NCBI RefSeq assembly: GCF_002356355.1
Contig: NZ_AP018052.1
Coordinates: 1,116,001 to 1,180,000 of the forward strand
Direction: 5' to 3'
Origin: Thiohalobacter thiocyanaticus
GTDB lineage: Bacteria > Pseudomonadota > Gammaproteobacteria > Thiohalobacterales > Thiohalobacteraceae
DNA: 64,000 nt
Positions 1 to 64,000 of this stretch are shown here, one piece after another (position 1 is the stretch's first letter; every line of letters starts with the position of its first letter). A model generated the notes under the pieces. It made no database searches. It saw only the letters and a list, made by a program, of their open reading frames with translations, and was not told the origin of the DNA. A program made the position numbers and the translations under genes.

Positions 1-1908
<1,908 letters not shown>

Positions 1909-1912
<4 letters not shown>

Positions 1913-2823
1913 CGGGTTCCCGCCTCCATGTCGCGAAGCTGATCGTGCAGCCGCGCCTCCGGCGGCAGAACCAGGCTCAGTGTCTGGGCCACCCTGTAAT
2001 TGAGCGTGACGGTGAACCGGGAAGGGTGTGCGGGTGCGGGCAGGCCGGTTTCCGCGCCGGCCAGAAACGCGCTGGCAATGTCGGCACTCGCACGCGCCAT
2101 GTCCTCGGGCGTACTGTGCACGGCAGCGATGGCGCCGGCCTTGACGAAGGAGTCTGAAAATCCGATCACGGCGATGCCCTTGCGATAGGTGGTAAGAAGT
2201 ATGCCGTGAATGGTATGGCGGTTGTAGACTGTCGGGTCGGGCAGGGCCAGCAGCATCTGGTGGCGGTCCATGCCCTGCTGGATGCGGCTGGCCGGGTTCT
2301 GGTTCGGCGCCAGTTGCAGCAGGGTCAGGTCGATCCCGCGCCTGGCGGCGGTCGCCCGCAGGGCTTCGCCAGCGCTGTGGGGGTGCGATACGAGTACAAC
2401 CAGTTCGCCGTCGGGTGGCAGCAGCAGTCGGGCCAGATTCAACTGCCGCGCCAGAGGCTGGTCCAGGAACAGGGCACTGTGACGCGGTGCGCGCGCCTGG
2501 TCGCTGAGGCGTCGATAGGCGGCCTCGGTGATGAAGCTGCACAGGACCGGGCGCTGTGCCTGGGCGAGTCCCAGTTCACAGGCCCGGGCACCGGCGGCGA
2601 TGATCAGCGTCGCCTTGTCTGGCGCCGGCGGGGAGCGGGTGCCGGACGCTGGCAGCCGGTATTCATCCAGTTCAACGGGCGCCAGCGCCCGGGCCAGGAC
2701 GTCGCGGAAGCGGGTATGATGTGATTCCAACAGGCTGCTCAACAGCATGACTCTGTCCGCGGTTGCGGATGCGTCCTGGCACAGCGATACGGCCAGCAGC
2801 AGGATGGGCAGGATCAGGCGCAT
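1909..2823 (-). CDS. Periplasmic substrate-binding protein, ABC-type
   Basis: A 304-residue exported protein with an N-terminal signal peptide ([20 protein letters not shown]). The body has the alternating pattern of the two-lobed ABC-type substrate-binding family (compare PF04392), including the segments [16 protein letters not shown] and [17 protein letters not shown]. No ABC permease or ATPase lies nearby. It is the middle gene of a three-gene leftward unit: TonB receptor, this protein, sensor kinase. It overlaps the kinase start by 4 bases and follows the receptor by 21 bases. The likely role is to bind a ligand in the periplasm and present it to the kinase rather than to import it. The ligand cannot be read from sequence. 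Confidence 0.75.
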
Positions 2824-2844
2824 GTTGTGGCTGTTATGGTCGCC

Positions 2845-4893
2845 CTAGTTCAGAGACAGACCGACCTCGAAATAGACGCGGGTATCGAAGGTGTTTTCCT
2901 GACGAAAATCGATGTATTCGTCCAGCAGGTTCTGCCAGGTAAGCGCCACATGAGCGCGCTGACCGTTGATACGGAAGCCCTTTTTGATTCGGGTATCGAG
3001 CCGGTCGTAGCCGGGGACGCGGTCGCCGTCGCCCAGCCACTTCATCGCCCTGACCCGGTAGTATAGCAGGCTCAGGTCCCAGTCCCCGGACAGCCGGTGC
3101 ATGGCAAAGATGCTGCTGGTGTGGGTCGGGATGTCCTCGCCGAGATCCTCGTACTCCACTCCGGGGCCGTTGATCAGGTTCAGCGCCTGGCCCTTGCCCC
3201 GGGTGTAGTTGTGATTGATGCCCACCAGGGTGCGGTAGGCCGGCCGCCAGGTGATGGAGACTTCCGCGCCGTTGATGCTCATGCGGCCGCTGTTGGTGAA
3301 CAGGTTGGCCGAGGGGCTGGGCAGGGGTTCAGGGAAGGCCTTGTCCTTGACCGCGGTGATGCGGTCGTCGATATCCTTGTGGAACAGCTTGAGGTCGACC
3401 GTGGTGTGCAGTTCGGGAAACTGTCCCAGGTAGCCGATCTCATAGGCGTGCAGACGCTCCGGATCGACGCGGGTGTTGCCCAGCATGATCTGATCGATCA
3501 GGGTGCCGTCGCTCAGGCGCACGGCCAGATCGGCATGCGTCTCCAGGATGCTGGGGTGGCGCAGGGCGCGCGACAGGCTCAGGTGCATCCCGTGGCGGGG
3601 GCGGAACTGGTAGTTGACCGCCAGTCGCGGCGAGAACAGGGTGCCGGCGAACTCGGTATGTTCCAGGGTGAAGCCGAGGTTGGCGACCAGGTCGTCGCGC
3701 AACCGCCATTCCAGGTTTCCGAACAGGCGCTGCAGCGAGGATTCGATCCGGTGATCGCGGTTGAACAGCACCCGTCCCTTGACCCGGTCCTCGCGCAACC
3801 CCACTCCCCAGGTGCTGCGCAGCCGTGCGTGCAGCCGCAGGCTGCGCTGCAGCTCGATCCCGAAACGCTGCTCCAGGACCGAGAAATCCACCGCAATGGG
3901 ATCGTCGCGGCCGAACAGGGCAATGACCTGGGCCGGCGGCACACCGAACAGGCTGGACAGCGGCGTGACTGTGATCTCGTTGTGATCCATGTAATTGTGA
4001 TAGGCCAGCAGGGTCCAGCTGTCGTCGGGCGATTCGCTGCGGTGCCAGCGCAGCTGCTGGTAGTGACTGGTGAGTTCGCGGGTGCGGTCGGGGTCGTGGT
4101 GAACGCTCATGCCTTCCCCGCGCGGCCCCCGGGCATAGCCGAACTGGAGTTCCCAGGCATCGTTGTTGGCGGCGACGTGGTCGGCGCGAAAATTCACCAT
4201 GCTGGTGCGCATGCTGTCGTGACGCTGCAGGCGCGCGCCCGAGTCCTGATCGACGAATTCCTGAAAGCCGTCGTCGAGCCGGCGGGCCAGGCTCAGGCGA
4301 TAGTCCAGTGCGTCCCGGCTGTGGCTGTAGCGGGCAAAGCCGCGGCGAAAGCCCTTGTTTCCGGTCTGGGCCTTCGCACTGAACCGCGGTGTCTGGCTGG
4401 CATGCAGGGTGGTGATGTTGATGGCGCCGAGGTAGGAGTTGGAACCGAGGGCGGCGGCATTGGGACCGCGCACCACCTCGATGCGTTCGATGTCCTCGAT
4501 GGCCACCGGCAGATCGGTCCAGCGCACGCCGCCGATCGACGGACTGTAGACCGGACGGCCGTCGATGCGTACCTGCATGCGTCGGGCGTGCTGGTCGGAC
4601 AGGCCGTGATAGGTGGCGGTGATGGTGTGGCCGGAGGCGCGCGCGACCTGGAAGCCGGGGACCAGACGCAGCAGATCGGGAATGTCCACTGCGCCGCTGG
4701 CTTCGATCATGGCCCGATCGATGACGGTCATGGCCACCGGCGCTTCGTACTGGGGGTGGGCCAGACGGGTGGCCGACAGCACCACAGGAAAACCGGACTG
4801 GTAGTATTCGTCGGCGGTCTCGGCCGTGGCAACGGAGGGGATGGCGCAGGCTGAGGCGTGCAGCAAAACGCCGCGCAAAAAGGCCTTGTACAT
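2845..4893 (-). CDS. TonB-dependent outer membrane receptor
   Basis: A 682-residue outer membrane receptor. A signal peptide (about residues 1-24, ending VATAE) precedes a plug domain with the segments VPGFQVARASGH, VRIDGRPVYSP and IERIEVVRGPNAAALG, all typical of the family. A long beta-barrel of alternating aromatic and polar residues follows, ending GLSLN without the usual terminal Phe. Receptors of this type import large or scarce ligands such as siderophores, cobalamin or metal complexes using TonB energy; this subtype is not assignable from sequence. It heads the leftward unit with the binding protein and sensor kinase and is divergent from cysM, with 116 bases between the two starts. 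Confidence 0.9.
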   Translation of the reverse strand: MYKAFLRGVLLHASACAIPSVATAETADEYYQSGFPVVLSATRLAHPQYEAPVAMTVIDRAMIEASGAVDIPDLLRLVPGFQVARASGHTITATYHGLSDQHARRMQVRIDGRPVYSPSIGGVRWTDLPVAIEDIERIEVVRGPNAAALGSNSYLGAINITTLHASQTPRFSAKAQTGNKGFRRGFARYSHSRDALDYRLSLARRLDDGFQEFVDQDSGARLQRHDSMRTSMVNFRADHVAANNDAWELQFGYARGPRGEGMSVHHDPDRTRELTSHYQQLRWHRSESPDDSWTLLAYHNYMDHNEITVTPLSSLFGVPPAQVIALFGRDDPIAVDFSVLEQRFGIELQRSLRLHARLRSTWGVGLREDRVKGRVLFNRDHRIESSLQRLFGNLEWRLRDDLVANLGFTLEHTEFAGTLFSPRLAVNYQFRPRHGMHLSLSRALRHPSILETHADLAVRLSDGTLIDQIMLGNTRVDPERLHAYEIGYLGQFPELHTTVDLKLFHKDIDDRITAVKDKAFPEPLPSPSANLFTNSGRMSINGAEVSITWRPAYRTLVGINHNYTRGKGQALNLINGPGVEYEDLGEDIPTHTSSIFAMHRLSGDWDLSLLYYRVRAMKWLGDGDRVPGYDRLDTRIKKGFRINGQRAHVALTWQNLLDEYIDFRQENTFDTRVYFEVGLSLN

Positions 4894-5009
4894 CTTCTGA
4901 CTCCCGTGTTGTTCTTATCTGGATCCGGCCTGTCCACGTTATGTTGCAGTTATTTGTGTCAGGGGTCAAAATCCGTCATGCGACTGTCCACATCGAAACC
5001 GGATTGCAC

Positions 5010-5900
5010 ATGGACTACCCCACGCTCGAGGCCTTTGTCGGCAACACGCCACTGGTGCGGTTGCAGCGCCTGGTCGGTGAATCCACCAATACCGTCCTGG
5101 TCAAACTCGAAGGCAACAACCCCGCCGGTTCGGTCAAGGACCGTCCCGCGCTGGCCATGATCCGCCACGCCGAACAGCGCGGCGACATCCGTCCGGGCGA
5201 TACCCTGATCGAGGCCACCAGCGGCAACACCGGCATTGCGCTGGCCATGACCGCCGCCATCAAGGGCTATCGCCTGGTTCTGATCATGCCCGAGAACATG
5301 AGCCTGGAACGCCGCGCCGTAATGAAGGCCTACGGCGCCGAGATCGTGCTGGTCAGCCGCGACGAGGGCATGGAAGGCGCGCGCGATCTGGCGCAGCAGA
5401 TGCAGGCCGAGGGCCGCGGTCGGGTGCTGGACCAGTTCGCCAACCCGGACAACCCTGACGCCCATTACGAAAGCACCGGTCCCGAGATCTGGCGCGACAC
5501 CGGCGGGGAGATCACGCACTTCGTCAGTGCCATGGGCACGACCGGCACCATCATGGGTACCGGGCGCTATCTCAAGGAGCAGAGTCCGGGGGTGGAGATC
5601 GTCGGGGTGCAGCCGACCGAGGGTTCCTCCATCCCGGGAATCCGCCGCTGGCCACCGGAGTATCTGCCGCGCATCTATGATCCGGCACGGGTCGATCGCA
5701 TCATCGATATCGAGCAGGCGAGCGCGGAGGAGACCACCCGGGCCCTGGCCGCGCGCGAGGGCATCTTCTGCGGCATCTCCTCGGGCGGTGCGGTGGCGGC
5801 GGCGCTGGAACTGTCGCGCCAGGTCGAAAACGCCGTGATCGTGAGCATCATCTGCGACCGCGGCGACCGCTATCTCTCCACCGGAGTCTTCCCCGCCTGA
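5010..5900 (+). CDS. cysM: Cysteine synthase B (O-acetylserine/sulfocysteine synthase)
   Basis: A 296-residue cytosolic PLP enzyme of the cysteine synthase family. It joins O-acetylserine with sulfide or, for the CysM type, thiosulfate. The PLP lysine is K43 in NNPAGSVKDRPA. The substrate loop EATSGNTGIALAM, the phosphate-binding GTTGTIMGTGR and the C-terminal GISSGGAVAAAL are all present. The longer reading frame starts at 4941, but MDYPTLEAFVGNTPL at 5010 matches the family N-terminus and length. The sequence RRWPPEYLP favours CysM over CysK. The next gene begins 2 bases after the stop. Ability to use thiosulfate would suit a sulfur oxidiser, though this is inference. Confidence 0.93.
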   Translation: MDYPTLEAFVGNTPLVRLQRLVGESTNTVLVKLEGNNPAGSVKDRPALAMIRHAEQRGDIRPGDTLIEATSGNTGIALAMTAAIKGYRLVLIMPENMSLERRAVMKAYGAEIVLVSRDEGMEGARDLAQQMQAEGRGRVLDQFANPDNPDAHYESTGPEIWRDTGGEITHFVSAMGTTGTIMGTGRYLKEQSPGVEIVGVQPTEGSSIPGIRRWPPEYLPRIYDPARVDRIIDIEQASAEETTRALAAREGIFCGISSGGAVAAALELSRQVENAVIVSIICDRGDRYLSTGVFPA

Positions 5901-5902
5901 CG

Positions 5903-7972
5903 GTGCGCCCGCTCCTGCGCCAGCGCCGTTGGTATTTCCTTGTATTGCTGCTGATGCCCCTGTGCGTCGTTGCCATCGAGCAGCTGCAACTGCATCTGCC
6001 CGGGTTGGAAGGCCGGGGCCTGGTAATCACCGGTCTGAGCACGGAAATCGAATTCCTGCCTTCCGGCCGCCTGGCCGGCCGGATCGAGATCGAACGGCTG
6101 GAACACATTCCCAGCGGGGAGCGCCTGCAGGGGCTGCGGCTGCAGTGTGACGAGCTGGCGCTGGAGGAGGCGGTGCGGCTGCGTTGCGGCAAAGGCCGCT
6201 TTGCCCTTGCCGACTGGCGTGGCCAGCCTCTGCAGGGACCCTTCACGCTCGATCATGCGCCGGACCGGGACAGCCTCACCCTGAAGCTGGGACCGGTCGC
6301 CTATGCCGGCGGGCGGGTGCGGCTCGAATTGGAGTACACGGCCGGGCGCTGGCGGGCCCGGGTGGAGGGCCAGCACCTGGCGGCGCAGACGCTGGCCGCA
6401 CTCGCTGCCCCCTGGCTGCCGGAAGGCTACCGCTTCGGCGCAGGCCGGCTGGATCTGCAGGCCGAGGCCGCAGGCGCGGCCGCGTTGCTGCAGCGTCTCG
6501 TTCTGGATCTGCAGGTCGGCCAGGTTGCCTTCTCCAATGCCAGCGGGCTGGCGGCGGGTGAGGCCCTTGCCGGCGAGTTGTCCCTGAGCGCACAGCGCAC
6601 GGGCAACGACTATGAAGGCAGCTTCGATCTCGCCCTGGATCAGGGCGGCCTGTATCTGGATCCCGTCTACACCGACTTCGCCGTGCAGCCGCTGCAGGCA
6701 TCGGGACAGTATCACCTGATCCCTGACGCGGGCCGGGTGCGGGTGTCCGGGGTCGAACTGCTGCAGCCCGACCTGCTGGTCGCGACGCTGGAAGCCGAGT
6801 TGAGCCCGGCTGCCGACGCCCTGCTGCAGCAGGCGCGGGTCGATATCCAGCGGCTCGAACTGGCCGGGTTCTTCCCGACCTATGCCGCTCCCTGGCTGGC
6901 CGGCACCGCCTTCTCGGATCTCGCTGCCCGCGGTCGGATCAGCGGCAGCCTGAGTCTGCGCGATGACCGGCTGGAGAGCGTCGACGTCGTGCTCAATGCA
7001 GTGGCGCTGGAGGATCCCGCCCAGCGCCTGAGCCTGGAAGGCCTGGCCGGCAACCTGGCCTGGGGCCGGGACGACAGGCCGCGCACCCTGCGCATCGGCT
7101 GGGAGGGCGGCAGCCTGTATCGACTCGAACTGGGGGCGGCCGGGTTCCGGCTGCAGAGCCAGGGCAGCCAGTACCGGCTGCTGGAACCGGCCGAGGTGGA
7201 GGTGCTGGACGGCCGGCTGCTGATCGAGGAATGGGAACTCTCCGATCCGGGAAGCGGAGCCATGCGCTGGCAGATCGATGCCATTCTCACGCCGGTGTCG
7301 ATGCAGCGGCTCACCACCGCCCTGGAGTGGCCGCCGATGCAGGGGCAGCTGTCCGGCGTGATCCCGGAGCTTCGCTATGCCGAGGGCCGCGTGGAGGTCG
7401 GCGGCATGCTGCTGGTGCGGGTGTTCGACGGTGCGGTCCGGCTACGGGACCTGCGCCTGGATCAGCCCCTGGGGCTGGTGCCGCAGCTGCAGGCCGATAT
7501 CGAGATCGACAATATCGACCTGGAACAACTGACCGGCACCTTCGCCTTCGGTAGAATCGAAGGCAGGCTGGATGGGCATATCCGCAAACTGTGGCTGCAG
7601 AACTGGGAACCACTGGCCTTTGACGCCGCCCTGGTCACGCCCGCGGACGATACCAGCCGGCATCGCATCAGCCAGCGGGCAGTGGACAACCTGTCGCGGA
7701 TCGGCGGCGGTGTCGGTCAGGCGCTGTCGCAGACCTTTCTGGGCCTGTTCGAGGAATTTCCGTATGATCGTCTCGGCATCCGCTGCCGGCTGCGCAACGG
7801 GATATGCGAGATGGGCGGTGTGGCGCCGGCCGAACAGGGTTATTATCTGGTCAGGGGCACCCGGCTGCCGCCGCGCATCAACGTGATCGGCTATGCCGAT
7901 ACGGTGGACTGGCCGGCCCTGGTGGAACGGCTCAAGGCGGCGACCGCAGGCGGGGCGCCGCAGATCCAGTAA
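5903..7972 (+). CDS. ydbH: YdbH-like (AsmA-type) intermembrane phospholipid transport protein
   Basis: A 689-residue protein with an N-terminal membrane anchor (RRWYFLVLLLMPLCVVAIEQ) and a long, repetitive, beta-rich periplasmic body. It belongs to the AsmA-like family that bridges inner and outer membranes. The C-terminal part carries the conserved YdbH pattern: LFEEFPYDRLGIRCRLRNG, then GGVAP, then VIGYADTVDWPALVERL. E. coli YdbH (about 880 residues) forms a lipid bridge with YnbE and is assisted by YdbL; this protein is shorter. The start is GTG at 5903, chosen because it keeps the whole anchor. A YdbL-family gene follows after 21 bases, which supports the assignment. Confidence 0.8.
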   Translation: MRPLLRQRRWYFLVLLLMPLCVVAIEQLQLHLPGLEGRGLVITGLSTEIEFLPSGRLAGRIEIERLEHIPSGERLQGLRLQCDELALEEAVRLRCGKGRFALADWRGQPLQGPFTLDHAPDRDSLTLKLGPVAYAGGRVRLELEYTAGRWRARVEGQHLAAQTLAALAAPWLPEGYRFGAGRLDLQAEAAGAAALLQRLVLDLQVGQVAFSNASGLAAGEALAGELSLSAQRTGNDYEGSFDLALDQGGLYLDPVYTDFAVQPLQASGQYHLIPDAGRVRVSGVELLQPDLLVATLEAELSPAADALLQQARVDIQRLELAGFFPTYAAPWLAGTAFSDLAARGRISGSLSLRDDRLESVDVVLNAVALEDPAQRLSLEGLAGNLAWGRDDRPRTLRIGWEGGSLYRLELGAAGFRLQSQGSQYRLLEPAEVEVLDGRLLIEEWELSDPGSGAMRWQIDAILTPVSMQRLTTALEWPPMQGQLSGVIPELRYAEGRVEVGGMLLVRVFDGAVRLRDLRLDQPLGLVPQLQADIEIDNIDLEQLTGTFAFGRIEGRLDGHIRKLWLQNWEPLAFDAALVTPADDTSRHRISQRAVDNLSRIGGGVGQALSQTFLGLFEEFPYDRLGIRCRLRNGICEMGGVAPAEQGYYLVRGTRLPPRINVIGYADTVDWPALVERLKAATAGGAPQIQ

Positions 7973-7993
7973 TGAAGATCGGGGAGTCAAGGT

Positions 7994-8602
7994 ATGCAAA
8001 GAATCCTGTTAGCACCTGTCTGGCTGCTGCTGGCCCTGCTGGCCGGCTGCGTGACCATCAATGTCTATTTCCCGGCCGCCGCCGCCGAGCAGGCTGCCGA
8101 TCGCATCATCCGTGATGTCTATGGCGTGCCGCAGCGCGAGGAGGCGCCTGCGCAGGAGCAGCCGGCGCCGGCGCCCGACAGCCGCCTTGAATCCGACCGC
8201 CCGCTCTGGGTCGCCCTGCTCGAGGCGGCCGTGACGCCGGCCGCGGCCGCGGCCGACATCAATGTGCAGTCGCCCGCCATCAACCGGCTGCGGGCGCAGA
8301 TGAAGGCCCGCCACCAGCAGCTCGAACCCTTCTATCAGCAGGGTGCGGTAGGCATCGCCGCCAATGGCGAACTGCGTATCCGCGATATGAATGCCGTCGC
8401 CCTGCGCGACCGCGCCCGGGTGCAGCAGCTGGTGGCGGAGGAGAACCGCGACCGTCAGGCCCTGTATGCCGAGATCGCGCGGGTCAACGGCCATCCCGAG
8501 TGGCAGGACGAGATCCGCGCCACCTTCGCCCGGCGCTGGGTCGACAACGCGCCTTCGGGCTGGTGGTATCAGGACGCAGGCGGCAGCTGGAAACAGAAAT
8601 AA
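7994..8602 (+). CDS. ydbL: YdbL-family (DUF1318) protein with lipoprotein signal
   Basis: A 202-residue protein with a lipobox (LLALLAGC) giving a predicted lipidated cysteine near residue 18. A DUF1318/YdbL domain fills the C-terminal half, with SPAINRLRAQMKARHQQL, GAVGIAANGELRIRD and a C-terminal GWWYQDAGGSW. In E. coli, YdbL is a periplasmic helper of the YdbH-YnbE lipid bridge and YnbE is the separate outer membrane lipoprotein. Here the first residues after the cysteine (TINVYFPAAAAEQAAD) may fill part of the YnbE role in the same chain; no separate YnbE gene is visible. The Shine-Dalgarno sequence GGGGAG lies before ATG 7994. It shares a transcription unit with the ydbH-like gene. Confidence 0.8.
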   Translation: MQRILLAPVWLLLALLAGCVTINVYFPAAAAEQAADRIIRDVYGVPQREEAPAQEQPAPAPDSRLESDRPLWVALLEAAVTPAAAAADINVQSPAINRLRAQMKARHQQLEPFYQQGAVGIAANGELRIRDMNAVALRDRARVQQLVAEENRDRQALYAEIARVNGHPEWQDEIRATFARRWVDNAPSGWWYQDAGGSWKQK

Positions 8603-8610
8603 ACCCCTTC

Positions 8611-8697
8611 AACGCAAGGGCGCAGAGACGCAAAGAAACCATTTATGCATTTATATTGATGATCTTTGCGTTCTCTGCGCCCCTGCGCCTCCGCGTT
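8611..8697. repeat. Intergenic palindromic repeat (AACGCAAGG...CCTCCGCGTT type)
   Basis: The left arm AACGCAAGGGCGCAGAGACG continues through CAAAGA. It pairs imperfectly with TCTTTGCGTTCTCTGCGCCC and CTGCGCCTCCGCGTT at 8663-8697. The loop is AT-rich. It sits between the ydbL-like gene and the exonuclease gene and ends 14 bases before the next ATG. This class of repeat is common between genes of environmental proteobacteria. It may act as a transcription stop or RNA-stabilising hairpin. Confidence 0.75.
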
Positions 8698-8711
8698 AAG
8701 GTTTTATCCAA

Positions 8712-9488
8712 ATGAACGTACTGGTGTTCGATATAGAAACCGTCCCCGACCTGGACGGTGGCCGTCGGCTGCATGGCCTGGACGGTCTGAGCGACGAGGA
8801 CGTCGCCAAGGCCCTGTTCCATCTGCGGGCGCAGGAAACCGGCGGCAGCGAATTCCTGCGCCTGCATCTGCATCGCATCGTTGCCATCTCGGCAGTGCGG
8901 CGCAGTGGCGAGACGCTGGAGGTCTCATCGCTGGGCAGTCCTGACAGCCCGGAGTCCGATCTGATCCGGGCCTTTTTCGATCGCATCGAGCGCGATACCC
9001 CGACGCTGGTGTCCTGGAACGGCAGCGGTTTCGATCTCCCGGTACTCCATTACCGGGCCCTGCTGCACGGTGTCAGCGCACCGCGTTACTGGGATGCCGG
9101 CGAGGAGGACCGCGAGTTCAAGTGGAACAATTACCTCAGCCGCTACCACAGCCGCCACACCGATCTGATGGACGTGCTGGCCGGCTATCAGCCACGCGCC
9201 AATGCGCCGTTGGGGGAGATTGCCAGCCTGCTCGGTTTTCCCGGCAAACTGGGCATGGACGGCGCGCAGGTCTGGGCGCGTTTCCTGGCCGGTGACACCG
9301 GCGCCATTCGCGACTACTGCGAGACGGACGTGCTCAACACCTATCTGGTGTGGCTGCGGTTCGAACTCATGCGCGGACACCTCCTGCGGCCCGGGTACGA
9401 TGCAGAACTCACCCGGCTGCGCGAGTACCTGAAGGCCGGCGACCGTGCGCATTTCAGTGCCTTCCTGTCGGCCTGGCCGGCGGACTGA
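8712..9488 (+). CDS. Predicted 3'-5' exonuclease, PolB-like (DEDD superfamily)
   Basis: A 258-residue stand-alone exonuclease of the predicted PolB-associated 3'-5' exonuclease family (PF10108). The three exonuclease motifs are visible: Exo I FDIETVPD with D7 and E9, Exo II VSWNGSGFDLPVL, and Exo III RDYCETDVLNTYL. These acidic residues would hold two metal ions that cleave the DNA or RNA phosphodiester bond. No polymerase domain is fused. The rlmD gene begins 5 bases after the stop, so the two are probably co-transcribed. The substrate is unknown; a role in DNA repair is plausible. Confidence 0.87.
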   Translation: MNVLVFDIETVPDLDGGRRLHGLDGLSDEDVAKALFHLRAQETGGSEFLRLHLHRIVAISAVRRSGETLEVSSLGSPDSPESDLIRAFFDRIERDTPTLVSWNGSGFDLPVLHYRALLHGVSAPRYWDAGEEDREFKWNNYLSRYHSRHTDLMDVLAGYQPRANAPLGEIASLLGFPGKLGMDGAQVWARFLAGDTGAIRDYCETDVLNTYLVWLRFELMRGHLLRPGYDAELTRLREYLKAGDRAHFSAFLSAWPAD

Positions 9489-9493
9489 CGCCC

Positions 9494-10834
9494 ATGGCAC
9501 GGCGCAGAAAGTCACTGCCGCCGGATCCGGTTCCGGCGCATATCGATTCGCTTTCCCACGACGGCCGCGGGGTCGCACACCTGGACGGCAAGGCCGTGTT
9601 CATCGACGGTGCCCTGCCGGGCGAGCGGGTCACCTTCATCTATACCGGCAAGCACCGCAGTTATGACGAAGGCCGGGTCGAGGCCGTGCTCGAACCGGCG
9701 TCCGAGCGGGTGGTGCCGCGCTGCAGCGCGGCCGCTGTGTGCGGTGGTTGCAGTCTGCAGCATATGGATCCCGCGGCCCAGATCCGGGCCAAACAGGGGG
9801 TGCTGCTGGATAATCTCAAGCGTATCGGCGGCGTGGAGCCGGAGACGGTGCTCCCGCCCCTGACCGGCCCGGTCTGGGGCTATCGGCACAAGGCGCGCCT
9901 GGGGGTGAAGTACGTGCGCAGGAAGGGCGAGGTGCTGGTCGGGTTCCGGGAAAAGCGCAAGCCCTTCGTCGCCCGCATCGACAATTGCGAGGTGCTGCAT
10001 CCCGATGTCGGTTACCGTCTCAGGGACCTGGCGCTGCTGATCGATTCCCTGTCGATCAGGGCCGCGGTGCCGCAGATCGAGGTGGCGGTCGGCGACCGCG
10101 TCACCGCCCTGGTGTTCCGGGTACTGGAGGCGCCGAGCGAGTCCGACCTGGCCAGTCTCAAGGCCTTCGGGCAGGAATACGACATGCAGATCCATCTGCA
10201 GCCGAAGGGGCCGGATTCGGTGACGCTGCTCTGGCCCGAGTCCGCAGCGGCGGCCGGTGCGCTGAGCTATGACCTGGATGATCACCAGGTGACCCTGCAG
10301 TTCCGCCCCACCGACTTCACCCAGATCAATCCCGCGATCAATCAGCGGATGATCGCGCACGCCCTGGAATTGCTGCAGCCGCAGACGGACAGCCGGGTGT
10401 TGGATCTGTTCTGCGGCCTGGGCAACTTCACCCTGCCGCTGGCGCGCCGTGTCGCCGGGGTGACGGGCGTGGAGGGCGAGGCCGGGCTGGTGGCGCGGGC
10501 GCGGGAGAATGCGCGTGCCAACGGCATCGACAATGCGGAATTCTTCACCGCCGACCTGGCGGGCGAGGTGACCGGCGAGCCCTGGCTCGCGCGCGGCTAC
10601 GATCGGGTACTGCTGGATCCACCGCGCAGCGGCGCAAAGGAGATGATCCCGCTGATCGCCGCCCGCGGGGCGCAGCGCATCGTCTATGTCTCATGCCATC
10701 CCGGCTCGCTGGCGCGCGATGCCGGTCTGCTGGTCAACGAGTACGGCTACCGGCTGGCGGCCGCGGGGGTGATGGACATGTTCCCGCATACGGCGCACGT
10801 CGAGTCCATTGCGCTGTTTATTGCGCCGGAGTGA
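9494..10834 (+). CDS. rlmD: 23S rRNA (uracil-1939-C5)-methyltransferase RlmD
   Basis: A 446-residue RNA methyltransferase (RumA/TrmA family) that methylates C5 of U1939 in 23S rRNA using S-adenosylmethionine. An N-terminal TRAM domain (SLSHDGRGVAHLDGKAVFI) is followed by the iron-sulfur cysteines CSAAAVCGGC and a later cysteine in IDNCEVLHP. The SAM site is VLDLFCGLGNFTLPLA, and LLDPPRSGA precedes the catalytic cysteine in YVSCHPGSLARD. A longer open frame begins at 9350, but ATG 9494 fits the family N-terminus and lies just past the preceding stop. It converges with the PII-like gene across a repeat-filled gap. Confidence 0.94.
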   Translation: MARRRKSLPPDPVPAHIDSLSHDGRGVAHLDGKAVFIDGALPGERVTFIYTGKHRSYDEGRVEAVLEPASERVVPRCSAAAVCGGCSLQHMDPAAQIRAKQGVLLDNLKRIGGVEPETVLPPLTGPVWGYRHKARLGVKYVRRKGEVLVGFREKRKPFVARIDNCEVLHPDVGYRLRDLALLIDSLSIRAAVPQIEVAVGDRVTALVFRVLEAPSESDLASLKAFGQEYDMQIHLQPKGPDSVTLLWPESAAAAGALSYDLDDHQVTLQFRPTDFTQINPAINQRMIAHALELLQPQTDSRVLDLFCGLGNFTLPLARRVAGVTGVEGEAGLVARARENARANGIDNAEFFTADLAGEVTGEPWLARGYDRVLLDPPRSGAKEMIPLIAARGAQRIVYVSCHPGSLARDAGLLVNEYGYRLAAAGVMDMFPHTAHVESIALFIAPE

Positions 10835-10844
10835 CATAAAAAAT

Positions 10845-10926
10845 CGTAGGTCGGGTCAGCCCGAAGAGGGCGTAACCCGACCTTCCCGCCGTGAGTGTCG
10901 GGTTACGCTGCGCTAACCCGACCCAC
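10845..10926. repeat. Intergenic palindromic repeat (GTAGGTCGGGT type), copy 1
   Basis: GTAGGTCGGGTCAGCCCG near 10846 pairs with GCTAACCCGACCCAC at 10912-10926, with internal GCGTAACCCGA and TCGGGTTACGCTG. The same element occurs at 22069-22150 and a diverged one at 45716-45840. It lies between convergent genes (rlmD and the PII-like gene). It is followed at about 10951-10976 by a fragment of another repeat (TCATCCCCGCGCAGGCGGGG). The rest of 10835-11045 holds no gene that I can see. Confidence 0.8.
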
Positions 10927-11045
10927 CGGGTTCTGCATCCCATCCCCACCGTCATCCCCGCGCAGGCGGGGATCCAGTCGCCGCCGCGGTTTTGGAGCCC
11001 GGCCTGCAGGCTGATGCGATGTGAGCCGGCCTGAACCCCCGTCGT

Positions 11046-11399
11046 TCAGGATCCCGGCGGGCTCGAATCCTCCCCGCCGCCGAACTTGACCAGCCGCGTG
11101 ACCTGGATGTCGGAGATGAACACCACCCCCGAATGCTCGCTGTAGAAGGGCGCGAAGCCCTCCAGGATGGGCTTGACCAGGGACTCGGGCACGGCGGCGA
11201 TGATCATGATCAGCACGTCGTCCTCGTTGAACATCAAGTGGCCTTCGTGGAAGCCGTGATTGCCCTTGCCCGAGAGGTTGTTGATGATGGTGTAGCCCTT
11301 CACCCCGGCACGGTCGAGCAGGTCGGTGGCAAAGCCCTGATGCTCGCCGCCCAGGATGATCTCGAGCTTCTTGAGCGGGCTGAAGTTGAGGTTTCTCAT
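11046..11399 (-). CDS. PII-like signalling protein of the Dab carbon-uptake operon
   Basis: A 117-residue protein of the GlnB/PII-like fold. Recognisable segments are LKKLEIILGGEHQG at the N-terminus, GVKGYTIINNLSGKGNHG in place of the classical T-loop, and ISDIQVTRLVKFGGG at the C-terminus. The T-loop lacks the uridylylation tyrosine context of GlnB, so it belongs with PII-like proteins tied to inorganic carbon (compare SbtB and CPII) that bind adenine nucleotides. Its start overlaps the dabA stop, so it is co-translated with the pump. The likely job is to adjust Dab activity to energy or bicarbonate status, which is inferred from context. Confidence 0.85.
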   Translation of the reverse strand: MRNLNFSPLKKLEIILGGEHQGFATDLLDRAGVKGYTIINNLSGKGNHGFHEGHLMFNEDDVLIMIIAAVPESLVKPILEGFAPFYSEHSGVVFISDIQVTRLVKFGGGEDSSPPGS

Positions 11400-14300
11400 G
11401 TCGACTCCTCCGGGATGGGGGGGTGGGTCAGGCGGGTCTGCTCACGCCACTCGCCGTCGTCGTACAGGGTAACGGCCGCGGTTTCGGGATCGATCACCAG
11501 CAGCCGGATCCAGCCGTTGCGCACCAGATGCTTGACCGCGGTCACGTCGTCGACGGCACGCCGGGCGTGTTCGAACGGCGCCTCGATCAGGGTGATCAGC
11601 CGTACCGGTTGATGATAGGGCCGGCCCTGTTCGAGCACGGTCTGGGCCGGCAGGCCGGTGCGCAGATCGCTGAGGTTGCCGGTCATCACGCCGAAGCGGC
11701 CAGCCACGTTGTGGTAGACCTTGCTGCCGCTGCCGAAGCATTCATTGTCTACCGTGGAGAAGTAATGCTCCATGTTGATCCACTGACCCACCACCAGCGG
11801 TCCGGTGAGGATGTTCTCCAGCAGCCGGCGCTTCGGATCCAGGCGGTAATCGTAGGAGTGCAGGAAGGCGCGGCCTTCCAGTGCCAGTTCGCGGGTCAGG
11901 TCGCGGCGGCCGATGACGAAATAGGCATTGCCCGACAGACCCCACTCCGGCCGCACCTGCGACCAGTCCATGGCGTTGCGCTGGACGGCCCTCTGGGCGG
12001 CGGCCGGCTCCGGCACTGCGCGCCGTCGGGTTGCCCCCTGCAGTGCCGGCAGCCGCTCCCGGGCGCACAGGCGCGAAGCCGCGGTCAGGCCCTTGCGCAG
12101 CCGGTCGAGATAGACCACATGGGATGAAGGCAGACGGTCCAGGTCGTACAGTGCCAGCGTATCGGTGGTGGTGTTGTGCAGGGCCGGAATGAACCAGGCA
12201 TCGTCCGGGATCTCGATGCCGTGGGCGCGCAGGCGCTGACGTACCTCCGGCTTGTTGGCCATCTGGGCCAGCACGCGGGCGTTGACCAGGCCGTGGTTGC
12301 CGCCGCAGGCCCCGCAGTCGAGCGCGGATTCGTAGGGATTGTTTTCCGACGTGCTGCCATGGCCGGCCAGCAGGATGAAGCGGGAGAAGTCACGGGTCAG
12401 GCCGATCGAGCGCAGCGCCTGGCTGACGAAGCCGACCTGCTCATCGAGGGAGAAGCCGATGCGCGCCAGCCGTTCCAGCTGCAGCCGGGCGAAGGCGGGA
12501 TCGATGCGGTAGACCTCGCGCAGGCGCCGGATGAAGGCCTGCGCGGCGGCGCTGTCCAACCCCAGGGCGTTGGCCAGTTCGGGGGCGTCCGGCTGTCGGC
12601 CCAGGGCCGCCTCGCGCAATTCGCGCACCAGGGTGTCGGGGATACGTTCGGCGGTGAGTTGGAACTCCTGTTCCAGCGCCTTGACGATCACGGCACGCTG
12701 GACGGCGCGCACGATGGAATCGGCCTGGTCGCGGTCGAGCTTGTCGAGCAGCAGGTGGGTCGGCGGCTTGTGTTCGTGCAGCTGGCTGCGCCAGCGGTTG
12801 TAGTGCCGGGGCAGCAGGGTCTTGCCGATCATGTCGAAGCCGAACAGCAGGCCGATGGCCTCGACCGTGACGAAGGGGCTGAGCACGGATTCCTTGAGCT
12901 CGTGCAGCGCCTTCTCCATGGCCGTGACCGCATTCAGATCGCGCGGGCCCTCGACGCTCATCTCCAGCGCCAGGTTCTTTGGCGTGAGCAGCACCGGACA
13001 CAGATGGGTCTCGCTGCCCTTGCCCAGTTCCATGAAGCTGACCGGCACCCCGAAGAAGCCCGCGATACCGAAGGTCTGGTAGTCGCCGATCGATTCCAAC
13101 TGGCGCCGGATGCGCTCGGAGCGGGTGTCGATGCAGAACAGCGCCTGCACGAAGGGCCGTTTGTCGCGCGGCGGCGGCGGTGCCAGCTGTATCCCTGAGA
13201 GCAGTCTGTGCATGGCGTGCGCCTCCATGGCCCGCAGCCACAGCATACCCTCCCGGCGTTCGAACTCGCGCAGGTGCTGCACCAGGGCGTCGAGCTGGCC
13301 GGTGTCCAGCCGTTCCAATGCCTGCGTGTCGTCTGTCTGCTCGGCCAGAGAGCGCAGGGATTGCGCCTGCCGTTCGGCCTCGCGGGTGCGCTGGCAGCGC
13401 ACATACTCGCCGAACACGGCCTCGATCCGCCGTGCGCCGCCCAGCGCCAGGCTCTCCTCCACCTGCTGGGCCCGGTCGGGCAGTATCCGGCCGGTGTGCA
13501 GTTCATGTCGCAGCCAGGCCTCCGGCGTACGGGTCTCGATCAGTTCCCGGATGGCGGGGGCGGAGGTGACGCCGAACCGGCGCCCGCGCTCCTGCAGCAG
13601 GGCCAGCGCCAGGGTCAGGCGCACCGCCAGCAGATCGACCAGATCGCCGGGGTAACGCTGGCCCCAGTGATAATGGCGGGCGCTGGAGCGCCAGCGGATG
13701 AAGCCGGCCCAGCCGTGCAGGCGCGCCAGTTCGCGGGTGAAATAGGCGCTCCAGTGCTGTTCCGCGACCCCCAGGGTCCGCATCACGTAATCGATCACGC
13801 CCTCGGGGGTCTCGTCGACGGCGAGGATGCGTTTGATGTGCATGCCGCGCAGGAACAGCCGGACGTTGCGGCTGGCCACCTCGCGCCAGGCGGTGAAGAA
13901 GCCGCGGCTGCGCAGCGGCATGCCCCACACCGACTGGCCCTCGTCGAAGAAGTCCAGGCAGCTCTTGATCACCAGTTCGTCCAGTTCCGCGCCGATGCCG
14001 GTGCCGAAGAGGGCATCCACGGCCTCGTAGACGGGGGTCTCGCCCAGCAGCGTACTGCACAGCCGGTCGGCCAGCATGGCCGGATCGATGTCTGCCTCCG
14101 GGGCGGGGCGGGTACCGGCGAGCGCGGCCGCGGTCCCGGTCGGGTCGGCCAGCGGGCCGGCCGCCGTCACCGGCTGCTCGATCCGGGTCAGCAGGGCCAT
14201 GCACCAGGCCTGCAGATCGATTCCCGGGACCGGCTCCCGCCCGGCGGCGAAGGCCGTCACCGCCGCCTGCAGCCGCTCCCGATCGATCCGGTCCGCGGCC

Positions 14301-14512
14301 AGATAGGCCTGGTACTGGCGCCGCGGCAGCTGGCAGCGGCAGTGGAACAGGCGGGCGCCCTGCGCCACGGCCTCTTCGAAGGGCAGATGTTCCAGGCCGT
14401 GCAGCGGGTTGTGATGGATGAAGGCGCGCATCGGCCAGAAAAAGGGAATGGGCTCGCCGGCCACATAGGTCATGGCGCGGATGCGCAGGCGCTGTCCCAG
14501 CGACAGACTCAT
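11396..14512 (-). CDS. dabA: DabA, probable inorganic-carbon transporter catalytic subunit
   Basis: A 1038-residue protein of the DabA/UPF0753 (DUF2309) family, the cytoplasmic carbonic-anhydrase-like part of an energy-coupled CO2/bicarbonate-accumulating pump. The four metal-site residues described for Halothiobacillus DabA are present: C460 and D462 in FCIDTRSE, H718 in GHGSTSENN and C733 in LDCGACGG. The H-to-C spacing of 15 matches the described protein. The N-terminus (MTYVAGEPIPFFWPMRAFIH) is typical. The start is ATG 14512, which overlaps the stop of the upstream membrane gene (ATGA). The open frame continues upstream to 14986 only as an overlap artefact. It is longer than the roughly 830-residue Halothiobacillus protein. 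Confidence 0.95.
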   Translation of the reverse strand: MSLSLGQRLRIRAMTYVAGEPIPFFWPMRAFIHHNPLHGLEHLPFEEAVAQGARLFHCRCQLPRRQYQAYLAADRIDRERLQAAVTAFAAGREPVPGIDLQAWCMALLTRIEQPVTAAGPLADPTGTAAALAGTRPAPEADIDPAMLADRLCSTLLGETPVYEAVDALFGTGIGAELDELVIKSCLDFFDEGQSVWGMPLRSRGFFTAWREVASRNVRLFLRGMHIKRILAVDETPEGVIDYVMRTLGVAEQHWSAYFTRELARLHGWAGFIRWRSSARHYHWGQRYPGDLVDLLAVRLTLALALLQERGRRFGVTSAPAIRELIETRTPEAWLRHELHTGRILPDRAQQVEESLALGGARRIEAVFGEYVRCQRTREAERQAQSLRSLAEQTDDTQALERLDTGQLDALVQHLREFERREGMLWLRAMEAHAMHRLLSGIQLAPPPPRDKRPFVQALFCIDTRSERIRRQLESIGDYQTFGIAGFFGVPVSFMELGKGSETHLCPVLLTPKNLALEMSVEGPRDLNAVTAMEKALHELKESVLSPFVTVEAIGLLFGFDMIGKTLLPRHYNRWRSQLHEHKPPTHLLLDKLDRDQADSIVRAVQRAVIVKALEQEFQLTAERIPDTLVRELREAALGRQPDAPELANALGLDSAAAQAFIRRLREVYRIDPAFARLQLERLARIGFSLDEQVGFVSQALRSIGLTRDFSRFILLAGHGSTSENNPYESALDCGACGGNHGLVNARVLAQMANKPEVRQRLRAHGIEIPDDAWFIPALHNTTTDTLALYDLDRLPSSHVVYLDRLRKGLTAASRLCARERLPALQGATRRRAVPEPAAAQRAVQRNAMDWSQVRPEWGLSGNAYFVIGRRDLTRELALEGRAFLHSYDYRLDPKRRLLENILTGPLVVGQWINMEHYFSTVDNECFGSGSKVYHNVAGRFGVMTGNLSDLRTGLPAQTVLEQGRPYHQPVRLITLIEAPFEHARRAVDDVTAVKHLVRNGWIRLLVIDPETAAVTLYDDGEWREQTRLTHPPIPEEST

Positions 14513-15261
14513 GCCAGACCTCCCAGCAGGTACAGGCCGGCACCGGCCAGCAGGCCGAGGACGGCGGCGTAGGCCCAGGTGGCGGTTCGGCTGAGGTCCT
14601 CCGCCCCGTTCCCGTCCCCGGGGCCGACCACCAGTCCCTGCAGCAGGCGTGCGGCCGCCCAACTCCACAACAGCCAGACAGTGACCAGGGCCAGGGCGAT
14701 GCCCGGGGCGGCCGCGGCCGTGGCGAGGGTCAGTGTCAGCAGGGTGAAGAAGGGCGGGAACAGGGGCATGGCGATGACGGCCAGCACCACCACCACCACC
14801 ACCCCGCTCAGGCGCGGCAGACGCTGCGCCAGGCCGCCGTGCAGGCCCGCATAGGCGGCGCCGAAGCGCTGCTCCAGCCCGGCGCCGAGCAGGCCGAGCA
14901 GTACCAGGGGGACGCTCAGCCCGAGTCCGTGCAGTGCCGGAGGCACCTCGCCGGGCCGCGCCAGGACCAGCCACAGCAGCGCCCACAGCGAACTGGCGAG
15001 AAAGCCGGTCCAGAGTCCGAGTTCGCGCAGAGTCAGGGCCCGGAAGGCATACAGGGCCGAGGTCAGCAGCGCCCAGTAGAGCAGCCAGTCGGGCGGCGAC
15101 GGCGCTGTGGCCACCAGCGCCAGGCCGATCTGCGGCCAGACCAGCAGGATCAGGGTGCGCGCCGCCGGCCGGCGCAGACGCCGCAGCAGGAGGTTGAATG
15201 CCATGCTGAGCGGAAACAGCGGCAGGAACAGTCCGGCGAGCAGATAGATCGCGGCATCCAT
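14509..15261 (-). CDS. Multi-pass membrane protein between dabB and dabA
   Basis: A 250-residue, very hydrophobic protein with about eight predicted membrane segments, near residues 3-22, 36-54, 58-74, 79-100, 108-128, 150-172, 176-200 and 228-248. I do not recognise a specific family. The segment around LSGVVVVVVLAVIAMPLFPPFF recalls a conserved helix of NuoM/NuoN and Mrp-type antiporter subunits. It may therefore be an extra piece of the DabB proton channel. It starts 1 base after the dabB stop and overlaps the dabA start by 4 bases, so all three are made together. Alternatives are an assembly factor or an independent ion channel. Confidence 0.7.
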   Translation of the reverse strand: MDAAIYLLAGLFLPLFPLSMAFNLLLRRLRRPAARTLILLVWPQIGLALVATAPSPPDWLLYWALLTSALYAFRALTLRELGLWTGFLASSLWALLWLVLARPGEVPPALHGLGLSVPLVLLGLLGAGLEQRFGAAYAGLHGGLAQRLPRLSGVVVVVVLAVIAMPLFPPFFTLLTLTLATAAAAPGIALALVTVWLLWSWAAARLLQGLVVGPGDGNGAEDLSRTATWAYAAVLGLLAGAGLYLLGGLA

Positions 15262-15262
15262 G

Positions 15263-16945
15263 TCAGGCCCACCTCAGCCAGACGTTCAGCCGTGCCGCGC
15301 CCTGCAACAGGCCCCGGGTCAGCGAGGCGTAGAGGTCGCTGAGGTAGAACTCGCGCGAGACCAGGGCATAGAAGACCAGCCAGCCGCGGCCGCTGCGGCG
15401 CTGCCGGCGGCCGCCGTTGCGTTCGGCATAGTAGGTGAGCAGCCAGCCGAGCACGATCACTGCGGTGACGATGCCCACCAGGATGTCGAAGCGCAGCAGG
15501 TCGATATCGGCGGCGGCATAGAGCTGCTGGCGGAAGGCCGGATCGGGGTAGAGGAACAGGTCGAAGGCGTGGCTGATGAGGATGTAGCCGACGACCACCA
15601 CCGTGAAGGAGAACACGCTCAGGCCCACCAGCCGCCACAGGTTCTGGCTGCGCATGCGATAGGTGGCGAAGATCAGCTGCGCGCCGGTGATCCAGCCGAA
15701 GAACAGCAGCACGATCGCGCCCTGTTTCTGAAAGTAGTCCTGCACGACCAGCAGGTGAGCGACCACCAGGATGCTGACCGGGACAGCCAGAGTGATGGCG
15801 GCCATCAGCAGCCAGGGCTTGCGCTGCCGCGCCGGGCGGCGTTCCACCACGAAGGTGTAGAGGTCGTCCTTGGGTACGCCGTCGTCGTGGCGGGCGGCGT
15901 GGATCACGCCGCCGGCGCCGAGAAAGAGGGTGCCCTTGAACAGGCCATGAGCGATCAGGTGATAGATGGCCAGCGAGAAGGCGCCGACACCGCATTCCAT
16001 GATCATGAAGCCCATCTGACCCATGGTCGAATAGCCCAGCGACTTCTTGATGTCGTTCTGGGTCAGCATCAGCACCGAGCCGATCACGGCGGTCACCAGC
16101 CCGACCAGGAAGATCCAGTGCAGCACGCCGCCGGTATGGATGAACACCGGGGCGAAGCGGTTGATGAGAAAACCGCCGGCATTGACGATGCCCGCATGCA
16201 TCAGGGCCGACACCGGCGTCGGGCCGTCCATGGTATAGGGCAGCCAGGTATGGAGCAGGAACTGGGCCGAGCGCGCGAAGGCCGCCAGGGCGATCAGCGC
16301 CCCGACCACGTCCAGCAGTTCCAGGCCGAGAAAATAATGGCTGCCGGGATCGGCCGTGATGCGCGTGAACAACTCCGGCAGCGACCAGGTGCCGTAGGCG
16401 TGATGAAGCAGGCCGGCCGCCAGCACCAGCGGCAGGTCGCCGATGCGGTAGGTCAGCAGGGTCCAGAAGCTGTAGCGCCAGGCGGAAGGGCTGCGAGTGT
16501 CGTGGCCGAGCAGGAAGTAGAGCAGTATCCCGACCAGGTGCCAGGCGATGAGCAGGGTGATCAGATCACCCGCGGCGACCATGACCAGCAGCGCGGCGGT
16601 CATCAGGTCGAGCAGCAGGAAGAACCGGGCATAGCCCGGTTCCTCGGCCATGTAGCGGACCGAATAGACATGCACGATCAGGCTGATGCCGGCGATGACC
16701 AGCATCATCAGGGTGCTGAGTGGATCGAACAGCAGGCTGCCCCAGGCGGCGCCCGGGAGGGTGAGGGCGACGGCGTCCCCTCCGGCCAGTGCCAGCCACA
16801 GCGTGGCGGCGGCGGCCAGGAAACTCAGGGCGGTGCAGGTCACGCTCAGCCGGGCGGCCCGCCACCCGGGGCGGTGGGGGAGCAGCTGAATCAACAGGGC
16901 GGAACACAGCGGCAGGGCTGCGACCAGCACGATGAGTCGTTCCAT
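15263..16945 (-). CDS. dabB: DabB, NuoL-like proton-conducting membrane subunit
   Basis: A 560-residue membrane protein of the proton-conducting complex I / Mrp antiporter family with roughly fourteen segments. Diagnostic stretches are DPLSTLMMLVIAGISLIVH, the helix with LLIAWHLVGILLYFLLG, WLPYTMDGPTPVSALMHAG, and NDIKKSLGYSTMGQMGFM with its buried lysines. In Dab systems this subunit lets cations flow inward to power CO2-to-bicarbonate conversion by DabA. It is the first gene of the leftward operon dabB, membrane protein, dabA, PII-like. No complex I operon surrounds it, which supports DabB over NuoL. Residues after about 430 are more variable. Confidence 0.93.
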   Translation of the reverse strand: MERLIVLVAALPLCSALLIQLLPHRPGWRAARLSVTCTALSFLAAAATLWLALAGGDAVALTLPGAAWGSLLFDPLSTLMMLVIAGISLIVHVYSVRYMAEEPGYARFFLLLDLMTAALLVMVAAGDLITLLIAWHLVGILLYFLLGHDTRSPSAWRYSFWTLLTYRIGDLPLVLAAGLLHHAYGTWSLPELFTRITADPGSHYFLGLELLDVVGALIALAAFARSAQFLLHTWLPYTMDGPTPVSALMHAGIVNAGGFLINRFAPVFIHTGGVLHWIFLVGLVTAVIGSVLMLTQNDIKKSLGYSTMGQMGFMIMECGVGAFSLAIYHLIAHGLFKGTLFLGAGGVIHAARHDDGVPKDDLYTFVVERRPARQRKPWLLMAAITLAVPVSILVVAHLLVVQDYFQKQGAIVLLFFGWITGAQLIFATYRMRSQNLWRLVGLSVFSFTVVVVGYILISHAFDLFLYPDPAFRQQLYAAADIDLLRFDILVGIVTAVIVLGWLLTYYAERNGGRRQRRSGRGWLVFYALVSREFYLSDLYASLTRGLLQGAARLNVWLRWA

Positions 16946-17264
16946 AAGCCTGCGTCAACTTCCGTCAGGGGCGGCAAGCGGTGCCATCCGGCGGCGGCAT
17001 CCCTTGTTATATACGTTATAAACGCTGGGTCTGCCTTGCCTCCGATTTATGAAAGGTGGTTCATATCCGTGACCCACACCAAGGCTCCCCATGGAGTCTA
17101 CGGGGTGGCGGGGTTGGCAAATAATCGATAAATCGAATAGAACAGATTGCTTTAAGGCAATGAGTTGGCCGGAAACGGCCGGAAGGATAAATGGATCGGC
17201 GGCCCCTGGACGGAAGCCGGCGCTGCCGGATGGCGGCGCGGGAAGCGGCTGGATCTGCCTGGGA
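16946..17264. other. Upstream region of the dab operon; no gene seen
   Basis: These 319 bases separate dabB from the end of the transglycosylase gene, both on the minus strand, so the region should hold the dab promoter. The AT-rich near-palindrome GTTATATACGTTATAAAC (17006-17023) is the best operator or promoter candidate. I see no LysR-type regulator gene next to it. Open frames here are short and look non-coding. Confidence 0.45.
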
Positions 17265-17852
17265 TCAGTTGCGGAACCAGTGCCGGTTCAGCGCCCGGAA
17301 CACGCGGTCGGGGTACCAGGTCTGACCCAGGCTGCCATTGTAGCGGGCCAGCGCCCGCTGCAGGTTGCCGCGTTCGCGCTCCAGGTAATGTTTCAGGATG
17401 GCACAGCCGTAGCGGATGTTGGTGCGGATCTGGAACAGATTGTCTTCCGGGCGGCCGAGTTCCTCCAGCCAGAAGGGCATGACCTGCATCAGGCCGCGAG
17501 CGCCGGCGTGGGAGATGGCGAAACGGTCGAAGTTGCTCTCGACCTGGATCACGGCCAGCACCAGCTCCGGCGGCAGTTCGGCCCGGGTGGCCTCCTGATG
17601 CGCGATCCTGAGGATGTCCAGCCGTTCCTCCGGCGGGACGTCTCGCCAGCGTCGCTGCAGGCGGCCGGACATGTCCGACAACCAGACCTCGGCCTCGAAC
17701 CGGTCCTCGAAGCTCTCGGCACTGGCGATGGCCCGGGCCAGGTGGCTGCGCATCTCGGCATCGGGCCGGGCCTGGGTCGCCGCCTGGGCCGTCTGGCTGA
17801 ATGCCAGTATCAGGAGGAGGACGAGCCTCGGGATTTGCAGCCGCAGTTTCAT
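17265..17852 (-). CDS. Lytic transglycosylase, SLT domain
   Basis: A 195-residue exported murein-cleaving enzyme. A signal peptide (LRLQIPRLVLLLILAFSQTAQA) is followed by a helical N-terminal part. The SLT domain has ELVLAVIQVESNFDRFAIS with the catalytic glutamate, GARGLMQVMPFW, and LARYNGSLGQTWYPDRV. Such enzymes cut the MurNAc-GlcNAc bond with 1,6-anhydro ring formation. The start is ATG 17852; a longer frame would need a TTG at 17873. It lies alone between the dab operon and nudB and is divergent from nudB. Confidence 0.85.
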   Translation of the reverse strand: MKLRLQIPRLVLLLILAFSQTAQAATQARPDAEMRSHLARAIASAESFEDRFEAEVWLSDMSGRLQRRWRDVPPEERLDILRIAHQEATRAELPPELVLAVIQVESNFDRFAISHAGARGLMQVMPFWLEELGRPEDNLFQIRTNIRYGCAILKHYLERERGNLQRALARYNGSLGQTWYPDRVFRALNRHWFRN

Positions 17853-17966
17853 ATCGGGAAATTCTGTTTGCAAAGGCGCACATTTGGCAAGCTATTCTCA
17901 GTATCGGCAGCGATCCCCGGGTTTTGATATATCCGACTGGATCGGCTTCAGCAGAAATCTGCAACT

Positions 17967-17999
17967 CCCGTCATCCCGGCGCAGGCCGGAATGACGGGA
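17967..17999. repeat. Short palindromic repeat (GTCATCCCGGC type)
   Basis: CCCGTCATCCCGGC and GCCGGAATGACGGG form a near-perfect hairpin around a GCAG loop, between two divergent genes. Diverged relatives are seen near 10951-10976 and 23334-23395. This is a widespread intergenic repeat in proteobacteria. There is no T-tract, so a terminator role is weak. Confidence 0.75.
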
Positions 18000-18049
18000 A
18001 TGGTTCGCGCTGCCATTGATACGTCAACCGGTTTGAGCAGGCGTTATTG

Positions 18050-18496
18050 ATGTCCGACTGGAAACGCCCCGAATCCGTCCTGGTGCTGGTGCATACCGCC
18101 GCCGGCGAGGTGCTGTTGCTGGAACGTCTGGAGCCGCCCGGCTTCTGGCAGTCGGTTACCGGCAGCCTGGAATGGGGGGAGTCGGCCGCCGCCGCGGCCC
18201 TGCGCGAACTGCACGAGGAGACCGGCCTGGTGCCGGGGGCGGCCCTGCACGACTGCCGCCTGCAGAGCCGGTTCCCCATTCTGCCGCCCTGGCGCGAACG
18301 CTATGCCCCGGACGTGAGCGAGAACCGCGAGTACGTCTTCGCTGTGTGCTATGCGGCGCCGCCGCCGATCCGGCTCAATCCCGCCGAGCACCGTGCCTGG
18401 TGCTGGCTGCCGGCAGCGGAGGCCGCCCTGCGGGCGGGTTCCGTGACCAATCGTGAAGCCATCCGGCGGCTGCTTCGTCCGGCCGCACCGGCCTGA
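18050..18496 (+). CDS. nudB: Nudix hydrolase, dihydroneopterin triphosphate pyrophosphatase type
   Basis: A 148-residue Nudix enzyme. The Nudix box runs from GSLEWGES to RELHEETGL with all catalytic acids. The opening WKRPESVLVLVHT, the motif PPGFWQSVTGS and YAPDVSENREYVFA match NudB, which removes pyrophosphate from dihydroneopterin triphosphate in folate synthesis. The start is ATG 18050. It is followed by a GC-rich hairpin. Some bacteria place this gene after aspS or ruvC; here yebC-ruvC lies close by on the same strand, separated by the porin gene. Confidence 0.85.
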   Translation: MSDWKRPESVLVLVHTAAGEVLLLERLEPPGFWQSVTGSLEWGESAAAAALRELHEETGLVPGAALHDCRLQSRFPILPPWRERYAPDVSENREYVFAVCYAAPPPIRLNPAEHRAWCWLPAAEAALRAGSVTNREAIRRLLRPAAPA

Positions 18497-18538
18497 AAAT
18501 CCCCCTCAAGCTTGCCCGGCCGGCGCCGATGAAGGGCT

Positions 18539-18565
18539 GACCCGGTCCCGCGGCCGGGTCCTTTA
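18539..18565 (+). terminator. Weak intrinsic terminator after nudB
   Basis: GACCCGG (18539-18545) pairs with CCGGGTC (18554-18560) around an 8-base loop, followed by only a short CTTTA tail. It lies 43 bases after the nudB stop. The hairpin is strong but the U-tract is poor. Confidence 0.45.
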
Positions 18566-18613
18566 TGGAGCCTGTTCTCCCCCCTCGAAGCGAAATAATA
18601 GTTGGAGTAAACA

Positions 18614-20038
18614 ATGAGTAAGCGATTCGCGCGCGCCCTGCTGCTGACCGCGCTGGCGGCCGTCTTCTCCCCTGCGGCCTGGTCCACCAACGGCATGAAC
18701 ATGGAAGGTTACGGCCCCATCGCCACGGGCATGGGCGGGGCGGCCTTTGCCTATGACAACGGCACCGCCGCCATGATGAACAACCCGGCCACCCTCGGGC
18801 TGATGCGCTCCGGCGACCGCCTGGATCTGTTCTTCGGCTTTCTCGGCCCCGACGTCGAGGCCGAGGCCGGCGGCCGGGTGGCCGAATCCGACGGCACTGC
18901 CTATGCCATGCCCGCCGCCGGCTGGGTGCGCAAGCACAATGGGCTCACCTACGGTATCGGCGTCTATGGCCAGGGCGGCATGGGCACCGAGTACGACGCC
19001 GGTTCCTTCCTGGGCAACCCGGCGGCCGGTGTCGGCATCCAGTCCGACCTGGAGAACCGCACCGAGTTGAGCGTGGGCCGGGTCATCCTGCCGCTGGCTT
19101 TCGATGTCAATGAACGCCTGGTCATCGGCGGCAGCCTGGATTTCGTCTGGGCCGGGCTGGACCTGAGAATGGCCATGAGCGGCGCCCAGTTCACCGACCT
19201 GGTGACCACCCGGAACTTCGGCACCGCCGGCGATGACGGCAGCGGCCTGGTCTCCACCTTCAATGGCTTCGTCGGCAGCGGGGCGATCACCCGGGTCGAT
19301 TATGCCTACTTCGATTTCAGCAATGGCAGTGATTTCACCGGTCAGGCCCGCGGCTACGGCTACGCCGGCAAGCTCGGTGCGGTGTTCCGGGTCAGCGACC
19401 GGCTGAGCCTGGGCGCGACCTACCACAGCGAGACCCGACTCAGCGACATGAAGACCTCCGGCGCCGACGTGAGCTTCGGCGTGGAGATGATGGGTGCCGC
19501 CCAGTCCATCCCGGTCAGCGGCGAGGTCAAGGTGCGCGACTTCCAATGGCCGGAGATCTATGGCATCGGCGTGGCCTGGCAGGCCAGCGACGACTGGTTC
19601 TTCACCGGCGACATCAAGCGCATCGAGTGGGCCGGCACCATGGACAGCTTCGACATGAGCTTCACCGCCGACGCTGTTCAGGGCGATCCGCGCGCCGCCG
19701 CCTTCGCCGGCCGGGGCATGGACGTGTCCCTGTTCCAGCGCTGGGACGACCAGGTGGTCTACCAGTTCGGCGGCGCCTGGCGCTGGAGCCCGAAGCTGAC
19801 CCTGCGCGCGGGGGCCAACCTGTCCGACAACCCGGTGCCGAACACCTACCTCAATGCCCTGTTCCCGGCGATCGTGGAGGAGCACTACACCGCCGGTTTC
19901 GGCTATGCCTTCAATCGGGTCCAGAGCATCGATTTCTCGCTGCAGTACGCCCCCGAGGTGGAGGAGACCAGCGGCGGCGGGGTGATTTCGCGCCACAGCC
20001 AGACCAGCTTTCAGTTCCTCTACAGCCACCGTTTCTGA
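18614..20038 (+). CDS. FadL/TodX-family outer membrane transport protein
   Basis: A 474-residue outer membrane beta-barrel. A signal peptide (about residues 1-24, ending AAWS) is followed by the family hallmark after processing, TNGMNMEGYGPIATGMGG and AAMMNNPATLGLM. That NPA region forms the hatch of FadL-type channels. The barrel ends in FQFLYSHRF with a terminal phenylalanine. Family members let long-chain fatty acids, hydrocarbons or other hydrophobic molecules cross the outer membrane by lateral diffusion. The substrate here is unknown, and no fad genes are adjacent. The ribosome site TTGGAG lies before ATG 18614. Confidence 0.88.
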   Translation: MSKRFARALLLTALAAVFSPAAWSTNGMNMEGYGPIATGMGGAAFAYDNGTAAMMNNPATLGLMRSGDRLDLFFGFLGPDVEAEAGGRVAESDGTAYAMPAAGWVRKHNGLTYGIGVYGQGGMGTEYDAGSFLGNPAAGVGIQSDLENRTELSVGRVILPLAFDVNERLVIGGSLDFVWAGLDLRMAMSGAQFTDLVTTRNFGTAGDDGSGLVSTFNGFVGSGAITRVDYAYFDFSNGSDFTGQARGYGYAGKLGAVFRVSDRLSLGATYHSETRLSDMKTSGADVSFGVEMMGAAQSIPVSGEVKVRDFQWPEIYGIGVAWQASDDWFFTGDIKRIEWAGTMDSFDMSFTADAVQGDPRAAAFAGRGMDVSLFQRWDDQVVYQFGGAWRWSPKLTLRAGANLSDNPVPNTYLNALFPAIVEEHYTAGFGYAFNRVQSIDFSLQYAPEVEETSGGGVISRHSQTSFQFLYSHRF

Positions 20039-20094
20039 GCCCTTCCGGCCGGCGGCGAGCGCCACCGGCCCGGTCCCGCTGCCGTCCCGGTCCG

Positions 20095-20103
20095 TGCTAG
20101 AAT
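20095..20103 (+). promoter_or_regulatory. Candidate extended -10 promoter for yebC-ruvCA
   Basis: TGCTAGAAT fits an extended -10 element (TGn then TAGAAT). It lies 43 bases before the yebC ATG, with no clear -35. It follows the porin gene and is the likely start of the yebC-ruvC-ruvA unit. Confidence 0.4.
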
Positions 20104-20145
20104 GCCCGGCATCTGAAATGTCCGGGAAATCAGCACGAGGCAGTC

Positions 20146-20901
20146 ATGGCAGGGCACAGCAAGTGGGCCAACATCAAGCACAAGAAGGCCGCGAACGACA
20201 AGAAGCGCGGCAAGGTCTGGACCAAGCTCATCCGCGAGATCACGGTCGCGGCGCGTGAGGGCAGGACCTCCGACCCCGGCACCCACCCGCGGCTGCGGCT
20301 GGCCGTGGACAAGGCGCTCGGCGCCAATATCCCCAAGGACACCATCGAAAAGGCCTGCAAGCGCGGCGCCGGCGAACTGGACGACGGCGCCAGCTACGAG
20401 GAGGTGCGCTACGAGGGCTACGGCCCCGGCGGCGTGGCCATCATGGTCGACTGCCTGACCGACAACCGCAACCGCACCGTCTCCGAGGTGCGCCATGCCT
20501 TCACCAAGCTCGGCGGCAACCTCGGCACCGATGGCTCGGTGGCCTACCTGTTCAACAAGACCGGTGTGATCAGCTTCTACGAGAACGTCGACGAGGACGC
20601 GGTGATGGAAGCCGCCCTGGAGGCCGAGGCCGACGACGTGGTGACCAACGAGGACGGTTCCATCGAGGTGCTCACCTCGCCGGAGGAGTATCAGCGGGTC
20701 AAGGATGCCATCGAGGCTGCCGGGCTCGCGCCCGACAACGCCGAGGTCACCATGCGGCCCGAGACCCTCAGCGCCGTGGATGCCGACACCGCCGAAACGG
20801 TGCTGCGCATGATCGACATGCTGGATGATCTGGACGACGTGCAGGAGGTCTACACCAACGCCGATTTCCCGGACGAGGTGCTGGACCGGCTGGCCTCCTG
20901 A
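20146..20901 (+). CDS. yebC: YebC/PmpR-family regulatory protein
   Basis: A 251-residue cytosolic protein of the YebC family. The family signature [19 protein letters not shown] is at the N-terminus, followed by [12 protein letters not shown], the internal [18 protein letters not shown] and the C-terminal [19 protein letters not shown]. Members act as DNA-binding regulators (PmpR) or as translation factors that relieve ribosome stalling on polyproline. Placement directly before ruvC is conserved across gammaproteobacteria. The ruvC gene starts 17 bases downstream. Length is typical of the family. Confidence 0.95.
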
Positions 20902-20918
20902 ACGCCGGCCCCGCCGCC

Positions 20919-21434
20919 ATGCGCATCCTCGGCATCGACCCCGGCTCCCGCCAGACCGGCTTCGGCCTCATCGACGCCGAGGGCAACCGCATGCGCCATG
21001 TGCACAGCGGCTTCCTGCGCATCCAGGGGGAGGACTTTCCCGCCCGGCTGCGCGCGATCTTTCTCGGCATCGGTGAGTTGATGCAGGACTATGCCCCCGA
21101 GGCCGTGGCGATCGAGCAGGTGTTCGTCTCCCGCAATGCCGACTCGGCGCTGAAGCTGGGCCAGGCCCGCGGTGCGGCCATCTGCGGCGCCCTCCAGGCC
21201 GAGGTGCCGGTGGCCGAGTACAGCCCGCGCGAAGTCAAGCAGGCCCTGGTCGGGCGCGGCGGCGCGGCCAAGGAGCAGGTCCAGCACATGGTCGGACTGC
21301 TGCTCGGCCTGAGCGCGCCGCTGCAGGCCGATCAGGCCGATGCGCTCGCCATTGCCATCTGCCATCACCATGTCAGCGCCACCCTGGGGCGGATCCCGGG
21401 TGCCGCGGGCGCGCGTGGAGGCAGGTTCAGATGA
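20919..21434 (+). CDS. ruvC: Holliday junction endonuclease RuvC
   Basis: A 171-residue Holliday-junction resolvase. Four catalytic acids are recognisable: D7 in [10 protein letters not shown], the glutamate in AVAIEQVF, and two aspartates in [15 protein letters not shown]. The enzyme cuts crossed strands symmetrically after RuvAB branch migration. It overlaps ruvA by 4 bases (ATGA at 21431), giving translational coupling. The C-terminal tail after residue 155 is Gly/Arg/Ala-rich and variable. Confidence 0.97.
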
Positions 21435-22042
21435 TCGGCCGTCTGCGCGGTCAGCTGCTGGCCAAGCAGCCGCCCCGGCTGCTGGTCGATGTCCAGGGCG
21501 TGGGCTACGAGGTCGAAGCGCCCATGACCACCTTCTACGCCCTGCCCGAGACCGGCAGCGAGGTCACCCTGCACACCCACCTGCTGGTGCGCGAGGACGC
21601 CCAGATCCTGTTCGGCTTCGGCCGCCAGGCCGAGCGTGATCTGTTCCGCCATCTGATCCGTATCAACGGCGTCGGCCCGCGCCTGGCGCTGGCGATCATG
21701 TCCGGCATGACGCTCAGCGAGTTGATCAGCTGCATCAATGACCGGGATGCCGCCGCCCTGACCCGGGTGCCCGGTATCGGCAGGAAGACCGCCGAGCGGC
21801 TGCTGGTCGATCTGGGCGACCGGCTGAAGGATTTCGGCGCTGCGCCGGAGGCGGCCGCTGGTGGCGAGGCGGGGCTGGCCCCGGCCCCGGCCGGGCCGGT
21901 GGAGGAGGCCGTGAGCGCCCTGATCGCCCTGGGCTACAAGCCGCCCGAGGCCAGCCGCATGGTGCGCGCCATCGAGGCCGGCGATCTGCCGGCCGAGGAG
22001 ATCATCCGTCAGGCCCTGCGGGCGACGACGCAGAAGGGGTGA
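21431..22042 (+). CDS. ruvA: Holliday junction branch-migration protein RuvA
   Basis: A 203-residue protein. The OB-fold N-terminus ([21 protein letters not shown]) is followed by two helix-hairpin-helix segments, including [17 protein letters not shown] and [18 protein letters not shown] flexible linker then leads to the C-terminal RuvB-contacting domain ([21 protein letters not shown]). RuvA tetramers hold the Holliday junction and load RuvB rings. The gene overlaps ruvC and is separated from ruvB by a palindromic repeat. Confidence 0.97.
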
Positions 22043-22068
22043 ATGCACAGGAATCGACGGGGCATAAC

Positions 22069-22150
22069 CGTAGGTCGGGTCAGCCCTGAGGGCGTAACCC
22101 GACAGGTTTCGCGGACCATGTCGGGTTACGCTGCGCTAACCCGACCTACG
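22069..22150. repeat. Intergenic palindromic repeat (GTAGGTCGGGT type), copy 2
   Basis: Perfect 12-base ends CGTAGGTCGGGT (22069-22080) and ACCCGACCTACG (22139-22150) enclose inner arms GGCGTAACCCGACA and TGTCGGGTTACGC. It is a near copy of the element at 10845-10926. It sits between ruvA and ruvB and splits what is usually a continuous ruvAB unit. Confidence 0.85.
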
Positions 22151-22249
22151 TATTCTGCGCCGGAATGACGATATTTTGAGTCTTTGTTGCTACCGCTTGT
22201 CAGCGGTATCCCTGCGCGCTATCGTGCCGGAAACCTGAATCCCGCCATC

Positions 22250-23308
22250 ATGACAGATACTGACCGCATCATCTCGCCCGCCGTGGATTCGCCCGAGGAG
22301 GCGCGTATCGACCGCGCCATCCGACCCCACCGCCTGGCCGACTATGTCGGCCAGCCGCAGGTGCGCGAGCAGATGGAGATCTTCATCGGCGCGGCGCGGG
22401 GCCGGGGCGAGGCGCTGGACCATGTGCTGATCTTCGGCCCGCCCGGCCTGGGCAAGACTACCCTGGCCCACATCATCGCTGCCGAACTGGATGTGAACCT
22501 GCGCCACACCTCCGGCCCGGTGCTGGAGAAGCCCGGCGATCTGGCCGCGCTGCTGACCAACCTGGAGCCGCATGACGTCCTGTTCGTGGACGAGATCCAC
22601 CGCCTCAGCCCCGTGGTCGAGGAGGTGCTGTACCCGGCCATGGAGGACTACCAGCTCGACATCATGATCGGCGAGGGGCCGGCGGCGCGTTCCATCAAGC
22701 TGGATCTGCCGCCCTTTACCCTGGTCGGTGCGACCACCCGCGCCGGGCTTTTGACTTCGCCATTGCGTGACCGGTTCGGCATTGTGCAGCGGCTTGAGTT
22801 CTATAGCATTGCGGACCTGACCCGCATCGTGCAGCGTTCGGCCGGCATCCTGGGCGTGGACATGGACCCGGCCGGGGCCGAGGAGGTGGCCCGGCGCTCG
22901 CGCGGCACCCCGCGCATTGCCAACCGGCTGCTGCGGCGGGTACGCGATTACGCCCAGGTCAAGGCGCAGGGACGGGTCGATGCCGCGGTGGCGCAGCAGG
23001 CGATGGAACTGCTCAACGTCGACAGCCATGGTTTCGATATCATGGACCGCAAGCTGCTCGGCGCGTTGATCGAGAAGTTCGACGGCGGCCCCGTCGGCAT
23101 CGACAGCCTGGCGGCGGCCATCGGCGAGGAACGCGGCACGCTGGAGGATGTGATCGAGCCCTACCTGATCCAGCAGGGCTTCATGATGCGCACCGCGCGG
23201 GGCCGGATCGCCACGCGCCATGCCTATCTGCATTTCGGCATCACCCCGCCGGAATCCCTGACCGCCCGGGCCGAGGCCTCGCTGTCGCTGTTCGACGATC
23301 CGGCGTGA
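22250..23308 (+). CDS. ruvB: Holliday junction DNA helicase RuvB
   Basis: A 352-residue AAA+ motor that drives branch migration together with RuvA. It has Walker [13 protein letters not shown], Walker [17 protein letters not shown], sensor 1 [11 protein letters not shown] and the arginine-finger region [16 protein letters not shown]. The C-terminal winged helix holds [13 protein letters not shown]-like [18 protein letters not shown] and [16 protein letters not shown]. The start at ATG 22250 ([11 protein letters not shown]) fits the family; the open frame extends to 22184. The spacing from ruvA and the intervening repeat suggest it may have its own promoter. Confidence 0.97.
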
Positions 23309-23330
23309 ACAGCGGGCAGGCGCCGGTTGC

Positions 23331-23395
23331 CTGCGAAGGCGGGTATCCATGTCTGAGCGATATCTGGATTCCCCATGCGCGGAAATGACGGAAAG
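23331..23395. repeat. Diverged palindromic repeat between ruvB and ybgC
   Basis: GCGAAGGCGGGTATCCA pairs with TGGATTCCCCATGCGCGG, and ATGACGG lies at the end. It is a degenerate member of the GTCATTCCCGC / GGCGGGAATCCA class also seen at 10951-10976 and 17967-17999. It marks the boundary between the ruv and tol-pal units. Confidence 0.55.
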
Positions 23396-23430
23396 TGTGA
23401 TAAGGAATCTATTCTGATAACGCCTGTCTG

Positions 23431-23850
23431 ATGGAGCAGCGAACAACACAAGCCGTGTTCTACTGGCCGGTGCGCGTCTACTACGAGGACACCGACAGCG
23501 GCGGCGTCGTCTACTACGCCAACTACCTCCGGTTCATGGAACGCGCGCGCACCGAATACCTGCGCAGTCTGGGCTTCGAGCAGGACCGGCTCCAGCGCGA
23601 GGCAGGCATCATCTTTGCAGTACGTTCTGTGAACATCGAGTATCTGCGCCCGGCGCGTTTCAACATGGAACTCGAGGTCAGTGCGCGGGTCGTGGCCGCA
23701 GGCCGGGCCAGCCTGGAATTCGAGCAGCTGGTGCTGGAGGCGGGCAGGCGTGAAACGCCCCTGTGCACGGGACAGGTCCGCATTGCCTGCCTGGATGCCG
23801 GGAGTTTCCGGCCCCGCGCCATACCTGATTACATTGCGAAGGAGATCTGA
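23431..23850 (+). CDS. ybgC: Acyl-CoA thioesterase YbgC (Tol-Pal cluster)
   Basis: A 139-residue hot-dog-fold thioesterase. The family motif VYYEDTDSGGVVYYANYLRF contains the catalytic aspartate. ERARTEYLRSLGFEQ and the strand FAVRSVNIEYLRPAR follow. YbgC hydrolyses acyl-CoA or acyl-ACP and associates with phospholipid-synthesis proteins. It is always the first gene of the tol-pal operon, and tolQ starts directly at the next base after its stop. Confidence 0.95.
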   Translation: MEQRTTQAVFYWPVRVYYEDTDSGGVVYYANYLRFMERARTEYLRSLGFEQDRLQREAGIIFAVRSVNIEYLRPARFNMELEVSARVVAAGRASLEFEQLVLEAGRRETPLCTGQVRIACLDAGSFRPRAIPDYIAKEI

Positions 23851-24537
23851 ATGTCGACGGACTTGTCGATGCTGCATCTGATACTCGGCGCCAGCCCGGT
23901 GGTGCAGCTGGTGATGCTGCTGCTGGTTGCCCTGTCGCTGTTGTCCTGGACCCTGATCTTCCATAAATGGAAGAAGCTCGGCGCGGCGCAGCGCGATGCG
24001 AAGGACTTCGAGCAGCAGTTCTGGTCCGGAGGTGAGCTGGCCGCCCTGTACCAGCAGGTCGCGGCCCGTGAGCAGGACAACGAGGGCATGGCCGACATCT
24101 TCGAGGCCGGTTTCAAGGAATACAGCCGCCTGCGCAAGCAGCCTCAGGTCGAGGGCGGTGCCATGGTCGAGGGGGCCCAGCGGGCCATGCGCGTGGCGCT
24201 CTCACGGGAGGAGGACCGGCTGGAGGCCGGGCTGTCCTTCCTGGCTACGGTCGGTTCCACCAGCCCCTACATCGGCCTGTTCGGCACCGTGTGGGGCATC
24301 ATGAATGCCTTCCGCTCGCTCGGTAATGTGCATCAGGCCACCCTGGCCATGGTCGCCCCCGGTATTGCCGAGGCCCTCATCGCCACCGCCATGGGCCTGT
24401 TCGCTGCCATCCCCGCGGTCATTGCCTACAACCGCTTCTCCAACGATGTCGAGCGGCTGGCCAATCGCTACGACAATTTCCTGGAGGAATTCGTCGCCCT
24501 GCTGCACCGCCAGTCGTTGACGGCAAGGAAGGACTGA
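23851..24537 (+). CDS. tolQ: Tol-Pal system proton channel subunit TolQ
   Basis: A 228-residue inner membrane protein of the ExbB/TolQ/MotA family. There are three membrane segments: residues about 15-38 (VVQLVMLLLVALSLLSWTLI), about 130-155 and about 165-190. The conserved ATVGSTSPYIGLFGTVWGIM and the later ALIATAMGLFAAIPAVIAYN surround the proton path. Together with TolR it converts proton motive force into movement of TolA for outer membrane constriction at division. It is the second gene of the cluster. Confidence 0.97.
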   Translation: MSTDLSMLHLILGASPVVQLVMLLLVALSLLSWTLIFHKWKKLGAAQRDAKDFEQQFWSGGELAALYQQVAAREQDNEGMADIFEAGFKEYSRLRKQPQVEGGAMVEGAQRAMRVALSREEDRLEAGLSFLATVGSTSPYIGLFGTVWGIMNAFRSLGNVHQATLAMVAPGIAEALIATAMGLFAAIPAVIAYNRFSNDVERLANRYDNFLEEFVALLHRQSLTARKD

Positions 24538-24538
24538 C

Positions 24539-24973
24539 ATGGCGCGTCAGCGGCACAAGAAGCGGCCGATGGCCGAAATCAATGTGGTGCCCTACATTGA
24601 TGTTATGCTGGTCATGCTGGTGATCTTCATGATCACCGCGCCGCTGCTCACCCAGGGTGTGCATGTCTCGCTGCCCAGCGCCGATGCCCAGCCGCTGTCG
24701 CAGGACAGCGAGGAGCCGCTGCAGGTGACGGTCGATGCCGGCGGCAACTTCTATCTGAACGTGGGCGATGATCCCGATCAGCCGATCGATGCCGGGACCC
24801 TGGTCCAGCGCAGCGCGGCGGTGCTGCGCAACAAGCCGAATACCCCGGTGCTGGTGCGGGGGGATTCCGGCGTGGCCTATGGCACGGTGGTCCGTGCCAT
24901 GGTGCTGCTGCAGCAGGCCGGCGCCCCCAATGTCGGGCTGGTTACGGAACCGCCGGAGGCGGCCTCGCCTTGA
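24539..24973 (+). CDS. tolR: Tol-Pal system protein TolR
   Basis: A 144-residue ExbD/TolR family protein. A single membrane helix (about residues 18-38) carries the functional aspartate in NVVPYIDVMLVMLVIFMIT. The periplasmic domain ends with a strand-rich segment (VARG-like VLVRGDSGVAYGTVV). TolR pairs with TolQ in the proton channel and binds peptidoglycan. It starts 1 base after the tolQ stop. The tolA gene starts at a TTG overlapping its TGA. Confidence 0.97.
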   Translation: MARQRHKKRPMAEINVVPYIDVMLVMLVIFMITAPLLTQGVHVSLPSADAQPLSQDSEEPLQVTVDAGGNFYLNVGDDPDQPIDAGTLVQRSAAVLRNKPNTPVLVRGDSGVAYGTVVRAMVLLQQAGAPNVGLVTEPPEAASP

Positions 24974-25983
24974 GAGCCCTGTGGAAACTGTTCCGGGAGA
25001 CGCCGCAGGCCTTCATCTATGCCCTGCTGGTGCACTTGGTGCTGGTCGCCTTCCTGGCTGTCAGCCTGGACTGGACCCCCAAACCGCAGCTGCAGGCCTC
25101 CAGTGAACCGGTGATCGAAGCCGTGGCGATGGACGAGGCGCAGGTCCAGGCCGAACTGGACAAGCTCAAGGCGGCCGAGGAACGCGAACAGGCCGAGGCC
25201 GAGGCCCGGCTGCGCGAGGCCGAGGAGAAGCGGCGTCAGGCCGAAGCCGCCCGCCAGGCGGAACAACAGCGGCTGGAGAAGCTCAAACAGGAGCAGGCCG
25301 CCGAGGCCGCGCGTCAGGCCGAACTCAAGCGCCAGCAGGAGGCCGAGGCCAGGCGGTTGGAGGAACTCCGACAGCAGCAGCAGGCGCTGGTCCGCAAGCA
25401 GGAACAGGAGCGCAAGCGTCTGGCAGAACTGGAGGCCCGGCGCAAGGCGGAAGCCGAGGCCAGACGCAAGGCCGAAGAGGAGGCCCGGCGCAAGGCGGAA
25501 GCCGAGGCCCGACGCAAGGCCGAAGAGGAGGCCCGGCGCAAGGCTGAAGAGGAGGCCCGGCGCAAGGCCGAGGAGGAAGCCCGCCGCAAGGCCGAGGAGG
25601 AAGCCCGGCGCAAGGCCGAGGAAGAGGCCCGGCGCCAGGCCGAACAGGCCCTGCAGCAGCAGCTGGAGGCGGAGCGCCAGGCGCTGGCCGCGGCCGAGGC
25701 CGAGCGCGTGGTCAGCCGCTATGTGGCGGCCATCCAGCAGAAGGTGGAGCGCAACTGGATCCAGCCGCCGGGCAGCCGCCAGGGCCTGACCTGTGTCGTT
25801 CAGGTCGGTCTGATCCCGGGCGGTGAGGTTACCCGCGTGAGTATCGTCACCGGCAGCGGCGACGCGGCCTTCGACCGCTCGGTGGAGGCTGCCGTGTGGC
25901 GCTCCAGCCCGCTGCCGCTGCCGCCCGACAACCAGTATTTCGATCGTTTCCGTAATCTGAAATTCCGCTTTTCACCCGGATGA
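24970..25983 (+). CDS. tolA: Cell envelope integrity protein TolA
   Basis: A 337-residue protein that links TolQR to Pal across the periplasm. A membrane anchor near residues 14-34 (AFIYALLVHLVLVAFLAVSL) is followed by a long alpha-helical rod rich in Ala, Glu, Lys and Arg, including about ten repeats of the type EEARRKAE (DNA 25431-25640). The globular C-terminal domain (about 240-337) has the segments RNWIQPPGSRQGLTCVVQV and SGDAAFDRSVEAAVWRSSP. The start is TTG at 24970, overlapping the tolR stop; no ATG or GTG lies in a suitable place. Confidence 0.95.
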   Translation: MRALWKLFRETPQAFIYALLVHLVLVAFLAVSLDWTPKPQLQASSEPVIEAVAMDEAQVQAELDKLKAAEEREQAEAEARLREAEEKRRQAEAARQAEQQRLEKLKQEQAAEAARQAELKRQQEAEARRLEELRQQQQALVRKQEQERKRLAELEARRKAEAEARRKAEEEARRKAEAEARRKAEEEARRKAEEEARRKAEEEARRKAEEEARRKAEEEARRQAEQALQQQLEAERQALAAAEAERVVSRYVAAIQQKVERNWIQPPGSRQGLTCVVQVGLIPGGEVTRVSIVTGSGDAAFDRSVEAAVWRSSPLPLPPDNQYFDRFRNLKFRFSPG

Positions 25984-25995
25984 TGCACTGAGGTC

Positions 25996-27297
25996 ATGAT
26001 GAAGAGGATTATCGCTGTCTTCCTGTTGCTGCTGTTCTGGTCGGGGCTGCAGCCGGCCCGGGCCGAGTTGACCATCGAGATCACCTCCGGCATCGAAGGC
26101 GCGCTGCCGATCGCAGTGGTGCCCTTCGCCTGGAACGGCCCGGGGGCGCCGCCCGAGGACGTGGCGGAGATCGTCGCCGCGGATCTGGCCCGCAGCGGTC
26201 AGTTCGCGCCGCTGCCCCGGGCCGATATGCTGTCCCGGCCGGCCCGTCCCGAGGATATCCGCTACCGCGACTGGCGCGCCGTGGGCGTGGACAACCTGGT
26301 CATCGGACGTATCGTGCCGCGTGAGGGCGGTGGCTACACCGTCGAATTCCGTCTGTTCGATGTCTTCCGCGGTCGCCAGCTGACCGGCTACAGCTTTCCC
26401 ACCAGCGGCGAGCGCCTGCGCGAGACCGCGCACCGGGTGGCCGACATCGTCTACGAGACCCTGACCGGCGAGCGCGGTGCCTTCCGCACCTGGATCGCCT
26501 ACGTCACCGTGACCGGCAGCGGCGATGAACGCCGCTACAGCCTGCAGGTGGCTGACTCCGACGGCTATAACCCGCGCACCGTGCTGCGCTCGCGTCAGCC
26601 GCTGATGTCGCCGTCCTGGTCGCCGGACGCCCGCCGCCTGGCCTATGTCACCTTCGAGCAGGAAACCGCCGAGGTGTATGTCCAGGAACTGGCCACCGGG
26701 CAGCGGCGCAAGGTCGCCTCCTATCAGGGCATCAACGGTGCCCCGGCCTGGTCGCCGGACGGCAGGCAGCTGGCGTTAACCCTGTCACAGGACGGCAACG
26801 CCGAAATCTATATCCTGTCGCTGGACTCCGACCGTCTGCGGCGCCTGACCCGGCATCCGGCCATCGATACCGAGCCGGCCTGGGCCCCCGACGGCCGCAG
26901 TCTGGTCTTCACCTCGGACCGCGGGGGCAGTCCGCAGCTCTACCGGCTGGCGGTCGACGGCGGCCGGCCCGAACGCCTGACCTTCGAGGGCGGCTATAAT
27001 GCCAGTGCGGATTTCGCCCCTGACGGCAAGCGCCTGGCGCTGCTGCACCGCGACGGCCGCGGTAATTACCGGGTGGCGGTGCAGGACCTGGAGCGGGGCA
27101 TGCTGACCCTGGTCAGCGAGGGCCGGCTGGACGAGTCCCCCTCGTTCGCGCCCAATGGCCGCATGATTCTGTATGCCACCGAGGCAGGCGGACGCGGGGT
27201 GCTGGCGGCGGCCTCGGTCGACGGCCGGGTGGGCCAGCGGCTGCGGCTGCAGGAGGGCGAGGTGCGCGAACCGGCCTGGTCGCCCTTTCTCGAATGA
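25996..27297 (+). CDS. tolB: Tol-Pal system beta-propeller protein TolB
   Basis: A 433-residue periplasmic protein. A signal peptide ([19 protein letters not shown]) precedes an N-terminal domain with the family pattern IAVVPFAW and [11 protein letters not shown] six-bladed WD40-like propeller follows with repeated units such as [34 protein letters not shown] and [19 protein letters not shown]. TolB binds Pal and TolA and helps recycle Pal to division sites. It lies 12 bases after tolA. Confidence 0.97.
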
Positions 27298-27342
27298 TCT
27301 GACAAACAACATCAACGTGATTGAATAAGAGGAGTCGATGCA

Positions 27343-27885
27343 ATGCACATCAGGAATGGACTGATCGGGATTCTGGCCCTGGCGCTGCTGGGCGGCTGCG
27401 GGACCATGGACAAGCGTGCCGACGGCGATGTGGCCGTGGAGGATCGCAGTGCCGCGGCGGGTGCCGAAGGCATGGAGGGGGCACAGGCCAGGGGCCTGGG
27501 TGCCGACGGGGACCTGCGCGGCCTGGCGCTGGATGACCCCAGCAGCCCCCTGGCCACCCGCACCATCTACTTCGAGTTCGACTCCAGCGAGGTGGCTGCC
27601 GCGGATCGCGAGCTCGTCTCCGCCCATGCCCGTTACCTGGCCGCCAATCCGCAGCAGCAGGTGGTGCTGGAAGGCCACGCCGACGAACGCGGCTCGCGCG
27701 AGTACAACATCGGTCTGGGTGATCGCAGAGCCCAGTCGGTGCGCCGCATGCTCGAGTTCCAGGGGGTGACGCCGGACCAGATCAGGACCGTGAGCTACGG
27801 CGAGGAGAAGCCGGCCGTGGAAGGGCATGACGAACAGGCCTGGAGTCGTAACCGCCGGGTCGAAATCGTCTACATGGATCAGTGA
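27343..27885 (+). CDS. pal: Peptidoglycan-associated lipoprotein Pal
   Basis: A 180-residue outer membrane lipoprotein. The lipobox LALALLGGC gives a lipidated cysteine near residue 19. A flexible linker leads to the OmpA-like domain: TIYFEFDSSEV, VVLEGHADERGSREYNIGLG and the peptidoglycan-binding RAQSVRRMLEFQGV. The end is RNRRVEIVYMDQ. Pal tethers the outer membrane to murein and is positioned by TolB. The linker, rich in Gly, Ala and Asp, is longer than in E. coli. Confidence 0.97.
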   Translation: MHIRNGLIGILALALLGGCGTMDKRADGDVAVEDRSAAAGAEGMEGAQARGLGADGDLRGLALDDPSSPLATRTIYFEFDSSEVAAADRELVSAHARYLAANPQQQVVLEGHADERGSREYNIGLGDRRAQSVRRMLEFQGVTPDQIRTVSYGEEKPAVEGHDEQAWSRNRRVEIVYMDQ

Positions 27886-28676
27886 TGATGCGACGTGCGC
27901 CGATCACCCTGATACTGACGGCCGTACTGGCCACCGCACCCGCGGTCCAGGCCCGCGACGGCGATCTGGACCAGCGGGTGCAGCGGCTGGAGCAGCTGAT
28001 GCAGAGCCGCGGTCTGATGGAGATGCTGACCCGGCTGGAACAGCTGCAGCGCGAGGTGCAGGAACTGCGCGGGCAGGTGGAGGTCCAGGGGCATACCCTG
28101 GAGCAGCTCAAGAAGCGTCAGCGCGATCTGTACATGGATGTGGACCGGCGACTGCAGCAACTGGAGAGCGGCGCGCCGGCAGCCGGTGCAGGCGGTATTG
28201 GTGCGCCGGACCAGCCTTCGCCGCCGTCTGCTGCCCCTGACGCCGGTGAAGCCGGCGATGCGGATGCGGTCATGGATGCCGCTGCCGGCGTCGACCAGCG
28301 CCAGCAGTACCAGCAGGCGCTGGATATACTGCGCGAGGGCCGCTACATGCAGGCCGCCGAGGCCTTCAGCGGGTTCCTCCAGGCCCATCCCGACAGTGCC
28401 TATGCCGCCAATGCCCAGTACTGGCTGGCGGAGTCCTATTACGTGACCCGGCAGTTCCCCCGGGCGCTGGAGGAGTTCCGGCAGGTGGTCGAGACCTACT
28501 CCGACAGCAACAAGGTGGCCGATGCCCGCTTGAAGGTTGCCTTCATCCATTACGAGATGGAGGACTGGCAGGCCGCGCGCCAGGCGCTGGATGCCGTGAT
28601 AGCGGACTATCCCGGCACCACCGCGGCGCGCCTGGCCGAGGAGCGGCTGGCCCGGCTGAACCGGGAAGGCCGTTAG
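27885..28676 (+). CDS. cpoB: Cell division coordinator CpoB (YbgF)
   Basis: A 263-residue periplasmic protein. A signal peptide (ITLILTAVLATAPAVQA) is followed by an N-terminal coiled coil (about residues 25-90, LDQRVQRLEQLMQSRG onward) that trimerises. A Pro/Ala linker and C-terminal TPR repeats follow (YQQALDILREGRYMQAAEAF, SAYAANAQYWLAESYYVTRQ). CpoB links peptidoglycan synthesis to Tol-driven constriction. The start ATG 27885 overlaps the pal stop; ATG 27888 is equally possible. Confidence 0.95.
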   Translation: MMRRAPITLILTAVLATAPAVQARDGDLDQRVQRLEQLMQSRGLMEMLTRLEQLQREVQELRGQVEVQGHTLEQLKKRQRDLYMDVDRRLQQLESGAPAAGAGGIGAPDQPSPPSAAPDAGEAGDADAVMDAAAGVDQRQQYQQALDILREGRYMQAAEAFSGFLQAHPDSAYAANAQYWLAESYYVTRQFPRALEEFRQVVETYSDSNKVADARLKVAFIHYEMEDWQAARQALDAVIADYPGTTAARLAEERLARLNREGR

Positions 28677-28724
28677 GCCGGGCCGTCCGGCCGGTTGGAT
28701 CTGCCGCCGCCCGGCCGGATGCGG

Positions 28725-28730
28725 TAAAAT
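28725..28730 (+). promoter_or_regulatory. Candidate -10 element for queE, possibly leaderless
   Basis: TAAAAT ends 6 bases before the queE ATG. If used, transcription would begin at or next to the start codon. There is no clear ribosome site before this ATG, and the gene is separated from cpoB by a 60-base GC-rich gap. Confidence 0.35.
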
Positions 28731-28736
28731 GGCCGC

Positions 28737-29417
28737 ATGCCCGAACCTTCCACCCCCACGCTCGCTCAGGCCGCCGCGTCGCGTCTGCGTATCACCGAGA
28801 TCTTCCATTCCCTGCAGGGCGAGGCGGATACGGTGGGCTGGCCCACCGTATTCGTGCGCCTGACCGGCTGTCCGCTGCGCTGCCATTATTGTGATACCGA
28901 ATATGCCTTCCACGGCGGTGAATGGATGGACCTGGACGCCATCCTGGCCGGGGTCGAACAGTACGGTGCGCAGTACGTGACCGTCACCGGCGGGGAGCCG
29001 CTGGCGCAGAAGGCCTGCCGACCGCTGCTCACGCAACTGTGCGATGCCGGCTACCGGGTCTCGCTCGAGACCAGCGGCGCGCTGGACATCGACCGCATCG
29101 ATCCGCGCGTGGTCAAGGTGGTGGATCTCAAGACCCCGGGCTCGGGCGAGGTCGGGCGCAACCGCTACTGCGTACTGGAACACATGAGCCCGGCCGATCA
29201 ACTCAAGTTCGTGCTGTGTGACCGCGCCGATTATGAATGGGCCCGGGACAAGCTCACCGAGTATGACATTCCGGCCATCTGCCAGGTGCTGTTCTCGCCG
29301 GCCTGGGGGCAGCTGGAGCCGCGTGAACTGGCGGACTGGATCCTGGCCGACCGACTGCCGGTGCGTTTTCAGGTGCAGCTGCACAAGCTGCTCTGGGGCG
29401 ATGTGCCGGGGCGCTGA
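28737..29417 (+). CDS. queE: 7-carboxy-7-deazaguanine synthase QueE
   Basis: A 226-residue radical SAM enzyme that contracts carboxy-tetrahydropterin to 7-carboxy-7-deazaguanine in queuosine synthesis. The iron-sulfur cysteines are in [34 protein letters not shown] precedes them and [15 protein letters not shown] follows. The C-terminal [11 protein letters not shown] is typical of the proteobacterial type. The queC gene starts 5 bases later, and the pair follows tol-pal-cpoB as in many gammaproteobacteria. Confidence 0.95.
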
Positions 29418-29422
29418 AACAG

Positions 29423-30112
29423 ATGGTGCAATCCGGAACAGACAGCAAGGCCGTGGTACTGCTCTCGGGGGGGCTGGATTCGGCCACCGTGCTGGCCATT
29501 GCGCGGGCGCAGGGCTATGCATGTCACGCCCTGAGCCTGGATTACGGCCAGCGCCATGCCGCCGAACTGGCAGCGGCGGTACGAATTGTGCAAGCGCAGG
29601 GCGTGGCCGAGCATCGGGTGGTCAGGCTCGACCTGTCCCAGTTCGGCGGCTCGGCCCTGACGGACCCTGACATCCCGGTGCCGGAGACGGCCGCGGCGGG
29701 GATCCCGTCGACCTACGTCCCGGCCCGGAATACGGTATTCCTGTCGCTGGCGCTGGGCTGGGCCGAGGTGCTGGGGGCGCGGGACCTGTTTATCGGCGTC
29801 AATGCCGTTGATTATTCTGGTTATCCTGACTGTCGGCCGGAATATATCGCGGCCTTCGAGCGTCTAGCTAATCTAGCCACCCGGGCCGGGGTGGAAGGCG
29901 ATCGCTTCCATGTCCGGGCCCCGTTGCTGGAATGGAGCAAGGCGCGCATCATTCAGGAAGGCCTGCACCTGGGCGTGGACTACAGCCTGACCGTATCCTG
30001 CTACGCCGCCGACGCGCAGGGACGGGCCTGCGGTCGCTGCGACTCCTGCCGCCTGCGGGCCGCGGGGTTCGCCGCTGCCGGCGTGCCGGACCCGACCCGA
30101 TACCGGACCTGA
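29423..30112 (+). CDS. queC: 7-cyano-7-deazaguanine synthase QueC
   Basis: A 229-residue ATP-dependent amide-forming enzyme that makes preQ0. The PP-loop [14 protein letters not shown] is near residue 14. [12 protein letters not shown] and [16 protein letters not shown] are conserved. The zinc cysteines are at the C-terminus in [17 protein letters not shown]. It acts directly after QueE on the queuosine tRNA-modification path. Length and start fit the family. Confidence 0.96.
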
Positions 30113-30182
30113 TTCTCCATGACTGTACCGGCGGCTGCGGCCGGCGGTGGAAAACCCTTCAAGATCGAGAGGCAAGCAAGAG

Positions 30183-31409
30183 ATGGAACTGACTCTGGGT
30201 AATCAAATCCTGCTGTGGGGCTTCGGCATCGCCGTGTTGATGGGCGCCGTTGTCAACAAGACCAATTTCTGCACCATGGGTGCGGTCTCCGACTGGGTCA
30301 ACATGAACGACACCGGCCGGCTGCGGGCCTGGGTGTTCGCCATCGCGGTGGCCATCCTGGGCGTGCTGGCGCTGGAGTTGTTCGGCTACACCGACATCAG
30401 CATGACGGCCAGCAACGACACGGCGCAGCCCCCCTACCGCACCCCGATGTTTGCCTGGCCGCGTTATATCCTGGGTGGCCTGTTGTTCGGCATCGGCATG
30501 ACGCTCGGCAGCGGCTGCGGCAACAAGACCTTCATCCGCATCGGCGGCGGCAACATCAAGTCCATCGTGGTGCTGCTGATGATGGGCATTGCCGCCTACA
30601 TCATGATCTACACCAGCTTCGATCACTATGTCTTCCTGCAGTGGATGAACCCGCTGTCCGTCAACCTGGCCGAGCATGGCATGAACAGCCAGGACCTGGG
30701 CAGCATCGTCGGCGGCTTGGCCGGTATGGAGGACACCCGCGCGGCATATATCACCCTGGCGGCTGTGCTCGGTCTGCTGTTCGCAGCCTGGTGCTTCCGC
30801 GCCGCCGAGTTCCGCGGCAGCTTCGACAATCTTCTGGGCGGCGCCGTGGTCGGCCTGGCCGTGGTCGGGGCCTGGGCCGTGACCGCCGGTCCGATGGGGC
30901 AGGAGTGGCTGTCCGAGATCGAATGGCTGGACGTCAAGCCGCATGCCACCGGGGTGCAGTCCTACACCTTCGTCGCCCCCAGCGGCCAGCTGTTGCACTA
31001 CATCGACGGCGGCTTCGCCCAGCGGCTGGTGACTTTCGCCCTGGTCGGCGCGGCCGGCGTGGTGGTCGGCTCCTTCCTGTGGGCCATCCTCAGCCGCGGC
31101 TTCCGTTTCGAATGGTTCAACGGCATCGGCGATGCCGTGCGCCACATCCTCGGCGGTCTGCTGATGGGTGTGGGCGGCGTGCTGGCCATGGGCTGCACCA
31201 TCGGTCAGGGCGTGACCGGGGCCTCGACCCTGGCGCTGGGCTCCTTCCTGGCCTTCGGCGCCATCGTGCTGGGCAGCGCCCTGACCATGAAGATCCAGTA
31301 CTACAAGATGCTCTACGAAGCCGAGGCCAGCTTCGGCAAGGCGCTGATCACCTCGCTGGTGGACTTTCATCTGCTGCCCAAGGGCATGCGGCGGCTGGAG
31401 GCGATGTAG
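30183..31409 (+). CDS. YeeE/YedE-family sulfur-compound transporter
   Basis: A 408-residue inner membrane protein with about ten membrane segments, of the YeeE/YedE (PF04143) family. E. coli YeeE (TsuA) takes up thiosulfate through conserved cysteines. Matching motifs are NKTNFCTMGAVSDW near residue 28, GMTLGSGCGNKTFIRIGGG near 110 and AMGCTIGQGVTGASTL near 340. The start is ATG 30183, preceded by GAGAGG; the upstream extension to 30147 is not supported. No TusA gene is adjacent. It may feed sulfur for biosynthesis or oxidation. It stands alone before tRNA-Lys. Confidence 0.87.
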   Translation: MELTLGNQILLWGFGIAVLMGAVVNKTNFCTMGAVSDWVNMNDTGRLRAWVFAIAVAILGVLALELFGYTDISMTASNDTAQPPYRTPMFAWPRYILGGLLFGIGMTLGSGCGNKTFIRIGGGNIKSIVVLLMMGIAAYIMIYTSFDHYVFLQWMNPLSVNLAEHGMNSQDLGSIVGGLAGMEDTRAAYITLAAVLGLLFAAWCFRAAEFRGSFDNLLGGAVVGLAVVGAWAVTAGPMGQEWLSEIEWLDVKPHATGVQSYTFVAPSGQLLHYIDGGFAQRLVTFALVGAAGVVVGSFLWAILSRGFRFEWFNGIGDAVRHILGGLLMGVGGVLAMGCTIGQGVTGASTLALGSFLAFGAIVLGSALTMKIQYYKMLYEAEASFGKALITSLVDFHLLPKGMRRLEAM

Positions 31410-31419
31410 CACGCCGTCT

Positions 31420-31448
31420 TTGCCTGCGGTGGCGGGCTGCTGTATGAT
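31420..31448 (+). promoter_or_regulatory. Sigma-70-type promoter of tRNA-Lys
   Basis: The -35 TTGCCT (31420-31425), 17-base spacer and -10 TATGAT (31443-31448) place the start near 31455, about eleven bases before the tRNA. It begins just after the YeeE/YedE gene stop. Confidence 0.7.
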
Positions 31449-31465
31449 TCGGCGCTCGCCCCACG

Positions 31466-31541
31466 GGGCCGTTAGCTCAGTTGGTAGAGCATCCGGCTTT
31501 TAACCGGCTGGTCGAAGGTTCGAGTCCTTCACGGCCCACCA
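31466..31541 (+). tRNA. tRNA-Lys (anticodon TTT)
   Basis: A complete 76-base cloverleaf with encoded CCA. Acceptor GGGCCGT (31466-31472) pairs with ACGGCCC (31531-31537). The D arm is GCTCAGTTGGTAGAGC. The anticodon loop is CTTTTAA with TTT. The T arm is AAGGTTCGAGTCCTT. The anticodon stem TCCGG/CCGGC has a T-C mismatch at its outer pair; all other stems pair fully. It closely resembles E. coli tRNA-Lys. Confidence 0.97.
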
Positions 31542-31546
31542 TCTCC

Positions 31547-31581
31547 GGCGTCCACGATCCACGTGGACGCCGTATTTTTTT
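31547..31581 (+). terminator. Intrinsic terminator of tRNA-Lys
   Basis: A perfect 10-base stem GGCGTCCACG / CGTGGACGCC (31547-31556, 31562-31571) with a 5-base loop is followed by GTA and seven T residues. It begins 5 bases after the tRNA CCA end and separates it from the oppositely oriented regulator gene. Confidence 0.93.
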
Positions 31582-31624
31582 GTCTCAACACTTCTCCCTT
31601 TCTGCATGAAAGAAACCCCTGCGC

Positions 31625-32962
31625 TCATGAAGCCTGCAACTGCTGCAGCTTGCGGAACAGGGTGCGCTTGCTGATGCCGAGTTTCCGCGCCAGTGTATCC
31701 CGATCCCCCTGGAAGCGTGCGGCGACCTGCGCCAGGTAGCGTTGCTCGACGAGCTCCAGCGGCAGGATGGTCTCATCATCGGGTGTGGCCGGCGTCCCGG
31801 TTGGGGAGCCTTCGCAGCAATACTCCGGCAGGTGCTCGGGCGTGATCAGACTGTCATCCGTCAGCAGTGTGGCCCGCTCCAGGAGATTGCGCAGTTCCCG
31901 GATATTGCCAGGAAAGGGATAGGCCGCCAGGCATTCCATCGCGGCGTCCGATAACTGCAGCTGTCGGTCCGGGGCGATGCGGGTGAGCAGCGATTCGATC
32001 AACAGAGGCAGGTCATCACGCCGGTCGCGCAGCGCGGGCAGGGGAATGGGGAATACGCCGATGCGGTAATACAGGTCGCGGCGGAAGTCGCCGGTCTCGA
32101 TCATTGCCTCGAGATCGCGGTGAGTGGCAGTGATCAGGCGGAAGTCGGCCTGCTTCGGTTCGGTGCTGCCCACGCGGCGATAGGTGCCCGTTTCCAGCAG
32201 CCGCAGCAGCTTGACCTGCAGGCTGAGCGGGATGTCGCCCACCTCGTCCAGAAACAGGGTCCCGCCCGCAGCCGACTCGACCAGGCCGATCCGGCGGGCA
32301 TGGGCGCCGGTGAAGGCGCCGCGCTCATGACCGAACAGCTCGCTCTCGAACAGCGACTCGGTCAGCCCCGAGCACTCCACTACCACGAAGGGTTGGTCCG
32401 CGCGCGGGCTGGCCTCATGTATTGCCTTGGCCACCAGTTCCTTGCCGGTACCGGATTCGCCCTGCAGCAGGACTGCCGTGTCGGCGGGCGCGACGCGCTG
32501 CACCAGTTCGAGCATGCGATTGAAGGCCGGCGTGCGGCCGACCATCCCTTCCGGGCGGGCATGACTGCTCGCCGCCCTGATCTCCCGTATGACCTCGATG
32601 ACATAGCTGATCCGGCCCTGCTCATCGCGCACCGGCCGGGTCATGACGTCGACGTGTTCCTCGCCCCGGGGCGTGTGATGCAGGTGCAGTACCCGCTGGG
32701 CCTGACCATTTCCGAGACAGTTGGCCATGGGGCAGCTCTCGCCGGCCTGGTCGCAGGGGACGTTGTAATGATGCGATACCTCGTAACAGAAGCGCCCGTG
32801 CAGGGGCCTGCCGTCGCCGTAGGTCCGCCGATAGGCCTCATTGGCGGCGAGGATGCGGTAGTCCGTATCCAAAGCGATGGCCGGTTCCTCGATGCAGTTC
32901 AAAACACCGGTGATCTCGGGGGCCAGGCGATCGCTGAGCGCGCGTGTTTTCCTGGAGCTCAT
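31625..32962 (-). CDS. Sigma-54-dependent transcription activator with cysteine-rich PAS domain
   Basis: A 445-residue enhancer-binding protein. The N-terminal PAS domain (about residues 10-125) has an unusual cysteine set: [13 protein letters not shown], then ESCPMANC, followed by an HLHH stretch. It could bind iron, an iron-sulfur cluster or haem, or sense by disulfide chemistry. The AAA+ domain has Walker [12 protein letters not shown], the sigma-54 contact loop GAFTGA and Walker [13 protein letters not shown] Fis-type helix-turn-helix closes the protein ([19 protein letters not shown]). The start is ATG 32962; an alternative ATG at 33025 has a better Shine-Dalgarno but adds 21 atypical residues. 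A perfect sigma-54 promoter lies divergently at 33101. Confidence 0.92.
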
Positions 32963-32988
32963 GGGAACAGGGCGATAATGACAATAAC

Positions 32989-33024
32989 GGCAGTCATTAT
33001 ATAACACAACTGCCATAAATGGCA
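32989..33024. promoter_or_regulatory. Candidate enhancer (activator-binding) sites upstream of the sigma-54 promoter
   Basis: Two overlapping inverted repeats lie here: GGCAGT-N14-ACTGCC (32989-33014) and TGCCA-TAAA-TGGCA (33011-33024). They sit about 80-110 bases upstream of the -24/-12 promoter, the normal distance for activator sites. An intervening AT-rich stretch (33050-33090) could bend easily. A TATAAT on the minus strand in the same region could serve the regulator gene itself. Confidence 0.5.
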
Positions 33025-33100
33025 TTCTGGTATGTCCTCTGTCTGAGGGTCATAAATTATAATGTTTAATAATCATAAAGATAGATTGATAACTGTGTAG

Positions 33101-33116
33101 TGGCACATCGCTTGCA
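33101..33116 (+). promoter_or_regulatory. Sigma-54 (RpoN) -24/-12 promoter
   Basis: TGGCAC-ATCGC-TTGCA matches the -24/-12 consensus fully, with GG and GC separated by ten bases. Transcription should start near 33127. That excludes the upstream ATG/TTG candidates at 33100 and 33118 as starts for the next gene and points to ATG 33163. A sigma-54 activator is encoded divergently next to it. Confidence 0.9.
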
Positions 33117-33162
33117 AATGTCTGGTCAGAGTGACACACAGGCAGGCGATGAGTGCTTTCTC

Positions 33163-33906
33163 ATGATTTTCCGGCAATTCGAAGCCACTGAGGGCGAACT
33201 CAGTTATCTGCTGGCGGATCCGGTGACCGGCGCGGCCGCGCTGATCGACCCTGACCTGGCGGCGCTGGAACGCTATCGGACCGCGCTCGACGAGTCCGGG
33301 CTGACGCTGCGCTATGTGCTGGAGACCCATCTGCACGAGTCGCACGTCAGTGCCGCGCCCTGGCTGCGGGACAGCGCGGCCGCCCGCGTGGCCATGAGCG
33401 ACTGCGCCGATGCCGGCTGCATCGACCAGCGCCTGCAGGATGGCGACGAGTTGTATCTGGGCGAGGAGACCCTCATCGCCATCGCCACGCCCGGCCACAG
33501 CGCCTGCAGCATGGTCTATCGCTGGCGCGACCGTCTGTTCACGGGACACACACTCCTGGTCGGCGCGGCCGGCGACACCTGTCGCAGTGATGCCGACCCG
33601 GAGCGCCTCTACAGCAGCGTCATGGACCAACTCTACCGCCTGCCCGGTGATCTGCTGGTCTACCCCGGCAGGGTGGTCGAGGGCAGGCGCGTGAGCAGCA
33701 TCGCCCAGGAACGCCAGATCAATGCCGGACTCAACCGTCGCAGCCAGCGCGCTGACTTCATTGCCGCCAGGCGCGCCGATCGACGGAGCCTCGCCGCCAC
33801 TGCCGCGCAGCGGCTGCGGATCAACCGCGAATGCCGGTATGACGCAACACCTGAATTCTCAACCCACAAACCCACTGAACAAGGAAACCACCATGCAGAT
33901 ATCTGA
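33163..33906 (+). CDS. ETHE1-like metallo-beta-lactamase-fold protein with altered metal site
   Basis: A 247-residue protein resembling glutathione persulfide dioxygenase (ETHE1/SdoA) over most of its length. Key positions differ. The THxHxDH motif reads THLHESH, with H56 and H58 kept and the aspartate replaced by S60. The second iron histidine is kept (H112 in ATPGHSAC). The iron aspartate of the FTGD motif is H129 (FTGHTLL). The usual YPGHDY motif reads YPGRVVEG (R170). So the 2-His/1-Asp iron site becomes three histidines or is lost. It is the first gene after the sigma-54 promoter. Its 3' end overlaps the next gene by 14 bases. The activity cannot be predicted. Confidence 0.82.
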   Translation: MIFRQFEATEGELSYLLADPVTGAAALIDPDLAALERYRTALDESGLTLRYVLETHLHESHVSAAPWLRDSAAARVAMSDCADAGCIDQRLQDGDELYLGEETLIAIATPGHSACSMVYRWRDRLFTGHTLLVGAAGDTCRSDADPERLYSSVMDQLYRLPGDLLVYPGRVVEGRRVSSIAQERQINAGLNRRSQRADFIAARRADRRSLAATAAQRLRINRECRYDATPEFSTHKPTEQGNHHADI

Positions 33907-34486
33907 ACGACTCATCCTGCCACTGGCACTGGCTGCCCTGTTGCCTCTTGGCGTGCAGGCCGCCGATGAGGCCGGCATCGAGGCCCGCGTTGCCGATGCG
34001 AAGGCGACCACTGCGGCGTTCGTCAAGGAACTCGGCGGTGCCATGATGAAGGAGATGAAGGCCGGCGGTCCGACCGCCGCCATCGCCGTGTGCCGCGACC
34101 TGGCGCCGGCCATTGCCAATCGCCACTCGCTGGAGAAGGGCTGGAAGATCACCCGTGTCGGCACCCGGGTGCGCAATCCCATGCTGGGTACGCCCGATGT
34201 GTGGGAGGCGCAGGTGCTGGAGGACTTCGCCGAGCGCGCGGCCGCCGGCGAGAAGTACGACACCATGGCGCACTTCGAGGTCGTCGAGGAGCCCAGCGGA
34301 CGCTACCTGCGCTTTGCCAAGGCCATAGGCACCGCTCCGCAGTGCCTGGTCTGCCATGGCGAGAAGTCGCAGATCCCGGCTCCGGTCATGGAGCGGATCA
34401 CGGCGGCCTATCCCCACGACAAGGCCGTGGGCTACGAAGTCGGCGAACTGCGCGGTGCGGTGAGCATCAAGCAGCCGCTGGATTGA
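33893..34486 (+). CDS. Periplasmic DUF3365 (Tll0287-like) c-type haem protein
   Basis: A 197-residue exported protein. A signal peptide (ERLILPLALAALLPLGVQA) is followed by a DUF3365 / Tll0287-like domain, a PAS-like fold seen in periplasmic sensors. One covalent haem site CLVCH starts at residue 151. The pattern AIAVCRDLAPAIA, TRVGTRVRNP and EVVEEPSGRYLRFAKAI is typical. Such proteins can carry electrons or sense redox state or gases. The start is ATG 33893 after AAGGAA. It lies in the sigma-54 operon directly before the cytochrome bd genes. Confidence 0.85.
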   Translation: MQISERLILPLALAALLPLGVQAADEAGIEARVADAKATTAAFVKELGGAMMKEMKAGGPTAAIAVCRDLAPAIANRHSLEKGWKITRVGTRVRNPMLGTPDVWEAQVLEDFAERAAAGEKYDTMAHFEVVEEPSGRYLRFAKAIGTAPQCLVCHGEKSQIPAPVMERITAAYPHDKAVGYEVGELRGAVSIKQPLD

Positions 34487-34516
34487 TTCAATACTTCATT
34501 AATCAGGAGAGACAGC

Positions 34517-34723
34517 ATGAAGAAGACACTGGCACTGTTATTGGCACTGAGCGGTTCGTCTGTTGCGCTGGCGGAAGGCAATTCCGTTGACTATATTCCC
34601 TGGACCTTCGATGACTTCGACAGCAACTGCGAAGTGGTCGCCGGCCCGGTGAGTCAGGCAACCACCGACGACAATGAGACCAATAACAGCGGCGCCGCTG
34701 ACCGCGACACGCTGGACGGTTGA
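34517..34723 (+). CDS. Small secreted acidic protein, unknown function
   Basis: A 68-residue protein with a clear signal peptide (MKKTLALLLALSGSSVALAE) and a mature part of about 49 residues that is rich in Asp, Asn and Thr with one cysteine (SNCEVV). I do not recognise a family. The ribosome site AGGAG precedes ATG 34517. It is the third gene behind the sigma-54 promoter, between the haem protein and cydP, so it is expected in the periplasm with them. It could be a small partner, a metal-binding peptide or a folding aid. Confidence 0.7.
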   Translation: MKKTLALLLALSGSSVALAEGNSVDYIPWTFDDFDSNCEVVAGPVSQATTDDNETNNSGAADRDTLDG

Positions 34724-34741
34724 TACTCACAGGCGCGCGTG

Positions 34742-34945
34742 ATGCAGGCACAGGCTGACAGCCCGATCTGGTCCAACCCCCTGGTGCGACACCTGGCGGT
34801 GGTCCTGGCGGTCAAGCTGGTACTGCTCACCGCGCTCTGGTGGGCCTTTTTCCGCGTGCCTGAGCACGCCCTGCCGCAACAATCGGATATCGCTGCACAC
34901 ATCGCCGGTCCGGCCGCACAGGCCGGGCCGACGCTGTCCGACTGA
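34742..34945 (+). CDS. cydP: Putative small subunit CydP of cytochrome bd oxidase
   Basis: A 67-residue protein with one membrane helix (about residues 17-38, [20 protein letters not shown]). The pattern [14 protein letters not shown] followed by LWWAFF matches the CydP family, a putative small subunit encoded next to cydAB in many proteobacteria. The start is ATG 34742; a GTG lies at 34739. The cydA gene starts 10 bases after its stop. Confidence 0.83.
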
Positions 34946-34955
34946 GGAACTGCTG

Positions 34956-36560
34956 ATGGTTGCTGAATCCGTCGTCGAACTGTCGCGGCTGCAATTCGCC
35001 CTGACCGCGATGTATCACTTCCTGTTCGTGCCGCTGACCCTGGGGCTGTCCTTCATCCTGGTGATCATGGAGTCGGTCTATGTCATGACCGGCAAGGAGA
35101 TCTACAAGGACATGACCCGTTTCTGGGGCAAGCTGTTCGGGATCAACTTCGCCCTGGGGGTGACCACCGGCATCACCCTGGAATTCCAGTTCGGCACCAA
35201 CTGGGCCTATTACTCGCATTATGTCGGGGATGTCTTCGGCGCGCCGCTGGCGATCGAGGGCCTGATGGCCTTCTTCCTCGAATCCACCTTCATTGGCCTG
35301 TTCTTCTTCGGTTGGGACCGCCTGACCAAACGCCAGCATCTGCTGGTCACGTTCCTGACCGCGCTGGGCTCCAACCTGTCGGCCCTGTGGATCCTGGTGG
35401 CCAACGGCTGGATGCAGAATCCGGTCGGTGCCGAGTTCAGCTTCGAGACCATGCGCATGGAAATGACCAACTTCGCCGAGTTGCTGTTCAATCCGGTGGC
35501 GCAGGTCAAATTCGTCCACACCGTGGCGGCCGGTTATGTCACCGGGTCCATGTTCGTGCTGGGCATCTCGGCCTACTACATGCTCAAGGGCCGGGACCTG
35601 GCCTTCGCCCGGCGCTCCTTCGCCGTGGCTTCCGGCTTCGGCCTGGCCTCCATCCTGTCGGTCATCGTCCTGGGCGACGAGAGCGGTTACGAGCTCGGCG
35701 ACGTGCAGAAGGTCAAGCTGGCCGCCATCGAGGCGGAGTGGGAGACGCATGAACCGCCGGCCTCCTTCACCCTGATCGGCTTCCCGGATCAGGAGGAGAT
35801 GGTTACCCATGGCGCCATCAAGATCCCCTGGGTGATGGGCCTGATCGCCACCCGTTCGGTCAATGAAGAGGTCACCGGCATCAAGGATCTGATGGTGCAG
35901 CACGAGCAGCGCATCCGCACCGGCATGCAGGCCTATGCCCTGCTGCAGAAGCTGCGCTCGGGTGACTATACCGAGGCGGACAAGGCCGCCTTCGAGGCGG
36001 TCAAGGACGATCTCGGCTACGGCCTGCTGCTCAAGCGCTACACCCCGGAGGTGGTGGATGCCACCGAGGCACAGATCCAGCAGGCGGTCAAAGACACCAT
36101 CCCCAGGGTCGCGCCCCTGTTCTGGAGTTTCCGCGTCATGGTGGCCTCCGGCTTTCTCATGCTGTTCATCTTCGCGGCCAGTTTCTACTACTGCGCCCGG
36201 CGCACCGCCGGCCAGAAGCGCTGGCTGCTGCGCCTGGCGCTGTGGTCGATACCCTTGCCCTGGATCGCGGCCGAGACCGGCTGGATTGTGGCCGAATACG
36301 GCCGTCAGCCCTGGTCGATCGGCGAGGTGCTGCCCACCTATCTGAGCACCTCGGTGTTGCAGGAGGGCGACCTGTGGTTCTCACTGGCCGGCTTCATCGG
36401 CTTCTACACCCTGTTGCTGGTGGTGGAGCTCTACCTGATGTTCCGCTTTGCCCGGCTGGGGCCGAGCTCGCTGCATACCGGACGCTACCATTTCGAGCAC
36501 TCCGGAGGCAGTGCGCCGGCGTTGGTTACCCAGCCGATGGCGGCCCGGGATTCGGACTGA
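34956..36560 (+). CDS. cydA: Cytochrome bd ubiquinol oxidase subunit I
   Basis: A 534-residue membrane protein carrying haems b558, b595 and d. The N-terminal [17 protein letters not shown] contains the haem histidine. [21 protein letters not shown] and [20 protein letters not shown] are family signatures. The quinol loop is of the long (E. coli) type, with an extension after residue about 330. LPTYLSTS and [17 protein letters not shown] mark the C-terminal helices. Bd oxidases reduce O2 with quinol without pumping protons and resist sulfide, NO and cyanide. Here it is expected to depend on the sigma-54 promoter, which is unusual. Confidence 0.96.
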
Positions 36561-36572
36561 GGAGAACAGGAT

Positions 36573-37715
36573 ATGATCATCGATTACGAAACGCTCAAGC
36601 TCATCTGGTGGGTGCTGGTCGGGGTGCTGCTCATCGGCTTTGTCATCACCGACGGCTTCGACATGGGCGCGGGTGCGTTGCTGCCCTTCCTCGGCCGGAG
36701 CGACGACGAGCGTCGCGTCATCATCAACACGGTGGGGCCGCACTGGGACGGCAACCAGGTCTGGTTCATCACCGCGGGCGGCGCCATCTTCGCCGCCTGG
36801 CCGGCGGTGTACGCGGCCGCCTTCTCCGGCTTCTACATCGCCATGCTGCTGGTGCTGTTCGCGCTGTTCTTCCGCCCGGTCGGGTTTGACTACCGCAGTA
36901 AGATCGAGGATCCGCGCTGGCGCCGGACCTGGGACTGGGGCCTGTTCGTGGGCGGTGCGGTGCCGGCCCTGCTGTTCGGTGTGGCCTTCGGCAATCTGCT
37001 GCTGGGGGTGCCCTTCGAGCACAACGAGTTCCTGCAGCCGCGTTATACCGGCTCCTTCTTCGGACTGCTGCATCCCTTCGCGCTGCTGTCCGGCGTGGTC
37101 AGTCTGTCCATGCTGATGATGCATGGCGCGGTCTGGCTGCACCTGCGGGCCGATGACATCGTCGCCGCACGCGCGGCGCGCGCCACGCGTCTGGCCGGGA
37201 CTGTGCTGATCGCCGGCTTTGCCCTGGCCGGCCTGTGGGTCGCCATCGGTCTGGACGGCTATCAGATCGTCTCCATGCCGGCCCGCGATGCGCTGCCCAA
37301 CCCGCTGGCCAAGGAGGTCGCCGTCGGTGTGGGCAGCTGGCTGACCAACTACCGCCAGTATCCCTGGATGCTGCTCGCCCCCGTCGCCGGCTTTGCCGGG
37401 GCGGCGCTGACCATTCTGCTCGCCGCCAGGAACCGGCCAGGCTGGGGCTTCGTGACCAGTGCGATGAGCATGACGGGAGTCATATTGACTGCCGGGTTCT
37501 CGATGTTTCCCTTCATCATGCCGTCCAGCACCGCCATGAACAGCAGCCTGACAGTGTGGGATGCGCCCTCCAGTCATCTGACCCTGACGGTGATGTTCTG
37601 GGCCGCGGCCATCTTCGTGCCCCTCATCCTGGCCTACACCGCCTGGACCTACCGCGCCATGTGGGGGCGGGTCACGATCAGACACATTCAGGACAACACC
37701 CACTCGGCCTATTGA
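36573..37715 (+). CDS. cydB: Cytochrome bd ubiquinol oxidase subunit II
   Basis: A 380-residue membrane protein with about nine helices. The start MIIDYETLKLIWWVLVGVLL and the conserved TDGFDMGAGALLPFLGR, NTVGPHWDGNQVWFITAGGA and FPFIMPSSTAMNSSLTVWDA are diagnostic. CydB scaffolds the haem-bearing CydA. It starts 12 bases after cydA with a good ribosome site (GAGGAG) and is followed by cydX. Confidence 0.97.
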   Translation: MIIDYETLKLIWWVLVGVLLIGFVITDGFDMGAGALLPFLGRSDDERRVIINTVGPHWDGNQVWFITAGGAIFAAWPAVYAAAFSGFYIAMLLVLFALFFRPVGFDYRSKIEDPRWRRTWDWGLFVGGAVPALLFGVAFGNLLLGVPFEHNEFLQPRYTGSFFGLLHPFALLSGVVSLSMLMMHGAVWLHLRADDIVAARAARATRLAGTVLIAGFALAGLWVAIGLDGYQIVSMPARDALPNPLAKEVAVGVGSWLTNYRQYPWMLLAPVAGFAGAALTILLAARNRPGWGFVTSAMSMTGVILTAGFSMFPFIMPSSTAMNSSLTVWDAPSSHLTLTVMFWAAAIFVPLILAYTAWTYRAMWGRVTIRHIQDNTHSAY

Positions 37716-37731
37716 GAGAGAGGATACAACG

Positions 37732-37848
37732 ATGTGGTATTTCACCTGGATCCTGGGCGTGCTGCTGGCCTGCGCCTTCGGTGTGATCAATGTGATGTGG
37801 CTGGAGGCCGAGCAGTGCCTGGATGAAGACAATGGTAACGACAGCTGA
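37732..37848 (+). CDS. cydX: Cytochrome bd small subunit CydX
   Basis: A 38-residue single-helix protein beginning MWYFTWILGVLLACAFGVIN and ending in a polar acidic tail, which matches CydX. It stabilises haem d in the CydAB complex. It is preceded by the strong ribosome site GAGAGAGAGG. It is below usual gene-finding length limits and could be missed by automatic annotation. Confidence 0.93.
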   Translation: MWYFTWILGVLLACAFGVINVMWLEAEQCLDEDNGNDS

Positions 37849-37864
37849 GCAGTCCGGGAATCGG

Positions 37865-38158
37865 ATGATGAATGGTGACAGTAGAGCATCCTGGATCTAC
37901 GGCGGCGCAGCGCGGGGACTGTCCCTGGCGCTGGCCTGCGGCCTGAGCGGCCTGATCCTGTTCCTGCCCACCGTGGTGTTCGGCGCGCAGGGGGAGTTGA
38001 ATCACACCCTGCTCCTGCTCATCATGTGGGGAGTGGCGGCCGGTTTCGTCCATGGCGTCGGATTCGTGCCGCGGATGCCGTTATGGCGCCTTGTCCTGGG
38101 CCCCTACGCGGCCTGGCTTCTGATGGCAGGCGGTTGCCTGTGGCTGTGGCTGGGGTGA
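37865..38158 (+). CDS. ybgE: YbgE-family cyd operon protein
   Basis: A 97-residue membrane protein with three helices. LLLIMWGVAAGFVHGVGFVPR matches the YbgE signature, as does GPYAAWLLMAGG. Its function with cytochrome bd is not well defined. The start is uncertain: ATG 37865 gives the typical family length, while ATG 37832 would overlap cydX. It follows cydX and precedes the TehA-type gene by 4 bases. Confidence 0.83.
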   Translation: MMNGDSRASWIYGGAARGLSLALACGLSGLILFLPTVVFGAQGELNHTLLLLIMWGVAAGFVHGVGFVPRMPLWRLVLGPYAAWLLMAGGCLWLWLG

Positions 38159-38162
38159 CGAC

Positions 38163-39146
38163 ATGAGCGCAGCCGGAGAACACAACACCATGACCAGTAC
38201 ACGCCTGCAGAATCTGCCGGTCTCCTTCTTTTCCAGCGTCATGGGGCTGGCCGGTCTGGCCATCGCCCTGCAGCGTGCCGGCGAATTGTGGGCACCGCTG
38301 CACCCGTTCGGCCTGCTGGTGGCTGTTCTGAGCGCGCTGGTGTTCATAGCATTGACGGGCCTGTATGCCGCCAAGCTGTTCCGACACCGGGCCGAGGTCG
38401 TCACCGAGTTGACGCACCCGGTCAAGATGAGCTTCGGTGCGACCTTCAGCGTCAGCCTGGTGTTGCTCAGCGTGGCCTTTCTGTCCAGTCAGCCGGCGCT
38501 GTCGTTCTGGTTGTGGGCGGTGGGCGCCGGTCTGCACCTCGTCTTCACCCTGTATGTGCTCAGCGCCTGGATCCACAAGCAGAACTTCGATATCAACCAC
38601 ATCAGCCCCGCCTGGTTCATCCCGGTGGTGGGCAACATCCTGGTGCCGGTGGCCGGCGTGGCGCATGCCAGCGCGGAGCTGAGTTGGTTCTTCTTCAGTA
38701 TCGGGCTGCTGTTCTGGATCGTCCTGTTCACCATCATCGTCTACCGGATGATTTTCCATAATCCGCTGCCCGACAAGCTGCTGCCGACCCTGTTCATCCT
38801 GATCGCGCCGCCGGCCGTGGGTTTCATTTCCTATATCAAGCTGACCGGGGATATCGACAGCTTCGCCCGCGTGCTCTATTACGGCGCCCTGTTTCTGACC
38901 CTGCTGCTGTTCAAGGAACTGCCCCGCTTCGTGCGGCTGCCCTTCTACCTGTCCTGGTGGGCCTATTCGTTCCCGCTCGCGGCGATGACCGTGGCCACCC
39001 TGATCATGCAGGCGCATGTGCCCTCGGTGTTCTTCACTTTCCTGTCCTGGGTCATGGTAGTAGTGCTGGATCTCGTCATACTCTATCTTCTGGCACGGAC
39101 CCTGGTGGCCGTGTCCCGCCAGCAGATATGCGTGGAAGGGCACTGA
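38163..39146 (+). CDS. TehA/SLAC1-family anion channel or tellurite-resistance protein
   Basis: A 327-residue membrane protein with ten predicted helices of the voltage-dependent anion channel family (TehA/SLAC1/Mae1/Ssu1). The N-terminal motif LQNLPVSFFSSVMGLAGLAIAL and the central HISPAWFIPVVGNILVPVAG are typical. Family members move anions such as chloride, nitrate, malate or sulfite; yeast Ssu1 exports sulfite. Its place between cytochrome bd and the octaheme cytochrome suggests sulfite, nitrite or a similar oxyanion, which is inference. Its stop overlaps the next start. Confidence 0.87.
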   Translation: MSAAGEHNTMTSTRLQNLPVSFFSSVMGLAGLAIALQRAGELWAPLHPFGLLVAVLSALVFIALTGLYAAKLFRHRAEVVTELTHPVKMSFGATFSVSLVLLSVAFLSSQPALSFWLWAVGAGLHLVFTLYVLSAWIHKQNFDINHISPAWFIPVVGNILVPVAGVAHASAELSWFFFSIGLLFWIVLFTIIVYRMIFHNPLPDKLLPTLFILIAPPAVGFISYIKLTGDIDSFARVLYYGALFLTLLLFKELPRFVRLPFYLSWWAYSFPLAAMTVATLIMQAHVPSVFFTFLSWVMVVVLDLVILYLLARTLVAVSRQQICVEGH

Positions 39147-40828
39147 TGCGGCTGCGACGCCACATGCGGATAATCGTGTTCCCGGTCCTGATCGGACTCG
39201 GGCTGGCGGGCCTGTGTCATGCCGATCTGCAGACAGCAGGCGGTGATGCAAGCAGCACGGCGGATCACGGCGCCTTCAAGATCCTCAAACGCGAGTTCAA
39301 GACAGCACCCGAGGTCACCGAGGCCTGCCTGAGTTGCCATACCGAGGCCGCCAAGCAACTGCACCAGACCACGCACTGGACCTGGGAATACAAGCATCCC
39401 GTCACCGGCCAATTGCTGGGCAAGAAACACGAGATCAATGTCTTCTGCGGCAGTCTGCGCTCCAATTACCAGCGCTGCACCTCCTGCCACATCGGCTACG
39501 GCTGGGAGGACAGGGACTTCGATTTCAGCTCCGAGCGCAATGTCGACTGCCTGGTCTGCCACGATACCACCCGCACCTATGTCAAACCTTCGGCCGCAGC
39601 CGGACATCCCGCCTATCACGACATCACCCGCGATGGCGAGATCGTGGTCGAGAACGACAAGCCGCTGAGGGCCGTGGACCTGGCCCTGGTTGCGCAGAAT
39701 GTCGGCAGGACCAGCCGCTTCACCTGCGGCAACTGTCACTTCTATGGCGGCGGTGCCGACGGCGTCAAACACGGCGATCTGGACAGTTCCCTGATCGCGC
39801 CTGACAAATCGCTGGACGTGCACATGGACGCCGCGGGGCTGGATTTCAGCTGTGCCACCTGCCACACCGCCGAGGCCCATGACGTCGCCGGCAGTCACTA
39901 TTCGATGCAGGCGCGCGACGAGCACGGCATCGACATCCCCGGCAGGGCCTACGGCGGGCGCGCCTCCTGCGAGTCCTGCCACGGCACCCGGCCGCATCCG
40001 GCCAATGTCAACAACAAGCTCAATGACCACGTCAACAAGGTCTCCTGTCAGGCCTGCCATATCCCGAGTTTCGCCCGCGGCGGCGTGGCCACCAAGACGT
40101 TATGGGACTGGTCCCAGGCCACCCTCAAGCTCAAGCGCGACGAGGCCGGGGAACTGGTGCTGAACGAGCAGGGCAGGCCCATCCGGGTAGTCGAGTACGA
40201 CGAGCACGGCCATCCCAGCTACATGAGCCACAAGGGCTACTTCGAGCATGGCGAGAACGTGGTGCCGGAATACCACTGGTTCGACGGCCAGATCCGCTAC
40301 ACCCTGCTGGATAACGAGATCGACCCCACCGAGACCGTCTCGGTGAACAGTATCCAGGGTAGCTACGAGGATCCCGATGCCCGCATCTGGCCGTTCAAGC
40401 GCATGGTCGGCAAGCAGCCCTATGACAAACAGACCAACCGCCTGCTGGCCACCCATGTCTACGGACCCGAGGACAAGACCTCGCTGTGGAGCAACTATGA
40501 CTGGATCAAGGCGCTGGAGGTCGGTCAGCACGAGGCCGTGCTGACCGGCGAGGCCGGACAGGAGTTCAGCGGTGAATTCGGCTTTGTGAAAAACGAGATG
40601 TACTGGCCGATCACGCACATGGTCGCACCCGGCAAGGATGCGTTGAACTGCGCCGCCTGCCACGCGCCGGACGGGCGACTGGCCGGCCTGGGCGGGTTCT
40701 ACATGCCGGGGCGGGATTCCTTCCCCTGGCTGGACCGGATCGGTCTGATCGCCGTGCTCGGCACCCTGGGCGGCGTACTGCTCCATCTGCTGGGACGGAT
40801 TCTGATCAGCCTGAGGAAGCCGTCATGA
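39146..40828 (+). CDS. Octaheme c-type cytochrome, tetrathionate reductase (OTR) family, membrane-anchored
   Basis: A 560-residue periplasmic cytochrome. A signal peptide (about residues 1-26) is followed by eight CxxCH haem sites starting at residues 61, 111, 135, 194, 236, 275, 301 and 502. The C-terminal helix (about 535-555, IGLIAVLGTLGGVLLHLLG) anchors it in the inner membrane. Spacing and length fit the octaheme tetrathionate reductase family. Shewanella OTR reduces tetrathionate, nitrite and hydroxylamine. The start ATG 39146 overlaps the previous stop. The cytochrome b gene overlaps its end by 4 bases, so the pair should form a quinone-linked complex. The physiological direction and substrate are open. 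Confidence 0.92.
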   Translation: MRLRRHMRIIVFPVLIGLGLAGLCHADLQTAGGDASSTADHGAFKILKREFKTAPEVTEACLSCHTEAAKQLHQTTHWTWEYKHPVTGQLLGKKHEINVFCGSLRSNYQRCTSCHIGYGWEDRDFDFSSERNVDCLVCHDTTRTYVKPSAAAGHPAYHDITRDGEIVVENDKPLRAVDLALVAQNVGRTSRFTCGNCHFYGGGADGVKHGDLDSSLIAPDKSLDVHMDAAGLDFSCATCHTAEAHDVAGSHYSMQARDEHGIDIPGRAYGGRASCESCHGTRPHPANVNNKLNDHVNKVSCQACHIPSFARGGVATKTLWDWSQATLKLKRDEAGELVLNEQGRPIRVVEYDEHGHPSYMSHKGYFEHGENVVPEYHWFDGQIRYTLLDNEIDPTETVSVNSIQGSYEDPDARIWPFKRMVGKQPYDKQTNRLLATHVYGPEDKTSLWSNYDWIKALEVGQHEAVLTGEAGQEFSGEFGFVKNEMYWPITHMVAPGKDALNCAACHAPDGRLAGLGGFYMPGRDSFPWLDRIGLIAVLGTLGGVLLHLLGRILISLRKPS

Positions 40829-41442
40829 AGGTGATGATCTACAAGCGGTTCGAACGCTTCTGGCACTGGACCCAGGCGGCGCTGATCATCGCCCTGATGG
40901 TCACCGGGTTCGAGATCCACGCCGTCTACCATCTGTTCGGCTTCGAACAGGCGGTGAACCTGCATATCATCCTGGCCTGGTCGTTGATCGTACTGTGGGC
41001 CTTCGCCATCTTCTGGCATCTGACCACCGGTGAGTGGCGCCACTATATCCCGACGACAGAGAAACTGATGGCCATGGTCCGCTACTACTCCATCGGCATG
41101 TTCCGTGACGAGGAAAAACCCTACAAGAAGTCGCTCAGTGCCAAGCACAATCCGCTGCAGCGGCTGGCCTATCTGGGCTTCAAGCTGGTGATATCGCCGC
41201 TGATCTGGGTATCCGGACTGCTGTATCTGTTCTACACCGACTGGCCGGCGTTGGGCCTGGAGGGTTTGCGCCTGGGCCAGGTTGCCATGGTGCATACCGC
41301 GGCCGCAATCGCCATGCTGGTCTTTTTCATTGCCCATGTCTATCTCGCGCTCACCGGCAAGCCTTTCTATGCCTACGTCAAGGCTATGATCACCGGCTAC
41401 GAAGAGATCGAGGAGACGAAGACGCCCGGGAAGAATTCCTGA
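40825..41442 (+). CDS. Membrane cytochrome b subunit (b561 / hydrogenase-type)
   Basis: A 205-residue protein with four membrane helices and histidines placed for two b haems: FERFWHWTQAALI, NLHIILAW, AIFWHLTTG and MVHTAAAIAMLVFFIAHVYL. This is the di-haem cytochrome b type of formate dehydrogenase, hydrogenase and thiosulfate reductase. It overlaps the octaheme gene by 4 bases and should exchange electrons between the quinone pool and the octaheme protein. It ends the close-packed part of the operon; the rhodanese follows after 64 bases. Confidence 0.9.
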   Translation: MKVMIYKRFERFWHWTQAALIIALMVTGFEIHAVYHLFGFEQAVNLHIILAWSLIVLWAFAIFWHLTTGEWRHYIPTTEKLMAMVRYYSIGMFRDEEKPYKKSLSAKHNPLQRLAYLGFKLVISPLIWVSGLLYLFYTDWPALGLEGLRLGQVAMVHTAAAIAMLVFFIAHVYLALTGKPFYAYVKAMITGYEEIEETKTPGKNS

Positions 41443-41506
41443 ATGGCCGTCCCGGATGAGCGGGCGGCCCGAACGAAATTCATGATCACAGTAGAGGAGA
41501 TGACAT

Positions 41507-42088
41507 ATGAAACGCCTGCTGGCAGGATTGCTGATTGCCGTGACCGGTAGTCTCTTCGCCGCCGAGGCGCCGGAGAAGGAGAGCATGCGTACCCGCGCCG
41601 GGCTGTATGTGGATGCCATTGAAGCCTATGAAATGCTCCGCAACCCGGGTGACCGTCAGGTGGTACTCATCGATGTGCGCGATCCCATCGAGCTCAACTT
41701 CACCGGCTATACCCAGATGGTCGATGTGCACGTGCCGTGGAAGATCATGGACAGTTCGCGCTGGAACGAGAACAAGCAGAGCTATGGCGGCTACGTGAAC
41801 CCGGATTTTGCCGCCGAGGTCACGTCCCGACTGGACGCGCTCGGCATCGGCAAGGAGGCGCACCTGGTCTTCATGTGCCGGTCCGGCTCCACGCGCAGCG
41901 CACCGGCCGCCGATGCCCTGTACGAACTCGGCTATGCCAATGTCTACAGCATGGTTGACGGCTTCGAGGGCGGCAAGGCGAAGTCAGGCGAGCATCAGGG
42001 GGCCCGGGTGGTGAATGGCTGGAAGAATTCAGGTCTGCCCTGGGGCTGGAAGCTGGAACGGGACGTCATGTACGGCCTGGACAAGTGA
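41507..42088 (+). CDS. Exported single-domain rhodanese
   Basis: A 193-residue protein with a signal peptide (KRLLAGLLIAVTGSLFAAE) and one rhodanese domain. VVLIDVRDPIELNFTGY and the active loop FMCRSGSTRSAPAA are clear, with catalytic cysteine C124. The six-residue loop CRSGST is of the sulfurtransferase type. SMVDGFEGGKAKSGEHQG and NSGLPWGW follow. It is expected in the periplasm, where it could carry sulfane sulfur. Its own ribosome site is AGAGGAG. Co-location with the octaheme cytochrome supports sulfur chemistry for the island. Confidence 0.9.
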   Translation: MKRLLAGLLIAVTGSLFAAEAPEKESMRTRAGLYVDAIEAYEMLRNPGDRQVVLIDVRDPIELNFTGYTQMVDVHVPWKIMDSSRWNENKQSYGGYVNPDFAAEVTSRLDALGIGKEAHLVFMCRSGSTRSAPAADALYELGYANVYSMVDGFEGGKAKSGEHQGARVVNGWKNSGLPWGWKLERDVMYGLDK

Positions 42089-42103
42089 TCGCGGACATCC
42101 TGC

Positions 42104-42577
42104 ATGGCGAAACCCGCATCATGCGGGTCCCGCCTCCGCCACCGGGCGGCCGCTAGGAACGTGTACCGCGGCACGAAGATCTATGCGCTGGTGCTCGGCC
42201 TGGCGGTGGCGGCCCTGCTGGTCCTGTTCCTGTATCAACCGGCTGCGGTGCGGGAGCTGAATGACCGCCTGGCCGCTGATCCGATCCTGGCCGCCTACCC
42301 CTATCCCTTTCGCGTCCTGCGCATCGAGGACCATACCGCGGTCATGGGTACGCCGCGTTCGGCGCAGCTGCCGGTCCGCGACATGATCCATGCCATCGAC
42401 CCCGGCCTCGCGGGCGTCGCAACGGATGATCCCGCCTTTCAGCAGGCCCAGCAGACGCTGGCCGAACATCAGGCCCGTGCCAGTGAACTGGTCAGGGCGC
42501 ATGCCTCGATTCAGCGTATCCGTTGGGAACTGGATGTGGATTGGCTGCGTCGGCAGGGGATTGTGCCGCCGCCGTAA
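42104..42577 (+). CDS. Membrane-anchored protein of unknown function
   Basis: A protein of 157 residues from ATG 42104, or 138 from GTG 42161, which is just before the membrane helix and may be the true start. The helix (IYALVLGLAVAALLVLFLYQ) is followed by a periplasmic part with HTAVMGTPRSAQLPVRDMIH and a helical C-terminus. I do not recognise a family. It follows the rhodanese by 15 bases and is probably the last gene of the sigma-54 operon. Confidence 0.65.
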   Translation: MAKPASCGSRLRHRAAARNVYRGTKIYALVLGLAVAALLVLFLYQPAAVRELNDRLAADPILAAYPYPFRVLRIEDHTAVMGTPRSAQLPVRDMIHAIDPGLAGVATDDPAFQQAQQTLAEHQARASELVRAHASIQRIRWELDVDWLRRQGIVPPP

Positions 42578-42648
42578 GGCGGTCCGGAGTGTCCGCTCGG
42601 CTCAGTTCGATTCCTGCCGCTGCTCAGCTGCCTCGGTGTTTCGGGGTA

Positions 42649-42930
42649 TCAATGTGACAGCTGGTTGCCCCGGTGATCGCAGGCCAGCAGTATCCAGTCC
42701 CTCAGCAGCGTCTCGTAGGCGGAACGATCCACCGGCGTGTGCTGCAGATCGGGATGCGCCAGCAGCAGGCGCAGATGGTGGACCACGCCCCGGGCCAGGC
42801 CGGGGCTGGGCTGCAGGGCGTGGCGGGTCATCAGGTAGAGCAGGACGGCTTCCAGCAGGTCGCGCCGGGGCGGGCGATCCAACCCGGCTGCCGCAGCCTC
42901 GGGCAGGGTGAGCATGGCTTGCATGGGCAT
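42649..42930 (-). CDS. Small protein of unknown function, Fur-box promoter (paralogue of 46062-46349)
   Basis: A 93-residue, mostly helical, probably cytosolic protein. The core RDLLEAVLLYLMTRH, PSPGLARGVVHHLRLLLAH and TPVDRSAYETLLRDW is shared with the protein at 46062-46349, with about two thirds of 64 positions identical by hand alignment. Neither has a known domain that I can name. Ribosome site GGAGG precedes ATG 42930. The promoter at 42995-43022 carries a Fur-type palindrome, so it should be made when iron is low. It stands alone, converging on the sulfur island. Confidence 0.75.
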   Translation of the reverse strand: MPMQAMLTLPEAAAAGLDRPPRRDLLEAVLLYLMTRHALQPSPGLARGVVHHLRLLLAHPDLQHTPVDRSAYETLLRDWILLACDHRGNQLSH

Positions 42931-42990
42931 ATCCTCCGTATCGGGCGTTGCGGGGGAAGGCGCAGTTCACGGGCGGCCTCCCACCATGAT

Positions 42991-43022
42991 GCAAATGATA
43001 ATCGTTATTATCTAAATGTCAA
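42991..43022 (-). promoter_or_regulatory. Promoter with overlapping Fur box (iron-regulated), copy 1
   Basis: On the minus strand TTGACA (43022-43017), a 16-base spacer and TATCAT (43000-42995) form a strong promoter. The AT-rich palindrome GCAAATGATAATCGTTATT (42991-43009) matches 15 of 19 bases of the Fur consensus and covers the -10. The same layout occurs at 47782-47809 and 47902-47929. Confidence 0.85.
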
Positions 43023-43046
43023 TGCCCGCGATGCCCGGCACCAGGG

Positions 43047-43262
43047 TCAGGCGCGGAGTTGCAGCCCGTTGCGGGATTGAACCGCCCCACGCCCATTCTC
43101 CCGGCGCCTCCAGATTTGCTCGTGGATATGGTAGGCGAGGGTATTGACCAGCGGTTCGACCAGCGCGATGGCGCCGCCCACAGCCAGACTGCCGGTCATC
43201 AGATACCCCACGCTGAAGGCCACACTGAAATGGACGGCCGCGAAACTCAGGGTCTTGGTCAT
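43047..43262 (-). CDS. DUF2061 small membrane protein
   Basis: A 71-residue protein with the DUF2061 pattern: KTLSFAAVHFSVAFSVGYLM, then GSLAVGGAIALVEPLVNTLA and YHIHEQIWRR. It has two membrane helices. Function unknown; the family is common in bacteria. The start is ATG 43262 with ribosome site GGGGAGAG. It follows oxyR on the same strand after 124 AT-rich bases that may contain its own promoter. Confidence 0.85.
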   Translation of the reverse strand: MTKTLSFAAVHFSVAFSVGYLMTGSLAVGGAIALVEPLVNTLAYHIHEQIWRRRENGRGAVQSRNGLQLRA

Positions 43263-43386
43263 GATGGTTTCTCTCCCCGCCAGTAGTTGTTCTGATCCTG
43301 GGGACAGTATGGGGCAGTCAATCTTATCGGTAAAAACGTTTATTATTATTACTACGATAGATAATACATATTGATAAGGCGGGCAG

Positions 43387-44346
43387 TCAGGCCCTGCGCT
43401 GCCGACTGCGGCCTGTTCCCGTCGCCTTGCCACGCACCAGCCGTACCGTGTTGGGCAGGTGGCTCAGAATGACTGCGGCCAGGGCCTCCACTGCAGCGCG
43501 GCGCGGAAAGCTGCGCCGCAACACCAACGAGACGCGGCGCGAGGCATCGGCAATATCCAGCGGCTGGGCCACCACGCCGCTGCCGCTGGTCCAGGCACCA
43601 CCCATGGCCAGCGCCGGGACCAGGGTCACGCCGTAGCCGGCCCCGACCAGCTGGATCAGGGTCTCCAGGCTGGCGGCGCGCAGATCGGCCAGATCGCCCT
43701 GGTCATTCCGTTCCTTGATCCGGCACACCTCCATGGCCTGCTGGGCCAGGCAGTGGCCCTCGGCCAGCAGCAGCAGGTTTTCCTGATCAAGGTCGCGCAG
43801 CCGGATGCGCTCGCGGGTGTAAAAGGCGTGTTCGCGCGGATAGGCGACCCAGAAGGGTTCGTCGTACAGCGGGATCACCTCGAAATCGCGGTCCTCGACC
43901 GGTGTGGCCAGCAGCGCGGTGTCGATTTCGTGATCATGCAGCCGTTGCAGCAGCACATCGGTCAACTCCTCGGACAATACCGGCTTCAGGGCCGGATGCT
44001 GCTGGCGCAGGGGCTTGAGGATCAGCGGCATCAGGTAGGGGCTGATGGTGGGGATGGCGCCGATGCGCAGCGGGCCGGCGAGCGGGTCCTGATGGGCGCG
44101 GGCCAGTTGCTGCATGGCCTCGGCCTGTTCCAGGATACGGCGGGCATAGGTCAGGAGTTCGCTGCCGATGGGCGTGATCTCCACCGAGCGGTTGGTGCGC
44201 TCGAAGATGGCCACCCCGAGTTCCTGTTCCAGCTTCTTGATCTGGCCGCTGAGGGTGGGCTGGCTGACGAAGCAGCGTTCGGCGGCCTGGCCGAAATGGT
44301 GGGTCTCGGCGACGGCGATGATGTATTTCAGGTCACGCAGGTTCAT
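43387..44346 (-). CDS. oxyR: Peroxide-sensing LysR-type regulator OxyR
   Basis: A 319-residue LysR-type regulator. The helix-turn-helix region is MNLRDLKYIIAVAETHHFGQ and SQPTLSGQIKKLEQELG. The peroxide-sensing cysteines are C199 and C208 in GHCLAQQAMEVC, at exactly the E. coli positions, so disulfide activation by H2O2 is expected. The start is ATG 44346. It is divergent from gpmA, with dps just beyond, and between two haem/iron loci, which suits control of iron storage and haem damage. The Arg-rich C-terminal tail after residue 300 is longer than in E. coli. Confidence 0.95.
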   Translation of the reverse strand: MNLRDLKYIIAVAETHHFGQAAERCFVSQPTLSGQIKKLEQELGVAIFERTNRSVEITPIGSELLTYARRILEQAEAMQQLARAHQDPLAGPLRIGAIPTISPYLMPLILKPLRQQHPALKPVLSEELTDVLLQRLHDHEIDTALLATPVEDRDFEVIPLYDEPFWVAYPREHAFYTRERIRLRDLDQENLLLLAEGHCLAQQAMEVCRIKERNDQGDLADLRAASLETLIQLVGAGYGVTLVPALAMGGAWTSGSGVVAQPLDIADASRRVSLVLRRSFPRRAAVEALAAVILSHLPNTVRLVRGKATGTGRSRQRRA

Positions 44347-44365
44347 AACGGGTACCCGGATTTTA

Positions 44366-44384
44366 TGATCGTCTGTAACGATCA
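44366..44384. promoter_or_regulatory. Palindrome in the oxyR-gpmA divergent region
   Basis: TGATCGT-CTGTA-ACGATCA is a perfect 7-base inverted repeat 20 bases upstream of the oxyR start, in an AT-rich stretch. It is a candidate operator, for example for OxyR autoregulation, though it does not clearly match the ATAG-N7-CTAT OxyR pattern. Confidence 0.45.
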
Positions 44385-44440
44385 ATATATTATAAACAAA
44401 CGATTATACAGATCAATGGTGCGGGGCTATCCTTACCACC

Positions 44441-45184
44441 ATGACGACACAGACGATACACAATCAGGACAGGAGCGTGATCCTGATCCGCCATGCCCAG
44501 AGCCAGTGGAACCGGGAAAACCGTTTCACCGGCTGGGCGGATCCGCCGCTGACCGCGGCCGGCGTGGCCGAGGCGGAGCGGGCCCGCGACTGTCTGCGGA
44601 TCCACGGCTATCGCTTCGATGCCGCCTACAGTTCCCGGCTGCAGCGGGCCATCGCCACCCTGGATATCCTGCTGGCGCGTCTGGGGCAGGACAGCCTGCC
44701 GCGGGTGCAGGACTGGCGCCTCAATGAACGCCATTACGGCGCTCTGCAGGGGCTCGACAAGGCCGAGGCCACCGCCCGGGTCGGCGCGCACCAGGTCTGG
44801 CGCTGGCGCCGCGGCTACACGGACAGCGCTGCGCCCCTGCTGCGCAGCGACCCGGCGCACCCGGCGCATGACCTGCGGTATGCGGATGTGGACCCGCAGC
44901 GGTTGCCCGGCGTGGAGAACCTGGCCCGGACCCGTGAGCGGGTGGTCGGTTTCTGGCAGGAGCAGATCATCCCGCGCATCCGTCGTGGCGAGCGTATCCT
45001 GATCAGCGCCCATGGCAATACCCTGCGCGCGCTGATCATGGAACTGGCGGGGATGAGCGTGGAACAGGTCGAGCAGTTCGAGATTCCGACCGCTACGCCT
45101 ATACTGTACCGGTTCGATCCCGCGGCGCGGCCGCTGGACTGGCGCTATCTGAATACCGAACCGGATGCGCGCAGGTCCGCATAG
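44441..45184 (+). CDS. gpmA: 2,3-bisphosphoglycerate-dependent phosphoglycerate mutase
   Basis: A 247-residue glycolytic/gluconeogenic enzyme interconverting 3- and 2-phosphoglycerate. The phosphohistidine motif reads [16 protein letters not shown] (RHGES in most relatives, so Gly to Ala here). [16 protein letters not shown] carries the catalytic glutamate. [17 protein letters not shown] holds the second histidine. In autotrophs it links the Calvin cycle to central metabolism. It is divergent from oxyR and followed by dps after 35 bases. Confidence 0.93.
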
Positions 45185-45219
45185 AGCAAGTCGACTTACT
45201 GACAACAGGAGGCAGAACC

Positions 45220-45690
45220 ATGAGTAAGAAGATCGATATCGGCATCAAGGAAAAGGACCGTAGCCGAATCGCGGAAGGGTTGAAGCGCCTGCTGGCCGAT
45301 TCCTACACCCTTTATCTGCAGACCCACAACTTCCACTGGAATGTCACCGGGCCGCAGTTCCGCGAACTGCACCTGATGTTCGAGGAGCATTACACCGAGC
45401 TGGCCACTGCAGTGGACGAGATCGCCGAGCGCATCCGCACGCTGGATGTGGCCGCGCCCGGGACCTACAAGGCCTTCGCCAAACTGAGTTCCATCAAGGA
45501 GGTCGAGGGCGTGCCCGAGGCGAAGCAGATGGTCGAGATCCTGACCCAGGGCCACGAGCAGGTGGTCAGGACCTGCCGCGAGGCGCTGAAGCTTGCCCAG
45601 GAGGCCGATGACGAGTCCACGGCCGCGCTGGTCTCCGATCGCATGCGGGTGCACGAGAAGACGGCCTGGATGCTGCGGGCGCTGCAGTAA
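45220..45690 (+). CDS. dps: Dps-family DNA-protecting ferritin
   Basis: A 156-residue miniferritin. The inter-subunit ferroxidase residues are in [19 protein letters not shown] and in [10 protein letters not shown]. Dodecamers oxidise iron with H2O2 and store it, which protects DNA. The N-terminus is short. Ribosome site AGGAGG precedes ATG 45220. The gene is close to oxyR, which controls dps in many proteobacteria, and sits between iron-regulated haem genes. The repeat after it may stop transcription. Confidence 0.95.
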
Positions 45691-45715
45691 TCCGACGCAG
45701 CTGAGGAATGTTGAT

Positions 45716-45840
45716 GTAGAGTGGGTTAGGCGCGTTGTTTGCGCCGTAACCCGCCACCTGGGCCGACAGGCATATTTTGAAAGAATTTTGTGTTGCGTTG
45801 CAACGTACGGTGGGTTGCGAAAACTACGCTAACCCACCCT
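45716..45840. repeat. Diverged palindromic repeat after dps (GTGGGTTAG type)
   Basis: AGAGTGGGTTAGGCG at the left end and CGCTAACCCACCCT at the right end pair, with inner copies GCCGTAACCCGCCAC and GTACGGTGGGTTGCG. It is related to the elements at 10845 and 22069 but has GTGGGTT in place of TCGGGTT. It lies between dps and a convergent operon. The rest of 45691-45901 has no visible gene. Confidence 0.65.
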
Positions 45841-45901
45841 GCATTTGAGCATATGCCGGTGCCACTCGGTCCCGGTTTGTTTTTCCGTGTGGCGGGGCTG
45901 G

Positions 45902-46051
45902 CTATAACGCCAGGGACTGAATCCCACCTTCCCAGATCCGGTGCCCAAACAGGAATCCCGCGAGTAACGCGCCAAGAACGAACGCGATCAGCAGCAGTAC
46001 GGGATCGAAGATTCTGTGCAGGGGGAAGTTCCCCTGAGTTCGCAGATTCAT
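45902..46051 (-). CDS. Small single-pass membrane protein at the end of the hemP operon
   Basis: A 49-residue protein, MNLRTQGNFPLHR at the start, with one membrane helix (about residues 16-37, PVLLLIAFVLGALLAGFLFG). It has a good ribosome site (AGGAG, 7 bases before ATG 46051) and starts 10 bases after the preceding gene. I do not recognise a family. It probably ends the leftward hemP operon and would be iron-regulated with it. Confidence 0.62.
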   Translation of the reverse strand: MNLRTQGNFPLHRIFDPVLLLIAFVLGALLAGFLFGHRIWEGGIQSLAL

Positions 46052-46061
46052 TGGCCGACTC

Positions 46062-46349
46062 CTAGTGCATGGATTGTCCCGCGGCGCCTGCCGCATGTAC
46101 GGGACAGTTGTGCTCGAAGGCAATCAACCCCCAGTCGTTGAGCAGGGATTCATAGGCGGATCGATCCACCGGCGAATCCGCCAGGTCGGGATGCGCCAGC
46201 AGCATCTGCAGATGATGCATGATGCCCCGGGCCAGGCCGGGGCAGGGTTTCTGGGTGTAGCGTGTCATCAGATACATCAGGGCCGCTTCGAGGACGTCGC
46301 GATGTGGGTGCTCGGCGGTGACGGCTGTGTTGGTCGAAGGCCTGTTCAT
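46062..46349 (-). CDS. Small protein of unknown function in hemP operon (paralogue of 42649-42930)
   Basis: A 95-residue helical protein with the conserved core RDVLEAALMYLMTRY, CPGLARGIMHHLQMLLAH and SPVDRSAYESLLNDW. It shares about two thirds of its core residues with the protein at 42649-42930. The start is ATG 46349 because GGAGG lies 8 bases before it; a GTG at 46358 is possible. It starts 15 bases after the stop of the HemS-like gene, so it is in the haem operon. This ties the unknown family to iron or haem. Confidence 0.75.
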   Translation of the reverse strand: MNRPSTNTAVTAEHPHRDVLEAALMYLMTRYTQKPCPGLARGIMHHLQMLLAHPDLADSPVDRSAYESLLNDWGLIAFEHNCPVHAAGAAGQSMH

Positions 46350-46364
46350 GCAATGCACCTCCTC

Positions 46365-47342
46365 TCAGTAATGTGACTGGCAGCCCGACGGGGCGGGCGG
46401 ATCGACAGGCAGAGCGGCGAGGAGACGCTGCCAGACATCGAGTTGGGACGGGTAGCGGCCCAGCGGGCCGCCCAGGGTGGCGAGGGTTTCGCCGTCGGCG
46501 CCATACAACTCCAGGGTGCTGCCCTGGCACGGCAGACGGGCCCCTGCGATCTGCGCCTGCTCCAGGACCAGGCAGTAGTCAGCCGCCTGCAGCATCAAGC
46601 GGCCATCTTCGCAGCGAACGGCATCGACCATGCCGCGCCAGGTGTGTACGGTGCCCGCATTGGCGACCGTGAAGCTGATACACAGATCGACATCGACCAG
46701 CGAGTGCAGCAGTTCCGACAACTGCGCGACCGGTATGCACCTGTGGCAGCCACCGGCGCGGCCCGCCGACAATGCCGGCTGATCACCAGCCGTTGAGGGT
46801 CCGCGCGGCAGCAGCAGTTCCGGACTCTGGTCGGTGCTGCGGTAAGCGGCGACGAACATCCGGTAGGCATAGGCGTCGCTGGTGCTGGTCAGTCGGATGC
46901 GGTGGTTGCAGCGGCCATGTGCATCGAAGAAATGCAGGCTGTGCTCCACGCCCCGCCGCACAGGTCGCGTGATTGCAAAGCCGTAGTGCCAGTTGGCGAA
47001 ATCGAGATCCAGTTCGTAGTCGCCGGCCAGCAGCAGGCCGCGGTCACCGCTCAGCCGCAGCAGGCGATACTCCAGTACCTGCTCCTGCTCGGCCTGACGG
47101 TTGCCGGTAATGGCGCACACCGGCCCGAGGCAGGCGAGGTCGGACAGCAGTTCACGACGGTTGCAGGCAAGCCGGGTTACATGGCGGCCGCAGGCCGCTG
47201 TCAGCAACTGTACTTCGCTCACGCCGAGCCGGGCTGCGATTGCCGCCAGGCTGCGGTCCGGATGGGTTGTGAATTGATGTGCCAGCGCCTCCCGCAGTGA
47301 AATCATCGGACGAATGCCATCGAGCATGACCTGTTGATTCAT
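46365..47342 (-). CDS. HemS/ChuS-like haem-handling protein (divergent)
   Basis: A 325-residue protein with the tandem-repeat layout of the HemS/ChuS/HmuS family. The N-terminal pattern is SLAAIAARLGVSEVQLLTA, followed by LACLGPVCAITGNRQA and a blade ending GYFF-like HYGFAITRPVRRGVEHSLHF. The second half repeats it weakly (SELLHSLVDVDLC, GRYPSQLDVWQRLLAALP). Family members bind or degrade haem in the cytoplasm. It is shorter than the usual roughly 345 residues and the central region, rich in Ala and Gly, is divergent. It lies downstream of hemP. I am sure of the family but not of enzymatic activity. Confidence 0.72.
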   Translation of the reverse strand: MNQQVMLDGIRPMISLREALAHQFTTHPDRSLAAIAARLGVSEVQLLTAACGRHVTRLACNRRELLSDLACLGPVCAITGNRQAEQEQVLEYRLLRLSGDRGLLLAGDYELDLDFANWHYGFAITRPVRRGVEHSLHFFDAHGRCNHRIRLTSTSDAYAYRMFVAAYRSTDQSPELLLPRGPSTAGDQPALSAGRAGGCHRCIPVAQLSELLHSLVDVDLCISFTVANAGTVHTWRGMVDAVRCEDGRLMLQAADYCLVLEQAQIAGARLPCQGSTLELYGADGETLATLGGPLGRYPSQLDVWQRLLAALPVDPPAPSGCQSHY

Positions 47343-47473
47343 GATGTCTCCTTGAAACAGTTGCGGTACATACCCTGTACCTTGGTTTGCATTGAAGCTT
47401 GCTTACGGGGCTTGCTCGCCTGCCCCGGACGGGCTGGGAGGCTGGCTGGCGGGGTTGTGGTTGCAGTGCAGTG

Positions 47474-47659
47474 TTACTTGGTCAGAATCAGTTTGCCGTT
47501 GCTGGTCTGTTGCAGGCGGTATTCCTCATCTCCATGTTCGATTACCAGATGCCGATTGCCCTTGAACAGGTCAACGCTGTTGATGCGTGCCGACGCTGCT
47601 TTGCCTGAAGTGGCCGGAGCAGGCGAGTGTTCGGAGTCGGGTTGCTTCTTGTCATTCAT
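47474..47659 (-). CDS. hemP: Hemin uptake protein HemP
   Basis: A 61-residue protein. The C-terminal family motif INSVDLFKGNRHLVIEHGDE and YRLQQTSNGKLILTK matches HemP, found at the head of haem-uptake operons and linked to activating haem-receptor expression. The start is ATG 47659 (MNDKKQ); a longer frame upstream is not supported. It is the first gene after the Fur-controlled promoter at 47782-47809. The 131 bases before the HemS-like gene contain no other gene. Confidence 0.9.
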   Translation of the reverse strand: MNDKKQPDSEHSPAPATSGKAASARINSVDLFKGNRHLVIEHGDEEYRLQQTSNGKLILTK

Positions 47660-47780
47660 TATTGAGCCTCGTGAAAGGATGCCGGAACAGATGTCTAATC
47701 CAGGGTTGCGGTGGCTCGGTGCAGCCGGGAGTGGCGCTGCGAACGCCTGACGCTGCAACGGTCGACCTCGCATGGATCGT

Positions 47781-47809
47781 AATGATAACGATTATCATTA
47801 AGATGTCAA
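47781..47809 (-). promoter_or_regulatory. Promoter with Fur box for the hemP operon, copy 2
   Basis: On the minus strand TTGACA (47809-47804), a 16-base spacer and TATCAT (47787-47782) form the promoter. The perfect palindrome AATGATAA-CGA-TTATCATT (47781-47799) covers the -10 and matches 15 of 19 Fur consensus bases in the best register. Binding of Fur with iron would block RNA polymerase. Confidence 0.9.
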
Positions 47810-47901
47810 TCCCCGTGTGGCCCCGGGCTGTACTTAGCTACGGTGCGACTTTTTCAGCAATCCGGACCATCGATCAATAAGCTACGCTCCCCGGGGGGGG
47901 G

Positions 47902-47933
47902 TTGACATACGAACAATAACAATTATCATTAAC
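47902..47933 (+). promoter_or_regulatory. Promoter with Fur box for the rightward haem locus, copy 3
   Basis: TTGACA (47902-47907), 16 bases and TATCAT (47924-47929) give the same design as the two leftward promoters. The AT-rich operator AACAATAACAATTATCATTA overlaps spacer and -10. It faces right, about 350 bases before the first gene of the haem-uptake locus. Confidence 0.85.
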
Positions 47934-48284
47934 TTTATTGTCCGGCCCGGTACGGTGTTTCAGGCTCCGGTTTTGTTACTAACCGCCTCGCAAACGCCGC
48001 CCGGTGCCACCCGCCGCCCCGGCGGGAATGATTGCCGGTATGGGCAATCGAGCCAGCCACCTCGCCCGTCCGGGCCAAGGCAGCCAGCGATAGACAGGAC
48101 TGACGTGTTTCCGGCTTCGGAAGCGCGCAGGCACGTGTTTGTGCTTCGCGCTCTGCCGCGATGCATCGCGTCCTGGCGTCAATCCCGGGTTGCCAGCTAC
48201 CACGCCGTTGCGGCGTGGCCAGCCAGCCTTCACCGACACGCAAGCAATAACCGTAACAACAAACATAGCGAAGGAGTCTCGATT
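47934..48284 (+). other. Long leader upstream of the CTERM protein gene
   Basis: About 350 bases separate the Fur-controlled promoter from ATG 48285. I see no convincing gene; open frames on both strands look like GC-driven artefacts. A hairpin CCACGCCG-TTG-CGGCGTGG (48200-48218) with flanking pairing could fold in the RNA. A riboswitch class is not recognisable. Confidence 0.5.
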
Positions 48285-49004
48285 ATGAACAAACTGCAAT
48301 CCCTGCTGCTGGCGTCCGTCACGGTCGGTCTGTCCACGAATGCCGCTGCGGTGAGCTTCGCCGCGACCGCGGATACCTACATCTATGAGTTCCTCGGCAA
48401 TCAGCCCGGCGGCAATGTCCTGGTGGCGAATCACGAATCCAATCATGGCATGCGCGGCCTGATGGACTTCGATGGCCTCGATGCCTATCTGCCCAGTCTT
48501 ACCGCCGGTGGTTTCACCGCCACGCTGAACCTGTTTTCCGTCTGTGATACGAGCGGTTTCGTCAGTGCCTGCGCCGGTGAACCCAATGCCGCCGTTACCA
48601 CGGATGTCCTGGCGCAGAACGGTGCCTGGGGCGAGGACGATGCCGGTCTGGCCTGGAGTGACATCAACGAAGGTGGCAAATACGCCGACTTCACCATCAG
48701 CAATGCGGTTGATCAGTGGCTGAGCATCGATATCACCTCCCTGGTAGAGGAATGGCGCAGCAATGGCAGCACCGGCGACGGCATCATTCTGTCCCAGGAG
48801 GCCTATCCGGTGGTGCGCAACGATGCCGGTTCGATGGCCGTGGCGCAGTTCCTGTCCAGTGACTACGCCGATGCGAATTTCCATCCCTATGTCGATGTGC
48901 AGGTCTCGGCCGTGCCGGTGCCGGCCGCTGTATGGCTGTTCGGCTCCGGTCTGGTCGGTCTGGTCGGCGTCGCCCGCCGCCGCAGGCAGGCCGTGGCGGC
49001 ATAA
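48285..49004 (+). CDS. VPLPA-CTERM secreted protein with DNRLRE-like domain
   Basis: A 239-residue exported protein. A signal peptide (about residues 1-23, ending NAAAV) is followed by a beta-rich domain (about 25-205) and a C-terminal sorting tail VPVPAAVWLFGSGLVGLVG then RRRR. That tail is the VPLPA-type PEP-CTERM signal processed by an exosortase. The domain, with TYIYEFLGNQ, LMDFDGLD, SIDITSLVEEWRSNG and GIILSQEAYPVVRND, resembles DNRLRE-type surface domains and is clearly homologous to the C-terminal domain of the next protein. It is the first gene after the Fur-controlled promoter, which suggests a role in haem capture. The ribosome site is AAGGAG. Confidence 0.83.
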   Translation: MNKLQSLLLASVTVGLSTNAAAVSFAATADTYIYEFLGNQPGGNVLVANHESNHGMRGLMDFDGLDAYLPSLTAGGFTATLNLFSVCDTSGFVSACAGEPNAAVTTDVLAQNGAWGEDDAGLAWSDINEGGKYADFTISNAVDQWLSIDITSLVEEWRSNGSTGDGIILSQEAYPVVRNDAGSMAVAQFLSSDYADANFHPYVDVQVSAVPVPAAVWLFGSGLVGLVGVARRRRQAVAA

Positions 49005-49141
49005 GCCTCCCCAGTCAGTCGCATGGATGCGAGCAGTGGCTAGGGAGGGCCGCCGGCGGGGCATGACGGCAGCCGTAGGCAATGGCGCGGTAGTCGCAGG
49101 CGCCCGCCTCAATTAATCAAAGACAAACACGCGTACGACTG

Positions 49142-51394
49142 ATGATGACGATGAAGATGCGATGGCTTGTTGCCCCGCAACTGGCACTGCTGCTTGTCGG
49201 TTGCATTGACAGCGGCCTTGAGGATACCGAGTCAGAGGCACTGTCCCCGGCCGAAGCTGCGGCCTTGCCTGACAATGCCTACTTCGATGCCGATGGCGCA
49301 GCGGTGCAGGTGCTGGACGCCACGAAAAATGACGTCTGGGTCTACTATGACCTGGATACCTACAGCGTCGTCACCCTCCAGGACCCTCAGGCCAATACCG
49401 AATGGGACCTGGCGTTCAACCGGTTCAGGGTCAAGCTCAACGGCGGTGTCAGCGGCACTGCCGGCGTCGCAGCGGCGGGCTTGCAGAATACCGCACTGTT
49501 CGATGTCATGGCCGCGCCCGCCACGGGTTTTGTCAGCGACCGCTCCCTGAACGAGCTATCCGATATCGAGTTGCTGAAACTCGGCGACAATCTGTTTTTC
49601 TCGGTCTGCGCGTCCGGACACGACGATGCGGACAAGGCCGATTACTGTCTGGCCAATGACCAAGTGGATCGCAGTCACCTCAATCCCGACGAGGCCGCCT
49701 ATGCCCTGCTCACCCAGGGCAGCGGTGTGGTGGTTGCGGCCGACGGCAGCGACGGCGATCCCATCCTGGGCTGGTATGATTACTATGGGTCGGAGGGGCA
49801 TGTACTGCGCCCCGCCGACGATACCTGGGTGGTGCGCAGCAGCGACGGCATCGAGTTCGCGCTGCAGATGCTGGGCTATTACGGCCGCAACGAGGGCGAT
49901 GCCGAGCCCGGGACGATCGCCTTCCGGTATGTTTCCCTGACCCCGGGCTTTGAAATCCCCCAGCCCGGCGCGCAGCAATTGCAGGCCCGGATCCAGGTCG
50001 ACAGCCTGACCGGCACGGCGCCGCTGACGGTGAATTTCACCGGCAGTGCCGAAGGGGTGGAGGGCACGGCCGACTGGCACTGGGATTTCGGCGACGGTGG
50101 CACGGCGCAGGTGCGCAACCCCGCCCATACCTATACCCAGGCGGGCACCTACACCGCCAGCCTCACTGTCACCGATACCCGCGGTGTTGCGGCCGCGGCC
50201 ACGGTCAGCAGGACCATCACCGTGGCTCAGCCCGGCGCGCAGGCGCCGCAGGCCGATGCCGGCGCCGATCAGACGCTGCAGCTGGCCAGCGGGGAGAATT
50301 CCACCACCGTCACCCTGGACGGCTCGGCCTCGGCCGATCCGGACGGCCAGATCGTCAGCTATGTCTGGATCGGCACCGGCGCGGATCCGGACGATGTGGC
50401 CCAGCCGCAGCTGGTGCTGTCGGCCGGCAGTTACAGTTTCACCCTCACCGTGACCGACGACAGCGGCAACAGCGCTACCGACACTGCCGCCGTGACGGTG
50501 AATGCCTCCGACAATGCCTCGCCGACCGCCGCGGCGCAGGCTGACCGCCTGCAGGGCGCCGCGCCGCTGGCCGTGACCTTCACCGGCGCGGCCAGCAGCG
50601 ATCCCGACGGTGCCATCACCGGCTACGACTGGGACTTCGGCGACGGCAGCGCCCATGCCTTCGTCGCCGTTCCACCGGCCCATACCTACACCCTGCCGGG
50701 CACTTACAATGCCTCGCTTACGGTGATGGACGATGGCGGGGCAAGCGGCAGCGACGGTCTGGCGGTGCTGGTGGGCTGGCCGACGACCCGCGACACCTAT
50801 GTCTACGAGTTCCTGGGCAATCAGGCCGATGCCACCGGCGACAGTGGTGGCTTCAACATCTGGAACCATTCCTCGGAACACGGCGGCAAGGCGCTGCTGG
50901 ACTTCGACGACAGTCTGCTCAACGCCGCGGCGCTGGCCGGCGGTCCCGGCACCTACACCGCGACCCTGTGGCTGTATTCCGTGTGCGAACTCGGCGGTCT
51001 GGTCGCTGCCTGCCCAGGCGATGCGGATGCAGACAATCCCTTCACCCCGGGCACGGCCACGGTCAAGACCGATGTGCTGCTGCAGACCCGCAACTGGGAT
51101 GAGGCCGGTGCCATCGACTGGGCCGACATCGACGAGACCGGCGCCCCGGTCGCCACCCTGACTCAGGCGACGACCGGGCAGTGGCACAGCGTGGATATCA
51201 CGGCGCATGTCGAGCACTGGGTCAACGCCGGCACTACCGGGGCAGGCCTGGCCCTGAGTCAGGAGGCCTATCCGGTGCTGCGCGCCGACAACGGTTCCAT
51301 CCCGGTCGCGGTGTTCTGCGACGCGGAGTCCAGCAGCGGCGCCTGCAGCGCGGACAACTTCCGGCCCTACATCATCCTGCAGGCCGCTCCGTGA
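49142..51394 (+). CDS. HmuY-like haem-binding lipoprotein with three PKD domains and a DNRLRE-like domain
   Basis: A 750-residue surface lipoprotein. The lipobox LALLLVGC is near residues 15-21. Residues about 40-265 resemble the HmuY haem-binding family (NDVWVYYDLDTYSVVTL, NTEWDLAFNRFRVKLNGG, VRSSDGIEFALQMLGYYG). Three PKD-type beta domains follow at about 280-360, 367-455 and 459-545; two carry the DFGDG signature and the middle one is atypical. Residues about 547-750 match the neighbouring CTERM protein (TYVYEFLGNQ, LLDFDDSL, SVDITAHVEHWVNAG, LALSQEAYPVLRADNGS). It probably takes haem from host or environmental haemoproteins for the receptor encoded next. The fusion is unusual. Confidence 0.82.
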   Translation: MMTMKMRWLVAPQLALLLVGCIDSGLEDTESEALSPAEAAALPDNAYFDADGAAVQVLDATKNDVWVYYDLDTYSVVTLQDPQANTEWDLAFNRFRVKLNGGVSGTAGVAAAGLQNTALFDVMAAPATGFVSDRSLNELSDIELLKLGDNLFFSVCASGHDDADKADYCLANDQVDRSHLNPDEAAYALLTQGSGVVVAADGSDGDPILGWYDYYGSEGHVLRPADDTWVVRSSDGIEFALQMLGYYGRNEGDAEPGTIAFRYVSLTPGFEIPQPGAQQLQARIQVDSLTGTAPLTVNFTGSAEGVEGTADWHWDFGDGGTAQVRNPAHTYTQAGTYTASLTVTDTRGVAAAATVSRTITVAQPGAQAPQADAGADQTLQLASGENSTTVTLDGSASADPDGQIVSYVWIGTGADPDDVAQPQLVLSAGSYSFTLTVTDDSGNSATDTAAVTVNASDNASPTAAAQADRLQGAAPLAVTFTGAASSDPDGAITGYDWDFGDGSAHAFVAVPPAHTYTLPGTYNASLTVMDDGGASGSDGLAVLVGWPTTRDTYVYEFLGNQADATGDSGGFNIWNHSSEHGGKALLDFDDSLLNAAALAGGPGTYTATLWLYSVCELGGLVAACPGDADADNPFTPGTATVKTDVLLQTRNWDEAGAIDWADIDETGAPVATLTQATTGQWHSVDITAHVEHWVNAGTTGAGLALSQEAYPVLRADNGSIPVAVFCDAESSSGACSADNFRPYIILQAAP

Positions 51395-51405
51395 CGGGCA
51401 GGGCA

Positions 51406-53448
51406 ATGACTGGCGCAACGCGGTTCCGGCTGTTGGTCTGGCTGAGCGGGGTCTGCTTGTGTCTGCCGGGCGTGGGCGTGCGCGCCGAGGGCGATGCCTA
51501 TGCGCTGGACGAGATCAGCGTGACCGCCACCAAGACCGAGCGCTCGTTGTTCGAGACTCCGGAGGCGGTCAGCCGCGTCGGCCTGGAGGAGTTGGAGCGC
51601 AAGCAGGTGCAGAAACTCAGCGATGCCCTCAAGGACGTGCCCGGGGTGAGCTTCGGCGGTGGACCGCGCGCCGTGGCCGAAGAGCCCAACATTCGTGGTC
51701 TCAGCGGCAGCCGCATCCTGATCACGGTGGACGGCGCCCGGCAGAACTTCACCTCCGGCCACAAGGGTCGGGTGTTCATCGAACCCGAACTGCTCAAGTC
51801 CGTGGAGGTGATGCGAGGTCCCGGCTCGGCCCTGTACGGCAGCGGTGCGCTGGGCGGTGTGATCGCCATGACCACCAAGGATGCCTCGGACTTCCTCATG
51901 CCGGGCGATCGCTTCGGTGTGCGCTTGAAGACCGGCTTCCAGGACGCCAACAGCGACAAGCTGGGCACGGGCATTGCCTTCGGCCGGCTGGATGTCGGCG
52001 GCGGGCTGGAATACCTGGCCAGCGTGACACGCCGCAGCGCGGATGACATCCGCCTCGGTGGCGGCGAGGTGCTGGACGATTCCGCCGAGGCCAGCTGGGC
52101 CGGCCTGGCCAAGCTCAAGTGGACGCCGACCCCGTTTCAGCACATCAGTTTGTCCCGTCAGTACAGCTTCGATACCGGCGAGGTTCCGGCCCAGGCCGAT
52201 ACCCGCACCTCGGCCACCGCTGTGCTGACCGATCGCGAGACCGAGGTCAGCATCGATCGCCTGACCTGGCGTTACGAGCGCCCGGACGACCCCTGGCTGA
52301 ATTTCGACCTGTCCGCCTACAACACCGAGCAGACGCTGCGGGAAAAACGCATCGGAACCAATGGCCGGCTGGATGCCATCGATTTCGATACCCGCGGCCT
52401 GGAACTGCGCAACAGCTCGCGCCTGGAACACGGCGGCGACATCCGACACCGCTTCAGTTACGGCCTTGAATACTATCGCGACCGGATGAGCAGCCGTGAG
52501 GGAACTAGCAGCAATGATGCCTTCCCCGATGCCATGGCCGATTTCGTCGGCATCTATCTCCAGGACGAGATCGACCTGGATGGTACCCGCCTCGGTGACT
52601 GGGTGCTGATTCCCGGTCTGCGCTATGACCGTTACGAGAGCCGTTCCGATCGGGCCCGGGCGATCGGGGTGGCTGATGAGACCACGGCGAATCATGTCTC
52701 GCCCAGGCTCGGGCTGGTCTACCAGGCCACTGACTGGATGAATCTGACCCTGAACTATTCCCAGGCCTTCCGCGCGCCCAATTTCCAGGAGTTCTACATT
52801 TCCGGCAATCACTTCGGCGCCAACAACTTCCAGCCCAATCCGGAGTTGGACCCGGAGCGCCTCGCCCATGGCCTGGAGGCGGGGGTGCGCATCCGCCGCA
52901 ATGACCTGCTCGAGCCGCGCGATCGGCTGCGGCTGCGCGCCAGTCTGTATCGCAACGAGTACGAGGATTTCATCGACAGCATCGTCACCACCACGGTCAG
53001 CACCTTCGACAATATCAGCGAGGCGCGTATCCGCGGCACCGAACTGGAGGCGGACTATTACTCGCCCACGCTGGACCTGGATGCCAGCCTGGCGCTGACC
53101 GTCACCCATGGCGACAACCGGACCGACGGCGAGCCGCTGTCCGGGATCCCCGGCCATTCGCTTACGCTCAATCTGCGCAAGTATATCGCATCCTGGGGCG
53201 TGTCAGTGGGGTGGCGCGGCGCCTTCCATCAGCGCCAGGACCGCGTGCCCACGGGCGCGCCGGAGACGCCGGGCTACAGTGTGCATGACCTGTACCTGAC
53301 CTGGCTGCCATTGGTCCCGCAGGCCGTGGACGACATGCAACTCAATCTCGGTGTCGACAATGTGTTCGACAAGGAATACCGGCCGCACCTGAGTACGCTG
53401 CCGGCAGTGGGGCGCAATGTGAAAGTGAGCCTGAGTCTGCAGTTCTGA
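51406..53448 (+). CDS. TonB-dependent haem/haemoglobin receptor
   Basis: A 680-residue outer membrane receptor of the haemoglobin/transferrin/lactoferrin receptor family. After a signal peptide, the TonB box region is ALDEISVTATKTERSLFETP. The plug has VPGVSFGGGPRAVAEEPNIR and VEVMRGPGSALYGSGALGG. The haem-receptor signature FRAPNFQEFYISGNHFG and NPELDPE is present, with a histidine between FRAP and NPEL as in known haem receptors. The barrel ends in VSLSLQF. ATG 51406 is preferred over a GTG at 51391. It follows the HmuY-like gene by 11 bases. Confidence 0.93.
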   Translation: MTGATRFRLLVWLSGVCLCLPGVGVRAEGDAYALDEISVTATKTERSLFETPEAVSRVGLEELERKQVQKLSDALKDVPGVSFGGGPRAVAEEPNIRGLSGSRILITVDGARQNFTSGHKGRVFIEPELLKSVEVMRGPGSALYGSGALGGVIAMTTKDASDFLMPGDRFGVRLKTGFQDANSDKLGTGIAFGRLDVGGGLEYLASVTRRSADDIRLGGGEVLDDSAEASWAGLAKLKWTPTPFQHISLSRQYSFDTGEVPAQADTRTSATAVLTDRETEVSIDRLTWRYERPDDPWLNFDLSAYNTEQTLREKRIGTNGRLDAIDFDTRGLELRNSSRLEHGGDIRHRFSYGLEYYRDRMSSREGTSSNDAFPDAMADFVGIYLQDEIDLDGTRLGDWVLIPGLRYDRYESRSDRARAIGVADETTANHVSPRLGLVYQATDWMNLTLNYSQAFRAPNFQEFYISGNHFGANNFQPNPELDPERLAHGLEAGVRIRRNDLLEPRDRLRLRASLYRNEYEDFIDSIVTTTVSTFDNISEARIRGTELEADYYSPTLDLDASLALTVTHGDNRTDGEPLSGIPGHSLTLNLRKYIASWGVSVGWRGAFHQRQDRVPTGAPETPGYSVHDLYLTWLPLVPQAVDDMQLNLGVDNVFDKEYRPHLSTLPAVGRNVKVSLSLQF

Positions 53449-53531
53449 AGCCGTTGCGGGTGACGGCGGGGGCCCGCGTTGACCGAAACAGCCCGCAGGC
53501 CGGGATGCAGGAACCTCATGAAAGGAAGACG

Positions 53532-54458
53532 ATGAACACATACAGACGAACACTGATTCGCACGGCACTGCTGCTCGGCGTTGTGGCCAGCAGTTCCACC
53601 CAGGCCCTGACCATTCAGTTCGATTATCGCTACGACCAGGGTTTTTTCTCTGCGCAGGAACGTCGCGACCGACTCGAGCAGGCGGCCGGCTTCTTCGCCG
53701 GGGTCCGGGACAGCCTGGCGCCCATCGCGCCGAGCGTGGACGACCACTGGAGTGTGTGGTTTCACAACCCATCCAACCTGGGCGGCGGCCAGGTGCGGGA
53801 AGACAATCTGTTCGTCGCGGCCGATACACTGCGGGTGTTTGTCGGCGGCGCGGCCATGGGGGCGGGCGTACTGGGCTATGCCACCACCGGGACCCTGGAG
53901 GGCGTGTCCGGCTCGGCCGGGTTCGTCGACGCCGTCACCAGCCGCGGCCAGAGCAACACGTACGGTCCCGGCGCCACCGACTATGGCGTCTGGGGCGGCG
54001 CCATAGCCTTCAACAGCGATGCCAGCTGGCACTGGGGCGCGACCGAGGCGGGCCTGGATGCCAGCCGCAGTGACTTTCTGACCACGGCGGTGCACGAACT
54101 GGGTCACATCCTCGGCTACGGCCCGGCCGATTCCTGGGCCGCGCAGCAGCAGGGCGGGCTGTTCCTGGGCGCCGCCGCCATGGCCGCTTATGGCGGGCCG
54201 GTGCCCGTCGGCGGCGCCCACTGGGCCGAGGGCGTGACCGGACATTACGCCGGTCAGCCGCAGGAGACCCTGCTGGATCCATCCACTCCAGCCGGGATGC
54301 GCCAGTATCCGACCGATCTGGACTATGCCGGTCTGCAGGACATCGGCTGGGAGGTCAGGGCCGTGCCGCTGCCGCCGGCGCTGTGGCTGATGGGCTCGGG
54401 CATCATGCTCATGGCGCTGACCGCGGCACGGCGAAAAACCACTGTTGACAAACATTGA
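53532..54458 (+). CDS. VPLPA-CTERM zinc metalloprotease-like protein
   Basis: A 308-residue exported protein. A signal peptide (about residues 1-25, ending TQA) is followed by a catalytic-type domain with the zinc motif TAVHELGHILGYG. The third metal ligand of the metzincin HExxHxxGxxH pattern is absent at its usual place, so a different ligand is needed or the class differs. The C-terminus VPLPPALWLMGSGIMLMAL then RRK is a VPLPA-CTERM sorting signal. The position between the haem receptor and haem oxygenase-like genes suggests it may free haem from proteins at the cell surface; that is inference. The ribosome site is AAAGGAAG. Confidence 0.82.
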   Translation: MNTYRRTLIRTALLLGVVASSSTQALTIQFDYRYDQGFFSAQERRDRLEQAAGFFAGVRDSLAPIAPSVDDHWSVWFHNPSNLGGGQVREDNLFVAADTLRVFVGGAAMGAGVLGYATTGTLEGVSGSAGFVDAVTSRGQSNTYGPGATDYGVWGGAIAFNSDASWHWGATEAGLDASRSDFLTTAVHELGHILGYGPADSWAAQQQGGLFLGAAAMAAYGGPVPVGGAHWAEGVTGHYAGQPQETLLDPSTPAGMRQYPTDLDYAGLQDIGWEVRAVPLPPALWLMGSGIMLMALTAARRKTTVDKH

Positions 54459-54476
54459 GATCCGGAGGAAGACACC

Positions 54477-55055
54477 ATGGCTGCATCCAAACCAGACCTT
54501 GAAGTCGTGCGCAGCGAGTACGAACAATTCTCGCAGCATTTCGAATCCCTGCTGATGGCCACCGTCAGCCCGGAGGGCGAGCCCAACGCCAGCTATGCGG
54601 CCTATGTCCGCCAGGGCAACGACTTCTTCATCTTCGTCAGTGAGCTGGCCTCGCATACCCGCAATCTGAGGGAGGACGGCAAAGTCAGCGTGCTGTTCAT
54701 CGAGAACGAATCCGACAGCAAGCATCTGTTCGCGCGCCGTCGCGTCACCTACCAGTGCGAGGCCCGGGAGGTGGATCGTCATGATGAAACCTTCCGCCCC
54801 GTGCTGGAACATTTCGCCGGCAAGTTCGGCACCCTGATCGACACCCTGCGGGAGTTGAAGGATTTCCATCTGTATCGGCTGCATCCGCTGCGGGCCACCT
54901 ATGTTGCGGGTTTTGCCAAGGCCTTTGTCATCGAGGGCGAGAACCTGGACAAGGTGCGCCATCTCAACGACGTCGGTCATCGCAGCGAACGTCGGGAAGT
55001 GGACGAACGTATGGACGAATGGCAGGACGAGGACTCCACCGCGCCCCGTGCCTGA
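54477..55055 (+). CDS. hutZ: HutZ/HugZ-family haem-degrading protein
   Basis: A 192-residue cytosolic protein of the FMN-binding split-barrel (pyridoxamine-phosphate-oxidase-like) family. MATVSPEGEPNASYAAYVR, VSELASHTRNL and RVTYQCEAREV fit HutZ/HugZ, which bind haem and help release its iron. A DUF2470 domain, which is fused to HugZ in some bacteria, is not in this chain but is encoded at 57969. FAKAFVIEGENLDKVRHLN near the C-terminus is conserved. The gene lies between the protease and hmuT. The ribosome site is GGAGGAAG. Confidence 0.88.
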   Translation: MAASKPDLEVVRSEYEQFSQHFESLLMATVSPEGEPNASYAAYVRQGNDFFIFVSELASHTRNLREDGKVSVLFIENESDSKHLFARRRVTYQCEAREVDRHDETFRPVLEHFAGKFGTLIDTLRELKDFHLYRLHPLRATYVAGFAKAFVIEGENLDKVRHLNDVGHRSERREVDERMDEWQDEDSTAPRA

Positions 55056-55090
55056 AGGCAGCGGTGCGGATGGCGGCAGAGGAAGGCGAT

Positions 55091-55981
55091 ATGCAGATGA
55101 TGACACTCAAACAGGCACTGGCGCTGACGCTGCTGGCGCTGTGCATGCGGGCGGGTGCGCTCACGGCGGCTGAACCGTCAGCGCAGCGCATCGTCAGCGT
55201 CGGCGGCTCGATCACCGAGATCGTCTATGCCCTGGGCGCCGGCGAGCGGCTGGTCGGGGTGGACACCACCAGCCTGTGGCCGGAGGCCGCGCAGGCGCTG
55301 CCGCAGGTGGGCTACCAGCGCAATCTTTCCGCCGAGGGCGTGTTGTCGCTGGCACCGACCCTGGTACTGGCCACGCATGAGGCGGGTCCGGCCGATGTGA
55401 TCGAGCAGCTGCGTCAGGCCGGGGTGACGGTCGTGCGCCTGCCCGACAGGCCCGAGCCCGGGGTGATCGCGAACAAGGTGCGCGGCGTTGCCTCGGCCCT
55501 GGGACTCGAGGCCGCAGGCGAACGGCTGGCCCGACGCATCGTCGCGCACCAGCAGCGGGTGACACAGCGGCTGGCCGGGATCGAGGCCCGGCCGCGGGTG
55601 CTGTTCCTGCTCGACATCGGCCGGGGCTCGCCGCTGGCCGCAGGCCGTGACACCGCGGCCGCTACCATGATCCGCCTGGCCGGGGCGGACAACGCGCTGG
55701 ATGGCTTCGCCAGCTACAAACCCATCAGCGCCGAGGCCATAGTCGCCGCCGCGCCCGAGATCCTGTTGATGTCCGATGCCACCCTGCAGCAATTGGGCGG
55801 TGTCGAGGGGGTGCTGGAGATGCCCGGCGTGGCGCTGACCCCGGCGGGCCGGCAGCGGCGCATTGTCACCATGAACGGGCTTTATCTGCTCGGGTTCGGG
55901 CCGCGCCAGCCGCAGGCCCTGCAAGACCTGGCGACCCTGCTGCATCCGGAACTGGACCTGGCGGGGACCGCGCATGAGTGA
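55091..55981 (+). CDS. hmuT: Haem ABC transporter substrate-binding protein
   Basis: A 296-residue periplasmic haem-binding protein. The signal peptide is about residues 1-26. RIVSVGGSITEIVYALGAG and LVGVDTTSLWPEAAQALPQV match the HmuT/HutB/PhuT family, as do YQRNLSAEGVLSLAPTLVLA and GFGPRQPQALQDLA. A conserved tyrosine in VGYQRNLSAE is the usual haem ligand. It hands haem to HmuUV. The start is ATG 55091 with AGAGGAAGG before it. It overlaps hmuU by 8 bases. Confidence 0.94.
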   Translation: MQMMTLKQALALTLLALCMRAGALTAAEPSAQRIVSVGGSITEIVYALGAGERLVGVDTTSLWPEAAQALPQVGYQRNLSAEGVLSLAPTLVLATHEAGPADVIEQLRQAGVTVVRLPDRPEPGVIANKVRGVASALGLEAAGERLARRIVAHQQRVTQRLAGIEARPRVLFLLDIGRGSPLAAGRDTAAATMIRLAGADNALDGFASYKPISAEAIVAAAPEILLMSDATLQQLGGVEGVLEMPGVALTPAGRQRRIVTMNGLYLLGFGPRQPQALQDLATLLHPELDLAGTAHE

Positions 55982-57101
55982 GGCGCGGGTGCTGCGGCGC
56001 GGTGTACCGGCGGCGACCCGCCCGCCGCAGCCCCGGGAGGCAGCGGACCGGCGTCCCGGCCGGCACCTGCTCTGGCCGCTGCTGGGGCTGACGCTGCTGC
56101 TTGGCCTGGTGACGCTGCTGGCGCTGGGCCAGGGGGCGGTGGCGATCGCCCCGCTGCAGGTGCTGGCCATTCTGGGCGACGGCCTGGGGCTGAGCCTGCC
56201 CTGGAGTTACGAGGCCAACCAGCAGGCGGTGTTGATGGGCATCCGGGCGCCGCGGATGGTGCTGGGCATGCTGGTGGGCGCCGCGCTGGCGGTCTCGGGC
56301 GCGGCGATGCAGGGTCTGTTCCGCAACCCGCTGGCCGACCCGGCCCTGATCGGCGTCTCCAGCGGGGCGGTGCTGGGCGCGGTCCTGGTCATCGTTCTGG
56401 GTGATGTCCTGCTGCAGGGCGTGCTGGAGGATTCGGTCATGGTGGCGCTGCCGCTGGCGGCCTTCGCCGGCGGCCTGGGCGCGACCCTGCTGGTCTATCG
56501 CCTGGCCAGCGGCAATTCGGGCACCGACGTCGCCACCCTGCTGCTGGCCGGCATCGCCATCAATGCCGTGGCCGGCGCGGCGACCGGCCTGTTGACCTAC
56601 CTGGCCGACGATGCCCAGCTGCGCACCCTGACCTTCTGGTCCATGGGCAGCCTCGGCGGGGCGACCTGGGACCAGGTGGCGCTGGTGGCCGTGGCCTGCC
56701 TGATCGCGATCCTGGCCATTCCGGCCTTCGCCCCGGCACTCAATGCGGTGCTGCTGGGCGAGGCCGAGGCGGGCCATATCGGCTTTCCATTGGAGCGGAT
56801 CAAGACAGTGCTGATCCTGCTGGTGGCGCTGGCGGTGGGCGGCGCGGTGGCCTTCGCCGGGCTGATCGGTTTCGTCGGCCTGGTGGTGCCGCATCTGCTG
56901 CGGCTGTGGTTCGGTCCGGATCATCGCCTGCTGCTGCCGGCCTGCGCCCTGCTCGGTGCGGCCCTGCTGCTGCTGGCCGACCTGCTGGCGCGCACCCTGG
57001 TCGCGCCGGCCGAGTTGCCCATCGGCATCATCACCGCGCTGCTGGGCGGCCCCTTCTTCCTGTGGCTGTTGCTGCGTTATCGCAACCGGAGCGGATTATG
57101 A
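55974..57101 (+). CDS. hmuU: Haem ABC transporter permease (FecCD family)
   Basis: A 375-residue inner membrane permease with about ten helices, of the BtuC/FecCD type. Typical stretches are IRAPRMVLGMLVGAALAVSG, GLFRNPLADPALIGVSSGAV and FAGLIGFVGLVVPHLLRLWF. The longer N-terminus (about 35 residues, Arg/Pro-rich) is cytosolic. It overlaps hmuT by 8 bases and hmuV by 4 bases, so the three subunits are made together. Confidence 0.96.
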   Translation: MSEARVLRRGVPAATRPPQPREAADRRPGRHLLWPLLGLTLLLGLVTLLALGQGAVAIAPLQVLAILGDGLGLSLPWSYEANQQAVLMGIRAPRMVLGMLVGAALAVSGAAMQGLFRNPLADPALIGVSSGAVLGAVLVIVLGDVLLQGVLEDSVMVALPLAAFAGGLGATLLVYRLASGNSGTDVATLLLAGIAINAVAGAATGLLTYLADDAQLRTLTFWSMGSLGGATWDQVALVAVACLIAILAIPAFAPALNAVLLGEAEAGHIGFPLERIKTVLILLVALAVGGAVAFAGLIGFVGLVVPHLLRLWFGPDHRLLLPACALLGAALLLLADLLARTLVAPAELPIGIITALLGGPFFLWLLLRYRNRSGL

Positions 57102-57946
57102 ATCTTGAGGCCAGCGACATTTCGGTATACGCCGGCGCGCGCGCCCTGCTGCACGGCGTCAGTGTCCGGCTCGCCCCCGGCGAGGTGCTGGCGGTGATCG
57201 GACCCAACGGCGCCGGCAAGAGTACCCTGTTGAAATGTCTGGCGGGAGAGACCACGCCGGCCGCGGGGCGGATCGGCATCAATGGCCGGGCGCTGGCCGA
57301 CTGGCCGCACCGGAGTCTGGCGCGGATGCGGGCGGTACTGCCGCAGCACTCCAGCCTCAACTTTCCCTTCCGGGTGCGCGAGGTGGTGGCGATGGGCCGC
57401 AGCCCGCATGCCGGCGCCCCGGCCGGGCACAATTCCGACATCGTGAACGCGGCGCTGACCGCCGCCGATGTGCAGCATCTGGCCGGGCGCGACTATACCA
57501 CCCTGTCCGGCGGTGAGCGCCAGCGGGTGCAGCTGGCGCGGGTGCTGACCCAGATCTGGGAGCCGGCAACGGAGGGCCCGCGCTATCTGCTGATGGACGA
57601 GCCGACCTCGGCGCTGGATCTGGTGCATCAGCATCATGTGCTCGGGGTGGCGCGCCGCTTTGCCCGTGAGCAGGGCATCGGGGTGCTGGCCATTCTGCAC
57701 GATCTCAATCTGGTGGCCGGTTATGCCGACCGGGTGGCGGTACTGCAGCAGGGCCGGCTCCGGCGCCAGGGGCCAGTGGGCGAGGTCATGCAGCCGGCGT
57801 TCCTTAGCGAGGTGTTCGGCATCCCGCTGCTGCGTCTGCCGCATCCCACCGTGCCGGAACAGCCGGTGCTGATCGCCCGGCCGCAGACGGACAGGGCCGA
57901 TGCGCCGACCACGCCGGCGGCGTGGCCTTCGGCGATCAATTCATAG
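57098..57946 (+). CDS. hmuV: Haem ABC transporter ATP-binding protein
   Basis: A 282-residue ATPase. It has Walker A IGPNGAGKST, signature LSGGERQRVQLARVL, Walker B YLLMDEPTSALD and the switch histidine in LAILHDLNLVAGYADRV. RSPHAGAP and WEPATEGPRYLLM match HmuV. It powers haem import with HmuTU. The true start is ATG 57098; the frame extends upstream through hmuU only by overlap. A short C-terminal tail after residue 255 is variable. Confidence 0.96.
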   Translation: MNLEASDISVYAGARALLHGVSVRLAPGEVLAVIGPNGAGKSTLLKCLAGETTPAAGRIGINGRALADWPHRSLARMRAVLPQHSSLNFPFRVREVVAMGRSPHAGAPAGHNSDIVNAALTAADVQHLAGRDYTTLSGGERQRVQLARVLTQIWEPATEGPRYLLMDEPTSALDLVHQHHVLGVARRFAREQGIGVLAILHDLNLVAGYADRVAVLQQGRLRRQGPVGEVMQPAFLSEVFGIPLLRLPHPTVPEQPVLIARPQTDRADAPTTPAAWPSAINS

Positions 57947-57968
57947 TGACAGGTAAAGGAGCGACAGC

Positions 57969-58292
57969 ATGAGCCAGACGCAGACGGACACCGACTTTCT
58001 CGCCGCCGAGGAGAAGGCGCGCATGATCGAACACATGAATGAGGATCATGCCGATGCCGTGCTCAATTATGTGCATGCCTTCCTCGGGGTTCAGGCAGCC
58101 ACCGCGGCGCGGTTGCTGGACATTGACCGCGATGCGATGTCGGTGGAATATCACACCGACCAGGGCCGGGTCCTGGGCCGGATTCCCTTCACCGAACCGC
58201 TCACCGGCAAGGCACAGATCCGCCCCGTGCTGGTGGAGATGGCGAAGGTGGCGCGGCAGCGGCTGGGGCTGGCCGTGCCGGCGCCGCATTGA
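57969..58292 (+). CDS. DUF2470 haem-utilisation protein
   Basis: A 107-residue protein made of one DUF2470 domain: MIEHMNEDHADAVLNYVHAF, LLDIDRDAMSVEYHT and RVLGRIPFTEPLTG. In HugZ and plant relatives this domain follows the split-barrel haem-binding domain. Here it is separate and lies at the end of the haem operon, after hmuV. It may act together with the HutZ protein encoded at 54477. The ribosome site is AGGAG before ATG 57969. Confidence 0.87.
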   Translation: MSQTQTDTDFLAAEEKARMIEHMNEDHADAVLNYVHAFLGVQAATAARLLDIDRDAMSVEYHTDQGRVLGRIPFTEPLTGKAQIRPVLVEMAKVARQRLGLAVPAPH

Positions 58293-58354
58293 CGGCGGTC
58301 CAGGCCAGGGACATGGGGTAGAATCGATGATGTCGCCTGCCCTATGGACGCTGC

Positions 58355-60142
58355 ATGACTACCCATAACTCTGCCACCGCCGGCTACGACTGGTCCCGGG
58401 TCCTGGCGCTGGTCCTGCGCCATCGCCGCGAGCTCGTCGCCGCCCATGCCATCGCCGTGCTGGCGGTGCTGGCCAGCGTGCCGCTGCCGCTGATGCTTCC
58501 GTTGCTGGTCGACGAGGTGCTGCTGGAACAGCCGGGTACGCTGGTGGGCTGGATGGACCAGCTGTTCCCGTCCGCCTGGCACGGGCCGGTGCTTTACATC
58601 GGCGCCATCCTGCTGCTCACCGTCGCCCTGCGCTTCGTCTCGGTGTTGCTGAACGTATGGCAGACGCGCCAGTTCAGTCTGATCGCCAAGGACGTGGTGT
58701 TCGTCATCCGCCGCGATCTGCTGCAGCGGCTGCGGCGCATCTCCATGAGCGAATACGAGACCCGCGGCAGCGGTGCGGTGAGTTCCTACTTCGTCACCGA
58801 CCTGAATTCGATCGACAACTTCATCGGCATGGCGGTGGCCAGGTTCCTTATCGCAGTGCTGTCGCTGGTGGGCGTGACCGCGGTGCTGCTGTGGCTGCAC
58901 TGGCAGCTGGCGTTGCTGATCCTGTTCCTGAACCCGATGGTGATCTGGTTCAGCGTCAAGCTCGGCACCCGGGTCAAGCACCTCAAGCGGCGCGAGAACC
59001 AGGCCTTCGAGCAGTTCCAGGGTGCCCTGACCGAGACCCTGGATGCGATCCAGCAGATCCGCGCGGCCAACCGCGAACAGCATTACCTGCAGCGGGTGAT
59101 CGATCGGGCCGCGCGCGTGCGCAGCGACTCGGCCGCCTTTTCCTGGAAGAGCGATGCTGCCGGCCGGCTGTCGTTCTTCATCTTCCTGCTCGGGTTCGAT
59201 CTGTTCCGCGCCGCGAGCATGCTGATGGTGGTGTATTCCGACCTGAGCATCGGCCAGATGATGGCGGTGTTCGCCTACCTCTGGTACATGATGACGCCGG
59301 TGCAGGACATCCTCGGCATCCAGTATGCCTATTACGGCGCCCGTGCCGCGCTGGAGCGCATCAACGGCTTCCTCGGCCTGCGCGCGGAGCCTGGCTATGC
59401 CGGGCGGAAGAATCCCTTCACGGACAAGCGCGGCGTGGCCGTACGCATCGAGGATCTGCATTTCGCCTATCGTGATGAAGAGCCGATTCTGGACGGCATC
59501 AGTCTCGACATCCCGGCCGGCCAGCGGGTGGCGCTGGTCGGCGCCAGCGGCGGCGGCAAGTCCACGCTGGTACAGGCATTGCTCGGCCTGTATCAGCCCA
59601 CGGCCGGCACCATCCGCTTCGACAATGTGCCGGTCGCCGATATCGGCCTGGATGTCGTACGCGAGCATGTCGCCACCGTGCTGCAGCACCCGGCCATCTT
59701 CAACGACAGCGTGCGCGGTAATCTCACCTTCGGGCGCGAGTATGACGATGCGCAGCTGTGGCAGGCACTGGAGCGGGCGCAGCTGGCGGAGGTGGTACGG
59801 GAGCTGCCGGGCGGGCTCGATGCCGAACTGGGCCGCCAGGGCCTGCGCCTGTCGGGCGGCCAGCGTCAGCGCCTGGCCATTGCCCGCATGCTGTTGGGCG
59901 ATCCGCAGCTGGTGATCCTGGACGAGGCCACCTCCGCGCTCGATACCGAGACCGAAGCCCGGCTGCTCGACGACCTGGAGGAATTCCTGGCCGGACGCAC
60001 CGTGCTCATCATCGCCCACCGCTTGAGCGCGGTGCGCCGCGCCGACCGCGTGCTGGTGTTCGAGGCCGGCCGCATCGTGGAGCAGGGCCGGCACGGGGAG
60101 TTGATCGAAGCGGGTGGACTGTACAGCCGGTTGTACGCCTAG
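58355..60142 (+). CDS. ABC exporter, fused membrane and ATPase domains
   Basis: A 595-residue type IV ABC transporter. The membrane domain (about residues 20-310) has six helices. The ATPase domain has Walker A VGASGGGKSTL, signature LSGGQRQRLAIARML, Walker B VILDEATSALD and the H-loop IIAHRLSAVRRADRVLVFE. The family exports lipids, drugs, peptides or metal-linked compounds; the substrate is not readable. It follows the DUF2470 gene by 62 bases on the same strand and could be in the haem unit or independent. It converges with nrdB. Confidence 0.9.
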   Translation: MTTHNSATAGYDWSRVLALVLRHRRELVAAHAIAVLAVLASVPLPLMLPLLVDEVLLEQPGTLVGWMDQLFPSAWHGPVLYIGAILLLTVALRFVSVLLNVWQTRQFSLIAKDVVFVIRRDLLQRLRRISMSEYETRGSGAVSSYFVTDLNSIDNFIGMAVARFLIAVLSLVGVTAVLLWLHWQLALLILFLNPMVIWFSVKLGTRVKHLKRRENQAFEQFQGALTETLDAIQQIRAANREQHYLQRVIDRAARVRSDSAAFSWKSDAAGRLSFFIFLLGFDLFRAASMLMVVYSDLSIGQMMAVFAYLWYMMTPVQDILGIQYAYYGARAALERINGFLGLRAEPGYAGRKNPFTDKRGVAVRIEDLHFAYRDEEPILDGISLDIPAGQRVALVGASGGGKSTLVQALLGLYQPTAGTIRFDNVPVADIGLDVVREHVATVLQHPAIFNDSVRGNLTFGREYDDAQLWQALERAQLAEVVRELPGGLDAELGRQGLRLSGGQRQRLAIARMLLGDPQLVILDEATSALDTETEARLLDDLEEFLAGRTVLIIAHRLSAVRRADRVLVFEAGRIVEQGRHGELIEAGGLYSRLYA

Positions 60143-60205
60143 CGGTTCATTCGGCCCGGTGTCGCAGACATCCGTCTGCCACCGCCATGGGACAGGCGTA
60201 GACCG

Positions 60206-61402
60206 TCAGTCCCAGTTCAGGGCGCCGCCGGTCTGGTATTCCGTGACCCGGGTCTCGAAGAAGTTTTTCTCCTTGCGCAGATTGGCCTGCTCGTCGAGCC
60301 AGGGCAGGGCGTTTTCCGCGCCCGGGAAGGGGTCGTCCAGATCCAGCTTGCGGGCGCGGCGATTGGCGATGAAGCGGAACTGCTCGATGTGCGCGTCGGC
60401 GGAATAACCGAGGATGGGCTCGGGCAGCAGGAACCGGGCATAGGCGGTTTCGGCGGCCTCGGCCTCGTCCCACATCTCGCGCACCGCCTGCGGATCGAGT
60501 CGGATGTTTTCTTCATGCAGGATCTGCTTGACCACGCGCAGGCCGAAGGAGGCGTGCAGGACCTCGTCGCGCATGATGTATTGCAGCTGCTCCGCCGTGC
60601 CTTTCATCAGGCCGCGTCGCTGCAGGGCAAACACCGGCGTGAAACCGTTGTAGAACCAGGTGCCCTCGAACACCGCGGCGAAGAACACATAGGCCATGAC
60701 GAAGTCGTTCAGGGCCTGCGGCTCGCGCAGATCGATATCGGGCCGCATCACGGTGTCCAGGCGCTGATTGGCGATACGGATCTTGTGGTTGAGCTCGGGG
60801 ATGACGCGATAGCGATTGTAGATCTCGCCCTGGTTCAGGCCGATCGACTCGATGCAGTGCTGATAGGTCCAGGTGTGCAGGGATTCCTCGTACACCTGGC
60901 GGGCCTGGTAGATCTGCAACTCCGGCGCCGACATCTTCTCCATCACCGCCAGGCCGATGTTGCGCATGGCCAGGATATCGGAAGTGGTCAGGTAGGCCAG
61001 AACATTCTCGTAGACGTGGCGCTCTTCCGAGGTCAGGGAATAGTGGTAATCGTGCACGTCCTGCGCCATGCCGATATCCAGCGGTGTCCAGTGATTCTTG
61101 TTGGCATTGATGAAATAGTCCCAGGCCCAGGGGTACTTGAACGGCGCCAGCTGATTGATGTCGGTGTGGCCGTTGATGACGCGCTTGTCTTCCGGATTGA
61201 TCGGCTTGAGGTCGCTGGGGGTGATGCCGGGCAGGGCCGTGTCGGTAGTGCGCGCATGCGCACCTTCGACGGGGGCGGGATGCGCATCCGACGCCGTGCC
61301 GGCGGGGTGTGCCGATCCCGGTTGAGGATTGAATTTGCCGGGTTGGGTCGGCGGCGTGTGTTGCGGGCCAGCCTGAGTGAGCGGGTCGTCCCAGTTGAGC
61401 AT
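60206..61402 (-). CDS. nrdB: Class I ribonucleotide reductase beta subunit
   Basis: A 398-residue di-iron radical subunit. E173 and H176 (YEESLHTWTY) and Y180 match the metal ligands and radical tyrosine of E. coli NrdB. MRDEVLHASFGLRVV holds later ligands. The N-terminus has an extra region of about 60 residues rich in Pro, Gly and His before the conserved core. MLNWDDP starts the chain and ALNWD ends it. The tyrosine argues against the class Ic type. It lies 109 bases after nrdA on the same strand, separated by a hairpin. Confidence 0.95.
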   Translation of the reverse strand: MLNWDDPLTQAGPQHTPPTQPGKFNPQPGSAHPAGTASDAHPAPVEGAHARTTDTALPGITPSDLKPINPEDKRVINGHTDINQLAPFKYPWAWDYFINANKNHWTPLDIGMAQDVHDYHYSLTSEERHVYENVLAYLTTSDILAMRNIGLAVMEKMSAPELQIYQARQVYEESLHTWTYQHCIESIGLNQGEIYNRYRVIPELNHKIRIANQRLDTVMRPDIDLREPQALNDFVMAYVFFAAVFEGTWFYNGFTPVFALQRRGLMKGTAEQLQYIMRDEVLHASFGLRVVKQILHEENIRLDPQAVREMWDEAEAAETAYARFLLPEPILGYSADAHIEQFRFIANRRARKLDLDDPFPGAENALPWLDEQANLRKEKNFFETRVTEYQTGGALNWD

Positions 61403-61445
61403 CGTGTTCTCCTCTTTCGGGCAATTGCGTAATGTGATGTTGCGT

Positions 61446-61478
61446 CATTGCGAGGCGCGCAGCGTGCCGCTCGCAATG
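61446..61478. repeat. Hairpin repeat between nrdA and nrdB
   Basis: CATTGCGAG (61446-61454) and CTCGCAATG (61470-61478) form a perfect stem around a GC-rich loop. The surrounding text GCGTCATTGCGAGGCGCGC belongs to a common intergenic repeat of proteobacteria. It lies in the nrdA-nrdB transcript and may adjust the ratio of the two subunits. Confidence 0.7.
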
Positions 61479-61511
61479 GCGCCGGGCAGAGATGAGCGCG
61501 GGTTTCCCCGC

Positions 61512-64000
61512 CTACTGACAGGCCTCGCAGTCGGGGTCGAGGATCGAACAGGCGCTGGCGGTTTCGGCGCCGGTGCTGCCTGCTGCCGTGATGCTGCCGC
61601 TGACCGGCGCCGCGCCGTGCTTCTCCACCCCGGTCGCCCCCATGGAACGCAGGTAGTAGGTGGTCTTCAGCCCGCGCACCCAGGCCAGCTTGTAGAGGTT
61701 GTCGAGCTTGCGTCCCGAGGGCTCGGCCAGGTACAGATTCAGGCTCTGGGCCTGGTCGATCCATTTCTGCCGACGGGCGGCAGCCTCGACCAGCCAGCGC
61801 GGATCGATCTCGAAGGCGCTCAGGTACTTTGCCTTGAGCGCCTCCGGGATGCGGCCGATCTTCTGCACCGAACCGTCGTAGTACTTGAGGTCGTTGACCA
61901 TCACCTCGTCCCACAGGCCGTGCGCCTTGAGATCGCGCACCAGGTAGGTGTTGATGACGGTGAACTCGCCCGAGAGGTTGGATTTCACGAACAGGTTCTG
62001 ATAGGTCGGCTCGATCGACTGCCCCACGCCGCAGATGTTGGAGATGGTCGCCGTCGGGGCGATGGCCATGGTATTGGAGTTGCGCATGCCCACGCGACGG
62101 ACGCGTTCGCGCAGGCTGTCCCAGTCCAGCGTGTACTCGCGGTCCACATCCAGATAGCCGTCGCGTCCCTCCTCCAGCAGGGCGAGGGAGTCGATGGGCA
62201 GTATGCCCCGGCTCCACAGCGAGCCGTCGAAGCTCGGGTAGCGGCCGCGCTCTTCGGCCAGGTCGGTCGAGGCCTTGATGGCATGAAAGGACACCGCTTC
62301 CATGGAGCGGTCGGCAAACTCCACCGCCTCCATCGAGGCATAGGGGATGTCGAGCTGATACAGGGCATCCTGAAACCCCATCAGGCCGAGCCCGACCGGG
62401 CGGTGGCGCAGATTGGCGCGTCGCGCCTGCGGGACCGAGTAGTAGTTGTAGTCGATGACGTTGTCGAGCATGCGCATGGCGGTGCCGATGGTGCGTTCGA
62501 GCTTGTCCGGATCCAGGCCGTCGGCGCCGACGTGGCGCGCGAGGTTGATGGAGCCGAGATTGCATACCGCGATCTCGTCATCCGAGGTGTTCAGTGTGAT
62601 CTCGGTGCACAGGTTGGAGGAATGCACGACGCCGACATGCTGCTGCGGCGAGCGCAGGTTGCAGGGGTCCTTGAAGGTCATCCACGGATGACCGGTCTCG
62701 AACAGCATGGACAGCATCTTGCGCCACAATTCCACAGCTTGGACCCGGCGCGAGACACGGATCTCGCCGCGCGCGGCCTTCGCTTCGTATTCCGTGTAGC
62801 GCTGTTCGAATTCCCGGCCGGTGAGATCGTGCAGATCGGTCACCTCGTCGGGTGAGAAAAGCGTCCACTCGGCCGCCTCGGCCACCCGTTTCATGAACAG
62901 GTCGGGGATCCAGTTGGCGGTATTCATGTCATGGGTGCGGCGGCGCTCGTCGCCGGTGTTCTTGCGCAGTTCCAGGAAATCCTCGATGTCGATGTGCCAG
63001 GTCTCCAGATAGGCGCATACGGCCCCCTTGCGCTTGCCGCCCTGGTTGACCGCCACCGCGGTGTCGTTGGCGACTTTCAGGAATGGCACCACGCCCTGGC
63101 TCTTGCCGTTGGTGCCCTTGATGTGGGCATCCATGCCGCGCACCCGCGTCCAGTCGTTGCCCAGACCGCCGGCGAACTTGGACAGCAGTGCATTGTCGCG
63201 GATGCCGGAATAGATACCGTCGAGGTTGTCGGGAAGGGTGGTGAGATAGCAGGAGGAGAGCTGCGGGCGCAGGGTGCCGGAGTTGAACAGGGTCGGGGTG
63301 CTGCTCATGAAGTCGAAGCTGGAAAGCAGATCATAGAACTCGATCGCCCGCGCCTCGCGCTCGATCTCGTTGCTGGCCAGGCCCATGGCCACACGCATGA
63401 AAAACGCCTGCGGCAGTTCGAAGCGGGTCTTGTCATGGTGTATGAAGTAGCGGTCATAGAGGGTCTGCAGACCCAGATATGTGAACTGCAGATCGCGCTC
63501 GGGCTTGAGCGCGGCGCCGAGCCGATCCAGGTCGAAGCGGGTCAGTTCGCTGTCGAGCAGTTCCAGTTCCGCCCCGCGGTGGATGCAGGCCTTGAAGTAG
63601 TCGGGATAGCGCGTGGCCATTTCCGCCTGGGTGACCCGGGCGCTGCCGCCGCCTACAAAGCCCAGTGCCTCACGCCGCAGGTTGTCGAGCAGCAGGCGGG
63701 CGGCGACGTGGCTGTAGTCGGCTTCGCGATCGATCATCATGCGCCCGGCCATGACCAGTGCCTGGCCGACATCCCGCTCATGCATGCCGTCGAAGAGGTT
63801 GCGCCGGGCTTCCTGCAACACCGCGGCCGCGTCCACGTCCGTGAGCCCGGCGGTCGCCTCCTCGATCAGGGTTTCGATGTGGGCCAGGTCGAGCGGCCGG
63901 GTGCTGCCGTCATCGAGCGTAACCGTGAGTACGGCCTCGTCCTCGGCCGGCCGGCCCGCGCTCGCTGCGCGCCCGGCGGCGCGTCTTTCGGCCTGCTGAT
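61512..64000 (-). CDS. nrdA: Class I ribonucleotide reductase alpha subunit (5' end outside window)
   Basis: The catalytic subunit; about 829 codons are visible and the start lies right of the window. The frame stays open through 64000, with an ATP-cone-like N-terminal region containing [16 protein letters not shown], so an internal GTG at 63836 is not the start. Active-site motifs are visible: [15 protein letters not shown], the NLCTEI radical triad, [11 protein letters not shown] and [15 protein letters not shown]. The C-terminal shuttle cysteines are in DPDCEACQ. The enzyme reduces ribonucleoside diphosphates together with NrdB. Confidence 0.96.

Follow-up and report, generated by a model that had tools for sequence, protein, structure and literature searches.

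A predicted HmuY-PKD lipoprotein with a CBM96/DNRLRE-like C-terminal domain in a haem-uptake locus of Thiohalobacter thiocyanaticus

A member of a known haemophore family with a rare domain architecture and conserved synteny is confirmed in Thiohalobacter thiocyanaticus; its HmuY domain is fused to three PKD domains and, at the C-terminus, to a domain here called D, and the gene lies within a haem-uptake operon. The window analysed is the whole stretch of 64,000 nucleotides (contig NZ_AP018052.1, positions 1,116,001 to 1,180,000). The function of the fusion is read from sequence and, on balance, the protein is probably a haemophore-like lipoprotein of a Fur-controlled operon, with HmuY held at the receptor and D tied to the matrix. 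HmuY biology is known almost wholly from host-associated Bacteroidota.

The fusion gene (49142–51394, +) is a single intact ORF of 750 codons with an ATG start. The original prediction of a HmuY-like domain, three PKD domains and a DNRLRE-like C-terminus in one putative lipoprotein is borne out by Pfam and NCBIfam profiles and by inspection of the lipobox. Residues 16–21 of the translation read LLLVGC by eye, giving a predicted signal peptide and lipobox (LVGC, Cys21; 49142–49204, +), and the +2 residue is Ile, so outer-membrane sorting is expected of this predicted outer-membrane lipoprotein. The signal is followed by the HmuY domain at residues 44–280 (49271–49981, +), three PKD domains at approximately residues 281–361, 373–453, and 458–537 (49982–50752, +), and D at residues 548–750 (50783–51391, +). 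The PKD region is matched by the Pfam profiles PKD_4, PKD and K319L-like_PKD, with PKD_4 reaching 159.1 bits in three stretches against a cut-off of 27, which places it within the PKD group. About 20 residues separate the predicted acylated Cys21 from the HmuY domain. As the predicted lipid anchor sits directly before HmuY, this domain would be membrane-proximal and the PKD domains would project D outward. The protein had been described as a long-reach haem-capture arm, but the PKD domains carry D, and not HmuY, away from the cell, hence the reach belongs to D.

The HmuY assignment is consistent across sequence and structure comparisons. HmuY (PF14064) matches residues 64–263 with 69.7 bits against a cut-off of 27 (E 4e-19), and a phmmer search of the PDB matched HmuY 3h8t at 2.4e-8. 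The prediction that the N-terminal domain folds like HmuY held, as AlphaFold2 returned the HmuY right-hand all-beta fold with pLDDT 93.4 and pTM 0.89 from 53 aligned relatives. The top twelve Foldseek matches of this model are all HmuY-family structures. In the VIA comparison the model superimposes on P. gingivalis holo-HmuY 3h8t with a Z of 19.0 and an rmsd of 2.1 Å over 152 residues; entries 1–8 of the ranking are all HmuY-family, followed by DUF4466 at Z 7.6 and unrelated structures from 3.2.

Haem contacts are less directly transferable from the P. gingivalis protein, in which the iron is held by His134 and His166 while Arg79 and Tyr173 contact a propionate (PMC2671838). The counterpart of Arg79, the propionate contact, is Arg94 (49421–49423, +), which is Arg in 49 of the 53 relatives. 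In the phmmer alignment, His134 is paired with Ala185 and His166 with Tyr215, and the loop lengths differ. Two other histidines are candidate haem ligands from the alignment. His220 (49799–49801, +), on the fingertip hairpin, aligns with the haem-contact residue Pro171 of HmuY; it is invariant in the three fusions and is His in 45/53 aligned HmuY-family sequences, mostly from Myxococcota and Gemmatimonadota. His179 (49676–49678, +) is likewise invariant in the fusions and found only there, on a stretch that most HmuY domains outside the fusions lack. His220 is thus a likely haem ligand and His179 a possible second, and the domain would be expected to bind haem. Ligand pairs are known to differ within the HmuY family (PMC12106395). 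A further pair invariant in the three fusions, Cys156 and Cys169 (49607–49648, +), may form a disulfide.

On its gene content, the locus is a complete haem-uptake operon. The plus-strand genes run from a gene encoding D with a VPLPA-CTERM tail (48285) through the fusion, HmuR, a metalloprotease with a PEP-CTERM-like tail and HutZ to HmuTUV. As originally predicted, the fusion lies upstream of a haem receptor, the next gene (51406–53448, +) encoding a HmuR-type TonB-dependent receptor (TIGR01785, 522.5 bits against 316.85) with His119 and His469 conserved at the usual places. The metalloprotease (53532–54458, +) carries HExxHxxG, here HELGH, and was assigned from profiles and synteny; OB6 encodes a syntenic homologue of 49% identity (L033 7897–8805), while UBA5859 has none at that place. 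A HutZ/HugZ-like haem utilisation protein (54477–55055, +), scoring under equivalog cut-offs, is followed by a HmuT-like periplasmic binding protein (55079–55981, +) and a HmuU-like FecCD permease (55974–57101, +), both from Pfam/NCBIfam, and the HmuV haem ABC ATPase (57086–57946, +; 328 bits against a cut-off of 261). Divergent from this operon are hmuP/hemP (47474–47662, −; Pfam hemP, 63 bits) and a gene for a HemS/ChuX-like haem handling protein (46365–47342, −; Pfam).

Promoters of the form TTGACA-16-TATCAT, each with 11/12 positions matched, precede both arms at 47902–47929 (+) and 47809–47782 (−). Fur sites at 47915–47933 and 47778–47802 overlap them, such that sigma-70 promoter and Fur-like boxes together span 47902–47933 before the plus-strand operon and 47778–47809 before hmuP-hemS. 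The 19-base Fur consensus, allowing up to 3 mismatches, matched once in the window and never in 100 shuffles. In UBA5859 and OB6, too, a TTGACA followed by a Fur-like box stands before the operon. These observations support Fur-type control of the haem operon. The fusion had been placed behind a Fur promoter and the Fur sites are real, but they lie ~1.2 kb upstream of it, before the first gene of the operon (48285–49004). Between that gene and the fusion gene no terminator-like site was found, and folding gave no support for a structured RNA in the same interval (fold z −0.99).

Elsewhere in the window, small proteins of ~95 residues are encoded at 42649–42930 (−) and 46062–46358 (−), with another in L033 (12580–12888, −). 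They have in common a pattern resembling YLMTRxxxxPxPGLARGxxHHLxxLLxHPDL, and the gene at 42649–42930 lies behind an overlapping Fur-box/TTGACA promoter (42985–43020). The 42649–42930 and L033 copies gave no Pfam match and the former no NCBIfam match; these proteins form an unnamed family that is probably iron-regulated. The window also encodes a DabA inorganic carbon transporter subunit (11399–14986, −), which suggests that the host is autotrophic.

The fusion was found in two other genomes when 84,980 species were scanned, Thiotrichaceae UBA5859 and Gammaproteobacteria OB6. The scan returned 67 related loci, and a PKD motif picked out the fusion in these two only; it used short, non-exhaustive patterns, and the rarity of the fusion holds for the searched sample. 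Genes for the D protein, HmuY-PKD-D and HmuR are syntenic in the window, UBA5859 and OB6, and the HmuR-type receptor adjoins the fusion in 3/3 genomes. The UBA5859 and OB6 fusions share 53% and 42% identity with the window protein, respectively, and the HmuY domains of all three form one clade with full support. Searches of ten further genomes from the order, two of them belonging to the genus itself, gave nothing close to the receptor gene, hence the locus is patchy and was likely gained by transfer or lost in relatives. Open papers mentioning HmuY together with a PKD domain came down to one proteomics paper, in which the two belong to separate proteins.

HmuY had been described as best known from Bacteroidetes, but it is not confined to them: profile and pattern scans place many members in Gammaproteobacteria, Myxococcota, and Gemmatimonadota, and HmuY/HmuR pairs in myxobacteria, spirochaetes, and Chlorobi were reported in 2009 (PMC2671838). 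In the class sample of 369 genomes, 14 encode PF14064. The remaining Gammaproteobacteria members inspected are mostly tandem-HmuY lipoproteins adjoining a TonB receptor, with two HmuY domains encoded directly downstream of the receptor gene in L021–L031; that of L028 has an extra C-terminal extension that appears cupredoxin-like by eye. Proteins with three HmuY domains adjoin a TonB receptor in Sandaracinaceae and an unclassified bacterium (L034 8703–10328 and L046 9854–11434). In L050–L091, many from Gemmatimonadota, HmuY follows an N-terminal membrane-anchor-like segment and is accompanied by a conserved YYCxxxxxGC-like motif, mostly with no adjoining receptor match at the threshold used. 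No HmuY relatives were found in viral contigs.

A feature overlooked in the original prediction is that the C-terminus of the fusion and the protein encoded upstream are paralogous D domains. The partner (48285–49004, +; 239 aa), assigned by NCBIfam and synteny, passes DNRLRE with 36.3 bits against 34 and VPLPA-CTERM with 26.8 against 25.35. D of the fusion scores 24.2 bits for CBM96 (Pfam cut-off 26) and 25.4 for DNRLRE (NCBIfam cut-off 34), and is therefore only DNRLRE/CBM96-like. Stand-alone copies reach one or other cut-off in the window and UBA5859, the latter passing CBM96. All three genomes encode D with a sorting-like tail immediately upstream of the fusion; the VPLPA-CTERM model matches these tails in the window and OB6, while that of UBA5859 matched no sorting-signal model, though the sequence contains VPIPAAVWLFGSALFGLLGVARR. 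Across the D domains 42 columns are invariant, including NHxSxHG, and the SQE motif is also invariant. Within the 369-genome class sample, only the three fusion genomes gave strong matches spanning D; a few weak partial matches occur elsewhere, and most others are to the sorting tail alone. Among the related loci examined, strong D-spanning matches are confined to six proteins of the three fusion loci.

The structural model of D is of low confidence (pLDDT 52). Its best matches include the chondroitin-sulfate CBM 8wab (Z 9.1) and the alginate CBM96 7vbo (Z 7.6), with TGF-beta prodomains at 7–8 scoring about equally with the CBMs; when PDB sequences were searched with the D profile, nothing but weak TGF-beta prodomain matches came up. 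A resemblance to carbohydrate-binding modules is thus suggestive only. CBM96 is known to bind alginate (PMC9971899).

The host genome encodes XrtD, the VPLPA-CTERM-specific exosortase (580.2 bits against a cut-off of 400), in a polysaccharide cluster beside WcaI- and WecA-like genes, and also has XrtA with its glycosyltransferase cluster. With XrtD and a VPLPA-CTERM tail, the partner would be expected either on the cell surface or within the matrix. PEP-CTERM proteins are associated with exopolysaccharide and mostly encoded in single-gene operons (PMC1569441). The fusion lipoprotein would also be surface-exposed, which is left unexplained as no Slam-type lipoprotein exporter matched in its own genome, in a search run with no positive control.

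In the model that these data favour on balance, the acylated N-terminus would keep HmuY on the outer membrane, next to HmuR, where the domain would capture haem and hand it over to the receptor for HmuTUV to move inward. The three PKD domains would form a stalk pushing D outward, and D may dock on extracellular polysaccharide or on the VPLPA-CTERM partner, tying the haem-capture complex to the matrix. In P. gingivalis, proteases are reported to work jointly with HmuY (PMC10100897), and the downstream metalloprotease may act with HmuY in a similar manner. More tentative is a two-part haem capture within the exopolysaccharide layer by the exosortase-sorted partner and the fusion, with a D–D contact or a common polysaccharide ligand coupling the matrix to HmuR. 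Several results count against the favoured model: His134 and His166 are unmatched in the alignment, the Slam search found no exporter, the D model is weak, TGF-beta prodomains score like CBMs and the UBA5859 partner's tail matched no sorting-signal model. The same structural matches would allow D to be an attachment domain for a protein in which the remainder of the chain is a stalk and HmuY its distal catching head, as could happen if the lipid anchor were released and the protein held at the surface via D. The metalloprotease encoded two genes downstream might free the N-terminus for this purpose. However, this arrangement is unlikely, as the acylated form has HmuY proximal and there is no evidence of a cleavage site.

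The distal position of D could also serve the capture of a haemoprotein or other haem carrier at a distance, with HmuY stripping the haem next to HmuR. Restriction of D to these haem loci in the class sample fits such a role, and the invariant NHxSxHG could bind metal or haem. We nonetheless give it little weight, since D resembles carbohydrate-binding modules, occurs on a stand-alone exosortase substrate too and is without a known haemoprotein-binding relative. It is quite improbable that the HmuY domain has lost haem-iron coordination and serves a surface adhesin as a structural adaptor, with the haem operon incidental. The P. gingivalis ligands have no His at their aligned positions, and coordinating residues are missing from some HmuY paralogues of Bacteroidota (PMC12106395), but His179 and His220 are invariant in the fusions, Arg94 is conserved and the haem receptor is next door in every fusion genome.

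That environmental Gammaproteobacteria have a HmuY-PKD-D locus, syntenic and under Fur control, indicates that the HmuY domain has been reused in a larger surface device, and suggests that haem uptake is tied to the slime layer of the cell. We know of nothing earlier that connects haem uptake with exosortase sorting; matrix-coupled capture, if true, would be the first such link. The two D genes provide a defined pair for asking whether nutrient receptors anchor to the exopolysaccharide matrix.

Compared with P. gingivalis HmuY-HmuR, the fusion is alike in its HmuY fold, in its predicted lipid anchor and in its gene directly preceding that of a haem receptor. The P. gingivalis protein consists of one compact domain, whereas the fusion continues for ~470 more residues in its PKD and D domains and, in the alignment, has residues other than His at the two ligand positions. 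The tandem-HmuY lipoproteins belong to the same class and also adjoin a TonB receptor, but have two HmuY domains, lack PKD and D, form a separate clade and have the receptor upstream, unlike the fusion loci where it is downstream. The CBM96/DNRLRE group, represented by the alginate-binding TM6-N4 of Dp0100, is linked to D by the scores of the partners and by 7vbo being among the best folds. D of the fusion differs in sitting on a haem lipoprotein and not an enzyme, in having NHxSxHG and in scoring under both cut-offs. Finally, the VPLPA-CTERM tail of the partner and XrtD in the genome recall the PEP-CTERM/exosortase surface proteins associated with exopolysaccharide, from which this locus is set apart as the whole domain of the sorted partner is common to a haem-uptake lipoprotein within one operon.
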